Shown here: positions 1 to 64,000 of the stretch, piece by piece
Layout of the letters: each line of letters starts with the position of its first letter
Numbering within the stretch: position 1 is the stretch's first letter
Assembly: GCA_964035575.1 (NCBI GenBank)
Contig: OZ037892.1
Location: forward strand, 186,001-250,000
Origin: Rhynchopus sp. YZ270_cl-10
Lineage: Eukaryota; Euglenozoa; Diplonemea; Diplonemida; Diplonemidae
Reading direction: 5' to 3'
Length of the DNA: 64,000 nucleotides
Program-made: the position numbers and the translations under genes
The notes under the pieces: model-generated
Database searches by the model: none
What the model saw: the letters and a program-made list of their open reading frames with translations, nothing else
What the model was told of the DNA's origin: nothing

Positions 1-778
1 GCATACGTACCTAAAAAAGAGAGGTTAAAAGTACAAACGCCTCACCGGTTCATCGGCCAACAGGGGAAAATGGAATCTTTCCTTTTCAGCTCTGCCCACT
101 TTTCGCAGCTTAGAAAAGCCTTTCTTTCTGAGACAGCCAGTTGAAAGATGAAGATTGTTAAAAGGGGGAAAGCGTTTCGCCTCTGCATGCTTGGTCATCT
201 TAAGGGGGAAAAAATGGGATTAATGGGATCACGCCTCGTCCTCAACTCTGTAAAGTAGCTTTTATTTGTTTATGCATTCAAAGTGCTGATGTACAAAAGT
301 TGCAACATCAAAGTTTAGGATATGGGTGGGTTAAAGGGGGTGAAAATAAAGTAGTGTTGGGTTAGAAATATTGTACATCAGTTTTCCAGTCCTTCACGCA
401 TGGTAGCATCGTAGAGGGGGGCATCGTCAGTGCAAGACCCTCTGAGATGTAAAGAGTTTTTAACCACAGTCTTGGCACTCTACTTGACTATTCAAAGAAT
501 ATAACCTTGACATCTCGGTACAAAGTTAAACACGGCTTGACTTCTGTGCTCTCGGAAGGGAGGTGTCGCTACGCACCTCTCCGAAGACCCCTTTTTTAAA
601 AAACTTTGACCGTTTGAGATCTGTACCAGGTTGTTTTTTGTGTTTTGTTTGTGTTAATTTTTGCTTTGGTTTGGAACCTGATACAGACCGAGTTTTGGCG
701 TTGTAAGTTTGGCAATGCAAAACGCAGCTATATGCTCAAGATTGTGTGGGGAGAAATGAAGGGAACGAAAAAAAAGAG

Positions 779-920
779 AAGTTGAAAGTGCAAACGCCTC
801 ACCTCGGACGCAAGCACTGGTTCTCCGTGCGTTATCGAACCCCAAAAAAAAACTGTGGTTGATGCAGGCACCTCCAACTGACCCACGATGCCAGCCATCC
901 GGATGAAAGCACAAAAAAAA
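779..920 (+). repeat. Dispersed repeat families A and B in tandem, each with poly(A)
   Basis: Module A (779-843) contains TGCAAACGCCTCACC near its start and ends in GTTATCGAACCCC followed by eight A. Module B (857-912) starts GTTGATGCAGGCACCTCC, contains GATGCCAGC, and ends GATGAAAGCAC followed by nine A. The same A-then-B order recurs near 40440-40525. Direct A tails suggest retroposed small RNAs. On the minus strand module A carries GGGGTTCGATAAC, close to a tRNA/SINE B box (GGTTCGANNCC). Origin from a tRNA is inference. Confidence 0.6.
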
Positions 921-1754
921 AGGTCCCCGCCACGATTAACATTAATGAATAAAGTGAATTAAGACGCGCGGGGGTTGGGGGTTCTTCAGAGATGGCTAAA
1001 CCCTGATGAAACCAAAGAAGGTAAGATGAGCCTCTGGTCTGTGGTAATTCATAAAAGAATGGCAAGATGACTCAAGCCTGTCGTGCTTAGTAACAAAAAC
1101 AAAACAAAAAGGACACAAAACACCTGAACAAAACGGCAAACAAATTCATACACTTACCACTTCAACAGTAAGCATTTAAAGGGGGGTAACTCCCTTCAAC
1201 AAAAGGGCGAAACATCTGCGCCTCCTCAGATGAGTGTCACAGATGCTCGATACCTATAGGAAAATTTGAAAAGATGAATGTGTCTCTCGTGCGAGAAGAA
1301 AACGTCTTGAAAGTGTTGACACCACTCCGAACGACCCAAGGCCTGCGCGGAACACTGTCCAAGGGGGGGGGGTTTGAATGGGTTAGTTTATTTTGTTTTT
1401 TTGTTAATTTTGATTTGTATTCGTTATTTTGTTTGTCACTCAAACAACCTCCAATGAATGAAACCGATGTTCTGTGTAAACATTTGGTGCATTTTCAAGT
1501 ATTTTGTCTCTTTTTCTTAGAAGAAGAGAGAAAATACTTGAAAGATGAAGGTGCCGTAAAGGAACATACATCTACCCAAGGAAAACTTTGAAAAAAGTGT
1601 TGAAAGTCGTTTCTCGGCGAGTGACGTGCCGTGCATGAAGCACATCCCCATCTGTTGAAGTGCAACTGCCGGACTGTGCACATCGCGAACCATACCAAAA
1701 AAAAGGTACAGAAAACAAAGCAAAACAAAAAAAAACAAAACAAAGAGAAAATAG

Positions 1755-1829
1755 TGGAAAACTGCAACCGCCCCACCGTACACCGGCGGACGCAGGGCAC
1801 TGGTTCTCCGCTTGGTTATCGAACCCCCC
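1755..1829 (+). repeat. Dispersed repeat family A copy
   Basis: This copy shares the ACTGCAACCGCCCCACCG start and the GGTTATCGAACCCCCC end with copies at 779, 10203, 34225 and 45981. It also has the middle segment CGGACGCAGGGCACTGGTTC seen near 34258. It is in the same orientation as all other copies found. Confidence 0.55.
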
Positions 1830-2512
1830 AGAAAGCACTTCATTAACATGCACACGGTTACCACGAAGGAAGTTGTAAACAGGGTACAGACTCATTTCCC
1901 CACCCAGAAAAGTGTATACCATGATCCTAACCCTGAGCTCAACCTCCAAAAATAACCCCAAGACAAATGCGACAGACAAATAAGGAAAACGGTATTTCCG
2001 GATCAGCAAACATACCTAGAACATGCAAAGCGTTGCACTACATTTGACCGTCACGTGGACAAAAAAAAACAGGGAAAAAAAAAATTGTGCCACAGGCACA
2101 CACCGAAACCTATTATATTCACCTGACATGATCTCTGATAACGACTAGGAAAGAGAAGAAGGGAGGGGGGCAAGAAGAAACACGGTCATATGACCGTGGC
2201 ACAATAAAAATGGGGAAAATGGGGATTGGAGGGAATGTTGTTTTTTGTTTCAAGAGATCTACGGAAAAATGGGGAGGGGTTTACGATTTTGTGATGGTTT
2301 CTTTTTTCCCCTTTTTGCTAATTTAATTACAGACGCTCATGTGGCAACGATCGGGTCTGCAAAAAAAAGCGCAAAAAAAAAAAAAGAAAAAAAAGAGGAA
2401 AAGAAAACGTAGAGGACGGACCTACCTCTAGCACACCTCTCAAAAGATGGAGTTAGAAGGAGTTAGAAACGAGAGGTGGCTGTGCAACGTGCTGTGGTGC
2501 ATACAACCAAAA

Positions 2513-2572
2513 AGTTGACTTGAAATACAAAAGCCCTCTTTTCGTGAACATGAACCATTTGGTACATCACCG
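2513..2572 (+). repeat. Dispersed repeat family D copy (diverged)
   Basis: It begins AAAGTTGACTTGAAATAC, the signature shared with 22225, 46797 and 47525, followed by AAAAGCCCTC. Its 3' half diverges, with GGTACATCACC in place of CAGTGTACC. Confidence 0.5.
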
Positions 2573-2797
2573 GCGCACCCCAGTGGACCCCCCCAACCAT
2601 GCAAGCCCTACATTTCGAGGTTGATATTTGATTGGAATAACCAAAAATACCACCATTTATGACCCTTCCCTCTCTCAGGTAACCTGAGCCTCTTACCATT
2701 GTGAAGCTATCACAAAGGAGTGCCGTTGGCTTTGCCAAAGAGTGATAAAGCTAAGTGAGGACAGGAAAACTTTGCAGAAGGAAAAAAGTATTGGTCT

Positions 2798-2833
2798 TAT
2801 ATACTTTCGCATCAAAGAAGAGAAAGTACGAAG
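2798..2833 (+). repeat. Short repeat shared with 19950-19988
   Basis: ATATACTTTC, ATCAA, GAAG, GAA and GTACGAA occur here in the same order and spacing as at 19950-19988. This is a two-copy match; its function is unknown. Confidence 0.4.
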
Positions 2834-3343
2834 AGAAAGAAAGAAATCAAATTGGCAAAGATGAGCGTAAGTCTGTACTCAGTCACCTTGAACACATCCA
2901 TAACAAATAGCAATCCCTTTGCAATTACCCTACCCCAACGATTTGTGGGTTTTTTAAGAAGAGCTACAAAAAAAAATACACAATTTCACACTTTTTACTC
3001 TTTTTTTAGATAAAAATAGAGGGTTATTTGTTAAGGATTTCTGTGAACCATTGTGCCACACACTACAAAAACAAACGTAAAGCTGAATGTGCCTTTCGGA
3101 TAGCACACAACAGCCCTGACACAACAGAAGAATACAACAAGAGATGAAGTGCATCAATGGCACGTACATCTCGATAAAAAAAAAACAAAACAAAATCTAA
3201 AAACTCGCTTTTTTCAGACCGCATTTTCTTCGGAAGACAAAGAAAATATTTGCGCCAAGGGGCATTGCATTGGTTGGAAGCTGGGATACGACAAAGTGCA
3301 CTTGAGGAACTCATGCAAATTGAGACCCGCAAACCATTTTACG

Positions 3344-3378
<35 letters not shown>

Positions 3379-3564
3379 GCTCCGCACATTATTTTTTCCC
3401 CTTCAGAACCACCAAAACCCCGTGGTATCTTCCTCATTCTTTCTGCTCTCAACAATCACGGGAGGTTCGCTTAAATAATCCGGGGGTAAGGCACGGTAAG
3501 ACTCACAAACGACACACCTCATCTCTGAAGAGTACTAACAGAGAGACGCCCAGGAAACCTCCTC

Positions 3565-5049
3565 CTAAATCGGAATTGGCGAGCAGGAGTCTCTTGTCCT
3601 CATGAACTCTGCGTCTGTTATGGCGGGAGAGACGCTGCGGGCGGTCATTCTTTCATCCCTCACATGATACGACGCACGCGACACTTGGGTTCCACGCTCT
3701 GCCGCATCGCCTGACTCTCCATTGCTCACTGCGTTCATCTCCTCTTCACTCATGTCGTCTCCTTCCAATGCCAGCCTCGTGGCCTCCATCGCTTTACGAG
3801 CACGTGACCTTGTCTCCACTCCCACCGTGACCAAAGACAGCACATCCAACCCAACCCCGATGAACGTGAAGAGCGGCGGGTGGTCTTCAAAGATCAAGAT
3901 CTGCCAGAGGTAGCTCCACAGAATCTCTGTCGCACGCACTAATGACGCAGACCCGGCAGGGCAGAGGCGGGTTCCCAACGTCATCAACACATGAGACAGA
4001 ATCCCGCAAAAGATGCTTACACACATTGGCGCATACGCATCAGAAGGTGGATTCACAAACGGCTGTACGGTGACACCAAGAACAACAGACGCAAAAATCG
4101 AGGTGATACACCACCAGACCAACTGTTGGGCGGTGGAAGCCAGACGGGCGCGTCTGATTAACACCATGACCCCCCCTGCGCACACCGATGTTGTCAACGC
4201 TCCAATGATTCCAGAGAGGCGAGAATCGATGAAAGAGACTTCGGGCGCTTCAGTCGCGTTGATGAAGTCGGTTTCGTTGTCTGTTGACTCAGGGAAGATG
4301 AAGGTGGGGCGGGAGATGAGAATCATTCCACCAATGGAGGCTATGACGGCAACAGCAACGCCAATGGTGAAGGGCTCGCGGAGGAATACAAAGGCAAAGA
4401 GCACAGTGAAGATGGGGTGCAGGGAGAACAGTGCAGTGGCATCACCGATAGGGAGCACCGCCACAGCGTGGTACAACATCGTAAACCCTATGCCCCCAAT
4501 GACACCACGTAGGAAAAGAATAAAGCGCAGCTCCTTTGGTCCAAAGAAAGCTTCGTTCTTCTTCCACAGCCAGCCGATGACAAAGGCAAATTGGATCACA
4601 GCGCGGATCAGCACCATTTGAAAGCCGGGCACCCCTTTGTTCTTGGCGAACTTCAAAAAGACGGACTGCAGAGAGTTGAGGACAGCGGACACTGCGACCA
4701 GGACCAGGGCGCCGTTCTCTGTAAAGCATTTGTTGTACCAGGGCTCGTCCACCACAGAGTCGCTTGGGGTGGGCGCAGCACCAATATACCCAGAAGTGTC
4801 TTCTGCAGCAGGGGAAGCCTGTGAGGAGGGGCTCTGGTTGTCACCATCCTTTTCTGGTTTGGTTTTGGCATGCGAGATGTGGGATGCAGCATGAGAAGAT
4901 GCAGCACGTGACACATGCGAGGCATGTGACGCAAGGGACACCTGCGACCGGTATGACTGTGCTAACAACACCTTATCCTCCTCATCTTCCATAGCAACCA
5001 GTTCATGGCTTATTAGACTTACCCCATCATCCGGGCGAGGTGACTCCAT
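3565..5049 (-). CDS. EamA/DMT-superfamily membrane transporter (SLC35G-like)
   Basis: A 494-aa multipass protein with two EamA halves. About ten hydrophobic segments run from residue ~113 (ALVLVAVSAVLNSLQSVFLK) to ~410, with the usual marks of the drug/metabolite superfamily: GDATALFSLHPIFTVLFA closing half one, and ATEILWSYLWQ near the end of half two. The first 100 residues are a cytosolic tail with an unusual Ser/His/Ala stretch (SHASHVSRAASSHAASHISH). The C-terminal 80 residues are acidic and polar. Such proteins carry small solutes or nucleotide sugars; the substrate cannot be told from sequence. Upstream on the gene strand a T-rich tract and two ACAACAG motifs lie within 35 nt of the ATG, plausible splice acceptors. 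Confidence 0.85.
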   Translation of the reverse strand: MESPRPDDGVSLISHELVAMEDEEDKVLLAQSYRSQVSLASHASHVSRAASSHAASHISHAKTKPEKDGDNQSPSSQASPAAEDTSGYIGAAPTPSDSVVDEPWYNKCFTENGALVLVAVSAVLNSLQSVFLKFAKNKGVPGFQMVLIRAVIQFAFVIGWLWKKNEAFFGPKELRFILFLRGVIGGIGFTMLYHAVAVLPIGDATALFSLHPIFTVLFAFVFLREPFTIGVAVAVIASIGGMILISRPTFIFPESTDNETDFINATEAPEVSFIDSRLSGIIGALTTSVCAGGVMVLIRRARLASTAQQLVWWCITSIFASVVLGVTVQPFVNPPSDAYAPMCVSIFCGILSHVLMTLGTRLCPAGSASLVRATEILWSYLWQILIFEDHPPLFTFIGVGLDVLSLVTVGVETRSRARKAMEATRLALEGDDMSEEEMNAVSNGESGDAAERGTQVSRASYHVRDERMTARSVSPAITDAEFMRTRDSCSPIPI

Positions 5050-5296
5050 ATTTACTTCTGTTGTGTATTATTCTGTTGTATTTGAGTAAATCGATGAAAA
5101 AAAGGGGCAGAAAAAGCGAGAAACGGCTTATTTATTTTTTTTATTTTTCCGGTAGTTTTAAATGCTGTTATGCGGGATTTTCTTCGCACAAATTTTTACA
5201 ACAGAGGAGGGAAAAAGACCAGGAGCATTACCCCCCTTTTTTTGCATCCATCCCCCACTCCCCCCACCCAACGTTTATCTTATTACATCTTGTTTG

Positions 5297-7588
5297 CTAC
5301 AATTCAAGCAAGGCAACGTAGGGGCATCTCGTGTCTAGCTCTTCGTATTCGAGGTCGGATGTGGCGCAGAGCTCTCTTGTGTCGTTTGAAAGGATTTTGC
5401 TGATACGTGCCCCTTTCACTCCATAGAGCGCTACGACGGTGGCGAGGAGGGATGCAGTGTGACCTACATCAATTGAAATAGAGTCACGCACATCGCAGTC
5501 TGGGAACTCTACGGCCAGCCGGACAGATTTGGTTTCATTTGCAAGCAGCCTCGACCCTGGACGCACCTCTTCATAGGACACATCATCCACCCCAATCCGC
5601 GACGTAATCGACTGTGCAGACCAATGCGGATGCACTGTAACACACCGTGTATACGTCCCTTCACACAGCACCGCCCGCTTCAAAGGTAACACAACCTTTA
5701 CCGCACCCCCTGACCGTGGTAGGTCCGCATGCGCCAGACTCTGGTCCATGCTGATCTCCGTCAAAGATATGTTCTTCTCATCGCAAAGTGTGTGAAGGTC
5801 GCATCCTTCCACCAGGCGGTGGAAGGTGGTCTTAGTGGCTTCGCCATAGAATACTTCTATCTGGACGGGAGGGGAGCCTGGGATGGTTACGTCAATGATT
5901 TTGGGGAGAACAACGATTGTAACAACTTTGTCTTCAGGTTGAGCCCGTTCTGCGTATCGAAGCGAGGCGATGGCGGACCAGGTGAACTCCTTAAGCGGAA
6001 CCTTTTTGCTGCCAAATTGCAGAGAAAAGTCGGAGTTTTCAATATGCGGGGTAGGCATGGCGCTGGTGGCGGTGATGGCATTGCGGAGATTGCCACGATG
6101 CGGTCCTCCTGGATGGATGTTTACTAAGGCCTCTCGGGAGCTGCCGTTCGAAAAGACGACATTCACCGGCACGCTAAGCGGTACCAACACCAGCATAGCC
6201 GCCACCGGGTTGCGCCCTGCAGGGTAACGCATATTCTTTTTGAGGAAGAAGGTGTGCTCAGGGATTTGAAGTTCCAGAGAAACCGCGGGTTTCGTGATGG
6301 CATCGACACGGAAGATCTCTCCGTGCGGCGCACCTCTTTCACGTGCATCACCTTGGACTGGAAGCTTCTCAACACGGAGGGTGAGGTGTACGTGGGTGTC
6401 GTCGTGACTGCGTTTCTCCTTTTCAAGCACCATATTCGACGCATCGACCTCAAAGCTCTCAGAGATGAGCACCGCCAGCTCTCCTTCGTTGTCGTGCGCT
6501 ACTGCAACACCGTTCACATAGACCAACGTCTTCTTGGGCACAGCGTAGTACGTTTCCCCTTCCTCCACACAACGGTACAATGCCGGTAGCGGAGCCTCTG
6601 TAGGCCCTGGTGATGGAGAGGTGTGCAGCGATGCTGGGATTGCAGCAAGCCTGTCGAGAAGTGTGTTGTTCTGGCTGTGCGGGTCGAATACAACAGATTC
6701 TGGAGGGGAGCCTTCTGAAAAGACGATTTGCACTGTCTTCTGCGACAGTCGCACCTCATGTGTACAATCTGAAGTAGCCTCTGGTGCATCTACATCGAGT
6801 GTCGTGAGCACAAAAGGAATGGACGGTCCGGTTACCTGAGTGCGGAAGGCATCGCTCACACTGCCGTTCTCTGGTACCGCAAGCGACATCTCTTGTCCAT
6901 TCCCTTCAGCCCCAATGACATTCACCTTCACCCGGTTATGCCACGACACTAGATACACGACCTCGCTGTCCCGCACGCAATTATAGCCAATCTGATGCAC
7001 ATTGTTCCGCCTCCTCGCAATCGCTGGAGGCAAAATCCGGCCCCGCTCTGCGCTCACCACTTTATACCTGGTCTTGCTGTTTATCTCAAAATCTCTTGCC
7101 AGCCTGCTTGGCCTGAGAGGGCGGAACGGGGTAATCGTATACGACCGCGCTGTTTTCGTTGCAGCGCAAATTACGGAAATATGCTTAGGCGTTGCGAAGA
7201 GGAGGCAAGGGGTGTTTTTGTGGATGGAAGGTGGAAAGGTTTGGAGGGTAAGGGAGATTGCACCCCAGAAGGGCGAGGAGTCGACAAGCATAGCGGTGTG
7301 GAGAACGCCCTGGGTGGGATCGTCTGCACGCTGGCGGTGGCTCGTGACAAGCTCTGTGATGCTTCCTGTGTGTGACAGCAGGGCGACCTCGCCACGTACC
7401 TCAGCTATCTCGACGTTCTCCGCATTCTTCTCGGAAATGTCGTCCGCGCCCACCACCCAGGCCACAGCGCCCTCATGGTGGCTCCGGTCTGATGCGTCCG
7501 ACGCACTCCCTGCCTTGCTCGGTTGGTCATCTGCGCGTCTCTTCTTCTGTTTCGGCGGTGCGGTCGGCTTGGAATCACAACACCCCAT
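5297..7588 (-). CDS. Unknown protein with a dual-lipidation N-terminus (MGCC)
   Basis: 763 aa. I chose the ATG at 7588, because the more upstream start is a TTG. The resulting N-terminus MGCCDSKPTAPPKQKKRR is a textbook N-myristoylation (Gly2) and palmitoylation (Cys3, Cys4) site followed by a basic patch, so membrane attachment is likely. The rest is mostly beta-prone, without membrane segments, and resembles no family I recognise. Short hydrophobic strand patterns recur, such as KVVTIVVLPKIIDVTIPGS and AVKVVLPLKRAVL, hinting at repeated beta domains. Upstream, a C/T-rich tract, a perfect TACTAAC and CTCTAG precede the ATG. A tiny upstream frame (ATG AGA GAG TAA) lies in the inferred 5' UTR. 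Function unknown. Confidence 0.75.
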   Translation of the reverse strand: MGCCDSKPTAPPKQKKRRADDQPSKAGSASDASDRSHHEGAVAWVVGADDISEKNAENVEIAEVRGEVALLSHTGSITELVTSHRQRADDPTQGVLHTAMLVDSSPFWGAISLTLQTFPPSIHKNTPCLLFATPKHISVICAATKTARSYTITPFRPLRPSRLARDFEINSKTRYKVVSAERGRILPPAIARRRNNVHQIGYNCVRDSEVVYLVSWHNRVKVNVIGAEGNGQEMSLAVPENGSVSDAFRTQVTGPSIPFVLTTLDVDAPEATSDCTHEVRLSQKTVQIVFSEGSPPESVVFDPHSQNNTLLDRLAAIPASLHTSPSPGPTEAPLPALYRCVEEGETYYAVPKKTLVYVNGVAVAHDNEGELAVLISESFEVDASNMVLEKEKRSHDDTHVHLTLRVEKLPVQGDARERGAPHGEIFRVDAITKPAVSLELQIPEHTFFLKKNMRYPAGRNPVAAMLVLVPLSVPVNVVFSNGSSREALVNIHPGGPHRGNLRNAITATSAMPTPHIENSDFSLQFGSKKVPLKEFTWSAIASLRYAERAQPEDKVVTIVVLPKIIDVTIPGSPPVQIEVFYGEATKTTFHRLVEGCDLHTLCDEKNISLTEISMDQSLAHADLPRSGGAVKVVLPLKRAVLCEGTYTRCVTVHPHWSAQSITSRIGVDDVSYEEVRPGSRLLANETKSVRLAVEFPDCDVRDSISIDVGHTASLLATVVALYGVKGARISKILSNDTRELCATSDLEYEELDTRCPYVALLEL

Positions 7589-7633
7589 ACTCAAGACTTT
7601 ACTCTCTCATTTGGGTGCAAAATTTTATTTTTT

Positions 7634-7700
7634 CTAGAGTGTGTGAGTAATGTTAGTAGGGGAGGGGGGAATGATGGGGGAAGGGGGAATGTAGAAAAGA
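7634..7700 (-). promoter_or_regulatory. Splice-acceptor region with branch-point match upstream of the MGCC gene
   Basis: Read on the minus strand, a C/T-rich tract (about 7659-7700) is followed by TACTAAC (7652-7658) and then CTCTAG with the AG at 7634-7635. The acceptor lies 45 nt before the ATG. No upstream exon is evident, so this is best read as a trans-splicing acceptor, though a cis-intron with a distant exon is not excluded. Confidence 0.5.
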
Positions 7701-7828
7701 GAAAAAGTGAGTTTGGTGGTGATCATCGTTTGTTATCTAGAGTATAAATAAAATTGGATCTGTACACAACAAAAAAAAAGGTCCTTGATGAGAATACCCC
7801 ACCCCTATTCCAAATTTTCCAAAAAGAT

Positions 7829-8929
7829 TTAGAGCAACGAAACGAGCCCTTCCATCTCCTCATCAGTGGTGCACCAGGAGGTGACCACTCTGACGGGGAC
7901 GACACCATCGATACACTCGCCCCATGAGTAGACTTCGAAGACCTCGCTGACTTTGTCTAGTTGGGCTGGGGTCATGTCTATGAAGAGCTGGTTTGTGACA
8001 GGGCGGACGACACTGCGTACCTTGGGTGCAACCAAATCGTATAGACGCGACGCTTGAGCATTTGCATGGGTGGCATTGCGCACCCACAGATCGTCCTCCC
8101 AATACGCTACGTACTGCGCACCCACGTACCGTGCCTTCGATACTACAAAGCCAAGCTGCTTGCTTGCCGCCCTCACGTCCATTTCATCTGCTACCACCCC
8201 TTTCTTCAGGACCACCGCCTCTGCCGTGCCTAACCCATTCTTTGCACCACCAAGGGTGATCACATCAGCTAAGGCACCGATCTCTTTAAGGATTTCACCA
8301 GGTGATGTGCTGTTATCAGCAAGCGCGACGCATGCGTTGGCAAGCCGTGCCCCGTCAATGTGGATCTTCAGCGAGCATTTGTCTGCCGCGTGGCGGATCG
8401 CTTTGAGCTCCTGCATGGAGTAGACTTCGCCGTACTCTGTAGCAAGGGTGAGGCTCACGACAGCAGGGGAGGTGCAGAAGTCGCGCGCCACGTTGCAGGT
8501 GGCCACGATGTTGGTCACCTCCTCTGCAGTAAGTTTGTCGTGCTCGCTGAGAATCGTTTTGCAGCCGATGATGCGTTCGATTGTCCCGCAGGTGTTGGTT
8601 GCGAGGTGTGAACTGCGTGAAATGATGGCAGAGTTGTATGGTCGGGGCACCGCGAGGCTGAGGCCAAGAACATTACCGCTGGTTCCACTGCTCACAAAAC
8701 GGACAATAGCATCGGAGGAGCTGACACCCAACGCCTCGCGTGTCATGTCAGCCGCAAGGTTGCTGACGTTGCATTCCCCGTAGGAGGCGGAGTGTGGCAC
8801 CTCGTTCGCTAGCGAGATCGCCTCGAGCACAGCAGGGTGCATGCCGCTGGTGTTGTCGCTCGCGAAACACCACTTCTTTGCAGTGTTCGTCTGCTTCGCG
8901 CATTCTGCGAACAGATGTCTGAGACGCAT
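7829..8929 (-). CDS. Threonine aldolase-like PLP enzyme (beta-eliminating lyase family)
   Basis: 366 aa, normal length for the low-specificity threonine aldolase family, which splits threonine or allo-threonine into glycine and acetaldehyde. The family hallmarks are in order: DNTSGMHPAVLEAI near the N-terminus, the SYGECN segment, FVSSGTSGN for phosphate binding, KIHIDGARLANA with the PLP-ring aspartate (about residue 200), and TLGGAKNGL with the presumed Schiff-base lysine near residue 232. The GGAKNG form matches the bacterial-type branch rather than the SKG-type. No clear targeting peptide is seen. On the gene strand TTCTCCTTTAGCAG precedes the ATG by about 20 nt. Confidence 0.88.
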   Translation of the reverse strand: MRLRHLFAECAKQTNTAKKWCFASDNTSGMHPAVLEAISLANEVPHSASYGECNVSNLAADMTREALGVSSSDAIVRFVSSGTSGNVLGLSLAVPRPYNSAIISRSSHLATNTCGTIERIIGCKTILSEHDKLTAEEVTNIVATCNVARDFCTSPAVVSLTLATEYGEVYSMQELKAIRHAADKCSLKIHIDGARLANACVALADNSTSPGEILKEIGALADVITLGGAKNGLGTAEAVVLKKGVVADEMDVRAASKQLGFVVSKARYVGAQYVAYWEDDLWVRNATHANAQASRLYDLVAPKVRSVVRPVTNQLFIDMTPAQLDKVSEVFEVYSWGECIDGVVPVRVVTSWCTTDEEMEGLVSLL

Positions 8930-9525
8930 TTGTGTAAGAGGGGCCTGCTAAAGGAGAAGGTAGGGGGATTACTGATGATGCCTACCCTCAGTGTAAGCCG
9001 GAGGAGACGAGAGGGCGGAGCACGTCTGCCTTAAGGAGGGGGAGGGATTCGCCACACTACGGGGGCACTGCCCGAGCACCCCACAACTCTTCCACGACAT
9101 GCCAAGCCTCTGTACAGCCCTCCAACCGGCTGTCAAGGTGAAGCCGCGAACTCAGCGGCCGCGACGGGACTGTTCCGCCTCTGCGACCCGAAGCAGCTAG
9201 GTGGAAGAAAGATGGGGATGACAAGAAGAATATAATTGAGACACCGCGCATCTGCACAACACTTCTACGACGGCACTGGGGGGGAGAGAGAAAAGGAGAA
9301 CAAAAAAACCACTTTTTTTTGATCCAATAAGAACATAACGTAACATTTTTTGTGTGAAAACGCAACATAAAAAAAGGCTAGAACTGCGCACACACAAAAG
9401 GCAAGAACACAACAAAACCCCTCAGCTTCATCAGAAGCACCAATTTGATCCGGAAAAAAAAGGGGTTGACTACAATACAAGCCCTTTCTCGCGACCTTCC
9501 TACCCCCTCCCCTCCCCTTCCCCCC

Positions 9526-9864
9526 CTATTTTGGCATCAATACGTCTCTCGCTTCGTTGATTTTGCGTGCAAGGTAGGGAGACCCTCCTTGGTCAGCATG
9601 GTTCCGCATCATCAGTGCTCTGTGTGTACGTTTCACCTCTTCGCGGGTGGCCCCTTCGCTCAGGCCGAGAATCAGCCGTGCTTCGCCAGGGGTGACGCGC
9701 TCATCGAATGGCGTGACGAAGTTGAGGAATTCCTTTGCGTCGCCCTTCGCGTACCCTGCACCGACGTTGTGTGTGTTCATGCGCTGCAACACCTTCAATC
9801 CAACACGACCCGCATACAACGCTGACACTGCCACCACCCCTGCAAACAGAAGAGGTGGACTCAT
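9526..9864 (-). CDS. Pam18/Tim14-like mitochondrial J-domain protein with HAD in place of HPD
   Basis: 112 aa with the Tim14 layout: a short N-terminus, one membrane segment (PPLLFAGVVAVSALYAG, residues 3-19), and a C-terminal J domain with EARLILGLSEGATREEV, helix II RTHRALMMRNH and the family signature GGSPYLARKINEARDVL. In yeast and animals this protein stimulates mitochondrial Hsp70 at the TIM23 channel through His-Pro-Asp. Here the tripeptide is His-Ala-Asp (residues about 88-90; the Ala codon is GCT). Loss of the proline should impair Hsp70 stimulation. In trypanosomes another protein, Pam27, is reported to have taken over this import role, so relaxation would fit a euglenozoan host. 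The rest of the domain is intact. Confidence 0.85.
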   Translation of the reverse strand: MSPPLLFAGVVAVSALYAGRVGLKVLQRMNTHNVGAGYAKGDAKEFLNFVTPFDERVTPGEARLILGLSEGATREEVKRTHRALMMRNHADQGGSPYLARKINEARDVLMPK

Positions 9865-10886
9865 TATAGTCTATTTTTGTGTATTGCTGAGATTGTTGAA
9901 AAGGCTAAAAAAGGGTCATAAAAGCTTAAGATGAACCGTATGTAGGTAGATGAACCTTGAGCACAACCTAAAGCTGAAAGGGGTTTATATGTGTAGAAAA
10001 AAGCGAGATTGTGGCAAATAAATAACAATAAATAAAGGGGAAGCCTTCAAGGGGGGGGGCTTTCATTTTTTCATTCAATAACGAGAAAAACGCGAGGCAA
10101 TTTGTATGAAGAAAAACTATATTTTCACTCGAATAAAAAGAAGAAGAAAAAAACTTGAAAGATGAAAGTGCTTCTTGTGGACAAGACATAAAGAAGAAAA
10201 AACAGAAGCTCAAAGTGCTAACGCCTCACCGTTCATAAGGTAGAAGCAGGGCACTTTCTCCGTGGGGAATGAAGTGCTCTCTGGGGTTATCGAACCCCAG
10301 AGACACTTCATTGGCACACACACGGATACCACGAGGGAGAAACACTGTTTTTTTTCGAAGTAAGATGATCCTAAGACTCTCCTGAAGGGGGTTAAATACA
10401 AAGTGCCGAACACTTAGATTCGACGAAGAAATAACCTTACGAGGTGGGGACATGCCACATGCGGAGGGAGTCAAATAAAGCAAGCAAAAAATAATTCTGA
10501 AGCAGAAACTATTTCTAAAAATCTGTCAATGAAAGTGGACAAAAAAAATGCGCCCCATTTTGGATTTAGAAATAGCCCTGGTTGAAAAGTGCAGACGCCT
10601 CTGTGGACGAAAGCATCAGTTTCTGTCGGGGGTTTTTACCCGGGCCCACTGAAATCAAAAGAAAGAAGGTTGACAGATGAAAATGCCACGTCGGGCATGA
10701 ACATCTGGGATTGAAGAAAAAAAACGCATTAATAAAAGCCCACAACAGTCTGACTGAAATGGGTCTGTGCCTACTCAGTGGACGGGGCTTTCACAACGCA
10801 GATCAATTATAAAAAACGGAAATATACAAAAGACCGGATCCTAAGTAGTTATCTTAGGCCGAACTCAAAGGTTTGAAAGATGACCC
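9865..10886. other. Intergenic spacer with dispersed repeats
   Basis: No gene is seen. It holds family C-like sequence at about 9928-9960 and 10361-10384, family A with a strong hairpin at 10203-10330, and a diverged family A copy at about 10571-10625. The rest is A-rich. Confidence 0.6.
10203..10330 (+). repeat. Dispersed repeat family A with a strong hairpin
   Basis: The copy begins GAAGCTCAAAGTGCTAACGC. Its end forms an inverted repeat: left arm 10268-10286, loop TTATCGAA (10287-10294), right arm 10295-10312. The arms are complementary over 18 bp with one bulge. On the minus strand the loop reads TTCGATAA, as in the hairpin at 46010-46052, whose arms differ in sequence. Confidence 0.6.
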
Positions 10887-12398
10887 TCACTGGGAGTAGC
10901 AGCTTCCGGTGCCTGGTGGTGCGGACCTGGCGTGGGCGTTCTTGGACGGTGCTGCTGCGATGCCACGCTGGTTGAGGAGGCAGCGGAAGTACTGCATACG
11001 TGGCGTGGCTGCTGCGGTGTCGACCTGGGTGCGTGCAGACCAGAGACGCTCTGCAACAGCACCAAGACGTGGCCACACGGTCTGCTCAATGTCGGAGGCG
11101 TCGACCGTCTCGCCCCACATCTCCCCACCTCCGCCCATCACGAGGGCACACTGCGTGCTGTTCAGCAGTGCGCACGGCTCAGCAGCGTACATCGCCTCCC
11201 AGGTCACGCTCAGCCCGTCCAGATACCACACGCGGTCCGTGCTCCAGATGACACGGTACCCCGCCGCAGTGGCGTTCTGCACAATGGTCGACCCTGGAAG
11301 CCACTGCTGGATGATTGTGCGTTTGTCCAGCTTGGTCCCAAAGTGGTTCCACAGCTCCTCCCACCCGGTCACAGATTTGCCCAACCCAAAGACAATGTCT
11401 GAGACACGCCCACTGAAGTAGGCGTAGGTCTGGTCGGCGGTCCAGTTTTTTGCTGCCATCCAGTCGGCGACGGCGGGGGTGGAGGTCCAGCACTTTGTGT
11501 TGACTTCGTCGCCTCCGATGTGCATGTGGTTGTCGTGCGCGACGGCGGCGAGGTCTTTGAAGAGACCCTCGATGAGGTCGAAGGTGGCGTTGGTGGTGGG
11601 GTTGAGCGGCATGGTGCAGGAGGGGGAGGGGCACACCTCGGGGTAGCCTTTGCACCAGCTGGCAGCGTGGCCTGGGGTGTCCACCTCGATCACAACACGC
11701 ACACCACGGGCACGCGCATACTCAACAATGTCAGCCACGTCGTTCTGTGTGTAACGCTCCTGCGCGGAGTACGCACCCATAACCAGCTTGGGGTACGAAG
11801 GCGACATATACGGGAACGACTGCTGGTCAACCAAATGCCAGTGGAAAGTGTTGATCTTCGCATACGGCAGTGAGGTGATAATGCGCTTCAGCTCTGCCAT
11901 CGGCTGGTAGTGCCGCGAGGTGTCCACAAGCACCTCTCTGTGTGCAAAGCGCGGTGCGTCCACGACCTTCCACGGCGCAGAGCGGATCTGGTACGTCTCG
12001 CTGTCGAAGTCGAACACAACCATCTGCGACAGCGTCTCAAGCGCGTAGTACGCACCAAACTGCGTCTTCGCGGTCACCCTGATGTCTGTCATGGTCACAT
12101 CCAATGTGTACGACTCATCCACACCAAGCTGAAGGTCCTCTGAGTCATTCGAGACCGTCACCGACACACTCGCAATGCCCTCAGTGCTGGACACCCTATG
12201 GGTAAGGATCAACGCTTCGTACCTCGCAAAGGCAGCAGTCAAATCAGCAGAGGGTGTGCCAGCCGCGACAAACTTCATCGCAGGACTAACCGTCACAACA
12301 CCAGTCCCGTTTGAGTACGACTGCGGAAGGGGCCATATCATAGGGTCAGCAAGGGCACTACCCACACAGGCAAGCAACACTGCACAAATGACACGCAT
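10887..12398 (-). CDS. Secreted/lysosomal beta-N-acetylhexosaminidase (GH20)
   Basis: 503 aa, the usual length for eukaryotic hexosaminidases that remove terminal beta-linked GlcNAc or GalNAc from glycans. A signal peptide is evident (MRVICAVLLACVGSALA, residues 1-17). The GH20 N-terminal domain spans about 20-145. The catalytic barrel starts with VDTSRHYQPMAELKRII. KINTFHWHLVDQQSFP is a family signature. HIGGDEV near residue 295 carries the Asp-Glu pair used in substrate-assisted catalysis. WEELWNHFG and YLDGLSVTWEAMYA match substrate-pocket strands. Several NxS/T sites and paired cysteines fit a secretory or lysosomal enzyme. It lies next to the GH47 mannosidase, another glycan-trimming enzyme, though co-regulation is not shown. 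Confidence 0.93.
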   Translation of the reverse strand: MRVICAVLLACVGSALADPMIWPLPQSYSNGTGVVTVSPAMKFVAAGTPSADLTAAFARYEALILTHRVSSTEGIASVSVTVSNDSEDLQLGVDESYTLDVTMTDIRVTAKTQFGAYYALETLSQMVVFDFDSETYQIRSAPWKVVDAPRFAHREVLVDTSRHYQPMAELKRIITSLPYAKINTFHWHLVDQQSFPYMSPSYPKLVMGAYSAQERYTQNDVADIVEYARARGVRVVIEVDTPGHAASWCKGYPEVCPSPSCTMPLNPTTNATFDLIEGLFKDLAAVAHDNHMHIGGDEVNTKCWTSTPAVADWMAAKNWTADQTYAYFSGRVSDIVFGLGKSVTGWEELWNHFGTKLDKRTIIQQWLPGSTIVQNATAAGYRVIWSTDRVWYLDGLSVTWEAMYAAEPCALLNSTQCALVMGGGGEMWGETVDASDIEQTVWPRLGAVAERLWSARTQVDTAAATPRMQYFRCLLNQRGIAAAPSKNAHARSAPPGTGSCYSQ

Positions 12399-12954
12399 GG
12401 TTTTAATTATATCTATTTTGGAAGGGAGGGGATGGCGGAAAGGGTGAGGATAAGGAGGATGAGGAGAATGTAAAAAGCAGCATTCTTTTTAGATTTTGCA
12501 AGCACAGGGCAATCCACCCAATGAAGACGGGGGGGGGAGAGGGGAGGGGAAGGGCATCCCACCTTAGCCCCCCACCCCACCGACCACGAAAGATTTTGAC
12601 ATGAAAAACACCTGTTTTTTTGTGAAGATTCAAGACCACAGCTGAGGAGGACTTTAAAAAAAAAGAGCGTAAGATGAACCTGGGCTTCACTGAGCTTGGT
12701 TACCTTGCTAAAACAAAAATCAAACACTATTGTAACGTGTAACCCCCTCCTTGGGGATGGACCCTAACCAACGCTGTCCCTACCATTCCCCTACAAAGTA
12801 CTTCTTTGGTGTGGTTCAGTGCATTAGTCACCAAGAAACTTTGAGAGGATGAATGAGTCTTTACTTATGCACAGACATGCTTTAAAGTTTTCAGAAAAAG
12901 AGAAAAAGAGAAAAAAATATGTGGCGTATGTTCCCCACAATACCCCCTTCAACG

Positions 12955-15456
12955 CTATGAGGAGCCACCACTGCTGTCGTCGTGCTTTTTGTGGTGGTGG
13001 TGATGCTTGTGGTGTTTGTGGTGCTTCTTCTTCTTCTTCTTCGTCTTCTTCACCGCAACGTCACTGCCCTCGCCGTCATCACTGTCTTTTCCCTTCTCCT
13101 CCTCCCCCTCCTCTTTACCTCCCTTCTCCTTCTCCTCCTCTTTCTTCGAATCATCCTCTCCCTGAACATGAAATGGATGGAGCACTGCGTTGTTACCATT
13201 TGTAATACGGTATTTTTCGAGGCGGTGTGTTATTGAGTGGCGTTTGTCTTTGTGGCGTCTGTTTCGTGTGGCAGTTGGCCATATGTCAAGAGGGTTCCTT
13301 TTACGAATCTTCAAAGGATGCGCTTCGGTGTTGAGAACCCATTCGTTGAGATCCAGCCTCGAGTCGTCCGCGAGGAGCAGATAGAGGTATTTGAGCGTCT
13401 CCGCAAGGAAGAAGGACTGCTGCAGGTCATCCTGCTGCGGCGGCACGTACCCGACGTTGCGCAGCCCGGAGTAGCCGCGACCCCCTTCCACCCGGCACCA
13501 TCTTTTAATGGCTTTGAACACTTCCCAACCCCAGTTGCGGTATTTCTCCTTCTTCGTGATCCGCCATAGGTAGAAGAAGGCCTCCGAGGCCTCGGGACGG
13601 AGAAGATAATACGCGGCGCGAGGTGACATCCGGAGCTCCCCGTCATAGAATTCTACGTATTCGGGGGCCAAACCTGTTTCGGTGTTGTGGTACATGTGGT
13701 AGCATGTCTCGGTGATCTCCTCCGCAGCTTGGAGGACTTCGTCACGTTCTTTAGCTTGCGCTTCGTCTTCAGAGTCTTCTCTGTCAATCTCGGTGATGCC
13801 CAAAGCAAGCATCCCCCCCGCAAAGCAAGCCAAATGATCCATTTTATGCATCGTCCCCCCGTTCTTCCACTCCGAAACGTACGTCATCTGCCGCGGCTTT
13901 GCAGGGTTCTTCTTGACCAAAAGCTTCGACATAATGCCCTTCTGAATCTTATTGTACATGTTTTTGTACTTCCCCTCCGTCTTCCCTGTCAATAGGTACT
14001 GCTTCAGGATATACTCAAAAAACGAATCCCCCAAGGCACCTAACGTCACATGACCGGAGGTCCATCTAGCGGTATTATAGTTTAAATAGGTTGGACACAT
14101 GTAGTCTCGCGGGGCGACTGCTTCGATGAGATCCATGATCCACGTCGCCTTTTCGTCGTATATTGAGTTTCCCGTATGGTATGAGAGGGTGCGAAGCTCC
14201 AACTGGATGGTGGTGAATTCTGCTAATACGCTGGCTCCACCAGACCAAGGAGGGTTGAAGTGCTCTCTGGTCTTGAAGTTGAGGGTGGAGTGGGGGATTC
14301 CCGTTGATGTATTGTAGGCATGAAGAATTCGGTCCGCCACTTTGATTGCATTGTTCAGTAAAACTTTATGCTTTTCCCCAGACAGCTCATAAGCGCTGAT
14401 CAGACCTCCCACCATCCGAATCGTGCTTTCAAAAACGCTCATTGAGAAGTCCATGTCAGGGTCGAATTTGGTTTCAATCCATTGCAGGGCGTCTGCAAAC
14501 TCATCGTCTAAACCCATAAGGAGCAACGTGGTGAGAGAGTCATGGATGGTGAGACCAAAGGAGGTGGTGGTGCCTCTGCCCCAGTTCTTTCCGGTGCGGG
14601 AGAGGGGCATCAATTCGTCCCAGCCCCATGCGTCTTTGCGGTATGCATCCCACGACTCTTTCATCGCCTTCTTGACTTCATTTGAACGGCAGTCAGAGTC
14701 TTCGTCGTCATCATCCTTATCGGAATCCTGGCAAGGGTCAGGCAATGCAGTGCGATGTCTGGTCTGCTCCTGTTGCTGTTCCTGAACCGTTTCTTGGATA
14801 CACCCCTTTTCGCGTACCAAAGCAGTGATCTTAGTGTTCTTCTCGTGTTGAAGGTCCTGAAGCTTTTCGATCCCAGCTTTCCCTTCCTTTGCAATCCGTT
14901 TTCTTGTTTTTGTAAATTTTTGTACTATTTTATCTTTTACCCCTTTAGATTTCTCCTTTTTGGTGACTTCTGCAAGCCGAGCCCGCCTTTTCGCTATCGC
15001 TGTGTTTAAATCCGACGCAATTTCAGCCATGGAGTCTGTTAACGCTTCTACTTTTAACCCTAAAATATGGGTTCGACGGGAGAGCGAGGCGGCGTCTTCG
15101 GCGGTTGCGGGTTTCATGCTCTTTCGGTGAAACGCTACTATGTCCTCTGAGGAGCTTGCATAGCCGTCGTCAGATGCATGTTGTGACGATTCATCCGATG
15201 ATGCTTCTTCCGAACCTCCTAACAAAGAACTTCCCTGTTCGGATTCTACGTTATTCTGTGAATCTGAAGCAGCAGAGTCCGAATAGTAATAGTCAGATCC
15301 CGAAGAGGAAGAGGAGGAGGAGGAGGAGGAAGAGACATCTGACTCAGAAGAAGAAGAAGACCCCCCATCCCTTTCAACCGCTTTCGTCTGCGCCAACGGA
15401 GTTAGCAGCAACCCAGAGACCATCAGCAGCGTTCTTTGCATTGCAAGACGTACCAT
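12955..15456 (-). CDS. GH47 alpha-1,2-mannosidase with Ser-rich stem and Lys/His tail
   Basis: 833 aa. An N-terminal hydrophobic segment (about residues 5-24) is a signal peptide or type II anchor. It is followed by a serine/acidic stem (DVSSSSSSSSSSSGSDYYYS) and a basic coiled-coil region. The GH47 (alpha/alpha)7 domain starts near residue 265 (KKAMKESWDAYRKDAWGWDE) and contains LTIHDSLTTLLLMG, SVFESTIRMVGGL, GALGDSFFEYILKQ, RPEASEAFFYLWRIT and VLNTEAHPL, whose Thr binds the catalytic calcium. Such enzymes trim Man9GlcNAc2 in the ER/Golgi or mark misfolded glycoproteins; MDHLACFAGG favours the processing class over EDEM. The C-terminus is an odd run of Lys and His (KKKKKKHHKHHKHHHHH). A family C repeat lies about 35 nt upstream of the ATG. 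Confidence 0.92.
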   Translation of the reverse strand: MVRLAMQRTLLMVSGLLLTPLAQTKAVERDGGSSSSSESDVSSSSSSSSSSSGSDYYYSDSAASDSQNNVESEQGSSLLGGSEEASSDESSQHASDDGYASSSEDIVAFHRKSMKPATAEDAASLSRRTHILGLKVEALTDSMAEIASDLNTAIAKRRARLAEVTKKEKSKGVKDKIVQKFTKTRKRIAKEGKAGIEKLQDLQHEKNTKITALVREKGCIQETVQEQQQEQTRHRTALPDPCQDSDKDDDDEDSDCRSNEVKKAMKESWDAYRKDAWGWDELMPLSRTGKNWGRGTTTSFGLTIHDSLTTLLLMGLDDEFADALQWIETKFDPDMDFSMSVFESTIRMVGGLISAYELSGEKHKVLLNNAIKVADRILHAYNTSTGIPHSTLNFKTREHFNPPWSGGASVLAEFTTIQLELRTLSYHTGNSIYDEKATWIMDLIEAVAPRDYMCPTYLNYNTARWTSGHVTLGALGDSFFEYILKQYLLTGKTEGKYKNMYNKIQKGIMSKLLVKKNPAKPRQMTYVSEWKNGGTMHKMDHLACFAGGMLALGITEIDREDSEDEAQAKERDEVLQAAEEITETCYHMYHNTETGLAPEYVEFYDGELRMSPRAAYYLLRPEASEAFFYLWRITKKEKYRNWGWEVFKAIKRWCRVEGGRGYSGLRNVGYVPPQQDDLQQSFFLAETLKYLYLLLADDSRLDLNEWVLNTEAHPLKIRKRNPLDIWPTATRNRRHKDKRHSITHRLEKYRITNGNNAVLHPFHVQGEDDSKKEEEKEKGGKEEGEEEKGKDSDDGEGSDVAVKKTKKKKKKHHKHHKHHHHHKKHDDSSGGSS

Positions 15457-15487
15457 AGAGAAAAGGGGGGTTTTTTTTGAAGTTTTT

Positions 15488-15552
15488 TTTTAGATGAACC
15501 TAATCCTAATCCTAATCCTAAGCCTAAGCCTCTCTGTGGTTGGTCACCTTTT
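15488..15552 (+). repeat. Family C repeat with telomere-like CCTAAT/CCTAAG iterations
   Basis: The plus strand reads GATGAACC, then TAATCC three times and TAAGCC twice, then TCTCTGTGG and GTCACC. It is the longest family C copy; others have one or two TAAGCC units. On the gene strand it gives a series of TTAG acceptor-like steps just 5' of the GH47 start. Confidence 0.55.
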
Positions 15553-15906
15553 TAAAGTTATGGTAAGAAAAGTTAAGGGGAGAGGGGAGAAGGGGAAGGG
15601 GGAGGGAGAGGGCAAAAATAATAAGTCGAAGGAGGACGAGAAGGGGAGAGGGGAAGGGAAAGGAGGGGATAGAAAAAAGTCTTCGACTCACCTGCGAAGG
15701 TTTGCCTGTTTGAGGGGGTGGTGGTTTTTTTGGTGATGGGAAGGAAGGGGGGAAAAGGTGCTAAAAAGGAGGAAAATGTCGCTTTTTTTTGTCGGTAAGT
15801 ATTCTATATATGGGGGGTTTTCTAATAGGGGGATTTTTTTTTTGAGAATTACAAAATTGACATGCATCTTACACATATTTCATTGTCACGCATTTTAAAA
15901 AACAAC

Positions 15907-18900
15907 TCATCGCAACGCTGGGTATAATAGAGAGAGAAACCGTGCTGTAGACGCAGCAGACATGGCGGAGATGTTGTGGATATCTTGGGATGCTTCGCAA
16001 AGCGTTACGGCTGCATTGCGTTGAAAGTCGAGGGATGCAAATACCTCTGCCTCTGCATGCTCTGCACGCGCCGCTGCGTGGTCCCTCCGTGCCGCCATCT
16101 CTTGATACTCAGCATCCAACCTCTCGCACCTCCCACCTGCCTCCACCACCTCCGCCTGCAGCCCCTCCACCCTCTTCTGCGCCACCACCTCCAGCATCCG
16201 CACCGCCTCGCTCGCTTGCTGAGACAACGTCATATCCCCCACATAAGGCACCTCCAACCCCACCCTCAGCACCACCCCATCCACATAACGCAGAATCCCA
16301 TCCAACGCTTCCGCAGCCTCCACCCGAGACGGCGGTGGTGTCTGCTGCCTAGGGGACATAGACCTGCAGGGTTTTAAACTTAGCATTGCTTCGATCACAC
16401 GAACTGCCTCTGAGGCCTGTTCAGAATGTGTCAGATACGCCGTTTGGTGCATGCTCACCCCAAGCTCTTCACAGAGCGATCCTAAATTCCGCATGAGCAC
16501 TGCAAACGCAGAGGTAGGCGTTTGAGTTGGACTATTCTGTCCATGAACTGTTATTGGGCGAGAATTTGGGGTAGCTGCATAAGTGTTGGTTATCCCCAAT
16601 GCAATTTCCAGCGCCTTCATCGTCTCTGCTACCTGCTCCTCGGGAGACATAAACGAAGGGTTTTTGCACGAAAATTTCAACCTCTGTTCCACATTTTGCA
16701 CTACCAAAGCCAACGCCACAGAAGCCGTTTCATCAACACCATTTAGAGGGGGAAGTGGAGGTGTGTGTTGTGGTGATACAACGGCTTGTGAATGTTTTGG
16801 GGTAAGTGGCATGACGCAGGTTACTAGAGATTCGAATAGGAGGACGCACGATGCTGTGACATAGTCATCAAATAGGTCGTAGAACGAAACCACCGTTGCG
16901 ACGTCTGGTACAATGCGCTCAGTCGCAACGCTTATACTGCTTACTTCTGATTTGCGTAGGCAGGGCAGGATATCCAATGTAGGTGGCACCCCGCCATCTA
17001 GCTCCACCCACGCATCAGACACAACAGAAACCGTTCGGGACAACGGTGTGCACGCCACCTCCGCCTCGTGGTCGCTGCATCCAGATAAAGGGGTGGATTT
17101 CCCTGCGTGGTTTGGTATGGAATCTCCTCCTCCTCCTCCTCCCCCCTGAACACAATGCTGCAAATAATGTTCGAGCTCGGAGATTTGATGTTGATGTTGA
17201 TGATGCTTATTTTGCGAAAAAAACGGTGTAGATGGAGCTTCCAATGGCGTGCAAACTAATGGGAGAGAGTCGAGATGTGTGGAAGAAGGGGGTACGGTGG
17301 AGGCAGATTTCTTTTGCAGAATCTCGGTTTCTCTGTGCAACGCTTCTGCCTCGGCGGTGAGGCTGTCAAGCTTGAGGTGGAGCAGCCGTTCGGTGCGTTC
17401 TTGGGTGGCGATGGTGTCACGGAGTTCAGCGACTTTGCCTTCTAAGGTGTTGCATTGGGATTCAGACCGTGCTGCCTCGCCACGCAACATATTGATCGTA
17501 TCCTCCGCGGTCTGTAAACGCGACTCATTTTTTTCATAGTACGCTAACAACACCTCGCTGTCATTCACCTTCCGTGAGAGCGCCGCGTTTTCAGCAGTTA
17601 CCGAATTAAGGTGCGCTTCAAGCCCAAGCCTACCCTGCTCGGTGCTGTGCTGTTCTGCAACAAGTTTGTCGTATTTTGCGTTCATCGCCTGAATCTCCTC
17701 CTCCGTCTGTTTAAACTGTTGAAACCGATCGCGAAGCTTTTCTTGAAGCCGGGTGTGTTTGTCTTGCAGTGTTTCATACGATTTTAAGGCATCCGATTTG
17801 ACAGAATTATCCTGCATGGCTTGCTCTAGACGTGAGGTGAGGGTTTCCTTTTGAAGCTGCAATTCATCCACCACAGCGCGGATCTCTCCAAGCGTTGTGT
17901 CTCTGTCTCTGTCTCTGTCTCTGTCTCTCTCTGTGGCAGGTGGTAGTGGTGGTGGTGGTGGTTGCGCAGTCCTCGCAGACTCCTGCAAGGCCATATTGTC
18001 CCGCATCAACGTTTCCCCATGCGTTGCCATGTTCGTCACCTTCTCCGCTAGCATCGCATTTTTCGCTCTCAACGACTCAACCTCATACCCAAGCTGTAAG
18101 ATCTCCTCCTGCATCTTGTGTGACGCAGTTTCCGCTGCGATTTGCTCCGCCATTGAACGAATAAGAAGCGCCGCATTTGGGTCAGACGATGGGGCATCAT
18201 GACGCACCTCCTCCCCCTCCTCCTCCTCCTGCACATTTTGAACAACATTATGATGCACTTTCTGCACCATCATAGGCGAGCATATACTGTGTTCCTGTAT
18301 CATTAATGATACCTTGTGGGTATCCTCTCGTTTCTCTTCCTCTTCAGTGTTTTTAAGAACAGCAGACAGTGTTGGTGGTGGAATAGGTAGGTTTTTGCAG
18401 CGTTCAATCTGTGCCTGTGCCTCCCGCAGTGTGGCAGCCTCTGTTCGATGCTGTGCGGTCTCGTTGTGTAGATTTGCGAGGTTGCGGCGGAGGCGGTTGT
18501 TCTCCTTCACCCCAGCCGTAGTCTGCTCTTGAACACTTTGCAACTCCCTTCGCAGCTTTTCCACGATACGTTCCTGCTCCTTCGCATTCTGCACCGCCTT
18601 TGCTTTCGCGGTTTTGCATGATTGCAGATCCCTCTTGATGCTCCGCTCCCTCTCTTCTGCTTCAGAACACATCCTCTTTGCGGTTTCCTTCGTCACCTCC
18701 AGCTCCTCTCTCGACTGTCGCAGCTTTTCTTCAAATCGTAATGTTAGATGTGTCGCGTCTGCTTCCATTCTGCGTACATCTTCTTTCAAGGAGAGGCAGT
18801 CTGTGCAACGTGGTGGGGGTGGGACGACGACCTCGGGGGTTGGAGTGGCGGCGGTGGTGGTGACGGTGACAGCACGGTGCTGTGGAGGGGCAGGGGCAGG

Positions 18901-19137
18901 TGTACACGCAGCACACAACTGCTCCCATTCACGCGAATGCACACCGCACTGCTGCTGATAACGCTGCCACACCTCTGCAAGCAGTCCTTCTAGGTTCCTG
19001 CTCTGTACAAACCGCTCCACGATCTTAGGCACGGCCCCCACCTTCGCAGGGTTGACAATCGCGTAGAAGGCTTGCAAGCTGCGCTCAACATTGCGCACAT
19101 CAGATGGAACCTCTCCTGGCCTTGCAGAAGACGGCAT
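15907..19137 (-). CDS. Large coiled-coil protein of unknown function
   Basis: 1076 aa from the ATG at 19137. A start 108 nt further upstream is open, but a C-rich tract and CATCTAG lie between them, favouring the later one. Residues ~130-660 are long heptad-rich coiled coil (for example EELEVTKETAKRMCSEAEER and LRGEAARSESQCNTLEGKVA) with a proline break (QPPPPPLPP) and a microsatellite-encoded RDRDRDRDRD stretch (17897-17936). The C-terminal third has helical repeats in which VAxTMKALEIAL, ASEAVRVIEAML and ASEAVRMLEVVA recur, suggesting a small internal repeat family. No motor, kinase or membrane segment is seen. A cytoskeletal or flagellar scaffold is possible but unproven. Confidence 0.78.
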   Translation of the reverse strand: MPSSARPGEVPSDVRNVERSLQAFYAIVNPAKVGAVPKIVERFVQSRNLEGLLAEVWQRYQQQCGVHSREWEQLCAACTPAPAPPQHRAVTVTTTAATPTPEVVVPPPPRCTDCLSLKEDVRRMEADATHLTLRFEEKLRQSREELEVTKETAKRMCSEAEERERSIKRDLQSCKTAKAKAVQNAKEQERIVEKLRRELQSVQEQTTAGVKENNRLRRNLANLHNETAQHRTEAATLREAQAQIERCKNLPIPPPTLSAVLKNTEEEEKREDTHKVSLMIQEHSICSPMMVQKVHHNVVQNVQEEEEGEEVRHDAPSSDPNAALLIRSMAEQIAAETASHKMQEEILQLGYEVESLRAKNAMLAEKVTNMATHGETLMRDNMALQESARTAQPPPPPLPPATERDRDRDRDRDTTLGEIRAVVDELQLQKETLTSRLEQAMQDNSVKSDALKSYETLQDKHTRLQEKLRDRFQQFKQTEEEIQAMNAKYDKLVAEQHSTEQGRLGLEAHLNSVTAENAALSRKVNDSEVLLAYYEKNESRLQTAEDTINMLRGEAARSESQCNTLEGKVAELRDTIATQERTERLLHLKLDSLTAEAEALHRETEILQKKSASTVPPSSTHLDSLPLVCTPLEAPSTPFFSQNKHHQHQHQISELEHYLQHCVQGGGGGGGDSIPNHAGKSTPLSGCSDHEAEVACTPLSRTVSVVSDAWVELDGGVPPTLDILPCLRKSEVSSISVATERIVPDVATVVSFYDLFDDYVTASCVLLFESLVTCVMPLTPKHSQAVVSPQHTPPLPPLNGVDETASVALALVVQNVEQRLKFSCKNPSFMSPEEQVAETMKALEIALGITNTYAATPNSRPITVHGQNSPTQTPTSAFAVLMRNLGSLCEELGVSMHQTAYLTHSEQASEAVRVIEAMLSLKPCRSMSPRQQTPPPSRVEAAEALDGILRYVDGVVLRVGLEVPYVGDMTLSQQASEAVRMLEVVAQKRVEGLQAEVVEAGGRCERLDAEYQEMAARRDHAAARAEHAEAEVFASLDFQRNAAVTLCEASQDIHNISAMSAASTARFLSLLYPALR

Positions 19138-20285
19138 TGTACGGCTTATTGCATTTAAGGATGGTTTCAATTGTGGTCTAGATGATGGATTGAGGGGGGG
19201 GACTAAATAAATGATAAAGAGTAGTTGAAATGTACCAAAACACATCTAATCTCAGTCGAGCTGCAAAGGGTGAGACACGAGTGGGTCTGTACCGTTAAGA
19301 GAACGGAGGCCTCTTTCATCCAGCCTTTTTAACGAAACCCTTTGCTACGGATAGTAGGGAGAATAAAGGCAGTCATGGCTCAGTTCAGACCTGGATATGC
19401 ATCACAACCAACCTTCAGGTCAGTGCAATGACTATCATACGGTATAGCTGTGAGGTGAAAACCCCCCAACCAGGCAAGCCCGACATAAGGCCAGCTATAT
19501 TAGCACCGTCGTGTTAGAGCATTGCAGGAAGAAAATACTATCTGGTTACTTATAGCTGCTGGCCAGGGAAGAGGCAAGCCTGACATAAGGCGCGACAAAC
19601 GCGACAAATGAAGCGCGATCAAAAAATGGGTCAAAAATGTGGAGAGGGGTGGGGGAAGAAAAAAAATGGGTATGGTGGTGGCCGGTTCGCATTTTGAGAA
19701 TCTGAGAGGGGAAAGGGGGGGGGGGGGTAAATGACGCAAACAAAGTGGGAGTGCAACTTGAAATAGACTTTATTTTTTTTTTTGAAAAAAAAAAAAATAA
19801 TTCCCAATGAAGGTGAAATTTTTGCAGACTGTGTCCCTAAAAATATGCTGGGGGTTTTTTTTTGTGTATTATTGTTGAGAACAATCCCTCTAGCTCCTCT
19901 AGTAGTTGGTTGCTTTGTGGTGTCTCATGTGGACTGCAAAAAGCTTAGTTTCATATACTTTCCTATCAATGAAGGGAACAGTACGAATGTTAGAATTCAA
20001 GACTCGAATTGACTCTAATTGGACCGACCAAGTAGATCCGTCTGTATTCGTTACAGTTTATTTGTGCGGAAAGTGTGTAATAAATATTCTGTGGTGATAT
20101 TTTTTATTACTCACAAAAATCTTAACGTACACTCTCTGTTGATTCTAAAACGGGGGAGGGTAAAAAAGGCGTGAAAGGTAAATTGGGGAAGAGGTTGAAA
20201 AGTTGGAACGCTTCCTCACCCCAGATCACACACGCTCACCTGGCCATGAAGAAGGGACCTCTTTGAGACCAAAAAAATAGTAACT

Positions 20286-20415
20286 CTGATAGGTAAGTAA
20301 AAGGAAAAAAGGTTTTTTCGTTGATTGCACAATTACCCTGTTTGAGGGGTGATTGGCGACCGTATCTGAGGAACTATTTCTCCTTTAAGCTACGCTTGTA
20401 GGTATAAAAACAAAA
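20286..20415 (+). repeat. Dispersed repeat family F, about 130 bp
   Basis: It matches 45516-45635 along its whole length. Both have GGTAAGTAAAAGGAAAAAAG, then TTCGTTGATTGCACAAT, CTGTTTGAGGG, TGATTGGCGACCGTA, ACTATTT and TAGGTATAAA or TAGGAATAAA. The core TGATTGGCGACCGT is identical. It could be a small RNA gene family or a repeat; a snoRNA reading (TGATT with CTGA) holds only for this copy. Confidence 0.55.
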
Positions 20416-20539
20416 TACCCCCTTCATCGTGCATTTTAAAAGAACATAAAAGGTAAGATACTAGAGAGGGAAAAGGCAACAAAAAAAAAAAAAAAAAATC
20501 AACCCACATGTCCAGTGGGGTGTGTAATACGTAACAAAG

Positions 20540-20755
20540 AGAAAAGTTGAAGGTGAGTCTAAGCCTGCGTCTCAGAGTTGCTTAGTCACCTTAGATGAGA
20601 GTAGGTGTTGATGCAGGCACACACCTCAGACTGATCCACGTACGATGCCAGACTCGAATGAAAGCACAAAGTGGAAGAGGAAAAACAAAACAAAAAAAAA
20701 AGAAAAGTTTATAAGATGACCCTAAGCCTAAGCCTCTCGTTGCTTAGTCACCTTA
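20540..20755 (+). repeat. Dispersed repeats: family C plus B, then another family C
   Basis: Family C (20545-20592) carries TCTAAGCCTG and TTGCTTAGTCACCTTA. It runs into family B (20606-20672) with GTTGATGCAGGCAC and GATGCCAG. After an A-rich stretch a second family C copy (20713-20755) reads AAGATGACCCTAAGCCTAAG then TTGCTTAGTCACCTTAC. Confidence 0.55.
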
Positions 20756-21473
20756 CAACTACAAAACACACCTTGAGGGAATGGGGCCTCAAGTGTACGA
20801 CCCACGGCAATCCTTTCAGGTAAAAAAAAAATAAGACAATTTTTGAGTGAAAAATAATTGAAAAAAAGACTTGAAAACGCTGAAACACTTCTCAGGACCA
20901 CAGCTGTATGGCATGTCCCCCTTTTTTGGTTGGAGACTTCCGAACAAAAGAAAATGAATAAAGAACAGAAAAAAAAAACGAGCAAAAAAAAAAAATGAGA
21001 GCAATCATGAGGCAATATCTCGACACTGGAAAATAAAAGCAGAAATATTTGAAATATGTGTCTATCTCGTGAACACACTCATTTTTCTGAACAGAATACG
21101 TTTTGTAAGATGAGTCTTACACCTGCCTACCTTTTGTCACCTCAACTCAGCCGCAAAGGGCTTTGGATATCTTCAGTTTTATTGACAATTTCCTATGGGT
21201 TCTGGATACTCAAATATCACCTTTTTTTTGAATTTCCCCACTACAATTTTGAGAATTTAAAAAAAAAAACAAAATAAAGGGCAAAAGGAGAACTAGCGAA
21301 ACAAACACTCTGGGAGGATTTGAGACAATTTTCTTTTTCCAAGCAGCATCAAATGGCTAACTCTGTAACCGAGTCTCTGCCACAAATCTGTTGGGGAACG
21401 GCAGGGGAAAGGAGAGATGAAGGGAGAGATCGAGAATCTACAACCTCAAAAAAAGAAAAAAGAAATTTGATTA

Positions 21474-21548
21474 AATGAATCCAAGCCTATTGTGCTTAGT
21501 CACCTTGAAAGTTGGTTGATTCAGGCATCTCCAACTGACAGCACAAAT
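21474..21548 (+). repeat. Dispersed repeats: family C plus truncated family B
   Basis: AAATGAATCCAAGCCTATTG and TGCTTAGTCACCTTG (family C) are followed by GGTTGATTCAGGCATCTCC and AACTGACAGCAC (family B with its middle missing). Confidence 0.5.
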
Positions 21549-22224
21549 GAAATAAAATAACTACGTTGATTTTCCGGCGAGAGCACGCCAGAAAAATCAA
21601 AAACCCCTTTGGATATGAGGTGATTTGTGGCGTAGTTGACCATTTAAAAAACAGTACAGACGCAGCTTGCCCCAACAGAACATCAGCAACAAAACGTCGG
21701 AACCGAAAAACAGAAAAACTGGATGACAACTTCACACAAAAAAAAACACAAGGCTTTTTTAGAGGGTGGTAAACACACCACACCTCTCTTCAAAAAAGAA
21801 AAGAATGGAACTCGCACAGGGCGTGGAGGCGGGGAGCGTTTATCACATTGCAGCTAGGTTGTTGACATGTGCCCGAAAGAAAGAAAAGTTTTGTAAGTCT
21901 ACTAAGAACCTAAGCCTCTGAGACTGCTTTGGTTCGGTTCCCTTGAAATAGTAAAAAGCAAGCCTTGGATCGGTGCTCTTCGGAACTAACATTCGTAAGT
22001 TGGCTGAATTTTAAAAAAAAAGAGAGAGAGAGGAAAAAAAGATAAATTAAAAATGAAACAGTAACTGGCGCTTATGGTTTTGTGTGTAAATTACTAATTG
22101 ATATTTTCCCTCCCAAAAAAAAAAAAACTGATTTATTTTGTACTTTTTTTTCGTGAGCGTTTTTTTTTTCCCCCAGCAGACAGCCCACCCCACACACATT
22201 CAAAAACAAAAAAAAAAAACTTAA

Positions 22225-22280
22225 CTGAAACTTGAAATACAAAGGCCTCTCGTGACAGTGTACCTAAAAAAAAAATGACA
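22225..22280 (+). repeat. Family D repeat with poly(A)
   Basis: ACTTGAAATACAAAGGCCTC and TCGTGACAGTGTACCT are followed by a run of A. It is nearly the same as copies at 46797 and 47525. Confidence 0.55.
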
Positions 22281-22828
22281 TTTTTTTTTTTTTCTTTTAA
22301 AATGCCTGAGACTAGGAAAGAAGAAGACCTCTCGTTAACGAGTGGTAAAGAGACACGACGACGTGGGCCTGAAGAAAAATAAAGTCACCTTAAAGTGAGG
22401 TTGTCGCAAAAGGGTGCAAAATGCCAGATAGGCACATGGAACAAAAGCAAAGACAATATCAAGTAAAGAAGAACTTGAAATACGCACATTTTTTTCCCCC
22501 CCACACACACCACCACTATCGCTATCGTATTTGAACAACGCTGGGAAATTTGGCTGTCTCCGTTCGTTGCAAGTCGACTGTTCTTCGGGATGATGCCATC
22601 CCATGACGCAAAGCAATTTTGTTAGGAACATCGTGAGGTCACCCCAAAGGGGTCGCAACAACAACAGCAAAAAAAAATTTTTTTTTGATTCTGTCTGTCA
22701 TCGGTCCGACTCTAGCTTTGGTAAACGTTTGTTCAACCCTGCACCGACTGGGTTTAGTTCTCCGAGATTTCTGCGGTTGGGAAAAATGACAAAAAAATAC
22801 AAAAAATATAATGATATTAAAGGGTGTT

Positions 22829-23768
22829 TCACAAAACGGTCCTCTCATTGAACACCACAAACCCGGTGATAAAATTTTCGGTAGTCCCAGCAATGTTGCT
22901 GCCAATGATAATATTATGGACATACCCGATAGGTTCAATCGGCTTCAACGGTGCTTGGTTCAGAGCGATTGAGTCAAGCGGGTGGGGTGAGTTTTCCCTC
23001 GTTTGCATCTCCTTCTGTTCAAGCGCAGCAAGGGTACTTTGCCGCACAAGGCTGCTACGGCGCTCCTCCACCTTGTCGTCCTGCGGCAACGAGGGAACGT
23101 CCTTCAGAGGCCTCAGCTTGACTCCCCATGTTGGCTGTGTAGTGTATGGCCATGCATTTACATCAAATACCATCCCTCCATAATCCCCAAGCACCTAACA
23201 ATATAAACATTTCATAAGACGTACCCCACTGGACATCCAACCCAACCCTCCCTATGACACTACTCAGATTATTTTTTTCCCGAAAACACCGCTCCACAAA
23301 TCTATCTGCACAAAGACTGTGAGGAAAAATGCGGTTCTAATAAAACATACCTGCTTCCCCACATGCCTCGATGAGGTTGGTGTGTTTGCCATGCGTCTGT
23401 CCTCTTCTACTTCAGCATAGAAGTTATCCCTTGGTGTTTCTGCGTGCCGTGTGGGGCTGGCGGAGCCCATGGGGAGGCCGACGTCGGGGAGCGACTTCTC
23501 GATGGCGGGGGGCTCGCCACAGTTGCCTGCTCCTGGACGGCCCATGGCTGGGGACAGGGGTAGTGAGGAGGGTTGCGCTGGTGTTGCCTGACGCAAAGAA
23601 TGTATCTGCCCCGACCTGCTTCCCCCCCTACCCGTGCAGAGCGGCGAGTCCGGAAGAAAAGCCCCGGTGTTCGAAGAAGTGGTGTTGGCACGTCCTTTCG
23701 CGACAACAGCCCCTCTGCTTCTCTCAGTCGGTGGTAAAAACGTTGTCAGTTGAGTTGTATGGCCAGAC
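22829..23768 (-). CDS. Two-exon hypothetical protein with hAT insertion at its 5' side
   Basis: Exon 2 (23194-22829, 121 aa) begins VLGDYGGMVFDVNAWPYTTQ and reads as a genuine, non-repetitive protein. It is preceded by TTGTTAG. Exon 1 ends at 23351 with GGGAAGCAG before GTATGT, giving HVGKQ|VLGDYGG in phase 0 across a 156-nt intron. The frame stays open upstream to about 23768 (a Ser/Thr/Pro-rich stretch), but its first ATG is at 23545, giving 186 aa. The real start may be further upstream: a complete hAT element sits only about 30 nt beyond the open frame. A T/C-rich tract resembling a splice acceptor region lies on the far side of the transposon (27180-27240), so the insertion splits the gene's 5' signals. 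Function unknown. Confidence 0.6.
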
Positions 23769-23798
23769 CTGCTCTTATTGCATCAACCTCAAAGTGGT

Positions 23799-26700
23799 CA
23801 GGGTCCTCAACCTGTCTAAGTTAGGCCATAACTTAGACAATTTTTTTTTTTTTGAAAAACGCTTTGTCTAAGTTAGACAAAACCTGGGTTTTGGGTTTTT
23901 GGGTGGTTTGAAAGAGAAGAAGCTTTACTGAAAACAAAAAAAAAAAATGAGTTCCCTCAAGACTCCCTCAGTCCTCACCTGCGCGGACCCCATTGTACCC
24001 ACCCACACAAGCCACCTCCTCAGACTAACTACAATTGAACAAACTCATCCGCAAAAATGCCTGCCACTGCCAAGACCTCCAAAGCACAGCCCACCATCGT
24101 GTCCATGTTCAAGAAGGGAGCTGTTGCGGCACCTGTGGTACGTGTGGTGGAACCCAACAAAGGGGATACGCACTACGACCTGTGGTCTTCAGGCAAGTAC
24201 AAGTCCATCCCCGATGGTCCGACACCCCGGCTCGCTTCCCTTCACCTTTTTCTTGTGGCGGAGGGGACGGTGAGGGGGTTTAAAAACCACCAGAACGACA
24301 CCAACAAGGTGCTCAAACTCTGGTTGAAGGAGTTTGATCGCGCCAAACTGGCGGACGACGACAGGGAGGGGAGCAAGCGGAAGACGATCCTGACGATCGT
24401 TGCGGAGGCGCATGAGTTCGCCATGAACGAAGCAGAGAAGGGGGGAGACAGCGATGCCTCTGCCGTGTCTGTGCAGAGCCAGGTGTCGCAAGGCAAGAAG
24501 GTGAAGAAACGTGTGGTGATGATGGCTCCACAGGTGAGTGCTGTTAAGTACGTGGATTCAACGTCCGAAGAAGAGGAGGAGGAGCAATGTGTGCCAGTGA
24601 GACGCAACGCAGCATCCGAGCAACCCGAGGCAGCAATGGAAATCGATGATGTCGACGAGTACTCTTCTGACGGCGATGTTGTCTTCTTAGGTCCCACGCA
24701 CTCCAACACGAACAATCCCAACCTCACGAACACCACGACCGCACCAGCGAACACCGACTCCACCAACACGCTGAAACGTAAACGCGAAGCGCAGGAGAAA
24801 GGTTGTATGGGTCTGCGGGAGAGCACGGTGCAGGGCCATTTGAACCGTTTTTCCCCCTGGTTGGTGGTGGGTGAAGACAAGTTCAAGTGCTTGTATTGTG
24901 GTGCTTTCTCTCATGCAAAGACCAAGCTCGCCAGAGACCTCCCTGCGCATGCAGGCGACCCCAAACACCAACGTCTCGTGAAGGCTGCCGCTCTGCAGGC
25001 TTCCAATGGAACCGTGCTTCACACGTTGCACGCCAACAGCGACAAAGAAGTCGAGTTCAACCAAAAAATGCTGAAAATATGCATTGAGGTTATTGTTTTC
25101 CTCGCGCGCAAAGGTGTAGGGCACTCTAACTTGGAGGAGTTTCTGAGTTTTTTCGCAGACAAGCTGGAGTGCACCGACATGGAGGCATACCTCAGACAAC
25201 AAATACGCTATCTCAGCTGCGGTGCAGTCTTAGAGATCATGTCCTGCATCACGGAGGTGTTGACAGAAGACCTCCTCAAGCAGGTCAAAGCCTCCCGTTT
25301 CTGGGGCCTGTCGGGGGATTGCTCACGCGACGTCAGCAAGAAGGAGCAACTCGTCTTCGTCGTGCGATACATGGTCGGTGCCACCCCCGTCGAGAAGCTC
25401 ATCATGATGGGTGAGCTGAAGGACCAGACGGGGGCTGGTTACGCGTCGTTGCTGACGAAGTGGATAGACCAGCTCGGGCTCGACTACGGGAAGATGAGTG
25501 GATGCTCGTTTGATGGCGCATCGGCAATGCGTTCCTCGAACAAGGGCTGCCAACAACAAATCCGTGCAGACATAAACCCAGGCGCCCTCTTCACCTGGTG
25601 CTACGCACACTCCCTCGCACTCTGTGGCCCAGAAGCAGCGGCAGAGGGGAAATCGCCGGAGATTACCCGGTTCTTCGACGGCCTGCGGTGGGTGTGGGTT
25701 TTTTTTTCGGGATCCAAGATTAAGCTCGACACCCTGGAGGAGATGCTGGAGGAACTTCGCGACTTGTGTGAGTACTGTGACATCCTCATCGCAAAGCCGG
25801 GTGACACCCGGTGGCTCACCAACGGCAGGTGTTGCAGCACCGTCCGCAAGGAGTACCCCGCCGTGCACAGCGCCCTGTGCAAGCTTGGAGAGGCCGGCGA
25901 CGTGGAAGCACCGTTCATCGCGCAGCACATCAAAGAGCCCGGTTTTTTTGCAACGTTGTCCTTCATGACGGTGGTCCTGGACGAGTTGAACGTGCTGTCG
26001 ACGTCGCTCCAGAGCAGGAACACAAACCTGCTCACCGTTTGCAGCCACATCGACAAATGTGTTGCGTCATTGTCGTTGCTTGAAACCAACCCGAACATGT
26101 TCCCGTTCTACCCAGAATGGGTACCGAGGTATAATCAATGCCACGGTACAAAACTTTCCCGTCGGAACTTTGCGATTCATCACGACACGGTCTGCAAGCC
26201 ATACCTCAAGGAGCTGCTGAAGTGCCTCAGTGAACGATTCGTGAACATGGACATTGTGAGATGCTTCTCAGTATTCGACATCCGCAACCTCCCTGCTAAC
26301 GCGGACGGGCTGGCGATCTACGGCAACACCGAGGTGAAGAAGCTCATCGAGGAATTTACTGAGCTGCATACACTCGAGTACAAAAAGTACGATGTTGTGG
26401 GCGAGAAGACGCGTGGGAGACCAGAGTACTCCAAGACGGAGCATACTGTGATATCGCGCACTCAAACAACGCCGTTACTGAGCGTGGACACGACGCCGTT
26501 CGTTGAGGAGTCGCCAGAACTGAACAGTCTGGAGACAAAGAAAGCTGTAGCTGTGAAAGAATGGAGGATCCTGGTGGACGTTTTGTCGAAGAGAACTACA
26601 ACAAAGGACACTTCGGACCTGATCGCAACATTCTTGACAAGTTCCGCAGGAGACGCCTACCCCATTATGAGGGATCTTGTTTTGCTTGGGTTGTCAATCC

Positions 26701-27170
26701 CCGTCACATCAGTTGAAGACGAGCGCTGCTTCAACGGCATGAAGTACGTCAAGAATAGCTACAGAAACAAACTGCTGGATTCAAGTCTGCTATGCATTCT
26801 TATGTGCAAACAGGCAGAGACAAATGAGAATAAATTTACGCCTGACCAAATCCAAAGGATTTTTGAAGCCTTTAAAAGAAAGAAGGTTAGAGTTTCTGTG
26901 TGATGCTTATCAGGTTGGGGGGACAATGGGGTTAGGGGTACGGGTGGGGCGAAGGGGTGGGGTGGGGTGTGATTGTTCATTTGTCGAACTCTTCTATTGA
27001 AATGAAAAGACCACTTAACGAGTTTCGAAAAAGCAACACAAAAAAAAAAAGCCCCCAATTTTTAGCTTTGTACAGGACCTTTTCGCGCGGAGCGCGAAAA
27101 TTTTTTTTTAGCCTTTTTTTTTAACTTAGACAAATCTGTGGCCAGACTTTGTCTACGGTTGAGGACCCTG
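23799..27170 (+). mobile_element. Complete hAT-superfamily DNA transposon, 3372 bp
   Basis: The ends are perfect 14-bp inverted repeats, CAGGGTCCTCAACC at 23799-23812 and its complement at 27157-27170. The flanks are an 8-bp target duplication AAAGTGGT (23791-23798 and 27171-27178), the length expected for hAT. Subterminal TCTAAGTTA motifs recur inside both ends (23813-23880, 27121-27156) and may bind transposase. It encodes one uninterrupted 948-aa transposase. All parts look whole, so recent activity is plausible. A deleted relative lies at 35677-36303 in the opposite orientation. Confidence 0.95.
24057..26903 (+). CDS. hAT transposase with BED-type zinc finger
   Basis: 948 aa. The N-terminal 200 residues are basic then acidic and low complexity. 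A BED-like finger follows at about 265-310 (FKCLYCGAFS then HAGDPKHQRL; Cys-x2-Cys and His-x5-His spacing). The RNase H-fold core carries likely catalytic aspartates in FWGLSGDCSRDVSKKEQL (about 419) and SGCSFDGASAMR (about 484). PGDTRWLTNGR near 582 is also typical, within the helical insertion that hAT proteins share. The C-terminus (about 865-920, LGLSIPVTSVEDERCFNGMK) is the hAT dimerisation region. The frame is uninterrupted. The first 59 residues are encoded identically in the 35677-36303 derivative. Confidence 0.92.
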   Translation: MPATAKTSKAQPTIVSMFKKGAVAAPVVRVVEPNKGDTHYDLWSSGKYKSIPDGPTPRLASLHLFLVAEGTVRGFKNHQNDTNKVLKLWLKEFDRAKLADDDREGSKRKTILTIVAEAHEFAMNEAEKGGDSDASAVSVQSQVSQGKKVKKRVVMMAPQVSAVKYVDSTSEEEEEEQCVPVRRNAASEQPEAAMEIDDVDEYSSDGDVVFLGPTHSNTNNPNLTNTTTAPANTDSTNTLKRKREAQEKGCMGLRESTVQGHLNRFSPWLVVGEDKFKCLYCGAFSHAKTKLARDLPAHAGDPKHQRLVKAAALQASNGTVLHTLHANSDKEVEFNQKMLKICIEVIVFLARKGVGHSNLEEFLSFFADKLECTDMEAYLRQQIRYLSCGAVLEIMSCITEVLTEDLLKQVKASRFWGLSGDCSRDVSKKEQLVFVVRYMVGATPVEKLIMMGELKDQTGAGYASLLTKWIDQLGLDYGKMSGCSFDGASAMRSSNKGCQQQIRADINPGALFTWCYAHSLALCGPEAAAEGKSPEITRFFDGLRWVWVFFSGSKIKLDTLEEMLEELRDLCEYCDILIAKPGDTRWLTNGRCCSTVRKEYPAVHSALCKLGEAGDVEAPFIAQHIKEPGFFATLSFMTVVLDELNVLSTSLQSRNTNLLTVCSHIDKCVASLSLLETNPNMFPFYPEWVPRYNQCHGTKLSRRNFAIHHDTVCKPYLKELLKCLSERFVNMDIVRCFSVFDIRNLPANADGLAIYGNTEVKKLIEEFTELHTLEYKKYDVVGEKTRGRPEYSKTEHTVISRTQTTPLLSVDTTPFVEESPELNSLETKKAVAVKEWRILVDVLSKRTTTKDTSDLIATFLTSSAGDAYPIMRDLVLLGLSIPVTSVEDERCFNGMKYVKNSYRNKLLDSSLLCILMCKQAETNENKFTPDQIQRIFEAFKRKKVRVSV

Positions 27171-27803
27171 AAAGTGGTGTGGAAAAAAAGAAAAACAAAA
27201 CGAAAGGAAAAGGAAAAGAAGGTCTCCAAAAGAGGGGAAAATAACTGTTTTTTTGGTGGTTAAAAAGATCGGTGGTTTGGCGGTGGGGGAAGTTGCTACC
27301 GAAAAAATCGGGTGGGTCAGAGGGGAGTTGAGGCAAAAAAAATGATGAATGTAAACTTTTTTTATTCTGGGATACATTTGCTTTGAAGAAGTGGGTAGCA
27401 GGGTTGCGTTACAGACGACACATAACCGCATCACTGTGCTGTGGCAAAGATACGAGACAAGAAAGAGACTCTTGGTTTTGTGTTTTGTTTCTGTTGCTTT
27501 TGTACCGATTAAATCTAAAAAAATAACACTGAGAGACATTTGAAGAAAAATTGAAGATGCTTGTGTCGACACATCAAATTATTATTTTCATATATTTTTC
27601 GAATCAAAGACCGGAAAGCACACAAAGGCGTTCAAGAAACGATCCGGTACGTCTTTTTTCAAAAAAAAAATATGTAAGTTGAGAGTGCAGACGCCTCTGC
27701 GGACCCAAGAGAAGACACCAAAACAAAAGGGGGGTTCTGAAAGGTGTTAAAAAAGACGATCCCCGAAACGTAAGTATGGAAAATTCTAGCTTTTCTGTTC
27801 ACT
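27171..27803. other. Spacer with a repeat related to 32826-33530
   Basis: Segment 27340-27550 matches 32826-33060 (TATTCTGGGATACATT, GTTGCGTTACAGACG, CGCATCACTGTGCTGTGGCA, GAGACAAG). Segment 27572-27645 matches 33462-33530 (TTTCATATATTT, TTCAAGAAACGAT). Both are in direct orientation on either side of the interrupted gene at 27804-32622. A diverged family A copy lies at 27672-27706. No gene is seen. Confidence 0.5.
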
Positions 27804-30800
27804 TCACCTACGCTCCCCCATCGCGAGACGATTCACCGTTTCCCTCAACCCCCGGTTCTCACCTTCCAGCTTGCTCACGTAGGCATGCAGTTCCTGTTTA
27901 TTTTAATTTTTCGCTGTTTATTTACCCCCCGCTTTTTTCCATACGTCACACTGTGGCTAGGGGTATGGGGATAGGTTCGCTGGGATAGCATATTTGGGGA
28001 TAGCATATGCCATCCCCCAGGGGATAGCATAACCTATCCCCGGGGATAGGTTATGCTATCCCCGGGGATAGGTTATGCTATCCCCCTGGGATAGGTTATT
28101 TCAGGATAACCTATCCCCCTGGGATAGCATTTGACTGTACTTTACTAAGGATCTGCGTGCTGGGGACACAAAAATTTAGTATCCCCACCCAGGTGCCCAT
28201 TTGTCACCTTCCCACCCCTTAAAAAAATACAAAATAATGGGGGGATTCGGGTGCCCAAATAATCCTATGCACAAAAAATGAAGCGGGGGGGAAAAGGGAT
28301 AAATAATTTTATTTCCCCCACCCAACAACAATGATAAAGCGTAACGACAACAAATAAAAGCAAATAGGAATTTGTGGTTTTTGTGAGGCACTCAACGAAG
28401 TGTGCCGGCTCTGTGGAGACACGGAGCCACCAGCACTCCCCAGTCTTTTTTCCGGAAGTACCTGGAAAACTCGCGGTTGCGACCAGGCAAACGAAAAAAT
28501 TCAATTACACACCAAATGTGTGCGGGAGAAAATAGAAATGCAAAAAATTCCAGCTTCATCTGTGGGTGCGACGTTCTGCGGGCCTCCAGACATTAGGTGT
28601 TATAATTATTCTTGTTGCCACTCATCACCATCAGAATAACACCACAAAATGTCTGGAAGCCCGCAGAACGTCGCACCCACAGATGAAGCTGGAATTCCAA
28701 AACAAAAAGACCTCTTCGCAGACTTCTTCAAGCTGTACGTGCTTCCTGCACCCAAACACAGCATCCACGTGACGGACCTCAGGGAACTGATCCGAAAGGT
28801 ATTCCCCAAGCACTTCGGCAAACTTTCTGACGTAACGCCAACTGTCACATCCGCGATTAAGTCTGCACACAAGAAGGTCAAGGATAACTTGACAAAAAAT
28901 GAGCACGAAGCACTTATGGCAGATGGGAGCGATGCGTGGCTCTACCGGTCCAAGAACGGTGCCCCCTGTGTCCTCTATGGAATGGATATTCGCAAGGAGC
29001 CAACCAACCACATGAAGACTACCTCCGCATACATCCACATTAGGAAGTATGCGTTGACATGTCTCCTTGACGACATGGACGTCACCTTCGAGAAGATCAA
29101 ACAGGAAAGGGAAGATGCGGAAGAGGCTGCAAAAGACAACAAGAAGACGACCACCAAGCCGAATACCGAGTCGAAGACCAAGGTGAAGGCCGATACCAAG
29201 AGTGCGGTGGCTGCTTTCGTGTACCCGGGCCATGATATGGTTGGGTTCCCTGACCGCGTCGAGATCCGCTTCGACGCCCCGTTGAATGAAAGGTACATGC
29301 AACTGGTCTCCGAAGAAGGAGACCCGAATGCGCCCTCTTTTGCGGGGCGCACGTTCAACATCGCCTGGAGGAGGTGCGTGGAAGGGGAGGTAGGGGCCGC
29401 CTCGCCCCCTTCCGGGTTGTACCGACGCCAGGTTTCCCTCCCCGAAGGGGACTATGCTCGCGATGCCATCACGGTATGCCACAGAGAAAGAATAAGAATA
29501 ACACAATACCAAATATAACCCAGATTGACTCCAACGACGAGAACAGGACCGTGGTGGTCATCCCCCGTGTCATATCCAGGGCCAAGATCTCCATTGGGGG
29601 AAAGAGGAAGAGGGAAGAGGACGGAAGCGGCTTGACGGTAAACCCCTCATCGAACCTCATCGAAGACACCACCAGTGGTGGAATGTAAAATTCACGGAGA
29701 AGAGAAAAACCTATCAAAAAAGTCTACCGCCATCAACAATATGCACCCCCTCCCCCCCCTTTTTTTTTGCAACCCACCCCACCCACCCCACCCGAACAAG
29801 AAAAATTAAAACAGCTACAAATCAAACTACTGAACAATGGATCCACAGCTTCTCGAAGCGATCCGCGAAGGCTTGGAAAAGGGCAGACTCCAGGCCCGTG
29901 TGTCTGAACACCAGGCAGCCCTCATGCAGAAAACTATGAATGCTGTGCTAAAAGAAAAAGGGTTCGCACCCCTCTCCCTCGGCCTTTCTCGCTATGCAGG
30001 CACGCACAAGAAGCGCCTTGCTGAAGAGGCCGGCCTCCTCCTGAACTCCCTCCCGAACATCTGCCTCGATCTCTTGGAGACGCTTCCGGATGGCTGCAGG
30101 CCAAGTTCCGTTACGGGGGTTCTCCTCAGGGATGATTACAATCCCCTGAATGCCTTCCGCAATGAAGGCAAGAGAACACGGCTCTGCGTCGCGCTGTACT
30201 TTGTGTGGGAGGGGGAGTTTTATTGCACAGAGCCAGTGACTGTTGCGGACAAGGGCCCTGTGGAGTACAAGAACTGGTACATGAACGAGTTTCTAGCTCA
30301 GGTTGTTGATCTGAATCAGTTCCCACTGACCATGACTGACACCCATCAGGTGTTCGTCAGACTGGAGCGTGTTGGTGGTGACCATCATGATTTGTGGTCG
30401 TATTTTTACAGGATGGGGGGGAAGGGACACCGCTCGGCTTTTTGCTCTACAGAGCGGTCATTCTCAGTCACACAGCTGCATACGTGCAAACGCCTTGACC
30501 TTCGTGAGCTCGACCAAGCAGGTTTTTACAACCAGCTGTGGGAACTAATGCTTCCTTATTCCTGCACCACGACCCCCACCCTGCACGACACCAAAGGGGT
30601 TATCATAATACTATGCAACCTACTCGAGGCAGGGTTTTGCTCTCTCCCAGATGAATTACAAAGATCAAAAAAGGACACTGAACCGATCAAGAGCCTGACA
30701 GGGAAGCAGGCGCATATTGCCCTGACCAACCTGTGCATGCAGGCAAAAGATGTTCAGCTCCAGATTGCGCTCTGTATGCAGGCACTCTCGTACTTTAAGT

Positions 30801-32622
30801 ACCAGAATATATCGTGCCACTTTCATGCAAACGGAAGCTGCAAAAAGGAGTTTCTTTTTTCTCTTGTTCTGTACCACGCACTCATCTTTTCTCTTGAGTG
30901 GGTGGCTGCAGGGGTGACAATGGGGAAGGGATACACATATTTTCACAGCATGTCCCACTGGTTTGATCCAGAGGACGCTGTGCCTGTCTGGGCATCAGAC
31001 GAAATGGGGGAGCAAGGGAACAGCACGAGAAAGCTCTCAGCTGGACGGGTTGGGTCGGGGAAACAGTTTGAGAGGGGACAACACCGCTTTGAATCGGCGA
31101 GGAAAAAAAGTTTCAAAAAAATACCCACTCCTTCGCAAAAAGAAGACGACGTACCGCGCATATTTGCCTACAGTTATTTAAAAATTTGCAAGCGTTGTTT
31201 CACACGCAACAATACGTGGAGAACGAACTTGGATTATCTGGTGCAGCGAGTGAAGAGATGCGGATTCGACGGTCATGTGACGACTCAGGAGGGAACTAAC
31301 GACATTTTGTTCAGTGCTGACTCTAATAACCATCAGTGCTTCAAACTGTGTGTGTGTGGCAAAAGAAAATGGGACATACCTTCACGAGCTTCCGAATACA
31401 TAAGTGAGTGAGGAGTTCCACAAATCTGCTTTTTTCCCTGTGTTACCTTTTGAACTTTTGTGTGATTTTTATTGTGTGAAATGCTTGTTTTTTTATCCGC
31501 ATCCTTTTTTATTTATTTATCCCTTCCCCCCCCCCGCTTCATTTTTTGTGCATAGGATTATTTGGGCACCCGAATCCCCCCATTATTTTGTATTTTTTTA
31601 AGGGGTGGGAAGGTGACAAATGGGCACCTGGGTGGGGATACTAAATTTTTGTGTCCCCAGCACGCAGATCCTTAGTAAAGTACAGTCAAATGCTATCCCA
31701 GGGGGATAGGTTATCCTGAAATAACCTATCCCAGGGGGATAGCATAACCTATCCCCGGGGATAGCATAACCTATCCCCGGGGATAGGTTATGCTATCCCC
31801 TGGGGGATGGCATATGCTATCCCCAAATATGCTATCCCAGCGAACCTATCCCCATACCCCTAGCCACAGTGCAGACCACGTTTCTTGTGCATCAAACTTC
31901 GGACGGTAGCCTGCGATTTCTAGGGCATGAGGGTGGGTCGACGATGTCTGGGTACGCACTACCACCTCGAGAGGCCCCACACCATCACCATCACCCCCTC
32001 CTCCTCCTCCTCCTCCTCCTCCACCCCTCCCGTGTAGATGGCTCCCTTCACCAATCCTGCTCTGTTGAGGCTCGGTTGCATCGCTCAGCAAAGAATGGGT
32101 GCGGTCTTTCTCCCGCTGCTGTGTCGCATGAAGGATGATGTTCTCTACCCGGCGAAGCTCTCTTCGGAGAAAGGCGGTTTGGGCACGCTCTGCATCGGGG
32201 TGGTCGATCGTGTGGATGGAGCTGCGTCGTGAGGATGGTGGGGGTGGAATCTCTTCTGGAGGAGGGGTGTCAAAACGCTCCTCGAAGGGAGGGTCTGACC
32301 ACTCCTCCTCAGAGACGTGCAGGAGGGCTGCAGTCTGCTCTTCCTGCCGTTTGAGAAGGGAGCCGAAGGCATCCGGTGGTGAGCTTGCGGAGGATGACTG
32401 CGCAAACCCACGTTTCTTGTTTTCACCGACATTCACCTGCATTGCGCTTCTGTCCTCTACCGACGGAGTGTCGGAAGAGGACAGAATCTTTTTCATGGAG
32501 GTATGTGCACTGAGCATGCTTCTTTCGAAGCTCAGCCACGTCGGTTCATCATCGACTGGTGTGCGTATAGGTGTAGGGCGTGGTAAGGTGGCGTCTGCTG
32601 GGGTAACACCACTTTGGCGCAT
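27804..32622 (-). CDS. Two-exon coiled-coil protein gene, interrupted by a 3.9-kb DNA element
   Basis: Exon 1 runs from the ATG at 32622 to the element boundary at 31872. It encodes about 250 residues: a Ser/Pro-rich, likely disordered N-terminus, a charged helix (ERAQTAFLRRELRRVENIIL) and a poly-Gly tract from GGA-type triplets (about 31995-32030). Exon 2 (27893-27804) encodes ELHAYVSKLEGENRGLRETV and nine more residues to the stop, a short coiled coil resembling a leucine zipper without an obvious basic region. Removing the element and one CA duplication restores TGG TCT GAC|GTATGG, a donor in phase 0 with the acceptor AAACAG at 27894-27899, so the native intron was about 54 nt. With the element present an alternative in-frame donor exists inside it (see findings). 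Function unknown. Confidence 0.7.
27949..28306 (+). repeat. Left terminal inverted repeat of the 3.9-kb element
   Basis: The first 190 bp consist of palindromic GGGATAG/CTATCCC units. The inner part carries TAAGGATCTGCGTGCTGGGG and ATTTGGGCACCC-type sequence that reappears inverted at 31514-31700. The C and G runs near the inner end differ in length between the two repeats, which is typical of homopolymer slippage. Confidence 0.85.
28546..28696 (+). repeat. 49-bp inverted repeat covering the first start codon of the element
   Basis: Arms 28546-28594 and 28648-28696 are complementary with one mismatch and separated by 53 bp. The right arm contains the ATG at 28649 and the first 16 codons. A transcript from the promoter side would fold this start codon into a long hairpin. 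Confidence 0.8.
28649..29688 (+). CDS. Element protein 1, unknown, one 50-nt intron
   Basis: The first exon (28649-29473, 275 aa) ends in ACG before GTATGC. Acceptor ACCCAG at 29518-29523 leads to ATT GAC TCC in phase 0, giving a further 54 residues to TAA at 29686-29688; total 329 aa. Without splicing the frame stops at 29518. The protein has a helical N-terminal part (FADFFKLYVLPAPKHSIHV), a Lys/Thr-rich linker, and a C-terminal segment with a nuclear-localisation-like GGKRKREEDG. It could be a DNA-binding accessory protein. No family recognised. Confidence 0.7.
29837..31411 (+). CDS. Element protein 2, unknown, possible divergent transposase
   Basis: 524 aa, uninterrupted, starting MDPQLLEAIREGLEKGRLQA. 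It lies 148 bp after element protein 1 on the same strand. The central part is Cys/His-rich (ISCHFHANGSCKKEF). WASDEMGEQGNSTRKLSAGR follows a hydrophobic helix near residue 350-400, resembling the acidic Glu context at the end of an RNase H-like core, and the C-terminus has Cys pairs (KICKRCFTR and KLCVCGKRKW). A catalytic DDE set cannot be assigned by eye. As the largest protein of a two-gene TIR element it is the best transposase candidate, by position only. Confidence 0.65.
   Translation: MDPQLLEAIREGLEKGRLQARVSEHQAALMQKTMNAVLKEKGFAPLSLGLSRYAGTHKKRLAEEAGLLLNSLPNICLDLLETLPDGCRPSSVTGVLLRDDYNPLNAFRNEGKRTRLCVALYFVWEGEFYCTEPVTVADKGPVEYKNWYMNEFLAQVVDLNQFPLTMTDTHQVFVRLERVGGDHHDLWSYFYRMGGKGHRSAFCSTERSFSVTQLHTCKRLDLRELDQAGFYNQLWELMLPYSCTTTPTLHDTKGVIIILCNLLEAGFCSLPDELQRSKKDTEPIKSLTGKQAHIALTNLCMQAKDVQLQIALCMQALSYFKYQNISCHFHANGSCKKEFLFSLVLYHALIFSLEWVAAGVTMGKGYTYFHSMSHWFDPEDAVPVWASDEMGEQGNSTRKLSAGRVGSGKQFERGQHRFESARKKSFKKIPTPSQKEDDVPRIFAYSYLKICKRCFTRNNTWRTNLDYLVQRVKRCGFDGHVTTQEGTNDILFSADSNNHQCFKLCVCGKRKWDIPSRASEYISE
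31514..31871 (-). repeat. Right terminal inverted repeat of the 3.9-kb element
   Basis: It is the inverted match of the left repeat. Read from the host gene's strand it begins at 31871 with CACTGTGGCTAGGG followed by GTATGG, the donor-like hexamer at 31857-31852. Confidence 0.85.
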
Positions 32623-32704
32623 TTTTCACAAACAAAAAAAAACAACAACGATGGGACAAATCCTGTTGAGGCCGTGAGGTGGTTTATTGGGATATATGGG
32701 TGAT

Positions 32705-32770
32705 ACATGGGCGCAAATCCTGGCTGCAAATCGCCCCAGGGCGATTTGCGGCCAGGATTTGCGCCCATGT
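32705..32770. repeat. Near-perfect 32-bp-arm palindrome
   Basis: Arms 32705-32736 and 32739-32770 (starting ACATGGGCGCAAATCC) pair with one mismatch around a 2-bp centre. It lies about 85 bp upstream of the ATG at 32622 on the gene strand. Confidence 0.85.
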
Positions 32771-32825
32771 TAGTGGATTTCTTCACCAAAATTTCAAAAG
32801 TGGGGAAGTTGAAGGCAAAAAAACT

Positions 32826-33530
32826 AAATGAGGAACGGAACCTTTTTATTCTGGGATACATTGCTGTGAAGAAGGGTGGGTGGGTAGGTGGCTAGGGTGC
32901 GTTACAGACGGCACACAAACGCATCACTGTGCTGTGGCAAAGATATGAGACAAGGAGACTCTTGTCTGACCGCTCTTGGGGGGGTTTTTTTTTTTTTTTT
33001 TGGATTTTGTTTCTGCTGATTTTGCATCAATTTAAAAATACTGTGAGACATTTTTAGGAATACGGATTTCACCACTCAAATTTCTTCCCTTTTAAAAAAA
33101 ATGGCTTTAATGTATTACGCATCAGACACCTGACGTCTTCACCATTTCGGTTAAAAAGACTTTTTTGTAAACTCCCCAAAATACTCCTTTGTTTTCCTCC
33201 TCCTTTTTTTCAGAGACTTTCCTGCATTGACCAACCTATAACAATAAACATACGGCACACCACACACTGCTGAGGGTAGCAATCACAGTGGTGGACAGTT
33301 GTGCCTTTGGATGTCGGGTGGAGGAAGAAAAACAAAAAGCAACGAAGGATGAATGAGCCACACTGTGCACCTCCAGCCTTTCCACTTCGCCACCAGCAAC
33401 CACAAAAAAAAAAAGGGATACCATGGAAGATATGATGACGCAAAGATACCCCGACACCCCATCAAAATATCATACTACTTTCATATATTTGCCAATAGAC
33501 CTGAAAGCTTCAAGAAACGATTTGGGCGGT
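32826..33530 (+). repeat. Spacer repeat related to 27340-27645
   Basis: Blocks 32826-33060 and 33462-33530 match 27340-27550 and 27572-27645 in the same order and orientation, with a ~400-bp insertion between blocks here. The rest of the stretch up to 33700 shows no gene. Confidence 0.5.
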
Positions 33531-33703
33531 GGTGGCGTGGGGGAGGAAAAGGTTGGTACGATTATTTTGAACCTTGCTTGTGCTTAATCAGCGTACAAAA
33601 AATGTAGCTGGTTGAATGTACCGTTGTGCGTATCAAAGGTACTGTAGAATCTGACAATAGAGACGTCATGTTTACAATGATCCAAGAAAACAACGGAGGG
33701 AAG

Positions 33704-33826
33704 GTAGTGGCTGTAATGTGATAACTGTCTATCAGAATGCATAATACACATAACAACACAGCTGTACTGTGATGTGTATTATGTATTATGTATTCTGATA
33801 GACAGTTATCACAATACAGCTACCAC
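33704..33826. repeat. Inverted-repeat element, arms about 50 bp
   Basis: Arms of about 49 and 56 bp centred on CACAGCTGTACTGTG share GTGATAACTGTCTATCAGAA. The outer ends GTAGTGGCTGTA and GTGGTAGCTGTA (complement) also match. The right arm has an extra TAATACA unit. It looks like a small foldback or MITE-like element; no target duplication is certain. Confidence 0.65.
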
Positions 33827-33863
33827 TAGGGGAGGGGGGGTAAAAACCCTCCTTCGTGGCAAA

Positions 33864-34005
33864 CTAATCAGGGGGGCTGTGAATGGAACTGCTCGTCGTA
33901 ATGATAAGTGCTGAACTAGTAGTGTTACTGGTGGAACACTAGTCGCAAAACACTAGTCGTTTGGACTAGTAGCACATACTAGTATCCCAATGCCCCCTTG
34001 ATTAG
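33864..34005. repeat. Small inverted-repeat element with five ACTAGT palindromes
   Basis: The ends are CTAATCAGGGGGGC (33864-33877) and GCCCCCTTGATTAG (33992-34005). Inside, ACTAGT occurs at 33915, 33938, 33952, 33965 and 33978. It is noncoding and MITE-like, and immediately adjacent to the 33704-33826 inverted repeat. Confidence 0.6.
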
Positions 34006-34224
34006 TCCGTGTTAGGTTTTTGAAATCCCAAAAAAAATCCACCTTAGTTTTTTTCCCACTGTGCTTTTCAATAGATGGAGAAGTTTGCTTTTTTTTATCG
34101 CAGGTGTTTCGCTGCGGGGGGGGAAGCAAAAAAAAGGGGAAGGGGAAAAAAATGACTGTTGGTGGAGGGGCCACTAAAGGGACATAATGACTGAAATGGT
34201 TATTTGAACAGAAGAAAAAAGAGA

Positions 34225-34310
34225 AGTTTGAAGTGCAAAACGCCTTACCGTTCATCGGGCGGACGCAGAGGCACTGGTTCTCCGCTATCGAACCCCCAAA
34301 CAAAAAAAAA
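34225..34310 (+). repeat. Dispersed repeat family A copy with poly(A)
   Basis: It contains GAAGTGCAAAACGCCTTACC, CGGGCGGACGCAGAGGCACT and CTATCGAACCCCC, then an A-rich tail. The rest of the spacer 33530-34636 holds only this and the inverted repeats listed. Confidence 0.55.
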
Positions 34311-34636
34311 ATACCCTTGATCTGAATGAATGAGGGAATTATGACAACAAAACATAAACAAAACAAAACGAACAAAAAAATAACACTCCTTCAACCCCCC
34401 CATTTGCCAACTGATCTCTGAAACGATGCTCAGGAAACGTGAAGGCGATGGATGGATATTCCTTTAAAACAACTCATTTTCGTTGAATAACACGAACACA
34501 CACAAATAAAAAGATAAAAAGAGCACCAGTCATGCAACACATTACGGGCAATGCTCCGCACTTCGGAACCACCCACATTTGCGTTGCCAACACAAAGCCC
34601 AATATGCCCTCCCTCCCTCCCAACCCACAACACCCA

Positions 34637-35566
34637 TCACCTCTGCCTCTTCAGATCTCCGAGGGACGGCCAGTCTTCCTCTCTTGCCTTCCCGGCCTTC
34701 CCTCCGTGCATATGCGACTTTGCACCCTTACCACCTCCTCCTCCTCCTCCTCCTCCTCCTCTGCTCCCTTTTCCTTTACCCCCTTTGCGGCTCTGCTGCT
34801 GCTGCTGCTGCGGCTCAGCAATGACCACCTTCGCCTTTCGCGCAACAAAGAGGGCGGCCTGCGGCTTTTCCTTGGCGTCTGGCTTCACCTCCTCCGCAAC
34901 CTGCACCTTCGGCACGCCCCCTCCTCCTCTCTCTGCTGGCGCAGGCGTCGCTGCCTCCCCCTTCACAGACACAAACTTCTGCACACCACCCCCAGTCTGC
35001 GGAGGTGAGTGTGGCCCGTTGCCTCCCTTATGCTTCACCTCGGCCATGAGAGTCTTCCCTTCTGCAGGCTTCTGCGGCAGAGCCTGTGGAGGTGGTGTAG
35101 TGTGCGAGGCTGGCGTGCTTTCGGAAGAGTGAGAGCTTTCTGAGGGTGCGTCTGTGTTGGCGTCGGTGTTGACGCAGGACTCAGTATCGCCGTGGTCTTC
35201 GTCGTCGTCGTCATCGTCATCTTCCACGATGTTTTCGATGCAGACCGCACAGAAGAAGTCCCACGTTCCTGTAAGAGAAGGGGGATAGGGAAAGTTTGAA
35301 ATACAAAAAAAAGCCCTCTCGTGTGTAACAACAGTGTACCGTGGTATATGAATGGGTGTAGTGGGAGAGGCTAAAAAATGGAGGGAAATCTCGCTGGATA
35401 AAATTCAGATTAGGGGACAGAAAGTGAGGGGTGTTAAAAAATGGTAGAGGGAGGAGGAAAAGAGGAGGAGGAGGAGAGGGGGAGGGGGTTTCATACCAAA
35501 CTCGGAATCCAATGTGAGCTGCATTGCAGGGGATTCGGTTTCTTGACATTCTGCGCAAAAGCGTTT
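34637..35566 (-). CDS. Zinc-knuckle/acidic low-complexity protein, at least two exons
   Basis: The main exon (35268-34637) starts after CTCTTACAG and continues GTWDFFCAVCIENIVEDDDD, then acidic, Pro-rich, Gln-run and Gly-run segments, ending EEDWPSLGDLKRQR. The preceding exon (35566-35497) follows CCTCCTCACAG and encodes KRFCAECQETESPAMQLTLD, then SEFG, joining in phase to the next across a 228-nt GTATGA...ACAG intron. The two Cys-x2-Cys pairs (FCAEC, FCAVC) would form a four-Cys zinc site, supporting the join. The first in-frame ATG is at 35524, inside that exon (219 aa); a start further upstream would put the first Cys pair in the protein. The next 100 bp upstream meets a hAT-derived insertion at 35677, so the 5' end is uncertain. 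A family D repeat lies within the intron (35295-35340). Confidence 0.6.
35295..35340 (+). repeat. Family D repeat inside an intron
   Basis: TTTGAAATAC, an A run, GCCCTCTCGTG and AACAGTGTACC match other family D copies. It is antisense to the host transcript and lies within the inferred 228-nt intron. Confidence 0.5.
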
Positions 35567-35676
35567 CTGTGAGGAGGAGGGGGGTTTTTGTTGTGTCGAC
35601 AATCACCTGCTAATGCAGGATCTGTACTCAATGTCGCCCGAAGGCTATTGCTATTTTTTTTTTTGTTGATAATTCG

Positions 35677-36303
35677 CAGGGTCCTCAACCGTAGACAAAG
35701 TCTGGCCACAGATTTGTCTAAGTTAAAAAAAAAGGCTAAAAAAAAATTTTCGCGCTCCGCGCGAAAAGGTCCTGTACAAAGCTAAAAATTGGGGGCTTTT
35801 TTTTTTTGTGTTGCTTTTTCGAAACTCGTTAAGTGGTCTTTTCATTTCAATAGAAGAGTTCGACAAATGAGCCGGGGTGTCGGACCATCGGGGATGGACT
35901 TGTACTTGCCTGAAGACCACAGGTCGTAGTGCGTATCCCCTTTGTTGGGTTCCACCACACGTACCACAGGTGCCGCAACAGCTCCCTTCTTGAACATGGA
36001 CACGATGGTGGGCTGTGCTTTGGAGGTCTTGGCAGTGGCAGGCATTTTTGCGGATGAGTTTGTTCAATTGTAGTTAGTCTGAGGAGGTGGCTTGTGTGGG
36101 TGGGTACAATGGGGTCCGCGCAGGTGAGGACTGAGGGAGTCTTGAGGGAACTCATTTTTTTTTTTTGTTTTCAGTAAAGCTTCTTCTCTTTCAAACCACC
36201 CAAAAACCCAAAACCCAGGTTTTGTCTAACTTAGACAAAGCGTTTTTCAAAAAAAAAAAAATTGTCTAAGTTAAGGCCTAACTTAGACAGGTTGAGGACC
36301 CTG
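35677..36303 (-). mobile_element. Non-autonomous hAT derivative (internal deletion), 627 bp
   Basis: It has the same CAGGGTCCTCAACC termini as the element at 23799-27170, inverted in orientation, and a clear 8-bp target duplication ATAATTCG (35669-35676 and 36304-36311). It keeps the left end plus the first ~59 transposase codons, then jumps to sequence equivalent to about 26978 onward. The deletion of about 2.74 kb has a 2-bp TC microhomology at the junction. A 67-codon frame remains (36045-35842, minus), whose last eight codons come from the joined end. Sequence is nearly identical to the full element, implying recent origin. Confidence 0.93.
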
Positions 36304-36329
36304 ATAATTCGTCAAAACATCGATCTTTG

Positions 36330-37340
36330 TGCACAATTTTTTTTTACCAGAAAAATCCGAAAGAAACACAAATAATGGTCTGCTCGAACTCCATAAAGAC
36401 GTCACTACGACATCCACAGTACACTTTGCGCGTAATGGCCACACGAAGAGGATTCTGCAGAGGAGAGTAACCCTCCGCCTGAGGACAGTATTAATGTTCA
36501 ATCATCCTGGAAAATACACCGAAAGGTGTACCAGCGTCAGCCCACATTGCGCAGCACCTCAAAGACAATTCGATCAGCATTGCTCATGACGGGGTGTCAA
36601 CGGAACAGGACTCCATGATTTTTTTTCTTGCACAGACTTGCAACAGCATCTATAGCTATGACTTGCCCCCTATTATGGTGTACAGGGGAAGAAGCGGGCC
36701 GCTGTCCTCATTTCCCTCCTGCTTTGCAGAGCAGCGCGACACCGAATTTCCTCCTGCTGCATGACTCTGGCTGCAGTGGGGATGTACGCAGAAAAGGAAC
36801 GGTTCGGCGTTCCGAGAGACGAAGAGATGAGAGTGCAATCCTGCGCTTGGGGCTACTCTCTTGGGGGGTATGCGGAAGAACCAAGAAAGACGTCCAAATG
36901 CTCCAGCATCTATTCATGATCAGCACATTAGAGCAGTTGTGAGCAAGGGAAAAAGGTCGACGCTGAGAATACGAATGAGAATCCGTTCCACACAGATAAA
37001 AGCAGGGTCCGGGTCTTTTATTTGCCGTACTCTGTTACCTGCACGGAAGAGCAGATTAGGCAGACAAGGAATCGGAAAGGATCCCCGAACAGCAGAATGA
37101 TAAAACACAGGGCAGAAAGAAAAAGAACGCGTGTGGCATGATGCAATAAAGACTGACAAGCTCTCCCTACAGGACAATGAAGGTTCAAGACATGAGGAAA
37201 CGTCATATAAAGACGGGTCTATCCGCCTTGGGAAAAGGCCTCATCCAGGAGAAGATTGAGCGGATTATTCCACAACACATGAAGAACCAACGTCTCCCTT
37301 TTGCTGCGTTGCATCTCCCAAGGAACACCAAATAAATGAA
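36330..37340 (+). pseudogene. Decayed coding-like stretch of unknown origin
   Basis: Base composition is balanced and homopolymer-poor, unlike neighbouring spacers. All three plus-strand frames show protein-like segments that end in stops, so I read it as a broken relic with several breaks. It lies immediately next to the hAT derivative but outside its duplicated target site. The family could not be recognised; a mobile-element origin is possible. Confidence 0.35.
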
Positions 37341-37383
37341 AAAATTGTGATGCATACTCAGTCATCTCATATTATTCCCGAAT

Positions 37384-38121
37384 TCACGATTCGCTTTCAC
37401 AACCTCTGCATACCATATAATAGAACCCCTTGTGCAGGTAGATGTATTTGCCTTGTTTGGTACAGCGTTCGAGGAACGTGGCAACTGGGAGACGCGAGTC
37501 TGTGAGCTCCTGCATCATGGCGGCCACATCGAGGAACACAGGGTCGCGCCCCTTAGGGTTGTAGTCAAAGTCCGGCACGATGACGGTGTTGCGGCGTGTC
37601 TCCGGCTTTATCGCAGTAGGGTCATTGTCTACAAGAAGGACACGCTCTTGAGAGTCGTGGATCACAGATAGGTCTTTCAGGATTTGCTCTGAGATGCAAA
37701 AATCGAAGATATCAGCCGTAAACCCGCTGACCAAATCACTGACAAGCCGTCTCGCCCCAGATGCGTACCGCTCTCCAGCTGCAGTGAGAATGCCGATCGT
37801 CACCAACGGCTGCACAGCAGAGACTCTGACAAGAAGCTCCCTGAGGCCAGAGCGTGCGTTGACACACATCACGTCATCTGCCTCGTCGTAGTCCGTAGTA
37901 AGCATGGTCCCATCGATGTCCAGCGCAAGGACGTACCCACCCTGCTCTAAACGACTTTCCAGCATTTCCGCATCGACCTGTTCCACATCTTGTTGCCGAT
38001 AAGGCTGCAGCTGCGACCAGCATGTCTTCAAAACCCCCCAGCACTCCCGTTCCACCTCCAAAAGCACTCCCCTCTGTGGAGCCTCCTCAACTTCCACGAT
38101 GTTCTTGCATCTTCTGCCCAT
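37384..38121 (-). CDS. FCP1/SCP-like HAD phosphatase
   Basis: 245 aa from the ATG at 38121. A 5' AG (CATATTACAG at 38175-38176) after a C/T tract makes this start preferable to the longer open frame. HAD motif I is LALDIDGTMLTTD (about residues 67-80; nucleophile Asp in D-I-D-G-T, where FCP1 family members usually have D-L-D-E-T). TIGILTAAGERYA resembles motif II with Thr. VLLVDNDPTAIKPE near 162 with VPDFDYNPKGRDPVFLDVA is the NLI-interacting-factor domain's motif III and following acidic loop. Family members dephosphorylate phosphoserines, for example on the RNA polymerase II tail. The substrate here is unknown, and the DIDGT variant leaves some doubt about activity class. Confidence 0.75.
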   Translation of the reverse strand: MGRRCKNIVEVEEAPQRGVLLEVERECWGVLKTCWSQLQPYRQQDVEQVDAEMLESRLEQGGYVLALDIDGTMLTTDYDEADDVMCVNARSGLRELLVRVSAVQPLVTIGILTAAGERYASGARRLVSDLVSGFTADIFDFCISEQILKDLSVIHDSQERVLLVDNDPTAIKPETRRNTVIVPDFDYNPKGRDPVFLDVAAMMQELTDSRLPVATFLERCTKQGKYIYLHKGFYYMVCRGCESES

Positions 38122-38174
38122 CAACAGGGGGGTGCAAAAGGTGGAGAAAAAAAAAGGTGTGTTTTTTTGTGTTG

Positions 38175-38215
38175 CTGTAATATGAAGATGAGTAAGGGGG
38201 GGAAAGGAAGGGGAA
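38175..38215 (-). promoter_or_regulatory. Probable splice acceptor of the FCP1-like gene
   Basis: On the gene strand a tract of C and T is followed by CATATTACAG, with the AG at 38175-38176, about 53 nt before the chosen ATG. No matching upstream exon is seen, consistent with trans-splicing. Confidence 0.45.
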
Positions 38216-38334
38216 AATGATTCATTTTTTTTTCCCACATTTTGTGTACATTTTAACCCTTTTTTTTGAGACCTAACTTGGCCTCTCACTTTTTTTTCTT
38301 TTCCATCCCCCCATCCTCCCACCCCCTCATCACC

Positions 38335-39486
38335 TCACTTCACCTGCCGCACCTCTACGTGTTTATGCAGGTAATCAGAGCAGGCGCCTTCCGCAGTTGG
38401 CATTGGTGGGCACTTGACAAAGCCTTTTTCCTTCACAGTGACCTTCATGCTTTTCATGAGCTGCGCTGCAGTGAAACGCTTTGCTGGGGGTATTGCGAGA
38501 AGGCCTTTTAAGGCTGTCTTCATTGACGCGGTTGCAGCTGCATGCAAGGCTGCCAGCTCCTCTTTTATGACTCTCTCCTGACAGTTGCGGAAGGATTCCA
38601 AGGGAAGTTGCTTACCCTGAAAGAGCACCTTCCCGGTAACCATCTCGGACCCGATGCATCCCAAAGCCCACATATCCACCTCAGCACCGTACTCATTGTC
38701 GTCTACAGCTTCCGGTGCAATGTAAGGTTGTGTGGTAACGTCGTGGCATGGTGTTTGCTTTGCGGAATCCGAGTCAGAGTCAGAGTCATGTTCCGAGCGG
38801 TTTATCCAAATTGCGGACCCAAAATCGGCGAGAACAACGTCGCTGAAGACGGGAGGGTCAGAGGAGGACAAATTGACAAGAATATTGCTAGGTTTGACGT
38901 CTCTGTGCATCACCCCGAGACGATGCAGGGAGCACAGCGCAGACCCGACCACACCCAATACGCACTCCATTGCGTCGAGGAGCGTTGCTGTTTGGTCGTC
39001 TTTTCGCACAGAGTCTAATACATTAGCCACGGTGGAGTGGTAGCGCGGCAGACAGAGATAGAGGTGCTGGCCGACTATGTAAGAGTGTGTCAGATGAATT
39101 ATGTTCGGCACCTCCGCGGTTCGTGTAAGGAAGTACCACTCCCGTGCCGCGATGCGTGCAGAGTCGCTGTACTCAAGCAGGCATTTCTTAAGCACAACCG
39201 CTCCCACTGTAGCATTCTTTTTCGCCAACGTACAGCACACTGCGCGCGAGAAGTGTCCCTTCCCGATGAATTCCGTGCTGCTCACCGTCATCGCGGAAGA
39301 CGGCGCTTCGCTCTGCTCCCCCGGATGCACATTCCCAAACGGCGTCTCCCCCGTCGCAATGTAGACAATAACAAACGTCTGGTCCACCTCGTCCACAGCA
39401 ACATGCCGTGATACGCCCAGCGCAGCGTCATCGTCACTGCCCGACTCCTCCTTCGGCGCGATCTTCCGCTTCTTCTTCGGCGGCAT
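38335..39486 (-). CDS. Nuclear protein kinase, divergent (CMGC/CDC7-like appearance)
   Basis: 383 aa from MPPKKKRKIAPKEE; the leading PPKKKRK is a classic SV40-type nuclear localisation signal. CTCTTACAG at 39534-39535 lies 47 nt upstream, so the more upstream open frame is probably not translated. The kinase domain has a Gly-rich loop (FIGKGHFSRAV), VAI-lysine equivalent AVVLKK (about 97), catalytic loop HRDVKPSNIL (about 190), VVLADFGSAI (about 222), PYIAPEAVDD (about 257), and DMWALGCIGSEMVTG. An acidic insert (HDSDSDSDSAK) lies between DFG and APE, as inserts do in CDC7 kinases. All catalytic residues are present, so it should be active. Closest subfamily is uncertain. Confidence 0.85.
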   Translation of the reverse strand: MPPKKKRKIAPKEESGSDDDAALGVSRHVAVDEVDQTFVIVYIATGETPFGNVHPGEQSEAPSSAMTVSSTEFIGKGHFSRAVCCTLAKKNATVGAVVLKKCLLEYSDSARIAAREWYFLTRTAEVPNIIHLTHSYIVGQHLYLCLPRYHSTVANVLDSVRKDDQTATLLDAMECVLGVVGSALCSLHRLGVMHRDVKPSNILVNLSSSDPPVFSDVVLADFGSAIWINRSEHDSDSDSDSAKQTPCHDVTTQPYIAPEAVDDNEYGAEVDMWALGCIGSEMVTGKVLFQGKQLPLESFRNCQERVIKEELAALHAAATASMKTALKGLLAIPPAKRFTAAQLMKSMKVTVKEKGFVKCPPMPTAEGACSDYLHKHVEVRQVK

Positions 39487-39533
39487 TGTGCTGGTGTGTA
39501 ACTCAAGAGAGAGAGAGGGGGTTCTGCACAACC

Positions 39534-39560
39534 CTGTAAGAGAAATGTGAACCCGCTCCC
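39534..39560 (-). promoter_or_regulatory. Probable splice acceptor of the kinase gene
   Basis: Gene-strand sequence TTTCTCTTACAG, with the AG at 39534-39535, precedes the ATG at 39486 by 47 nt. Confidence 0.45.
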
Positions 39561-39759
39561 CCAAGAAATGTCGGACTGCAGTACAGTACCCGAGACGTCC
39601 AATTCAGACACAAATAATGTGCAAAACTGCGACCTCACTTAGTGCCAAAGTGTGCTCAACTAAACCACGTTGCCGCAGGGGATCCCTGTCTGATGACAAG
39701 TGGACCACCCGACCTGCTGAACCAAGCAGGAAGTCTGCTCACGTTAAAGAACCGGCTTG

Positions 39760-40150
39760 AGTAATAAGTGAACAGTACCGAGGTGCTGGTGGGGGAGCAC
39801 GTGCTCACCTTCCGTCGTTACGACCGTAACAAGGAAGGCTGGCTATTTGACGCCCGACACCAAAAAAAAGGACAAGAAGGAAGGGTGGCACAGCATGACT
39901 ACGTGCACAAGCCCTACGTGGCAGAACCCGCGAAGGGACGCCGAGGTGGAGAAGGCCGTCATATGAAATTGGACACGACCCAGCTAAGTCTATTGGGGAT
40001 GACACAGTCTGGCTGAACCACATGGCGGCCTTACTGCGCACCACTCACCGCTTTATACCCGGTGATGGAAACTGCCTGTTTGGGGCACTTGCCAGCCAAT
40101 GCAGGGCCAGCCAATGCCCGCCAGCCTTGCCAGCCAATGCAGGGGTGACA
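39760..40150 (+). pseudogene. OTU-protease remnant
   Basis: THRFIPGDGNCLFGALASQ (about 40045-40100) is the active-site signature of OTU cysteine proteases, in which D-G-N-C holds the nucleophile. The protein-like frame before it (TFRRYDRNKEGWLFDARH and following, 39768-40016) is in another phase, and the domain's C-terminal part with the catalytic His is missing. It is on the opposite strand to all host genes, so an inserted fragment is likely. It ends in a short repeat of GCCAGCCAATGC units (40090-40142). It is broken and truncated; the source is unknown. Confidence 0.5.
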
Positions 40151-40329
40151 CCACAGCCACCTCCTTACGCGCGCGGAAGAAGAGGAAGAGGAAGGCTTTG
40201 CAAGCAAAGGGGGGTGGGGTGGTTTGCTTTTTTTCGGATGTTTTATGGGAAGGGTTGTAGGGTGTTTTTAAGTGGCGTTAAGAGTTAAGTTATGTGTAGC
40301 GGGTTTACGAAAAACAAAAAAAAACAAAA

Positions 40330-40525
40330 CAAAAAACGCTTGAAAAAGATGAATGTGCCCTCCTCTCGTACACATTTTTCAATAGAAAAGTGGGGAGAAA
40401 GGGAAAACAGTCCCAGACAACAAGAAAGATAAAAGAAAGTGAAGTTGATAGTGCAAACGCCAAAGAAATGAAGTGGTTAGTGCAGGCACCTCCGACTGAC
40501 TTACATACAATGCCAGCCCTCGATA
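40330..40525 (+). repeat. Dispersed repeats: C/D-like, then family A' plus B
   Basis: AAAAGATGAATGTGCCCTCC then TCTCGTACACA (40344-40376) resembles 1267-1300. Then GTTGATAGTGCAAACGCC (family A start) runs into TAGTGCAGGCACCTCCGACTG and CAATGCCAGCC (family B). Mosaic copies share their junction style with 779-920. A (CT)n run lies at 40645-40670. Confidence 0.5.
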
Positions 40526-40781
40526 CTGCGCAAATAAATATGCGTAACCGTTGTACGCACAACGAAAACCCATGGTTCAAAAAAAATGCATTTTTTTTTT
40601 TTTTTTTTTTTTTAAACGAGAATGCAAAGGGTGGAAACCCTGCTTCTCTCTCTCTCTCTCTCTCTCTCTCATACCAGATAATCACATCATTGTACACTGC
40701 TACACAGAAAGGAATAGTTCAGAGGTTTCCCTCACTATATGCTCGCCCCTCTCTCTCTCTTTCTTCTTCTTCTTCTCCATC

Positions 40782-41963
40782 TCACTTCAGGACACCGCAG
40801 TCTTGTATTTCTATTCTGCAGTGCGGCTCTCCTGTGTCCGAGGCGCAGTGTACTGCGATCTCCTTGACCCACTCCGTATTCGAGACCACCTTCCCAAACG
40901 CAACGTTTCTCCCATCGAGGTACGGAAGCGGCTTCAGGGTGATACAAAACTGCGACCCATTACTGTTGGGCCCGGTGTTTGCCATGGTCAGCATGAAGGG
41001 CTCGGCGTGCTTTACTGCAAAGTTTTCGTCCTTGAATCGAGTACCATAGATGCTATCACTTCCCTTCCCATTATCCCTCGCAACGTCACCACCCTGAATA
41101 AACGATCCATTTGAAATGCGATGCATTGATAGCCCCTTATAATGCAAAGGCATTCCAGAAAGTCCTTTTCCCTTTTCTCCGGTGCAGAGGGCACGGAAGT
41201 TTTCGGAGGTGATAGGGCATTTATCGTTAAAGAGATCGACAAGCACACGGTCACATCCCAATCCATCCACCCGAAAGTCAATGAAGCAACGGACCGGGTC
41301 CGGTGTGCTGTAGTACCGTTGGTAGGTGTGGCCCTCCCCGAAGGTCCCGTATTGATCGGGGTTGGTTGGGGTGGTGGGTTTGGTGGAGGAGGGGGAGGTG
41401 ATGTTCCACGCAGTCTGGACCATGGAGATGAAGTGTGCGTCGTTGTCGATGCCTCCGGAGACCCCAGCGTAGTATTCATGAAATTCGTTGCGTGTGATCT
41501 TGCCATCGGGGTTCGTTTCAGAATCGAAGGCGGAGAGGAATTTGAGCAGCGCCTCGTTGCCCCCGCTTCTGTTGTGCAGGTCGTCTATTGTGACGAGGTC
41601 GGACCCATCATAGTCGAAGGTGTCGAATGCTTTGTCTACAATTGCCTTGCGTGGTGCGCTCATGCCCCCGCGAAGTGCTTTGAGAAATTCGTTGATGTCG
41701 ATGCGTCCGTCGCCATTAGTGTCAAGACATGAGATCAGCTCATTGACGTCTTCATCTGTGAGGTGAACGCCCCAGTTGCCAAAGCCGGTCTTAGCCTCCT
41801 CAGGTCCGATGGTGGTGTGGGAGAGTGCAGAGTCGACAGCTTCGTTGTTGTTGTCATTTACACACCGAAAAGCAAGGCTAAGAGAGCGGATCCCGGTCGC
41901 GCCTCGCTTCAAAGCTGCGATTCTGAGTCGCTTCAACAGCGGGCTTTGCTCGCATATGCTCAT
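40782..41963 (-). CDS. Calcyphosine-like EF-hand protein fused to a cyclophilin
   Basis: 393 aa. Residues 1-190 follow calcyphosine: LKRLRIAALKRGATGIRSLS at the start, a degenerate first EF hand, canonical second loop DTNGDGRIDINE, third loop DYDGSDLVTIDD, and a fourth with two extra residues (DSETNPDGKITRNE), then FHEYYAGVSGGIDNDAHFIS, all in calcyphosine order. After a Ser/Thr/Pro linker, residues ~222-392 are a cyclophilin prolyl isomerase: FIDFRVDG, ENFRALCTGEKG, LSMHRISNGSFIQGGD with the catalytic Arg, and NSNGSQFCIT. The cyclosporin-binding Trp of WLDGKHV is Tyr here (YLDGRNV), and its His is Asn, so reduced cyclosporin affinity is expected. Calcium-regulated protein folding or signalling is a reasonable inference. 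Confidence 0.92.
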   Translation of the reverse strand: MSICEQSPLLKRLRIAALKRGATGIRSLSLAFRCVNDNNNEAVDSALSHTTIGPEEAKTGFGNWGVHLTDEDVNELISCLDTNGDGRIDINEFLKALRGGMSAPRKAIVDKAFDTFDYDGSDLVTIDDLHNRSGGNEALLKFLSAFDSETNPDGKITRNEFHEYYAGVSGGIDNDAHFISMVQTAWNITSPSSTKPTTPTNPDQYGTFGEGHTYQRYYSTPDPVRCFIDFRVDGLGCDRVLVDLFNDKCPITSENFRALCTGEKGKGLSGMPLHYKGLSMHRISNGSFIQGGDVARDNGKGSDSIYGTRFKDENFAVKHAEPFMLTMANTGPNSNGSQFCITLKPLPYLDGRNVAFGKVVSNTEWVKEIAVHCASDTGEPHCRIEIQDCGVLK

Positions 41964-42655
41964 AGTGTGTGTGTGGATGTCTTTTTTCTGGATTTTTGAG
42001 AAATTGAATTTTACCGTGGAGGGAATAAAGTGGGGACGCCCATTGGGATATCTCTTCCCTGGCCAGCGGTGCTTTTTCTAGAGGGGGGGCGCGCCCCGTG
42101 AACTCTCTGTGGGGGACCCACCCCCTACCACTCTGCCCCCCTTCACCTTCCCCATCATGCTCTCGCGAGCCTCACCAGGAAGGAAGGGGAGTCGGCGCTT
42201 CCGTAGCTGCAAACATAACTGTTTTGCGTCCCAGGTGCTATAAGTCAGCTCTTCTCTGTTTGGCAGTAAAAATGTGCAATTTTAAGCGCAATTAGAAATG
42301 TTGCGTACCGTGGCTTCGCCTGGAACCTGGCCTGTGCACATATCAACGAAGTGCCGAACTCCGCAGTTGGATAACCGAGGAATTCTCGCATTCCGCCGGA
42401 GGCCCCGAACTTGAGCTGGGTTGGGAACCCAGGGCTCGAACGAGTTTCAGCGAAAGCCTCAAAACCTAGATAATCCCCTGTTGCATGGTCAACCGCGGAG
42501 AAAAAAATGCACTTTTTTTTGCCCTGTGCACCCCCCGTCAGCCAAAAACCCCGAATCCTAGAAAAAACACTGGCACGTGTCTTGTATAAAAAAAATAAGA
42601 GATATAACTCCTCGCACAGAAGTCCAGATGGCACCTTTCCGTTGTGGAAGTGGGT
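41964..42655. other. Spacer, partly unique, no gene seen
   Basis: The stretch 42080-42480 is unusually GC-balanced and contains a short C/G-rich block (GGGGGGGCGCGCCCC at 42082-42096). I find no tRNA fold or coding frame. From 42598 onward it matches the spacer at 45295 (AACTC, CACAGAAGTCCAGATGGCAC), part of the WD40 tandem unit. Confidence 0.5.
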
Positions 42656-43741
42656 TCAAGACAGGTGTGAGATGTCAACAATCTCAACACCGTCCCTCCC
42701 TGCGTACATCACCACACCACCACAGCTGCTGATTGCAACACCGCAAGAAGCAGTCTCAAATTCACGGCGCAACAGTCGCTCTCCTGTTGAAATGGACCAC
42801 AAGCTCAAACATGAAGAGTAGGCAGCAACAATGTCGTTCGACACAGCAACATCAGTCACCTCGTATTCTGAGACGTCTTCAAATACACATTCACCTGTTT
42901 CAATGTTCCAGACATGCACACAGTCGGTGCAACACGCTGCAATGAAACGCTCGTTTGGTGTCAGTGCTACATAATAAATAGCAGAAGGGCATGTCAGAAC
43001 AAGCACCTCCACCCCTGTCGTGTAGTCCCAAATGGTAATGTCTTTGCTGCTATTGCAAAACATCGCCACCCTGTCGCCTGTCACAACCATGAAGTGGTTG
43101 CTGTCCACAATGTGGTCCCATTCATGCACAACAACACCTGTTGCAATGTCCCACACCTGCAAACCTTTGCTCTTGCAGCACGACAACAGCTGTGTTCCAC
43201 AGGGTGACCATGCTGTAGTCTTCGGCCCATCATGTTCACGTCCAAAAGAGTGCTTCAGTGCACCTGTCTTCACGTTATGAACTTCAGCACACTGCGTGTC
43301 CTTGTTCAGAGATGAGATCCACTCACCGCACGGTGAGAATGCTGGGACGCAAAGAGTAAGGCCAGGGAAGTGGCACAGACGCTCATGTGTTCCTGTGTCG
43401 AAGATATACACATGCTTCTCAGTCCACGATAAAACTGCAAGGTACGTATCACAGGGGGAGAGTGTGAGGGAGTAAGTCTGACCTATGAGTGGTATCACCC
43501 CAGGAGTGATGTTGGCACCAGTGCAGTACAGCTCAACGGCACATCCCTCATCCATCTCCGTGTCGCAGATGCGCAAGTCGTCGTTGCCGATGTCGCCACC
43601 GCCTTTCATCCGCACACCAACATGCCGAGCACGTGGCACGCCAAGCTCCGCAAGAAGCTGCCCCTTCACCTGTGCAAGGGTGTCCCTCCCATCCACTTCT
43701 ATCACACAGGTTGCAGACTCGAAGTGTCCTGTGATGTCCAT
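42656..43741 (-). CDS. Ubiquitin-like/WD40 protein, copy 1
   Basis: 361 aa from MDITGHFESATCVIEVDG at 43741; a longer upstream frame is open but lies before a strong acceptor. Residues 1-75 look like a ubiquitin-like fold (TLAQVKGQLLAELGVPRARH, then a hydrophobic end AVELYC). Residues ~85-361 are about seven WD40-type blades (SLTLSPCDTYLAVLSW, LQVWDIATGVVVHEWDH, ITIWDYTTGVEVL, VHVWNIETGECVFEDVSE, LSLWSISTGERLL). WD40 propellers are protein-binding platforms; the ubiquitin-like module suggests a link to ubiquitin pathways, but no partner is evident. It is a close tandem copy of the next gene. Confidence 0.85.
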   Translation of the reverse strand: MDITGHFESATCVIEVDGRDTLAQVKGQLLAELGVPRARHVGVRMKGGGDIGNDDLRICDTEMDEGCAVELYCTGANITPGVIPLIGQTYSLTLSPCDTYLAVLSWTEKHVYIFDTGTHERLCHFPGLTLCVPAFSPCGEWISSLNKDTQCAEVHNVKTGALKHSFGREHDGPKTTAWSPCGTQLLSCCKSKGLQVWDIATGVVVHEWDHIVDSNHFMVVTGDRVAMFCNSSKDITIWDYTTGVEVLVLTCPSAIYYVALTPNERFIAACCTDCVHVWNIETGECVFEDVSEYEVTDVAVSNDIVAAYSSCLSLWSISTGERLLRREFETASCGVAISSCGGVVMYAGRDGVEIVDISHLS

Positions 43742-43790
43742 GATGAGGGGAGTAACTCTGTTCTGTGGGGACAGGTGTGTGGGGAGTGCA
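43742..43790 (-). promoter_or_regulatory. Splice acceptor and short 5' UTR of WD40 copy 1
   Basis: Gene-strand CCTGTCCCCACAG, with the AG at 43763-43764, leaves a 21-nt leader before the ATG. The same arrangement is conserved in copy 2 (AG at 45203-45204). Confidence 0.55.
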
Positions 43791-44089
43791 GATTGAAGAG
43801 GGTGTGGGGTGTTTGTGAAGGACACGAGATGTGTTGTCATTTGCAAAAACAAGAGAGATAACTCCTTGCACAGGTAGAGGTCCTCCCACCTTCCCACACC
43901 ATGACGGGTAGGTATGCTTCGCATGTGCAAAAGCCACAGCGGAACGGTGCGGTCTCCGATACCAACCCACTCCCACAACGAGAAATATGTGCATCCATCT
44001 TCACGTATCTTCCTGCGTGGGGTTAGTTACCCAGGCAAGGTGCAGGCTAGTGATACAAAACTAGATACCTTTCCGTTGTGGAAGTGGGT

Positions 44090-45181
44090 TCAAGACAGGT
44101 GTGAGATGTCAACAATCTCAACACTGTCACTCCCTGCGTACATCACCACACCACAGCTGCTGATTGCAACACCGCAAGAATAGGTCTCAAATTCACGGCG
44201 CAACAGTCGCTCTCCTGTTGAAATGGACCACAAGCTCAAACATGAAGATGAGGAGTAGGCAGCAGCAATGTCGTTCGACACAGCAACATCAGTCCAGTCG
44301 TTTTCTGAGACGTCTTCAAATACACATTCACCTGTTTCAATGTTCCAGACATGCACACAGTCGGTGCAACACGCTGCAATGAAACGCTCGTTTGGTGTCA
44401 GTGCTACATAACCAACATCAGAAGGGCATGTCAGAACAAGCACCTCCACCCCTGTCGTGTAGTCCCAAATGGTAATGTCTTTGCTGCTATTGCAAAACAT
44501 CGCCACCCTGTCGCCTGTCACGAGCATGAAGTAGTTGATTATGTCCACCATGTGGTCCCATTCATGCACAACAACACCTGTTGCAATGTCCCACACCTGC
44601 AAACCCTTGCTCTTGCAGCACGACAACAGCTTTGTTCCACAGGGTGACCATGCCGTAGTATAGGGCCCATCATGTTCACGTCCAAAAGAGTGCTCCAGTG
44701 CACCTGTCTTCACGTTATGAACTTCAGCACACTGCGTGTCCTTGTTCAGAGATGAGATCCACTCACCGCACGGTGAGAATGCTGGGGTATAATTAGGCTT
44801 GCAAGGGAAGTGGCACAGACGCTCATGTGTTCCTGTGTCGAAGATATACACATGCTTCTCAGTCCACGACATCTCTGCAAGGTACTTATCGCACGGGGAG
44901 AGTGTGAGGGAGTAAGTCCGACCCATATGTGGTAGCACCCCAGGAGTGATGTTCGCACCAGTGCAGTACAGCTCAACGGCACATCCCTCATCCATCTCCG
45001 TGTCGCAGATGCGCAAGTCGTCGTTGCCGATGTCGCCACCGCCTTTCATCCGCACACCAACATGCCGAGCACGTGGCACGCCAAGCTCCGCAAGAAGCTG
45101 CCCCTTCATCTGTGCAAGGGTGTCACTCCCATCCACTTCTATCACACAGCTTGCAGACTCGAAGTGTCCTGTGATGTCCAT
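44090..45181 (-). CDS. Ubiquitin-like/WD40 protein, copy 2
   Basis: 363 aa, with the same domain order as copy 1 (ubiquitin-like residues 1-75, then WD40). Most differences are substitutions clustered in blade loops: CKPNYTPAFSPCG here against GLTLCVPAFSPCG, MVDIINYFMLVTGDR against IVDSNHFMVVTGDR, and SENDWTDVAVSNDIAAAYSS against SEYEVTDVAVSNDIVAAYSS. This suggests loop diversification after a recent duplication. The spacer and 5' region are duplicated too. Confidence 0.85.
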   Translation of the reverse strand: MDITGHFESASCVIEVDGSDTLAQMKGQLLAELGVPRARHVGVRMKGGGDIGNDDLRICDTEMDEGCAVELYCTGANITPGVLPHMGRTYSLTLSPCDKYLAEMSWTEKHVYIFDTGTHERLCHFPCKPNYTPAFSPCGEWISSLNKDTQCAEVHNVKTGALEHSFGREHDGPYTTAWSPCGTKLLSCCKSKGLQVWDIATGVVVHEWDHMVDIINYFMLVTGDRVAMFCNSSKDITIWDYTTGVEVLVLTCPSDVGYVALTPNERFIAACCTDCVHVWNIETGECVFEDVSENDWTDVAVSNDIAAAYSSSSCLSLWSISTGERLLRREFETYSCGVAISSCGVVMYAGSDSVEIVDISHLS

Positions 45182-45230
45182 ATTCAGGGGAGTAACTCTG
45201 TTCTGTGGGGACAGGTGTGTGTGGAGGGTA
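45182..45230 (-). promoter_or_regulatory. Splice acceptor and short 5' UTR of WD40 copy 2
   Basis: CCTGTCCCCACAG on the gene strand (AG at 45203-45204) is followed by a 22-nt leader identical in most positions to that of copy 1. Confidence 0.5.
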
Positions 45231-45302
45231 GATTGAAGAGGGGTGGGGTGTTTGTGAAGGACACGAGATGTGTTGTCATTTGCAAAAACAAGAGAGATAA
45301 CT

Positions 45303-45400
45303 CCCTGCACAGAAGTCCAGATGGCACCTTTCCGTTGTGGAAGTGGGTTCAAGACAGGTGTGTGATGTCAACAATCGCAACACTGTCACTCCCTGCCGTC
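45303..45400 (-). pseudogene. 3'-end fragment of a third WD40 copy
   Basis: The stretch matches the last codons and 3' flank of copies 1 and 2 (gene strand: AGTGTTGCGATTGTTGACAT, then CACCTGTCTTGAACCC). Upstream of it the similarity stops near 45400. It marks a third, mostly lost or unequally recombined unit of the tandem array. Confidence 0.7.
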
Positions 45401-45515
45401 CCACATGCACACCTCCTCGTCTGTGGATCAGGCAGCTGTACATAAACGTCATATGCGTTCTTTGACTCCATAGAAAAAACACTGCTGGCCAGCCGGGAAA
45501 TAGTAGGATCGGTAG

Positions 45516-45635
45516 GTAAGTAAAAGGAAAAAAGGTTTTTTTCGTTGATTGCACAATCCTCCTGTTTGAGGGATGATTGGCGACCGTACCGGTAATACTA
45601 TTTCCCCTTTAAAGCAAGCTTCGTAGGAATAAAAA
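45516..45635 (+). repeat. Dispersed repeat family F copy
   Basis: It matches 20286-20415 in order and orientation, with TTCGTTGATTGCACAAT and TGATTGGCGACCGTA identical. It differs in the segment after GACCGTA and in homopolymer lengths. Confidence 0.55.
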
Positions 45636-45980
45636 AAAAGGGGGGGTGGTATTTTCTTGCGGCAACACTATGGTTGGGGGATGTTGTGTGCGTGTGCGGA
45701 TAAGCATAACTGAACCGTACATTGTGAGTACGCAAATGGCCCGTTGTGTGGTAAAACGGTATTGAGGAGAGAAAAAAAATACCAAAGGGGAAAAACAAAA
45801 TAGGGGGAAGGTCTTTTTGTCAGTAAGATAACGACGATAGATCAACAAAAAAAAAAATAATCAGGGAGAGGGGGAGAAATACCCTCAGAAGAACTACTCC
45901 CGCTCGAATTGTTATAGAGAAAATGAACTATTGTTGGTGCTGTTTAAAAAAAATTTTTTTTTGGAACAATAAAAATAAGA

Positions 45981-46062
45981 GTGAAGTTGATACGTGCATA
46001 ACGCCTCTGGGGCACATGCACTGACACTCCCGCGGGTTATCGAACCCCCCGGAGTGTCAAGA
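45981..46062 (+). repeat. Family A repeat with long hairpin
   Basis: GAAGTTGATACGTGCATAAC begins the copy. A hairpin follows: CTGACACTCCCGCGGG, loop TTATCGAA, CCCCCCGGAGTGTCAAG. Its stem differs in sequence from the 10268-10312 hairpin, but pairing and loop are kept. Confidence 0.6.
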
Positions 46063-46796
46063 AAAAAGAAAGACACACACCCCATCCCCGTTCTCCGTCC
46101 CCCGACGGGATTTCTGCAGGGTTTGAAGAAACCGGTAAGATGAACCTAAGCCGTGCACTTAGTATAAAACCTACAATGGGAATACAATAGAAAAAGATAA
46201 AAAGGCGTTTCAGAATTTCCTATGCAAAAATAAAAAATAAATAAAAAAAGAAAATAAGGCGAAGCTCCCGAGGAGAACATAACAGAATGCTGTCGTCCCC
46301 GCATCTCAACACAAAAAAGGGTTTCAAGCGATGAGGCGAAGATTGAAGCAGTCATCACGACACGATGAGAAGAGACAGAGAAAATAAGAACCCCCCCACA
46401 AAACCATGCAGGACCGATCTTTGCGCTTATTTTTTGGGATGGGGCGTGTTTTTTTGACTTTTTTGAAGGGCTTTCTGGAGTCTGCCGCATTGTAGCTTTT
46501 TTTTTGATAATTTCGCGTAAGACTCTGAACACAAAAGATTTTTGTTGAATTTCAGACAATAGCCATCTACGATAGTCTAAATCTCACCCTTAAAAGAGAG
46601 CAAAATAGACTCGCGAAACTCTGTATACTTTTTTTTTGGGTTGAAGTTATAGACAGAATATGTCCTGTCCACTGCTTTTATGAAAAGGCTTTGACATGCC
46701 AGTCACTATTTACCACAGACTCTGTAAAACAAACGGAGAACAAAAAAAATATGGCAGTGAGCTAGATAAAACCAAAGCAGGTAGAAAGAAAAGTAG

Positions 46797-46852
46797 AGTT
46801 GAAATACAAAAGCCCTCTCGTGACAGTGTACCTTGGTACAATAACCGGCTGT
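46797..46852 (+). repeat. Family D repeat copy
   Basis: AGAGTTGAAATACAAAAGCC and CTCTCGTGACAGTGTACC match the copies at 47525 and 22225. Confidence 0.55.
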
Positions 46853-47487
46853 ACCGTGGGTGGACACCCAACCATGTAGTTCCTACGTCCATTTTCGTGG
46901 TTTACATCATGAAAAGAAAAGTTGGAAGATACATCTGTTCTCTCGTGTACACACAATCTTAAGGTGCAAACACCCCACCGTTCCTTGGACTCGAAGGCAC
47001 CACACTTCTCCCGCGATCGCTCCTAACCAGCGCCCCCTCTTTTTTCTTTTGGCACCTCGTTATGTCTTTGTGTGCTTGATTAATGTAGTGTATCTTTTAA
47101 AAAAGAAGTCGCTGAGGCAGAAGACCAGATGGACCACGTGCACAACAGCTAAAGACGTGGACAAAACGTTGGGCAGGGAAGGGTGGCACACAACAAAAAA
47201 GCAAAAGAAAAGAGAACCTCTCACAAATCGAAAATCAAACGTTAGGACAACATGCCTTGGTGCACTCTAATCAAGAAGGGGGTTAAGGCTTAGAAACCTT
47301 CAACCGCAACGTTTTTTTTTTTTTTTTGAAAATTTTGTTACCAGTGCAAAACACCCGAGGATGCACACCACTATACTACACGCCACGCATTTTCCACAAT
47401 CCTCTGAAGCCAAATTGGGAACCAAAAAAAATATCTTATCGACTTGAGAAAAATTGAACACAAGGGGGGGAAACAAAAAAAAGGTTG

Positions 47488-47590
47488 AGAAGATGACCCT
47501 TAGCCTCTCGTGATTAGTCACCTTGCAAAAAAAGTTGACTTGAAATACAAAGCCCTCTCGTGACAGTGTACCAAAAAAAAAAAAAAAAAA
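47488..47590 (+). repeat. Dispersed repeats: family C plus D with poly(A)
   Basis: Family C (47488-47527: GAAGATGACCCTTAGCCTC, GATTAGTCACCTTG) is followed by an A run and family D (47530-47572: AAGTTGACTTGAAATACAAA, CTCTCGTGACAGTGTACC). Eighteen or so A residues close the unit. Confidence 0.6.
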
Positions 47591-48167
47591 GATAAATCTT
47601 CTCGTCACCAGGTCGTCAGCCCAGAGCCACGAGGCTTGGCTATGAGGGGGGTGCGGGTTGTATCTCCACGAGGAAAAGGGAAACTGTCCTCCTGCCCAGT
47701 CGCAGTGTAGAACCCCCGCAAGGTAGCACAACAACAATTTGATAATGGGTGGTGACTAAAGGAGAGAAGAAGAAACATTCACACACACACACAACATAAC
47801 TGTAACGTGAGGGACTCAAAAAGACACAAAAGATAGCACTCGAAGTTGCTTTTTTTCACCCGGGAAGTCTAAAAAAAACCCCTAAACTTTCTATACACCC
47901 CCTCCCTCCCTCCCCCACTTTATCCCCCAACGTTATTTGTTTCCAATTTTTTGTTTTGGAAGATGAACGTAAGCCTCGCCTACATCACCTTTAAAAAATA
48001 TGTCACACTCAAAAAAAAAACCCCCCAATTCTCCCCTCTTCCACTGTTTTATTTTTTTTTTTTTTTCTTTTTTTTTCTTTCTTTGAAAAATTGATACCGT
48101 GTAGACTCGCTTTTTTGGTGTGAATTCTGGTGCAATTCTTTCCTTTTTTTGCATATCTTACCTATTT

Positions 48168-51100
48168 CTACTTTGTTTGCTTTGCAGACCAGGTTGTGAG
48201 AAGGGTGCGCATGTTGAAGAGCGGGACACTCTGCGCAACAAAGAGTTTGGTTTGCGCTTCATTTGTTGTCAGCGCGGTGACAGGATAGTCTAGCTTAGGG
48301 CAGAGCGGCGTGCACACTGGCGTCAGAGTTGTGGTCTCAAGACACAACACCTTCCCACTCAACATCCCCACCAGAAGCAGGGTACCACTGAACTGTATAC
48401 ACGTTGCCTGCTCCTCAAGCTTCTTCCTCCCTAACGGTACTCCATTTATGTTCCAGACATTGAGCTGAGTTCTGCCTGATACGGTGCTAATTGCTACAAT
48501 ATCGCCGTTTTCTTTGTTGATGTCTACTGCAGAAATGGTTTCGTTTGGCTTGGGATCTGCTTTGATATGTGACCATGTGGAATGTGTCGGGAACACATCC
48601 TTTTCTATGCTAGAAAGACTGCGAATGAACGTCAAATCCAATAAATCCCATACGATAAGCAACCCATCCAGCCCGCAGGAGAGAATCACATTGTACTCCT
48701 TCGAGACAACAATCGCCACCACAGCGAGGGTGTGACCGTGCAACACGGCAAGGGGTTTCACCGTACGCAGCCTGCCTTCCCCATCCTCCATCGAGAGACA
48801 CCCTGCCGGAACCACAGGATGCACCCCGTACTCCCCACTATGCTGTGGAGTGTTAAATTGAAAGCTTGCATCCTTATCCCCCTCAACCTCCCAAGCTTCA
48901 AGAGTGGTCGCCTTTCTCTGCACAGCAGGCACCGTACAGCCGTATTTGTAGATCTCTATCGCTCCGCTTTCCATTCCCAACGCGATATGCGTTGAATCTG
49001 TAGATGAAGTAGCTGCAGTACGGATAGGGTCAACTCTGGTTGATTGTCTTAAGGTGAGCACCTCCTTTCCAGGCCGTGAAGGGTCGTAAAGGCGGATTTT
49101 CAGTGCATTATCCCAGGTACGGAATTGAAGAGATTCACGCAGAAGCTTTTCGCTTAATCCAATGAGTTCACCACCTGGCTCATGCGAGGAATGGATCAGA
49201 AGGATTTGATTCGCCCCAAGCGCGCAGATGTCGTCATCTGCGGTTTCTGTCGCAACAGAGTCGATGCATCGGGTGGTCGCGCTTTCCTTGCTGGAACCTT
49301 CCACGCGGTTGCTGACTAATGTGAAAATCGCTTCCTTACGTTGTTCCGATTTAACCAGAGTTAACGCCTTATCCGCAGCAGACCCTGCACTCCCAAATGG
49401 TGCTTCGTGAATCTTCCTCTCCGGAGGGCGCGTCTTCCAAAACGGCACATCCTTCGCATGAAATATCATTTCAACCGACCGCTTCTTATGCGGCTTGGTC
49501 AAAAGCTGGGTAGGCATCTGCCCAAAGTTGTTGATAATGTCAATCGTACTTTGCCTCCGTACCGGATCTTCTATAGCAGCGATGTTGACAGCGCCTTCAT
49601 ATGCATAAGGGTGAAAGCAGTTTAGCGCCTCGACTGCGAATTCTTTGGAGGCTTTGTACCCAAAGGTGAGGTCGATCCAGTGGTGAAGGTTTTTCGAGCA
49701 TTCTTCACCCTCTAGGGCTCGGCGTTGCATATCAACGAAGATTCTTGGATTACCCTTTGCCCAAGGGGGAAGCTCGAGGTGGTTTACCACAATTTTGTCT
49801 TGTTTGACGCCAAATTGGATTTCGTTGTTGTTGACAAGGAATTCGGGGAGGTAGAAGAATTCTGGGGTCAATTCTTTGACATCGCTTGAGGAAACTGCAG
49901 AGGAAAGCCTCCAGGCACGTTCCATGGAGTGGAAGGAGCGGTCGGGGACGTCTAATTTGAGGTCGTTTAGCTCGCAGAAGTAGTCGGTGAAGGGCTGCAG
50001 GCGGATGCAGTAGTAGAGTACCGTGGCGCGGTTGGAGAAGTGCGAGCCGTGGTGGTACGGTGGCAGCGCGTAGAGGTCCAGGTTCTCGTGGTGGTTGTCC
50101 TGCTCCTTCTTCCCGAACAATGCGCGCAACCCTGTCTGCGTCGTCGAAAAAGCCTTTCGTGAGTCGCGTGCAGTGTCGCCACGCTCCATCTCAAACATCT
50201 CCTCCGTCTGCTCGTATTTATCTGCAGCGCGCTTTCTCCGCTCCTCCGTTTGACATCCCATAGGCCGTTTCAAATCTCTGTATGAATTAGGGTCGCTCAA
50301 ATCAAGTTCTTCTGACGTATAGTCCGCAAGGACGTGAGGGAACACTGGGTATTGTGTGAGGTCGTTGAAGGAACGCCCTGCAATGGTGTTGAGCGACATA
50401 ATGTATTGGAAGTTTGTGATCTCGCCGCGTTGCCATTTTTCCTGCCAGGTGGTGAGCTTTTCAGCGGTGTGGCTCATCTCCTTGGCGCGGCTGCAGTGCG
50501 AGAGAAGCTCGTTGTAGACCTTTTCACGTTCCCTTTCGTCCTCGAAGGAAAAGAAGAAGGCAAGACCTTTTTCACTGAAGACCTCAAGCGAGTTGTTCAT
50601 TAGCAAATACTTCCTCCGGAAGACTCCGGAAATCTCGGCGTATTGCGCGGTGAGCCTATGCCGGACAGCGTTGAGGTGCATTCTTTGGATCATCTTCTTT
50701 TTGCGATGCTTCTGAAGGTCGTTCATCGAGGATTTGAAGGAACTGTCGTGCGCCAGAGAAGAGTCCAGCACACCCCACGGCAGCGTTGATATGCTCTGCG
50801 ACAACGGGTCGTGCTCCAGGTTCTGCTCTAAATCGTCTTTGTACGGAGTGTCGTTCGAAAGGAAGTAGAGCGCCTTCGAGTACAGCACCAACTCCCCTGT
50901 TACGCGAACCATTGGAGTTACCTGAGCGCAAGGGTAAGAGGCGAGCTTCTTGTCGCGCGCAACAAAGGAGCTGAAGACCCCACCGTCGTCGCTGTGTCCG
51001 TGCATTCCAGGTTCGAATTTGTGGTCAATGAGGGCACGTAGCTCGTCGTCATCGTCGTCGAAGGCGCCTGGTGGTGAGGATGGTGGGACAGCGGGGGAGC

Positions 51101-54100
51101 CATGTGGGGTGTTGGTGTTGCTGTCTCCTGTGGAGATGAGGCCGAGCTCCTTGGAGAGGGGCTTCGAAAGGAAGCGCTTCATGCGCAGACGCATCCGGTC
51201 GGGGCCCTCCACATCGTCCAGACGCCAGTTGTACTCTGGCACAATGTTGGTGTACACTGCGCTAGCCGACCCCCAAAGGTCCTGCAGCATCACCCGGCTG
51301 TGCACAAGCTTTCCAATGACACCGCGTGACTCCTTCTCTCGGGCACGTTCTTGCTTGAGAGACGCAGCAGCGTTCACCTCATGGTCCTTGCGGAGGCGTG
51401 TCAGCTGTGCCTTGCCGGTGCTGTACAAAGTCAATTCAGACTTTTTCTTGTCAATCTTCAACACCCGAACTGCCCCCAGCCGTTCGTCACGTCGTCTCCG
51501 AATTTTCTTGAGAGATTTTGCATCCTCAGCGCGCATCTTCTGCAAGAAGTCTGAGTGCAGGAGCGGGTCGTTGCGCGGCTCTGGAACCTTGGTCCACTGT
51601 TGTTCGAGGGAATGCGTATCGGGGCCCATCAGGAGCGTGAAGAGAACGCAGGTCCCAGGGAGATGTGCGCGGCGCTCCAATGCCTGCAGTGCCATGGCCT
51701 CTCTGATGAGCGGCTGCTTCGTCTCGACGAGGTACCGCCACACTGCTTGGAGACGGGTCAGCTCGTCGCCGCGGGCGGAGCGGAGCCGCCACGATGTGTG
51801 GTTGATGAGCTGCTGGGAGAAGAGCGTCTCGTCGTCACCACGCGATGTGTTTGTCAGCACCACGAGCAGGTTGTCAGCATGCAGCTTCGGCGCAACTGGT
51901 GTCCAAAGCTGTGCCACCTCGTGGTTAAAGTTCAAAGGGTCCGCCCTGTTGTCATCCTGCACGGAACGCAGCAGGAACACCAACGCAAACGCAGACGCGC
52001 TCTCATTGGACGGCATCAACGCATGCCGCGTGCAGTACGCAGGAAAGGCAAGCATCTCAATCAAAAGCCGCTTCATGTGTTTGTGCAGCACCGCATCAGG
52101 CGTCTGTGATCCCAGCCCTGCAGTACGCAGGACCTTCGTCTTGAGAGGCGTCGACCGGTTGTTCTGCAGCGACGTCGCAAACACCACCGCCACACGCACG
52201 GTCTCAAACAGCCAGAAGATAAACGACTTCACACTACTCGGCGCGCCTGCAAGCTCTGACAGACCCTGCTCATCTGCGGGCTCTGCCACCTTGGCCTTCC
52301 CTGCCTGGCTCTTCTCCGGATGCAGCAACTGATGCACCTGCGCAGATCGTGCTCTGTTGTGACTGTGTCCCTTCACCCCTCCTCTTGGGCTTTTCAACGG
52401 CGCTCCATCCGGCGCACCGTTCATCTCCTCCTTCATCCACTCATACGCAAGAAGGTGTTCAGGAGACGGCCTCGTTGGGGCTGCAGCAGGAATCAGCCAG
52501 ACAAGGTTGGGTGACCCCCCTTTCACTGCATTGGAGCGTCCTCGGGTGGCCCGCCCCTCGCCGTCCGGCGCACAGAGGAGACGGGTGTGCTCTAGGGAAG
52601 GGTTGAGGGAGTACAGCAGGTTGAGGTGGAAGTGTTCGACCTTCTCCTCCGCCTGCTCGAGGTAGAGGGGGAGGTACTGTGGGGTCTTTGGGGAGGTCGC
52701 GGCGTCTTGGGATCCGTCGGAAGGTGGTGCATGGGCTTCTTGTGGTGCGCTGTCTGCTTGCCCGGTCACCTTTGTGAAACGCCACTCCTGCAGCAAATCT
52801 GTGCACAGCTCTGCAAAGGCAACAAACGAAGCAAGCACCGCACCGCTGGTTTCAGGCCCAAGCAGGCGCTTTCTGAAAGAGAGCAGGCAAGCGTGAAGAA
52901 CGTGCTGTTGGAGGTGGCACACCCAAGAATGTGCAGTAGCACTGTCCGCAATATCACGTACTTTTCCACTCAGATCCGCAATCATCCCAAGCACATTCCT
53001 CAGCAGCACGATAGGCGATTCGCCTGCTATCGCATGAGTCTCAGCAGCAGCCCAGGACACCATGTCGCAGAGAAGTGTTGTCGTGAGCCACGCAAACCCA
53101 GAATCATCGCAGGTCGCCTGCGGGCAGAGGAGCGAGACCACCAGGGTCGGGATCTGCTTTTCGATGAATTTGTTCTTGACGCTGGCAGAGCCTGAGTTGA
53201 AAATCTGGCGCAACGCATCGACGATCAAGGCACGCTTGAATTTGAGGTTCGCTGTGTACAGAGGCGACCCTGGGTATGCTGTTGTTGCCGCATCGCTGTC
53301 GCCGTCCTTCTGCGACGCTGCGATGCTTTCGTTCATTCTAATACTCCCCGGGGACAGCGACTCGACTGTCATCGACAGCATCGGTGCGAGCAGCTCCGGC
53401 ATCGCCAGCTCTGCGTAGCGTGGCTTCTCTGTGAGCGAATGGCGTGGGTTCGGCGACCCGCTGCCATCGCTTGGAACGATAGAAGGGTAGTCCGAAGGGA
53501 GGTCACCATCTGCCACAAGCTTCTGGAGGAGCGACGTCTTTTCGTGCAGCGTCTTGTAGATGGAATGCGCCGTCTCGCGTGCTTCATCCTCCATCAGTTC
53601 ATCCCTGAAGCATGACTCCAGCGACAAAGGGAACGCATGCGCAAGCGAAGTCTCCGAAGGCATTTCCGGCTGCGCCCCGCTCACCGGCAACACCTCCTTC
53701 ACAGTACGCTGCAAAATCTTTAAATCCACCTCACCCAAGTCTGGAGTAATAAACCCACCAAAATTCTTCAAAAACAGCAACGCCAATAAGGGCTGCCTCA
53801 CGGGGGGCTCCCCGGTACCCCTCTCTGGGCCTGCAGCACCTCGCGTCAACAGAAGCAACAACAGAAGAATCTCTGGCAATGCCGGGTCAAAGCTGTCCAA
53901 CGCCTGCGGCGAGACTGACGTAAACGACTTTCTCTTCCCCTGCAGCTCTGCGTACAGATGCACCACTAAATTCGGTCCATTCGGAAGGAACACACGACGC
54001 AGCTGCGTGAACTTGAGCGTCACAGAGAGGGACAACATAAGAGAGAAGCGCGACCTCGAGCACGTATCCGAGATGAGCGAAACAAAGGTGTCCATATCCG

Positions 54101-57100
54101 TTACGTTCCCCAGGATCGGGACCAACTCCCTCGCAGAGCAGCGGCTGAGAAGGAGCACCCAGAGCTCAAGAAGCCCACGCCGCCATTTGTTCTGCTTCAA
54201 CAGCTGCGCTTCCGCCTCAGCATCGCCTATAGGTCTCTGGCGCTGATAGTTCCATGTCTCAATGAAAAGACGCAGCAGTGATACCAAAGACTCGCCCGGT
54301 GGTGCGCCCAACCTTTCCCTCGCGTTTGTCGCTGCAGATGAAGAAGACGGTGCGACGTTCCCCATGGGGAGCGCACCGGGTTGCTTGCCGACCCGCAGAG
54401 TGCCGCCGAAGAGTGCGTTGAGGAGCTGTAGGGTGACGCCACGCAGCTCGGTTGAAAAGAAGGGGTTCTTCATTTGGTGGTGTGCGGACCCAGCGATTTT
54501 GTAGTGTTTGACGTTCTTAAGAATCCACGGAACGATGCCTGCATGGATGAGCATACGGCGATGTGCACGACCCAGAGGGTGTGACGAGATGAGCCCAGAG
54601 AGACCTACAATAAGCGCACGCTGCACCTTCAGTGGGGCACGACTCCATATTCCCCAGTCCAGCAGAATGACGCGAACAACGTTGATATCATGCAGCACAC
54701 AGTCGAAGGAGCGGGAGAGGTCGATCCCTGCGAGTTGAAAGCACGCCTCCAACATGGCCTCGTCAATGTCAACACGGTTCTTCTGGAGGTACCATGCCAG
54801 CGGGAGATAACCGTTCGCCAGCATGTCTTGTGTGTTTTCTGCGGAATATGCCATGAGGTCGACAATAAGGCGCAACGCCTGGACACGAGCCGCATGCGTT
54901 GTCGCAAGAGAGATGAGGGACACAATGCTCTGCATGCCTCCCACTGCTTTGAGAATGCCTTTGAATGTTGTGGAGGACATCGACTGTGCGGAGCCGAAGA
55001 GTGATAGGGAGACTGCGGCGTATGGTGCTAGGCGGTCGTCCACAGAGGCCTTCACAACGACGCTGTTTGCGGGGGTTTTGCGGCGTGTGTCGGTGTCTGA
55101 GACGGAGGGTGCGGAAGATGGTGACGGTCCGGCGTTGCTGACTGGGGACTCTCCGCGGGTTGCGTAGGAGAATTCGTCTTCGTCGTCGCTGGCGCGTGCA
55201 GACTCGTATGAGGTGGTGCCGTCTGCATTGGTCGTAGGGATGCTTGCGGTGCTTGCCGCAGCTGTTGCCGACAGCATCGCCGACGTTGCTGCGAGCGACA
55301 CTGTGTTGGAATGGGTCGAATGCGACTGCACCCTCGGCGTGCTTGCACCCGATGCCGACACACCCACCACACTTCCTGCCATCGACTGCCTCGAAGACCC
55401 CCCCGAACGTTGGTAATGCCCATTCGATCGCGACGCCTTTTCTGGAAAAATCGCCTTCGAAGAGACAAACGGACACATCGAGCTGCGTGACGAGATGACC
55501 ATAATAAGACGCTCATGAAGGTCTCCGGTACGCTGTGGTGGGATGCCCTCTGCAAGCCCGACTGCGGCAGAGAGCCACTCCGCAGCAGACTTGCGTGTTG
55601 CAGGGTTGGGTGAGGAGCACACCTCAGACTGGCGGTTGGTGAGCACACCGTGGCAGTGGTAGCTCTGCAGAGGCTCTTGGAGGTCCCCGCAGTAGTTGCG
55701 TCCCATGGAGTAGAGGAGATGCGACTGCCACTCCGTGATGGACCCCCAGAAGGTCAGCAGCGACCCCAGCTGCAGACTCGCAAAGCGCGGCCCCCTCTGG
55801 CACGCACGCTGTGACACCACCTCGAGACGGTCCTCGCGCATCAGGTTCAACAGCTTCTGTACCACGGACCCATCCTTCCCTCCCAGGCTCACCCCACCAG
55901 TGTTGCCACTCACAGGCGCCTGCTTCGAGGCACCAAACAGAACGTCCATGAGAGACCCGCCCAAAAGCATGCAAGTAAGCTTGCCGCCACGTTTCGAAAA
56001 CTTTTTGAATTTCTCGCGCCGGTCTGGGCGGATCGTCAAGCGTGCAGCAGCAGCGGTGCCTTCACGCATGCCGCCGTTGACGCGGATGTCGAACATATGG
56101 TTGATGCCGTCTGCCTGCGAGTCGATGGTGTGCGTGATGCAGACGTGGTACCATTTCTGCGGCTTCAGTCTCGTCAACCCGGCAGGGGTCACATGGTAGT
56201 ATTGGTGCTGTGTGTCGGCAGAGTCGTCGGTCATAGACACACGGAACTCCAGTTCAGCGGACCCAGACCCGCCGCAGCGTAGGCAGAAGTCTGTCACAAG
56301 ACATGCCCCGTTCTCGTCGTGGCTGAAGCCTGACTGTATCGTCGCAGTAGACTCGCCGGACTCTGCAAGGTCGCGCGTTTCAAAGCGCACCCACATCGCA
56401 AAGGTGTACCCCCTCCCCGGGCACGGCCACGTCCTGATGCTCAGCTTCGGCAGCGCTACCACGGGGACGACGTTGGTGTGTTCGTCTTTGTACTTCGGGA
56501 ACGACATAAAGTGGTGTGGCCCCATGTCCGAGGGTGTGTCTCTGCTTGCCCAATGCCTGAAGACCTCCATGCACTGCGCGCCAATGTGTTCGTGGTTGAT
56601 GTATGTAAGGAGCAGCTTTGCTGCCTCAGTGGCGCACTGTGTTTCACCTATGCAGCGTGCGAGGGCGAAGATGGAGGCTGCAAGGTCGTCGTCACGGCGC
56701 TGCTCGATGAGGGGAAGCGACTCTGCAAGCACGTTGCGCAGGAACCCTGACTGGTGCAGCTCGTACGCGTTGTGGATCGTGACCGAGGTGATCTTGCGGG
56801 TCACATCCAAAATATGCCTATGCAGCAGCGAGGACACATTCCAATACGCCTCAGGCAGCTCGACCGACGTCGGCACAGTCATGGACAACGCAGCCGACAG
56901 CACAGACGGGTGGTAGATGGCCCAGATCCGCATCTCATCCGACCCGGTGCTGCCTGGGTCTATGCTCACGGGGAGTCTGTGGTGCTTGAGGAGCGACGGT
57001 GTACAGACATTCTCTGGAAGCGGCAGGTTGCTTGAATGCGTCGCAAGCCTGAGCAACCCCAGGGACAGAAGGATCTTCAACCCGGGAAGCTTTGGGTCGT

Positions 57101-59996
57101 TCAGGAGGCGGAACGACTTGGCAAGCCTGTCGCCCACCGCAGAACGTTCGAAGGAGGTGTTCCCTTCGACCCCGCCTGCAGTGGCCGCAACGCTGGCAGC
57201 AGACATATACGTCAGAAGGTTGCCGACAAGGTACCAGAGCAGCTCGTTTCCTTCAGGGCCAGAGGCGAGACCTGACTCAGACCGTTCAAACTCGCGTGTA
57301 GAAGCCTCGACAGCCTCGGTCTCGGAGGTGCCGTCCTGCAGGCCAAAGAAGTGCCCTTCCTTGCACGGACGCATCTCAACAAGCTTTGCCAGCTCGGCTG
57401 CCGCAAGCACCGCATCACGTTCACATGCGTCTGCGACACGGCTGAACCCCTTCGCTTCCTTTGATATGAAGTACTCCAATGTGGCGGGGGCTGAGCGGCG
57501 GAAGATCTTGATGAGTGCGAGGAAGATCCTGCGGCGGAGCTGTGCGATCTTGAGGGGCGTGCCTGGCGAGAGGACGACAGGCGACGGCGTGACACATTCG
57601 ATATGTGGGTGCTGTCGGTGCGAGCATACGTCGGCCGAGACCACTACGTCGGGGCATTCTGGTGTTTGGTCTGCAGTTGAGACACGCTTCTTGTCCACAG
57701 CAGGCATGACGTCGCAGTGTGGGCATGGGATAAGCACCGACAGCTTGCGCGCTGCATCATCCGGGTGGATACCAACAGGGACAAGCTCGCTGACTGCAAG
57801 GAGGTTGCCAATAACATCATGGTCAAGACAGAGCAACTGCAGCAACGACGTCACTGCACGGAAATGAGGGAACGACGACGCAGACACATGAACCAGCAGT
57901 GCGTACAGGTCGATCAACAGCTCGTGGCATGAGTCAAGAAGATGGCGCACCGAAGGCTTGTCACGCTTGCACTGTCTGTACAGAACCGAGATGATGGTGC
58001 TGATGAAGGAAGGGCTGCCCCAGCCGAAGCGTGACTTCAGGAGGCGTGCCACCCATTCGCATATGCCTGCGGAGCGGAGTGCCTCAAAGACACCAACGTT
58101 TGCGTCCTGCTGCAGGCGGAGGATGGTTGCGAGCACGCGCTCATAGCCCTCCGAGAACCACTTCCCGCATCCGTCGTGCGCAGCCGTCAAGGGGACTTCG
58201 CTTTCAGGCGGAGCAAGCAACTTCACAAGACAGCGCAAATCGAAAACAAGCGCCTCCTTGAGCTGCGCATGGCTGGACAATGTCATGCGCTGGTCGTCAC
58301 CAAGCTTCTTCAGCGCATACGTAACCAGGCCATAGGTGCACGCCAAATACGACGTCTGCATCGGTGTGTCCAGATCCAAATGGTACTTCGTCGCCACGAC
58401 CATCACCGGCTGGTAGAACCACAGCGCGTCGCTCTCTTGGTGCCTCAGGTACTGCCGCGGGAAGCGCACCAACGCGAAGAGGAGGCAGTGGAGGAGGTGC
58501 TTGCGGAGCTGGAAGTCGACCTCACACTTGATGAAGGCGTTGATCAGGAGGCCGAAGGCTTGGCCGTTGCACCACGGGAGCGCCGAGGCTTCGAGGTGGA
58601 GGTTCGTTACGGAGACCCTCTCGGGTGCAGGCTGGGTAGTGCCCGCGGGCTCGCGCTCTGAGTCAGAGGAGAACTCTGCGCTGGCAGACGTCGCGTCCTG
58701 CGACAGTGAAAACGGCGACGACGACCGTGGCACAGATGCGTTGCTCTGCAGAGAAGGCGACTCTGTCACCGCCACCTTCGCCACCGAGGGCGAGCCCCAC
58801 AGCCGCTTCCACGGGTCCTTATGAGACTCCTCCAGCACCTCCAAGGACTGTGTCCCAGACAGCACAAACTCCTCCACAGCGGACGCAGTCAGCATCGGCG
58901 CTGAGCTTATCTGTTGAAAAGGGTTACATTATGGGATATCTTTGAAAGTAGAACCTATATCAGGCATATGGCATACCGCAAGCAAGATGAGAGGTATCTT
59001 GACGAGCTGCTGGATCTGCTGCGTGCTGACTGCGGTGTGCGCCCTGCTGTCAAACCCATCGCCGAAGCCTCGCAGCAGCTTTGTGACAATGTTGTAGCCA
59101 CCTCTGCGTTCAAAGTTGACCACAAGCACTTTATTATGCGTCAAACAAGCGATGATACAATCTAGCGCAGACTGCACGGCGGTGACCGCTGTGAGCAGGG
59201 TACCTGTTGTGTGGAGGGACGAGGCCACACGCACATCAAGAATTGCATCCGCCACATCCAGCGCAACATCCACAAAACCTTGCGTATAATTCGTCTGCGG
59301 CGACACCAGCAACTGCGCACCCCTGCTCGAAGCCGCCAGCAGACGCGACAGCATCCGCAGCGCCCCACCCCACTCCCCACGCACCCGACTCGCCACCTCT
59401 ACCCCTTCCTCCAAACACGCCCCAGCCGCATTTGGCAGCACCCACATCAACGGCACCCAACAGTACGTCCCATCCACCACACACCCTGCCAGCTGCCCCC
59501 CATCCCACGACACACTCAGACACACCTCCACCACCCGCCTCACCGTCTGGATCACCAGAAACGCGAGGGTTGTCTCACCGCTCCTCCACAATGCAGGGCA
59601 TTTGTGCACAGCTTTGCAGACCAACACTAATGAGGCGACAACCGCCTTCGCCCATGAGACGCTACGTGGCACGGAGGTGAGGCCTGCACAAACAAGGTTG
59701 ATGGAAGCGATAAGGTGCCGTGCAGGGCACGTAGAAGCATCCAGCCATGAACGTAGCGAAGACTCCTCCGTAGGTATGTGTAGTGTTCTGCGGGCCAGGG
59801 CAATTGCTAGAGCCTCAAGAAACGCTGCAGGCCCCCCTGCAGGTTCGTACACAAGAGACACCGGGACCGTTCCCGCCGCTATCAAGCCCGACAACGTGCC
59901 GCATGCTGCCAGACTCTCTGCACTCCCTCCCCCCGTCTCCTGCCACACCCCCCACAACTCCTCGATCTCGCGGAGCTGCGAGTTCGTCCGTTTCAT
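48168..59996 (-). CDS. Giant BEACH-WD40 protein (neurobeachin/LRBA-like), two exons
   Basis: Exon 1 (59996-58977, 340 aa, MKRTNSQLREIEELWG) and exon 2 (58910-48168, 3580 aa) join in phase 0 as LLA|ISSAPM across a 66-nt GTATGC...CAACAG intron, giving about 3920 aa, the size of neurobeachin-class proteins. An armadillo-like helical N-terminal half is followed by a LamG/concanavalin-like domain near 1165 (WPCPGRGYTFAMWVRFE), long helical repeats, a PH-BEACH domain near 3050-3150 (KYLLMNNSLEVFSEKGLAFF), the BEACH domain about 3160-3510 (ITNFQYIMSLNTIAGRSFND, ERAWRLSSAVSSSDVKELTP, NPRIFVDMQRRALEGEE, AYEGAVNI) and C-terminal WD40 repeats (VILSCGLDGLLIVWDLLD). Such proteins scaffold vesicle traffic and membrane-protein sorting. 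No interruption is seen in exon 2. Confidence 0.95.
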
Positions 59997-60593
59997 CTTG
60001 AAAACAAAAAGTTACTATGTAACGCTCGGGATGTTATTTTTCAAGATTTTTTTTTTCAAAAAAAAAAAACAAAAAAAATCGCGGGGGCCTCAAAAATGGC
60101 CTATTCGTCGATTCACCCCAAAAAAAACACCAAAAAAAGAGAACGTTTGTCTACTAAAAAATATTTCGGTTTAGAATTGTTTGGCCCTTCAAGACTGTTT
60201 CATTGTTGAATAAAAGGGATGTTTTGTTTGGGGGGGGGGGGTGGGTGGGGTGGAATGTGTTTTTTTGTATTCCTTTGTGTGGTAATGGGGATAAGGGTGA
60301 GAGGGGGAGGGTGTGGAAGTCGGTTGGGAAAGGGGGGGTGGTGGTGGTGCTGTTTTTCTTCGTGTGTGTCCCCAGATGTGCCTTGGTTTGTTTGTTTGTG
60401 TTTCGTAACAGTAAGGACTCATCTCGTCAAATGCGGTTGGTTCGGGAGCGCGTAAAACCGCATCCCGTCGTTCGTTCTTAATATACCTGTGGTGGTGGGG
60501 TTTGTTTGTTTGTTTGTTTGTTTGTTCGTTTCGTTTCGTTTTGTTTGCTTGCCTGCTGGCACATTTCCCTACAGAGAGAGGCTGGCAAAGACA
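59997..60593. other. Spacer with G-rich and TTTG repeats
   Basis: It contains a long A/T stretch, a G run near 60231-60241 and a (GTTT)n run at about 60501-60545. No gene seen. A possible further small exon of the next gene (acceptor CTGTAG at about 60570) would fall here. Confidence 0.5.
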
Positions 60594-61408
60594 TCATTTC
60601 ACACAAATAACATAGCTAAAAAGCACCCACAGCTTGCGCGGGTCCCCCCTTTTACACATACCCCGTTCTTTGGTAAAGGTTTGTCTCAACTCTCGCGCTC
60701 GCGACTCATCCTGGAGGACCTGGCACAACAGACGCAGGTGGTGGAGCACGACCCGAGAGGAACGTGCTTCAAGGCTTTCCAACCAGCCGTACTCCTCGCT
60801 TCGTTGGAGGAAGTCCCGCACGAGTGGAGCTTCGCGTGCAACGTGGCGCACGCCCCAGGTGATTTCAGCCTCGCTCACTCGGTCGTCGACGTGATGCATC
60901 AGAAATGGCGTGAGGTCCTCTAGCCGTGCACCCAGCCCAATCATGTACCCCCGCCCTGTCTCGTAAGGGTTAGAAATCTCCGGAAACAGCTCATCCGGGT
61001 TCTTCGACCGCCGTGAGAAGTACTTATGCCCCCACGCAATGTCCTTCTCCGGACGCATCCTGTGCATGAACACCTCCCATGTTGTTGCCACACCGCGCTT
61101 ATCGTGGGTCCGTTGCCTGTCGAAAAAATGGGTACAAAAAGGTTGAGCAGGGTCATTATCCGGGCATACCAGTTGGAAACTTGCAGTGGGTTCATCTGGT
61201 AGCGGCTTGCAGCGGCGGTACCATTAAGGAATTCTAACACGCTCTTCACGTTCGCTGTGTTCTGTGCGTGGAGGAAGCGCGACTTCCCGCTGCTCATTCC
61301 CATCTGTCCTCCCCTGTGCCGCACCTGCCGCTGCAGGGCAAGCCCTAAACGCCCCATAACCCCAGGCTGCTGTGCTTGTCGCACAGCGCTCGTTGTAGAT
61401 CCCAACAT
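60594..61408 (-). CDS. Hypothetical, probably mitochondrial protein, one 53-nt intron
   Basis: Exon 1 (61408-61170) begins MLGSTTSAVRQAQQPGVMGR, rich in Arg, Ser and Ala with no acidic residues in the first 40, a typical mitochondrial presequence. It ends QVSNW in phase 2 before GTATGC. Exon 2 (61116-60594) follows TTCGACAG and continues QRTHDKRGVATTWEVFMHRM. Total 253 aa with the stop at 60594. The last ~15 residues may not be real: GTATGTG after TKERG could be a second donor. The mature part is helical and charged (EKDIAWGHKYFSRRS, EAEITWGVRHVAREAPLVRD); no family recognised. CACACAG lies about 20 nt before the ATG. Confidence 0.7.
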
Positions 61409-61597
61409 TTTAAGACTGTGTTTTTCTTCCTGTGTGGGGTTGTTTGGGAAATATGTGACCAAGGATGACAAAGGAAGAGGGGAGGGTCATGTGTATTGGC
61501 TCATTTCAATTGCATACAGACCAAGGAGAGGGTAGGAAGCAGAAAGCCTCCAAAGAGTATTATCTTCCCAGTTTTGTCTTCCCACGTACAGAATCTA

Positions 61598-64000
61598 TCA
61601 GTGCAGGAGCTGACAGCACTCAGGACACCCGCCTATGGTGGCACAGTCGAGCGCAGTGTCGCCGTCGTTGTCGCGCAGGGCCTTGTCCGCACCGTGCTTC
61701 AGGAGGAGCTTCACCACATCTGCATGTTTCTGTGTCGCGGCTTGGTGCAGTGCAGTGCAGGCGTTGTCGCCTTGGTGGTTCACATCGACCCCCACGCTCA
61801 GGAGGTGGCGCACGGTCTCCACGTGTCCTCCATCCGCCGCCAGCATTAGCGCTGTGAACCTGTTGTCTGCGACAACCAGCTGTGCACCGGCATCGAGAAG
61901 CATCTTCACATACGCGAGCCGCCCTAGTTCACAGGCTTGGAGCAGGGGTGAATACCCGCGACTGTCTGTCACATCAAGCTGTGCCCCTGCGTCGATGAGG
62001 GCCTGGCACACAGTGGTGTTTGTCGGTAATTCAACAATCGAAACGGACAGTGCCGTCGCACCACAGATCAACTTTGCATCAAGAGGGACACCGTGGTCCA
62101 CTAGCATCTTGCAGAGGACAGCGTCGCCCGACAGGACGGCCTCATGCAAAGCGGTCGTCCCGTTCCGGTCTCGGATTTCCACGTCGGCGCCGTGTCTCAG
62201 GAGAAACGCCACGAAGTCTTTGTGCCCATTAACGCTGCAGTGCATCAGCGGTGTTTTGCCGCCTCTATCTGTGCTGTCAACGGACACACCACAGCGCAGA
62301 AGAAGCTCCCCTGCAGCAACGTGGCCACCTTGCGCTGCATATCCAATTGGGGTGCGTCCATGGGACAGCTTACTCGCAGAGACACCTCTCGACAGCAAGA
62401 ACTCAGCACAGAGAGTGAACCCGTGAAGCACTGCTTTGTGGAGATCCATGTGTGCACCCCCTTCAAGAAGAGCAAGGGCACCAGATTCATTGTGACACTT
62501 CATTGCCTTGCGCATGGGTGTATGCCCCTTGTTGTTTACCACCTCCACAGAGGCACCGTGCTTGAGGAGCAGGTGCACAAGCTCAGCTTGGGGGTCTTTC
62601 TTTCTGCTGACAGCATAGTGTAGCGCAGTTTGACCGTCTCTGTCCACTGCAGCCAACGACGCACCTGCTTCAAGAAGAGCAACAACAGCAGGTTTGTTGC
62701 CAGCTTTGACTGCCATGTGGAGGGGTGACACCCCTTCGTTGTTGTACACTTCCAAAGAGGCACCGTGTTTGAGGAGCAGGTGCACAAGCTCAGCTTGGGG
62801 GTCCTTCTTTCTGCTGACAGCATAGTGTAGTGCAGTGTCACCGTCGCCGTCCACTGCAGCCAACGACGCGCCTGCTTCAAGAAGAGCAACAGCAGCAGGT
62901 TTGTTGCCAGCTTTGAGTGCTGTTTGGAGGGGCATTTGCTCTCTGTTGTTGACCATATCTGCAGAAGCGCCCTGTTTGAGGAGCAGATGCACAAGCTCAG
63001 CTTGGGGGTCGTTCTGTGAGCAGGCGGCGCTGTGTAGTGCGGTGTACCCTTCATTGTCCTTAGCGGACAACGACGCACCTGCTTCAAGAAGAGCAACGAC
63101 ACCAGCTTTGATCCCAGCCTGTAGTGCCACGTGGAGGGGTGGTATCCCACAGTTGTTGGCTGCATCTACACAGGCACCCTGCTTGAGGAGCAGGTGCACA
63201 AGCTCAGCTTGGGGGTCGTTCTGTGACACGGCAGCATCGTGTAGTGCAGTGTCACCGTCTCCGTCCACTGTGTCCAACGACGCACCTGCTTCAAGAAGAG
63301 CAACGACAGCAGGTTTGTTGCCAGCTTGGAGTGCCATGTGGAGGGGTGAGACCCCTCTGTAGTTGTATACTTCCACAGAGGCACCGTGCTTGAGGAGCAG
63401 GTGCATAAGGTCAGCTTGGGGGTCGAACCGTGAGAAGGCGGCGGTGTGTAGTGCAGTGTCACCGTCGCCGTCCACTGCAGACAACGACGCACCTGCTTCA
63501 AGAAGAGCAACGACACCAGCTTTGATACCAGCCTGTACTGCCATGTCGAGGGGTGTTACCTCACGGTTGTTGACTACATCTACAGAGGCACCCTGCTTGA
63601 GGAGCAGGTGCACAAGCTCAGCTTGGGGGTCGTTCTGTGAGGCAGCATAGTGCAGTGCAGTGTCACCGTCGCAGTCCACTGCAGCCAACGACGCACCAGC
63701 TTCAAGAAGAGCAACGACAGCAGGTTTGTTGCCAGCTGCGAGTGCCATGTGGAGGGGTGAACCCCCTCCGTTGTTGTATACTTCCACAGAAGCACCGTGT
63801 TTGAGGAGCAGGTGCACAAGCTCAGCTTCGCTGTCCTCCTCTGACCCGGCAGCACGGTGTAGTGCAGTGTAGCCTTCATTGTCCTTAATGACCAACGACG
63901 CACCCCGTGTGATGAGCTCGCTGAGACAACCAAGGCTCCCCCCTGCAGCATGCAGCAGTGCAGTCATACCGACAGGTGACACAACGTCCAGCCCCGCACC
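61598..64000 (-). CDS. Ankyrin-repeat protein, 5' end outside the window
   Basis: At least 800 aa, open at the window edge, so the start is not seen. It consists almost wholly of ankyrin repeats (about 24), for example DGDTALHYAASQNDPQAELVHLLLKQGASV and GNKPAVVALLEAGASL. The N-terminal part is seven copies of a 207-bp (69-aa, two-ankyrin) unit, the anchor GCTCAG recurring at 62581, 62788, 62995, 63202, 63409, 63616 and 63820. The C-terminal repeats are diverged and canonical (GRTPIGYAAQGGHVAAGELL). No kinase, ubiquitin-ligase or membrane segment is visible. Ankyrin arrays bind proteins; the partner is unknown. Confidence 0.88.
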   Translation of the reverse strand, partial: GAGLDVVSPVGMTALLHAAGGSLGCLSELITRGASLVIKDNEGYTALHRAAGSEEDSEAELVHLLLKHGASVEVYNNGGGSPLHMALAAGNKPAVVALLEAGASLAAVDCDGDTALHYAASQNDPQAELVHLLLKQGASVDVVNNREVTPLDMAVQAGIKAGVVALLEAGASLSAVDGDGDTALHTAAFSRFDPQADLMHLLLKHGASVEVYNYRGVSPLHMALQAGNKPAVVALLEAGASLDTVDGDGDTALHDAAVSQNDPQAELVHLLLKQGACVDAANNCGIPPLHVALQAGIKAGVVALLEAGASLSAKDNEGYTALHSAACSQNDPQAELVHLLLKQGASADMVNNREQMPLQTALKAGNKPAAVALLEAGASLAAVDGDGDTALHYAVSRKKDPQAELVHLLLKHGASLEVYNNEGVSPLHMAVKAGNKPAVVALLEAGASLAAVDRDGQTALHYAVSRKKDPQAELVHLLLKHGASVEVVNNKGHTPMRKAMKCHNESGALALLEGGAHMDLHKAVLHGFTLCAEFLLSRGVSASKLSHGRTPIGYAAQGGHVAAGELLLRCGVSVDSTDRGGKTPLMHCSVNGHKDFVAFLLRHGADVEIRDRNGTTALHEAVLSGDAVLCKMLVDHGVPLDAKLICGATALSVSIVELPTNTTVCQALIDAGAQLDVTDSRGYSPLLQACELGRLAYVKMLLDAGAQLVVADNRFTALMLAADGGHVETVRHLLSVGVDVNHQGDNACTALHQAATQKHADVVKLLLKHGADKALRDNDGDTALDCATIGGCPECCQLLH
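62581..63830 (-). repeat. 207-bp tandem coding repeat (seven units)
   Basis: Spacing between anchors is 207, 207, 207, 207, 207 and 204 bp. Units are highly similar at the DNA level, including synonymous positions, and differ mainly at a few ankyrin loop codons (ASVEVYNN, ASVDVVNN, ACVDAANN, ASADMVNN). Confidence 0.85.

Follow-up and report, generated by a model that had tools for sequence, protein, structure and literature searches.

We found a young DNA transposon in Rhynchopus sp. YZ270_cl-10 that lies antisense at the end of the first exon of a short kinesin-like gene, with a host-like splice donor in the repeat facing the exon and a candidate acceptor at its other end. Our preferred reading, for which we consider the chances about even, is that the transcript could be spliced by either of two routes and that the splice signals are a by-product of the repeat sequence. 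In this reading a recently active transposon (CA...TG ends, 2-bp target-site duplication, TA preferred) would have inserted antisense into a duplicated, motorless copy of a kinesin-like gene, 2 nt short of the exon 1 boundary, and its repeat would supply a host-like GTATG donor 14 nt in and a host-like CACAG acceptor 2 nt from the other end. The pre-mRNA may then join the donor at 31857 to the native acceptor at 27894, by which D becomes ALWLG, or it may lose 31857-27951 and then the native intron in the normal way, with an 18-nt scar that adds ALWLGC. The anatomy of the element, the empty-site paralogue, the host consensus, and the frame arithmetic are read directly from the DNA; from these we infer that splicing by either route could reach a useful level.

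Our data partly support the interpretation in the initial annotation. The mechanism that it proposed, the first of these routes, is plausible and more complete than was suggested, while its evolutionary claim, selection of the donor to keep insertions near exon ends silent, is not supported by the sequence comparisons below. How new introns arise is not settled, and the introner families covered by PMC9860276 are short. This gene-bearing family makes a clean test case, since its ends match the host's donor and acceptor, the insertion is young, a paralogue lacks the element, and the genome contains 31 copies. If the splicing is real, a 3.9-kb transposon can act as an intron as soon as it lands, and if it is not, the case is a caution that intron-like ends can arise by accident.

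A young transposon family with identical ends

We analyzed a stretch of 64,000 nt, referred to here as the window (contig OZ037892.1 of assembly GCA_964035575.1, positions 186,001-250,000 of the forward strand). Inverted repeats, copies elsewhere, and target-site duplications delimit an element of 3,923 bp at 27949-31871 with CACTG...CAGTG ends. Comparison of its arms gave a terminal inverted repeat of 343 nt at 31529-31871 (minus strand, the upstream end for the host transcript) and at 27949-28291 (minus strand, the downstream end), 100% complementary, as expected of a cut-and-paste DNA transposon, and composed mostly of GGGGATAGC/GCTATCCCC repeats. Comparison of the flanks showed the target dinucleotide CA at both 27947-27948 and 31872-31873. 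A script, this duplication, and a paralogue on contig C54 all confirmed that a 3923-bp element lies 2 bp before the end of a minus-strand exon with CA duplicated, as initially annotated.

The element's own open reading frames are on the plus strand, antisense to the host gene. ORF1 comprises a first exon (28649-29473) and a predicted second exon (29524-29688), with a predicted intron at 29474-29523 (donor GTATGC, one of several frame-compatible acceptors) and a spliced product of 329 aa. ORF2 (29837-31411) encodes 524 aa without a domain known to Pfam or informative relatives in the homologue search. Pfam gave no match to either element ORF (ORF1 taken unspliced) at E values up to 1, nor to two related proteins up to E 10. 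The homologue search, in which the 8000 candidates with most words in common were scored, retrieved three proteins, each of them this element again in near-identical or rearranged form, and a structure model made by AlphaFold without an alignment was unusable (pLDDT 33.6). The one long sister copy examined as a source of transposase, on C95, was rejected, since its interior of 4,099 bp contains no ORF above 128 aa. The family is possibly non-autonomous.

The ends of the element resemble those of a described group. The CMCT group is marked by 5'-CA...TG-3' ends and target-site duplications of 2-5 bp, and ESTA elements are EnSpm-like with TA duplications (accessible part of PMC12730594). The present element likewise has CA...TG ends and a 2-bp duplication with TA preferred, but it lacks a recognizable transposase, and Pfam profiles of the element and related proteins revealed no DDE transposase with C(2)C and H(3-4)H motifs; its kinship with this group (PMC12730594) lies in the ends alone. 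Our best reading is that it belongs to an undescribed orphan DNA-transposon family whose ends are intron-like, probably by accident.

A pattern search of the organism's own genome returned 63 element ends when 3 mismatches were allowed, of which 59 match exactly over 25 nt. These ends define 31 copies with at least one exact end (28 two-ended and 3 one-ended). A perfect 2-bp duplication, of the fixed length typical of cut-and-paste transposons, flanks 27 of the 28 two-ended copies (TA in 19/28, TG in three, CA in two including the window copy, and CG, AA, and TT in one each). The copies on C21, C43, and C99 have identical flanks, which leaves 26 distinct sites. Since the copies are near-identical (98-99% among the best full-length copies) and the arms perfect, the element is young. 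Shorter copies lack the middle, and a miniature element of approximately 61 bp (L089, C57:676624) consists almost solely of the two ends with TG on either side. The sole two-ended copy with unequal duplications (C8:1270809-1273598, TA/CA) lies approximately 35 kb from another copy with CA/CA, and recombination between copies may be responsible.

The interrupted gene and its empty-site paralogue

The insertion point is 2 nt before the end of the host gene's exon 1, on the minus strand. This exon, recognized from its ORF and the paralogue, now runs over 31872-32622, and its last two bases, AC, are stranded at 27945-27946. The native intron (27894-27944, minus strand, 51 nt, GTATGG...AAACAG) is conserved in the paralogue, and a script placed its donor GT at 27944 and the last G of its acceptor at 27894. 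Exon 2, assigned from the paralogue, contains the stop codon (27804-27893, minus strand).

The 280-aa product of the empty site matches the two-exon paralogue on C54, and the two DNAs align across the exon junction. In the paralogue, exon 1 ends in CGGTCTGAT, the intron opens with GTATGGAAAA (donor GTATGG) and closes with AACAG, and exon 2 begins with GAACAGCAT. The initial annotation had joined the empty-site exon to exon 2 by a GTATGG intron, and both this intron and the empty site are supported because the paralogue has the same intron in the same place without the element.

The paralogue is larger, since its frame extends upstream and includes the C-terminal portion of a kinesin motor (PF00225, E 1.5e-9). 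A tblastn search of the window with its 500 upstream residues gave no match (E<=1), and in the host gene a stop codon shortly precedes the ATG. Our data indicate that the host gene arose by duplication of a kinesin-like gene, is truncated at its 5' end and motorless, and is perhaps dispensable. Over 274 codons, host and paralogue differ by a dN of 0.28 and a dS of 0.70; because of this ratio and the open frame, at least partial constraint on the short gene before the insertion is probable. A homologue search with the host protein retrieved only the protein itself.

Several other features surround the host gene. A 948-aa hAT-type transposase gene (24057-26903, plus strand; PF05699, E 1.2e-05) adjoins it. 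Two direct repeats, 80% identical (27319-27474 and 32799-32964), flank the gene together with the element and may be left over from the duplication that gave rise to the short gene. Directly upstream of the gene is a near-perfect palindrome with 32-nt arms (32705-32770, 97%).

Candidate splice sites in the terminal repeats

We read host introns by eye from Ras-family and UBC genes that are split by introns with homologous exons on both sides, after de novo intron finding from coding scores had returned noise. The consensus rests on 17 introns from 15 of the 20 loci fetched; L072, L075, L076, and L078 were excluded since homology did not secure both exons, and L079 (donor GTATGT, acceptor AAACAG) for a letter mismatch. 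Four of the 17 introns (L073, L074, L082) belong to a single cluster of related genes on C97. The donors are GTATGT (9), GTATGC (4), GTATGA (2), GTATAT (1), and GTGTGT (1), such that 15/17 begin with GTATG, and all 17 acceptors are NCAG (ACAG in 13). Intron lengths range from 50 to 383 nt. A Ras-family gene on C76 has a further predicted intron of 1,803 nt, so introns well above 50-383 nt are plausible. Elsewhere in the window, two long minus-strand frames of 355 and 3,575 codons (58929-59996 and 48168-58895), perhaps one gene, are separated by a candidate short intron (GTATGC...CAACAG).

In both reading directions the element opens with CACTGTGGCTAGGG, continues across the candidate donor junction with GTATGGGG, and closes with CCCCTAGCCACAG and, after the candidate acceptor junction, TG. 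Since the repeat is inverted and the two ends are identical, both candidate sites are present in either orientation, and the annotated indifference to orientation holds. On the host strand, the repeat starts at 31871 and the candidate donor GTATGG lies 14 nt inside the element (31852-31857, minus strand, GT beginning at 31857); the candidate acceptor CCACAG is in the other repeat (27951-27956, minus strand), with its last G at 27951, 2 nt before the element ends. Both sites were located by sequence and matrix. By sequence, the element thus has two candidate splice sites at its boundaries, where introners carry or recruit theirs (GGG/GTATGG at +15 and CCACAG/TG at -2, the slash marking the junction). 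The in-frame, phase 0 GGG/GTATGG reported earlier is present and is of host type in its GTATG.

How well the donor scores depends on the reference set. With a matrix of 19 sites, made of the 17 introns plus the native pair from the host gene and its paralogue (one native acceptor padded by one letter), the repeat donor scored 9.72 bits, inside the range of 7.3-14.2, and donors of this quality occurred in the window at 1.6e-4 per nt (threshold rounded up and slightly strict). With the 17 sites without the native pair, it scored 6.22 bits, below the range of 8.2-14.5, because a G at +6 is never seen in those sites, and the window rate was 1.3e-3 per nt. On the 17-site scale the host's native donor scored 1.23 and the paralogue's 4.47; these two genes have the only GTATGG donors among the 19 sites. 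From the window rates, a donor of equal quality would fall within 25 nt of an end by chance in approximately 0.4-3% of cases, before counting all the places a reader could look. The candidate acceptor scored 7.05 bits, above only the lowest (6.7) of the 19 known acceptors; the next one scores 7.3 and the best 13.8. On its minus strand the element contains one other donor as good (element position 493) and eight acceptors as good.

The predicted products bear out the earlier frame arithmetic. Joining the donor at 31857 to the native acceptor at 27894 would remove 3964 nt, as a script confirmed, and give 284 aa with D replaced by ALWLG. Without splicing, the frame does run into a stop, and the read-through product of 258 aa, which also appears among the open reading frames, ends in ...SALWLGVWG and keeps 250 of the 280 residues. 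Joining 31857 to the element's own acceptor at 27951 would leave an 18-nt scar (14+2+2) and keep the native donor, giving ALWLGCD, an addition of ALWLGC. The whole element could in this way leave as an intron via its own acceptor, a new route beside the exchange of D for ALWLG. The scar is frame-neutral; two of its three phases are stop-free with the duplications TA, CA, TG, CG, and TT, and with AA one phase is.

Taken together, the paralogue's intron without the element, the host consensus, the fit to the 19-site scores, the frame products, the 1,803-nt predicted intron, and the youth of the insertion would count in favor of splicing. Against it count an intron of 3.9 kb, approximately 10 times the longest of the 17 introns read by homology, and the rival sites inside the element, along with a donor below the 17-site range and an acceptor near the bottom of the known scores. 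Furthermore, both candidate sites fall inside a perfect 343-bp stem in the transcript (-177 kcal/mol for the 80-nt ends alone), which may hide them.

By-product or evolved device, and other repeats

It is possible, though we do not favor it, that the insertion simply truncates the gene, so that transcripts stop after ...ALWLGVWG (258 aa) or are cut and degraded, and that this is tolerated since the gene is dispensable. The motor in the paralogue, the absence of tblastn matches in the window to its upstream residues (E<=1), the stop before the host ATG, and the 250/280 residues kept by the read-through product all agree with this, and in so young an insertion decay would not show yet. The open frame and a dN of 0.28 vs a dS of 0.70 point the other way, suggesting that the shorter gene was constrained during at least some of the period after duplication. 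An assembly artefact is scarcely credible: nothing positive suggests one, and the perfect target-site duplication, the exact known ends, and the agreement of both flanks with the paralogue argue against it.

A bolder reading is that the repeat ends were selected as a two-way intron in an introner-like family that keeps its exonic insertions silent. Both sites at the proper ends, the frame-neutral and mostly stop-free scar, and the Aureococcus introners, which bring both sites with them and add 12 bp (accessible part of PMC9860276), would agree with it, but our comparisons make it very unlikely. By ORF scores, only the window copy, 1/28 two-ended copies (26 distinct sites), is inserted at a convincing exon, and the recurrence as introns in many genes that marks introners is accordingly absent as far as these scores reach. 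The coding score was trained on nine window ORFs and is rough and noisy, and short exons could be missed. Coding coverage over the 26 distinct sites, a noisy measure, was 0.17 within 50 bp of the insertion points vs 0.40 at 1000-1500 bp, as expected if the family prefers AT-rich spacers or if exonic copies are lost. The initial annotation had named insertion of other copies at random with respect to exons as evidence against selection, and within the reach of the ORF scores the outcome goes against the selection idea.

The borderline exon calls are judgements. A 90-nt score flagged six copies at the insertion point (the window copy, C8:1270809, C8:1439810, C25, and both on C78). The best spanning ORFs of C8:1439810, C25, and both C78 copies scored -1.1 to -1.7 and were read as non-coding, while the 103-aa minus-strand ORF at C8:1270809 (-0.17) ends at the site, where the unequal duplications mean that the joined sequence is not a true empty site. 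At C49, a 194-aa minus-strand ORF (-0.29) lies opposite a better plus-strand ORF starting 40 nt away, and the 605-aa ORF at C17 (-0.43) likely has its start codon inside, downstream of the site. Two further ORFs, of 65 aa at C11 (-0.28) and 40 aa at C8:1232768 (0.03), were also borderline, and we judged none of these cases convincing.

Relatives of the element gave a similar answer. Among 15 related ends with CACTGTGGCNAGGGG, GTATG occupies the donor position in one (C9), GTGTG in four, and neither in ten, so 14/15 lack GTATG; three of the 15 are of CAAGGGG type, and the match on C10 may be due to chance. In the closest sister copies, all four ends read (C90, C95 twice, C100) have GGTTGG or GGTCGG at the donor position. 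A pattern favoring GTATG lists three further GTGTG ends outside the 15 (C57:1226520, C67:868102, C76:543362). A donor-free pattern found 60 CTAGGGG-type ends, with GTATGG in all but the one on C10 (59/60), which agrees with selection, but this constancy is equally explained by the family's youth and by transposase binding. The CAG/TG acceptor exists because the CACTG terminus is common to all these ends. The window copy's intact frame is uninformative since identical arms make it too young. All three tests of an evolved device (position, relatives, and age) were negative or neutral. In our view the splice signals come incidentally with the repeat sequence and are not an evolved device. It is likewise unlikely that the full-length gene-bearing transposon, and not only a miniature derivative, is itself an introner, its identical ends making a frame-neutral intron in either orientation so that exonic insertions start as introns.

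Insertions of maize En/Spm, which can be spliced at sites in their ends, offer a precedent for splicing of this kind. Maize Ds1 has three donors and two acceptors, and the end of the present element similarly supplies a donor able to make part of the insertion an intron; unlike it, Ds was tested in plants, makes an 8-nt target duplication, and has unrelated ends (accessible part of PMC5432752). Introners, known from Micromonas, Aureococcus, Symbiodinium, and others, have terminal inverted repeats and target-site duplications in many families, with splice sites carried by the element or recruited from the target, and the Aureococcus type carries both sites and adds codons (12 bp). They are short (family medians 30-654 nt) and recur as introns in many genes (accessible part of PMC9860276). 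The present element shares with them the inverted repeats, the duplication, and candidate splice sites at both ends, but it is one exonic case in 28, measures 3.9 kb with its own ORFs, and its splicing is hypothetical. Amoebophrya has hairpin-bearing introners with variable splice sites (accessible part of PMC7789003). The soybean CACTA element Tgm-Express1 (5,725 bp), in an intron of an F3H gene, is also large, bears gene fragments, and can be removed from the transcript by splicing, but it lies inside an existing intron, and the accessible part of PMC1947982 does not say that its own ends supply splice sites. A search by title and opening abstract, mostly outside subscription journals, found no gene-bearing element that is itself an intron, and we do not claim that none is in print.

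Two other families were observed. A repeat of approximately 100 nt, with the core GGTTCGATAACCCGCGGAGAACCA and later GTTTGCACTTTCAACTT and a T-run, is present in five of the 20 intron loci, which were chosen by gene homology only (L064, L069, L074, L079, and L081); the model was built from four of these, L081 being independent. A model search placed it at eight positions in the window, all on the minus strand, the strand of most window genes (853-765, 1833-1732, 10303-10186, 34300-34207, and 46056-45967, and more weakly 59-13, 40461-40427, and 27698-27661). Rfam returned nothing above curated score for seven loci, with one chance-level line. The 24-nt core has 295 matches in the genome at up to 2 mismatches, and the repeat is possibly a SINE-like or intron-spreading element. 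There are also many similar Ras-like matches genome-wide (profile 1-118, E ~2e-8; for example C6:4461, C42:6158, C66:4909, C93:7379, C20:23192, and C50:1400965), some within approximately 70 kb of contig ends and others, on C24, scattered across more than 200 kb, which looks like an expanded, perhaps partly subtelomeric family.
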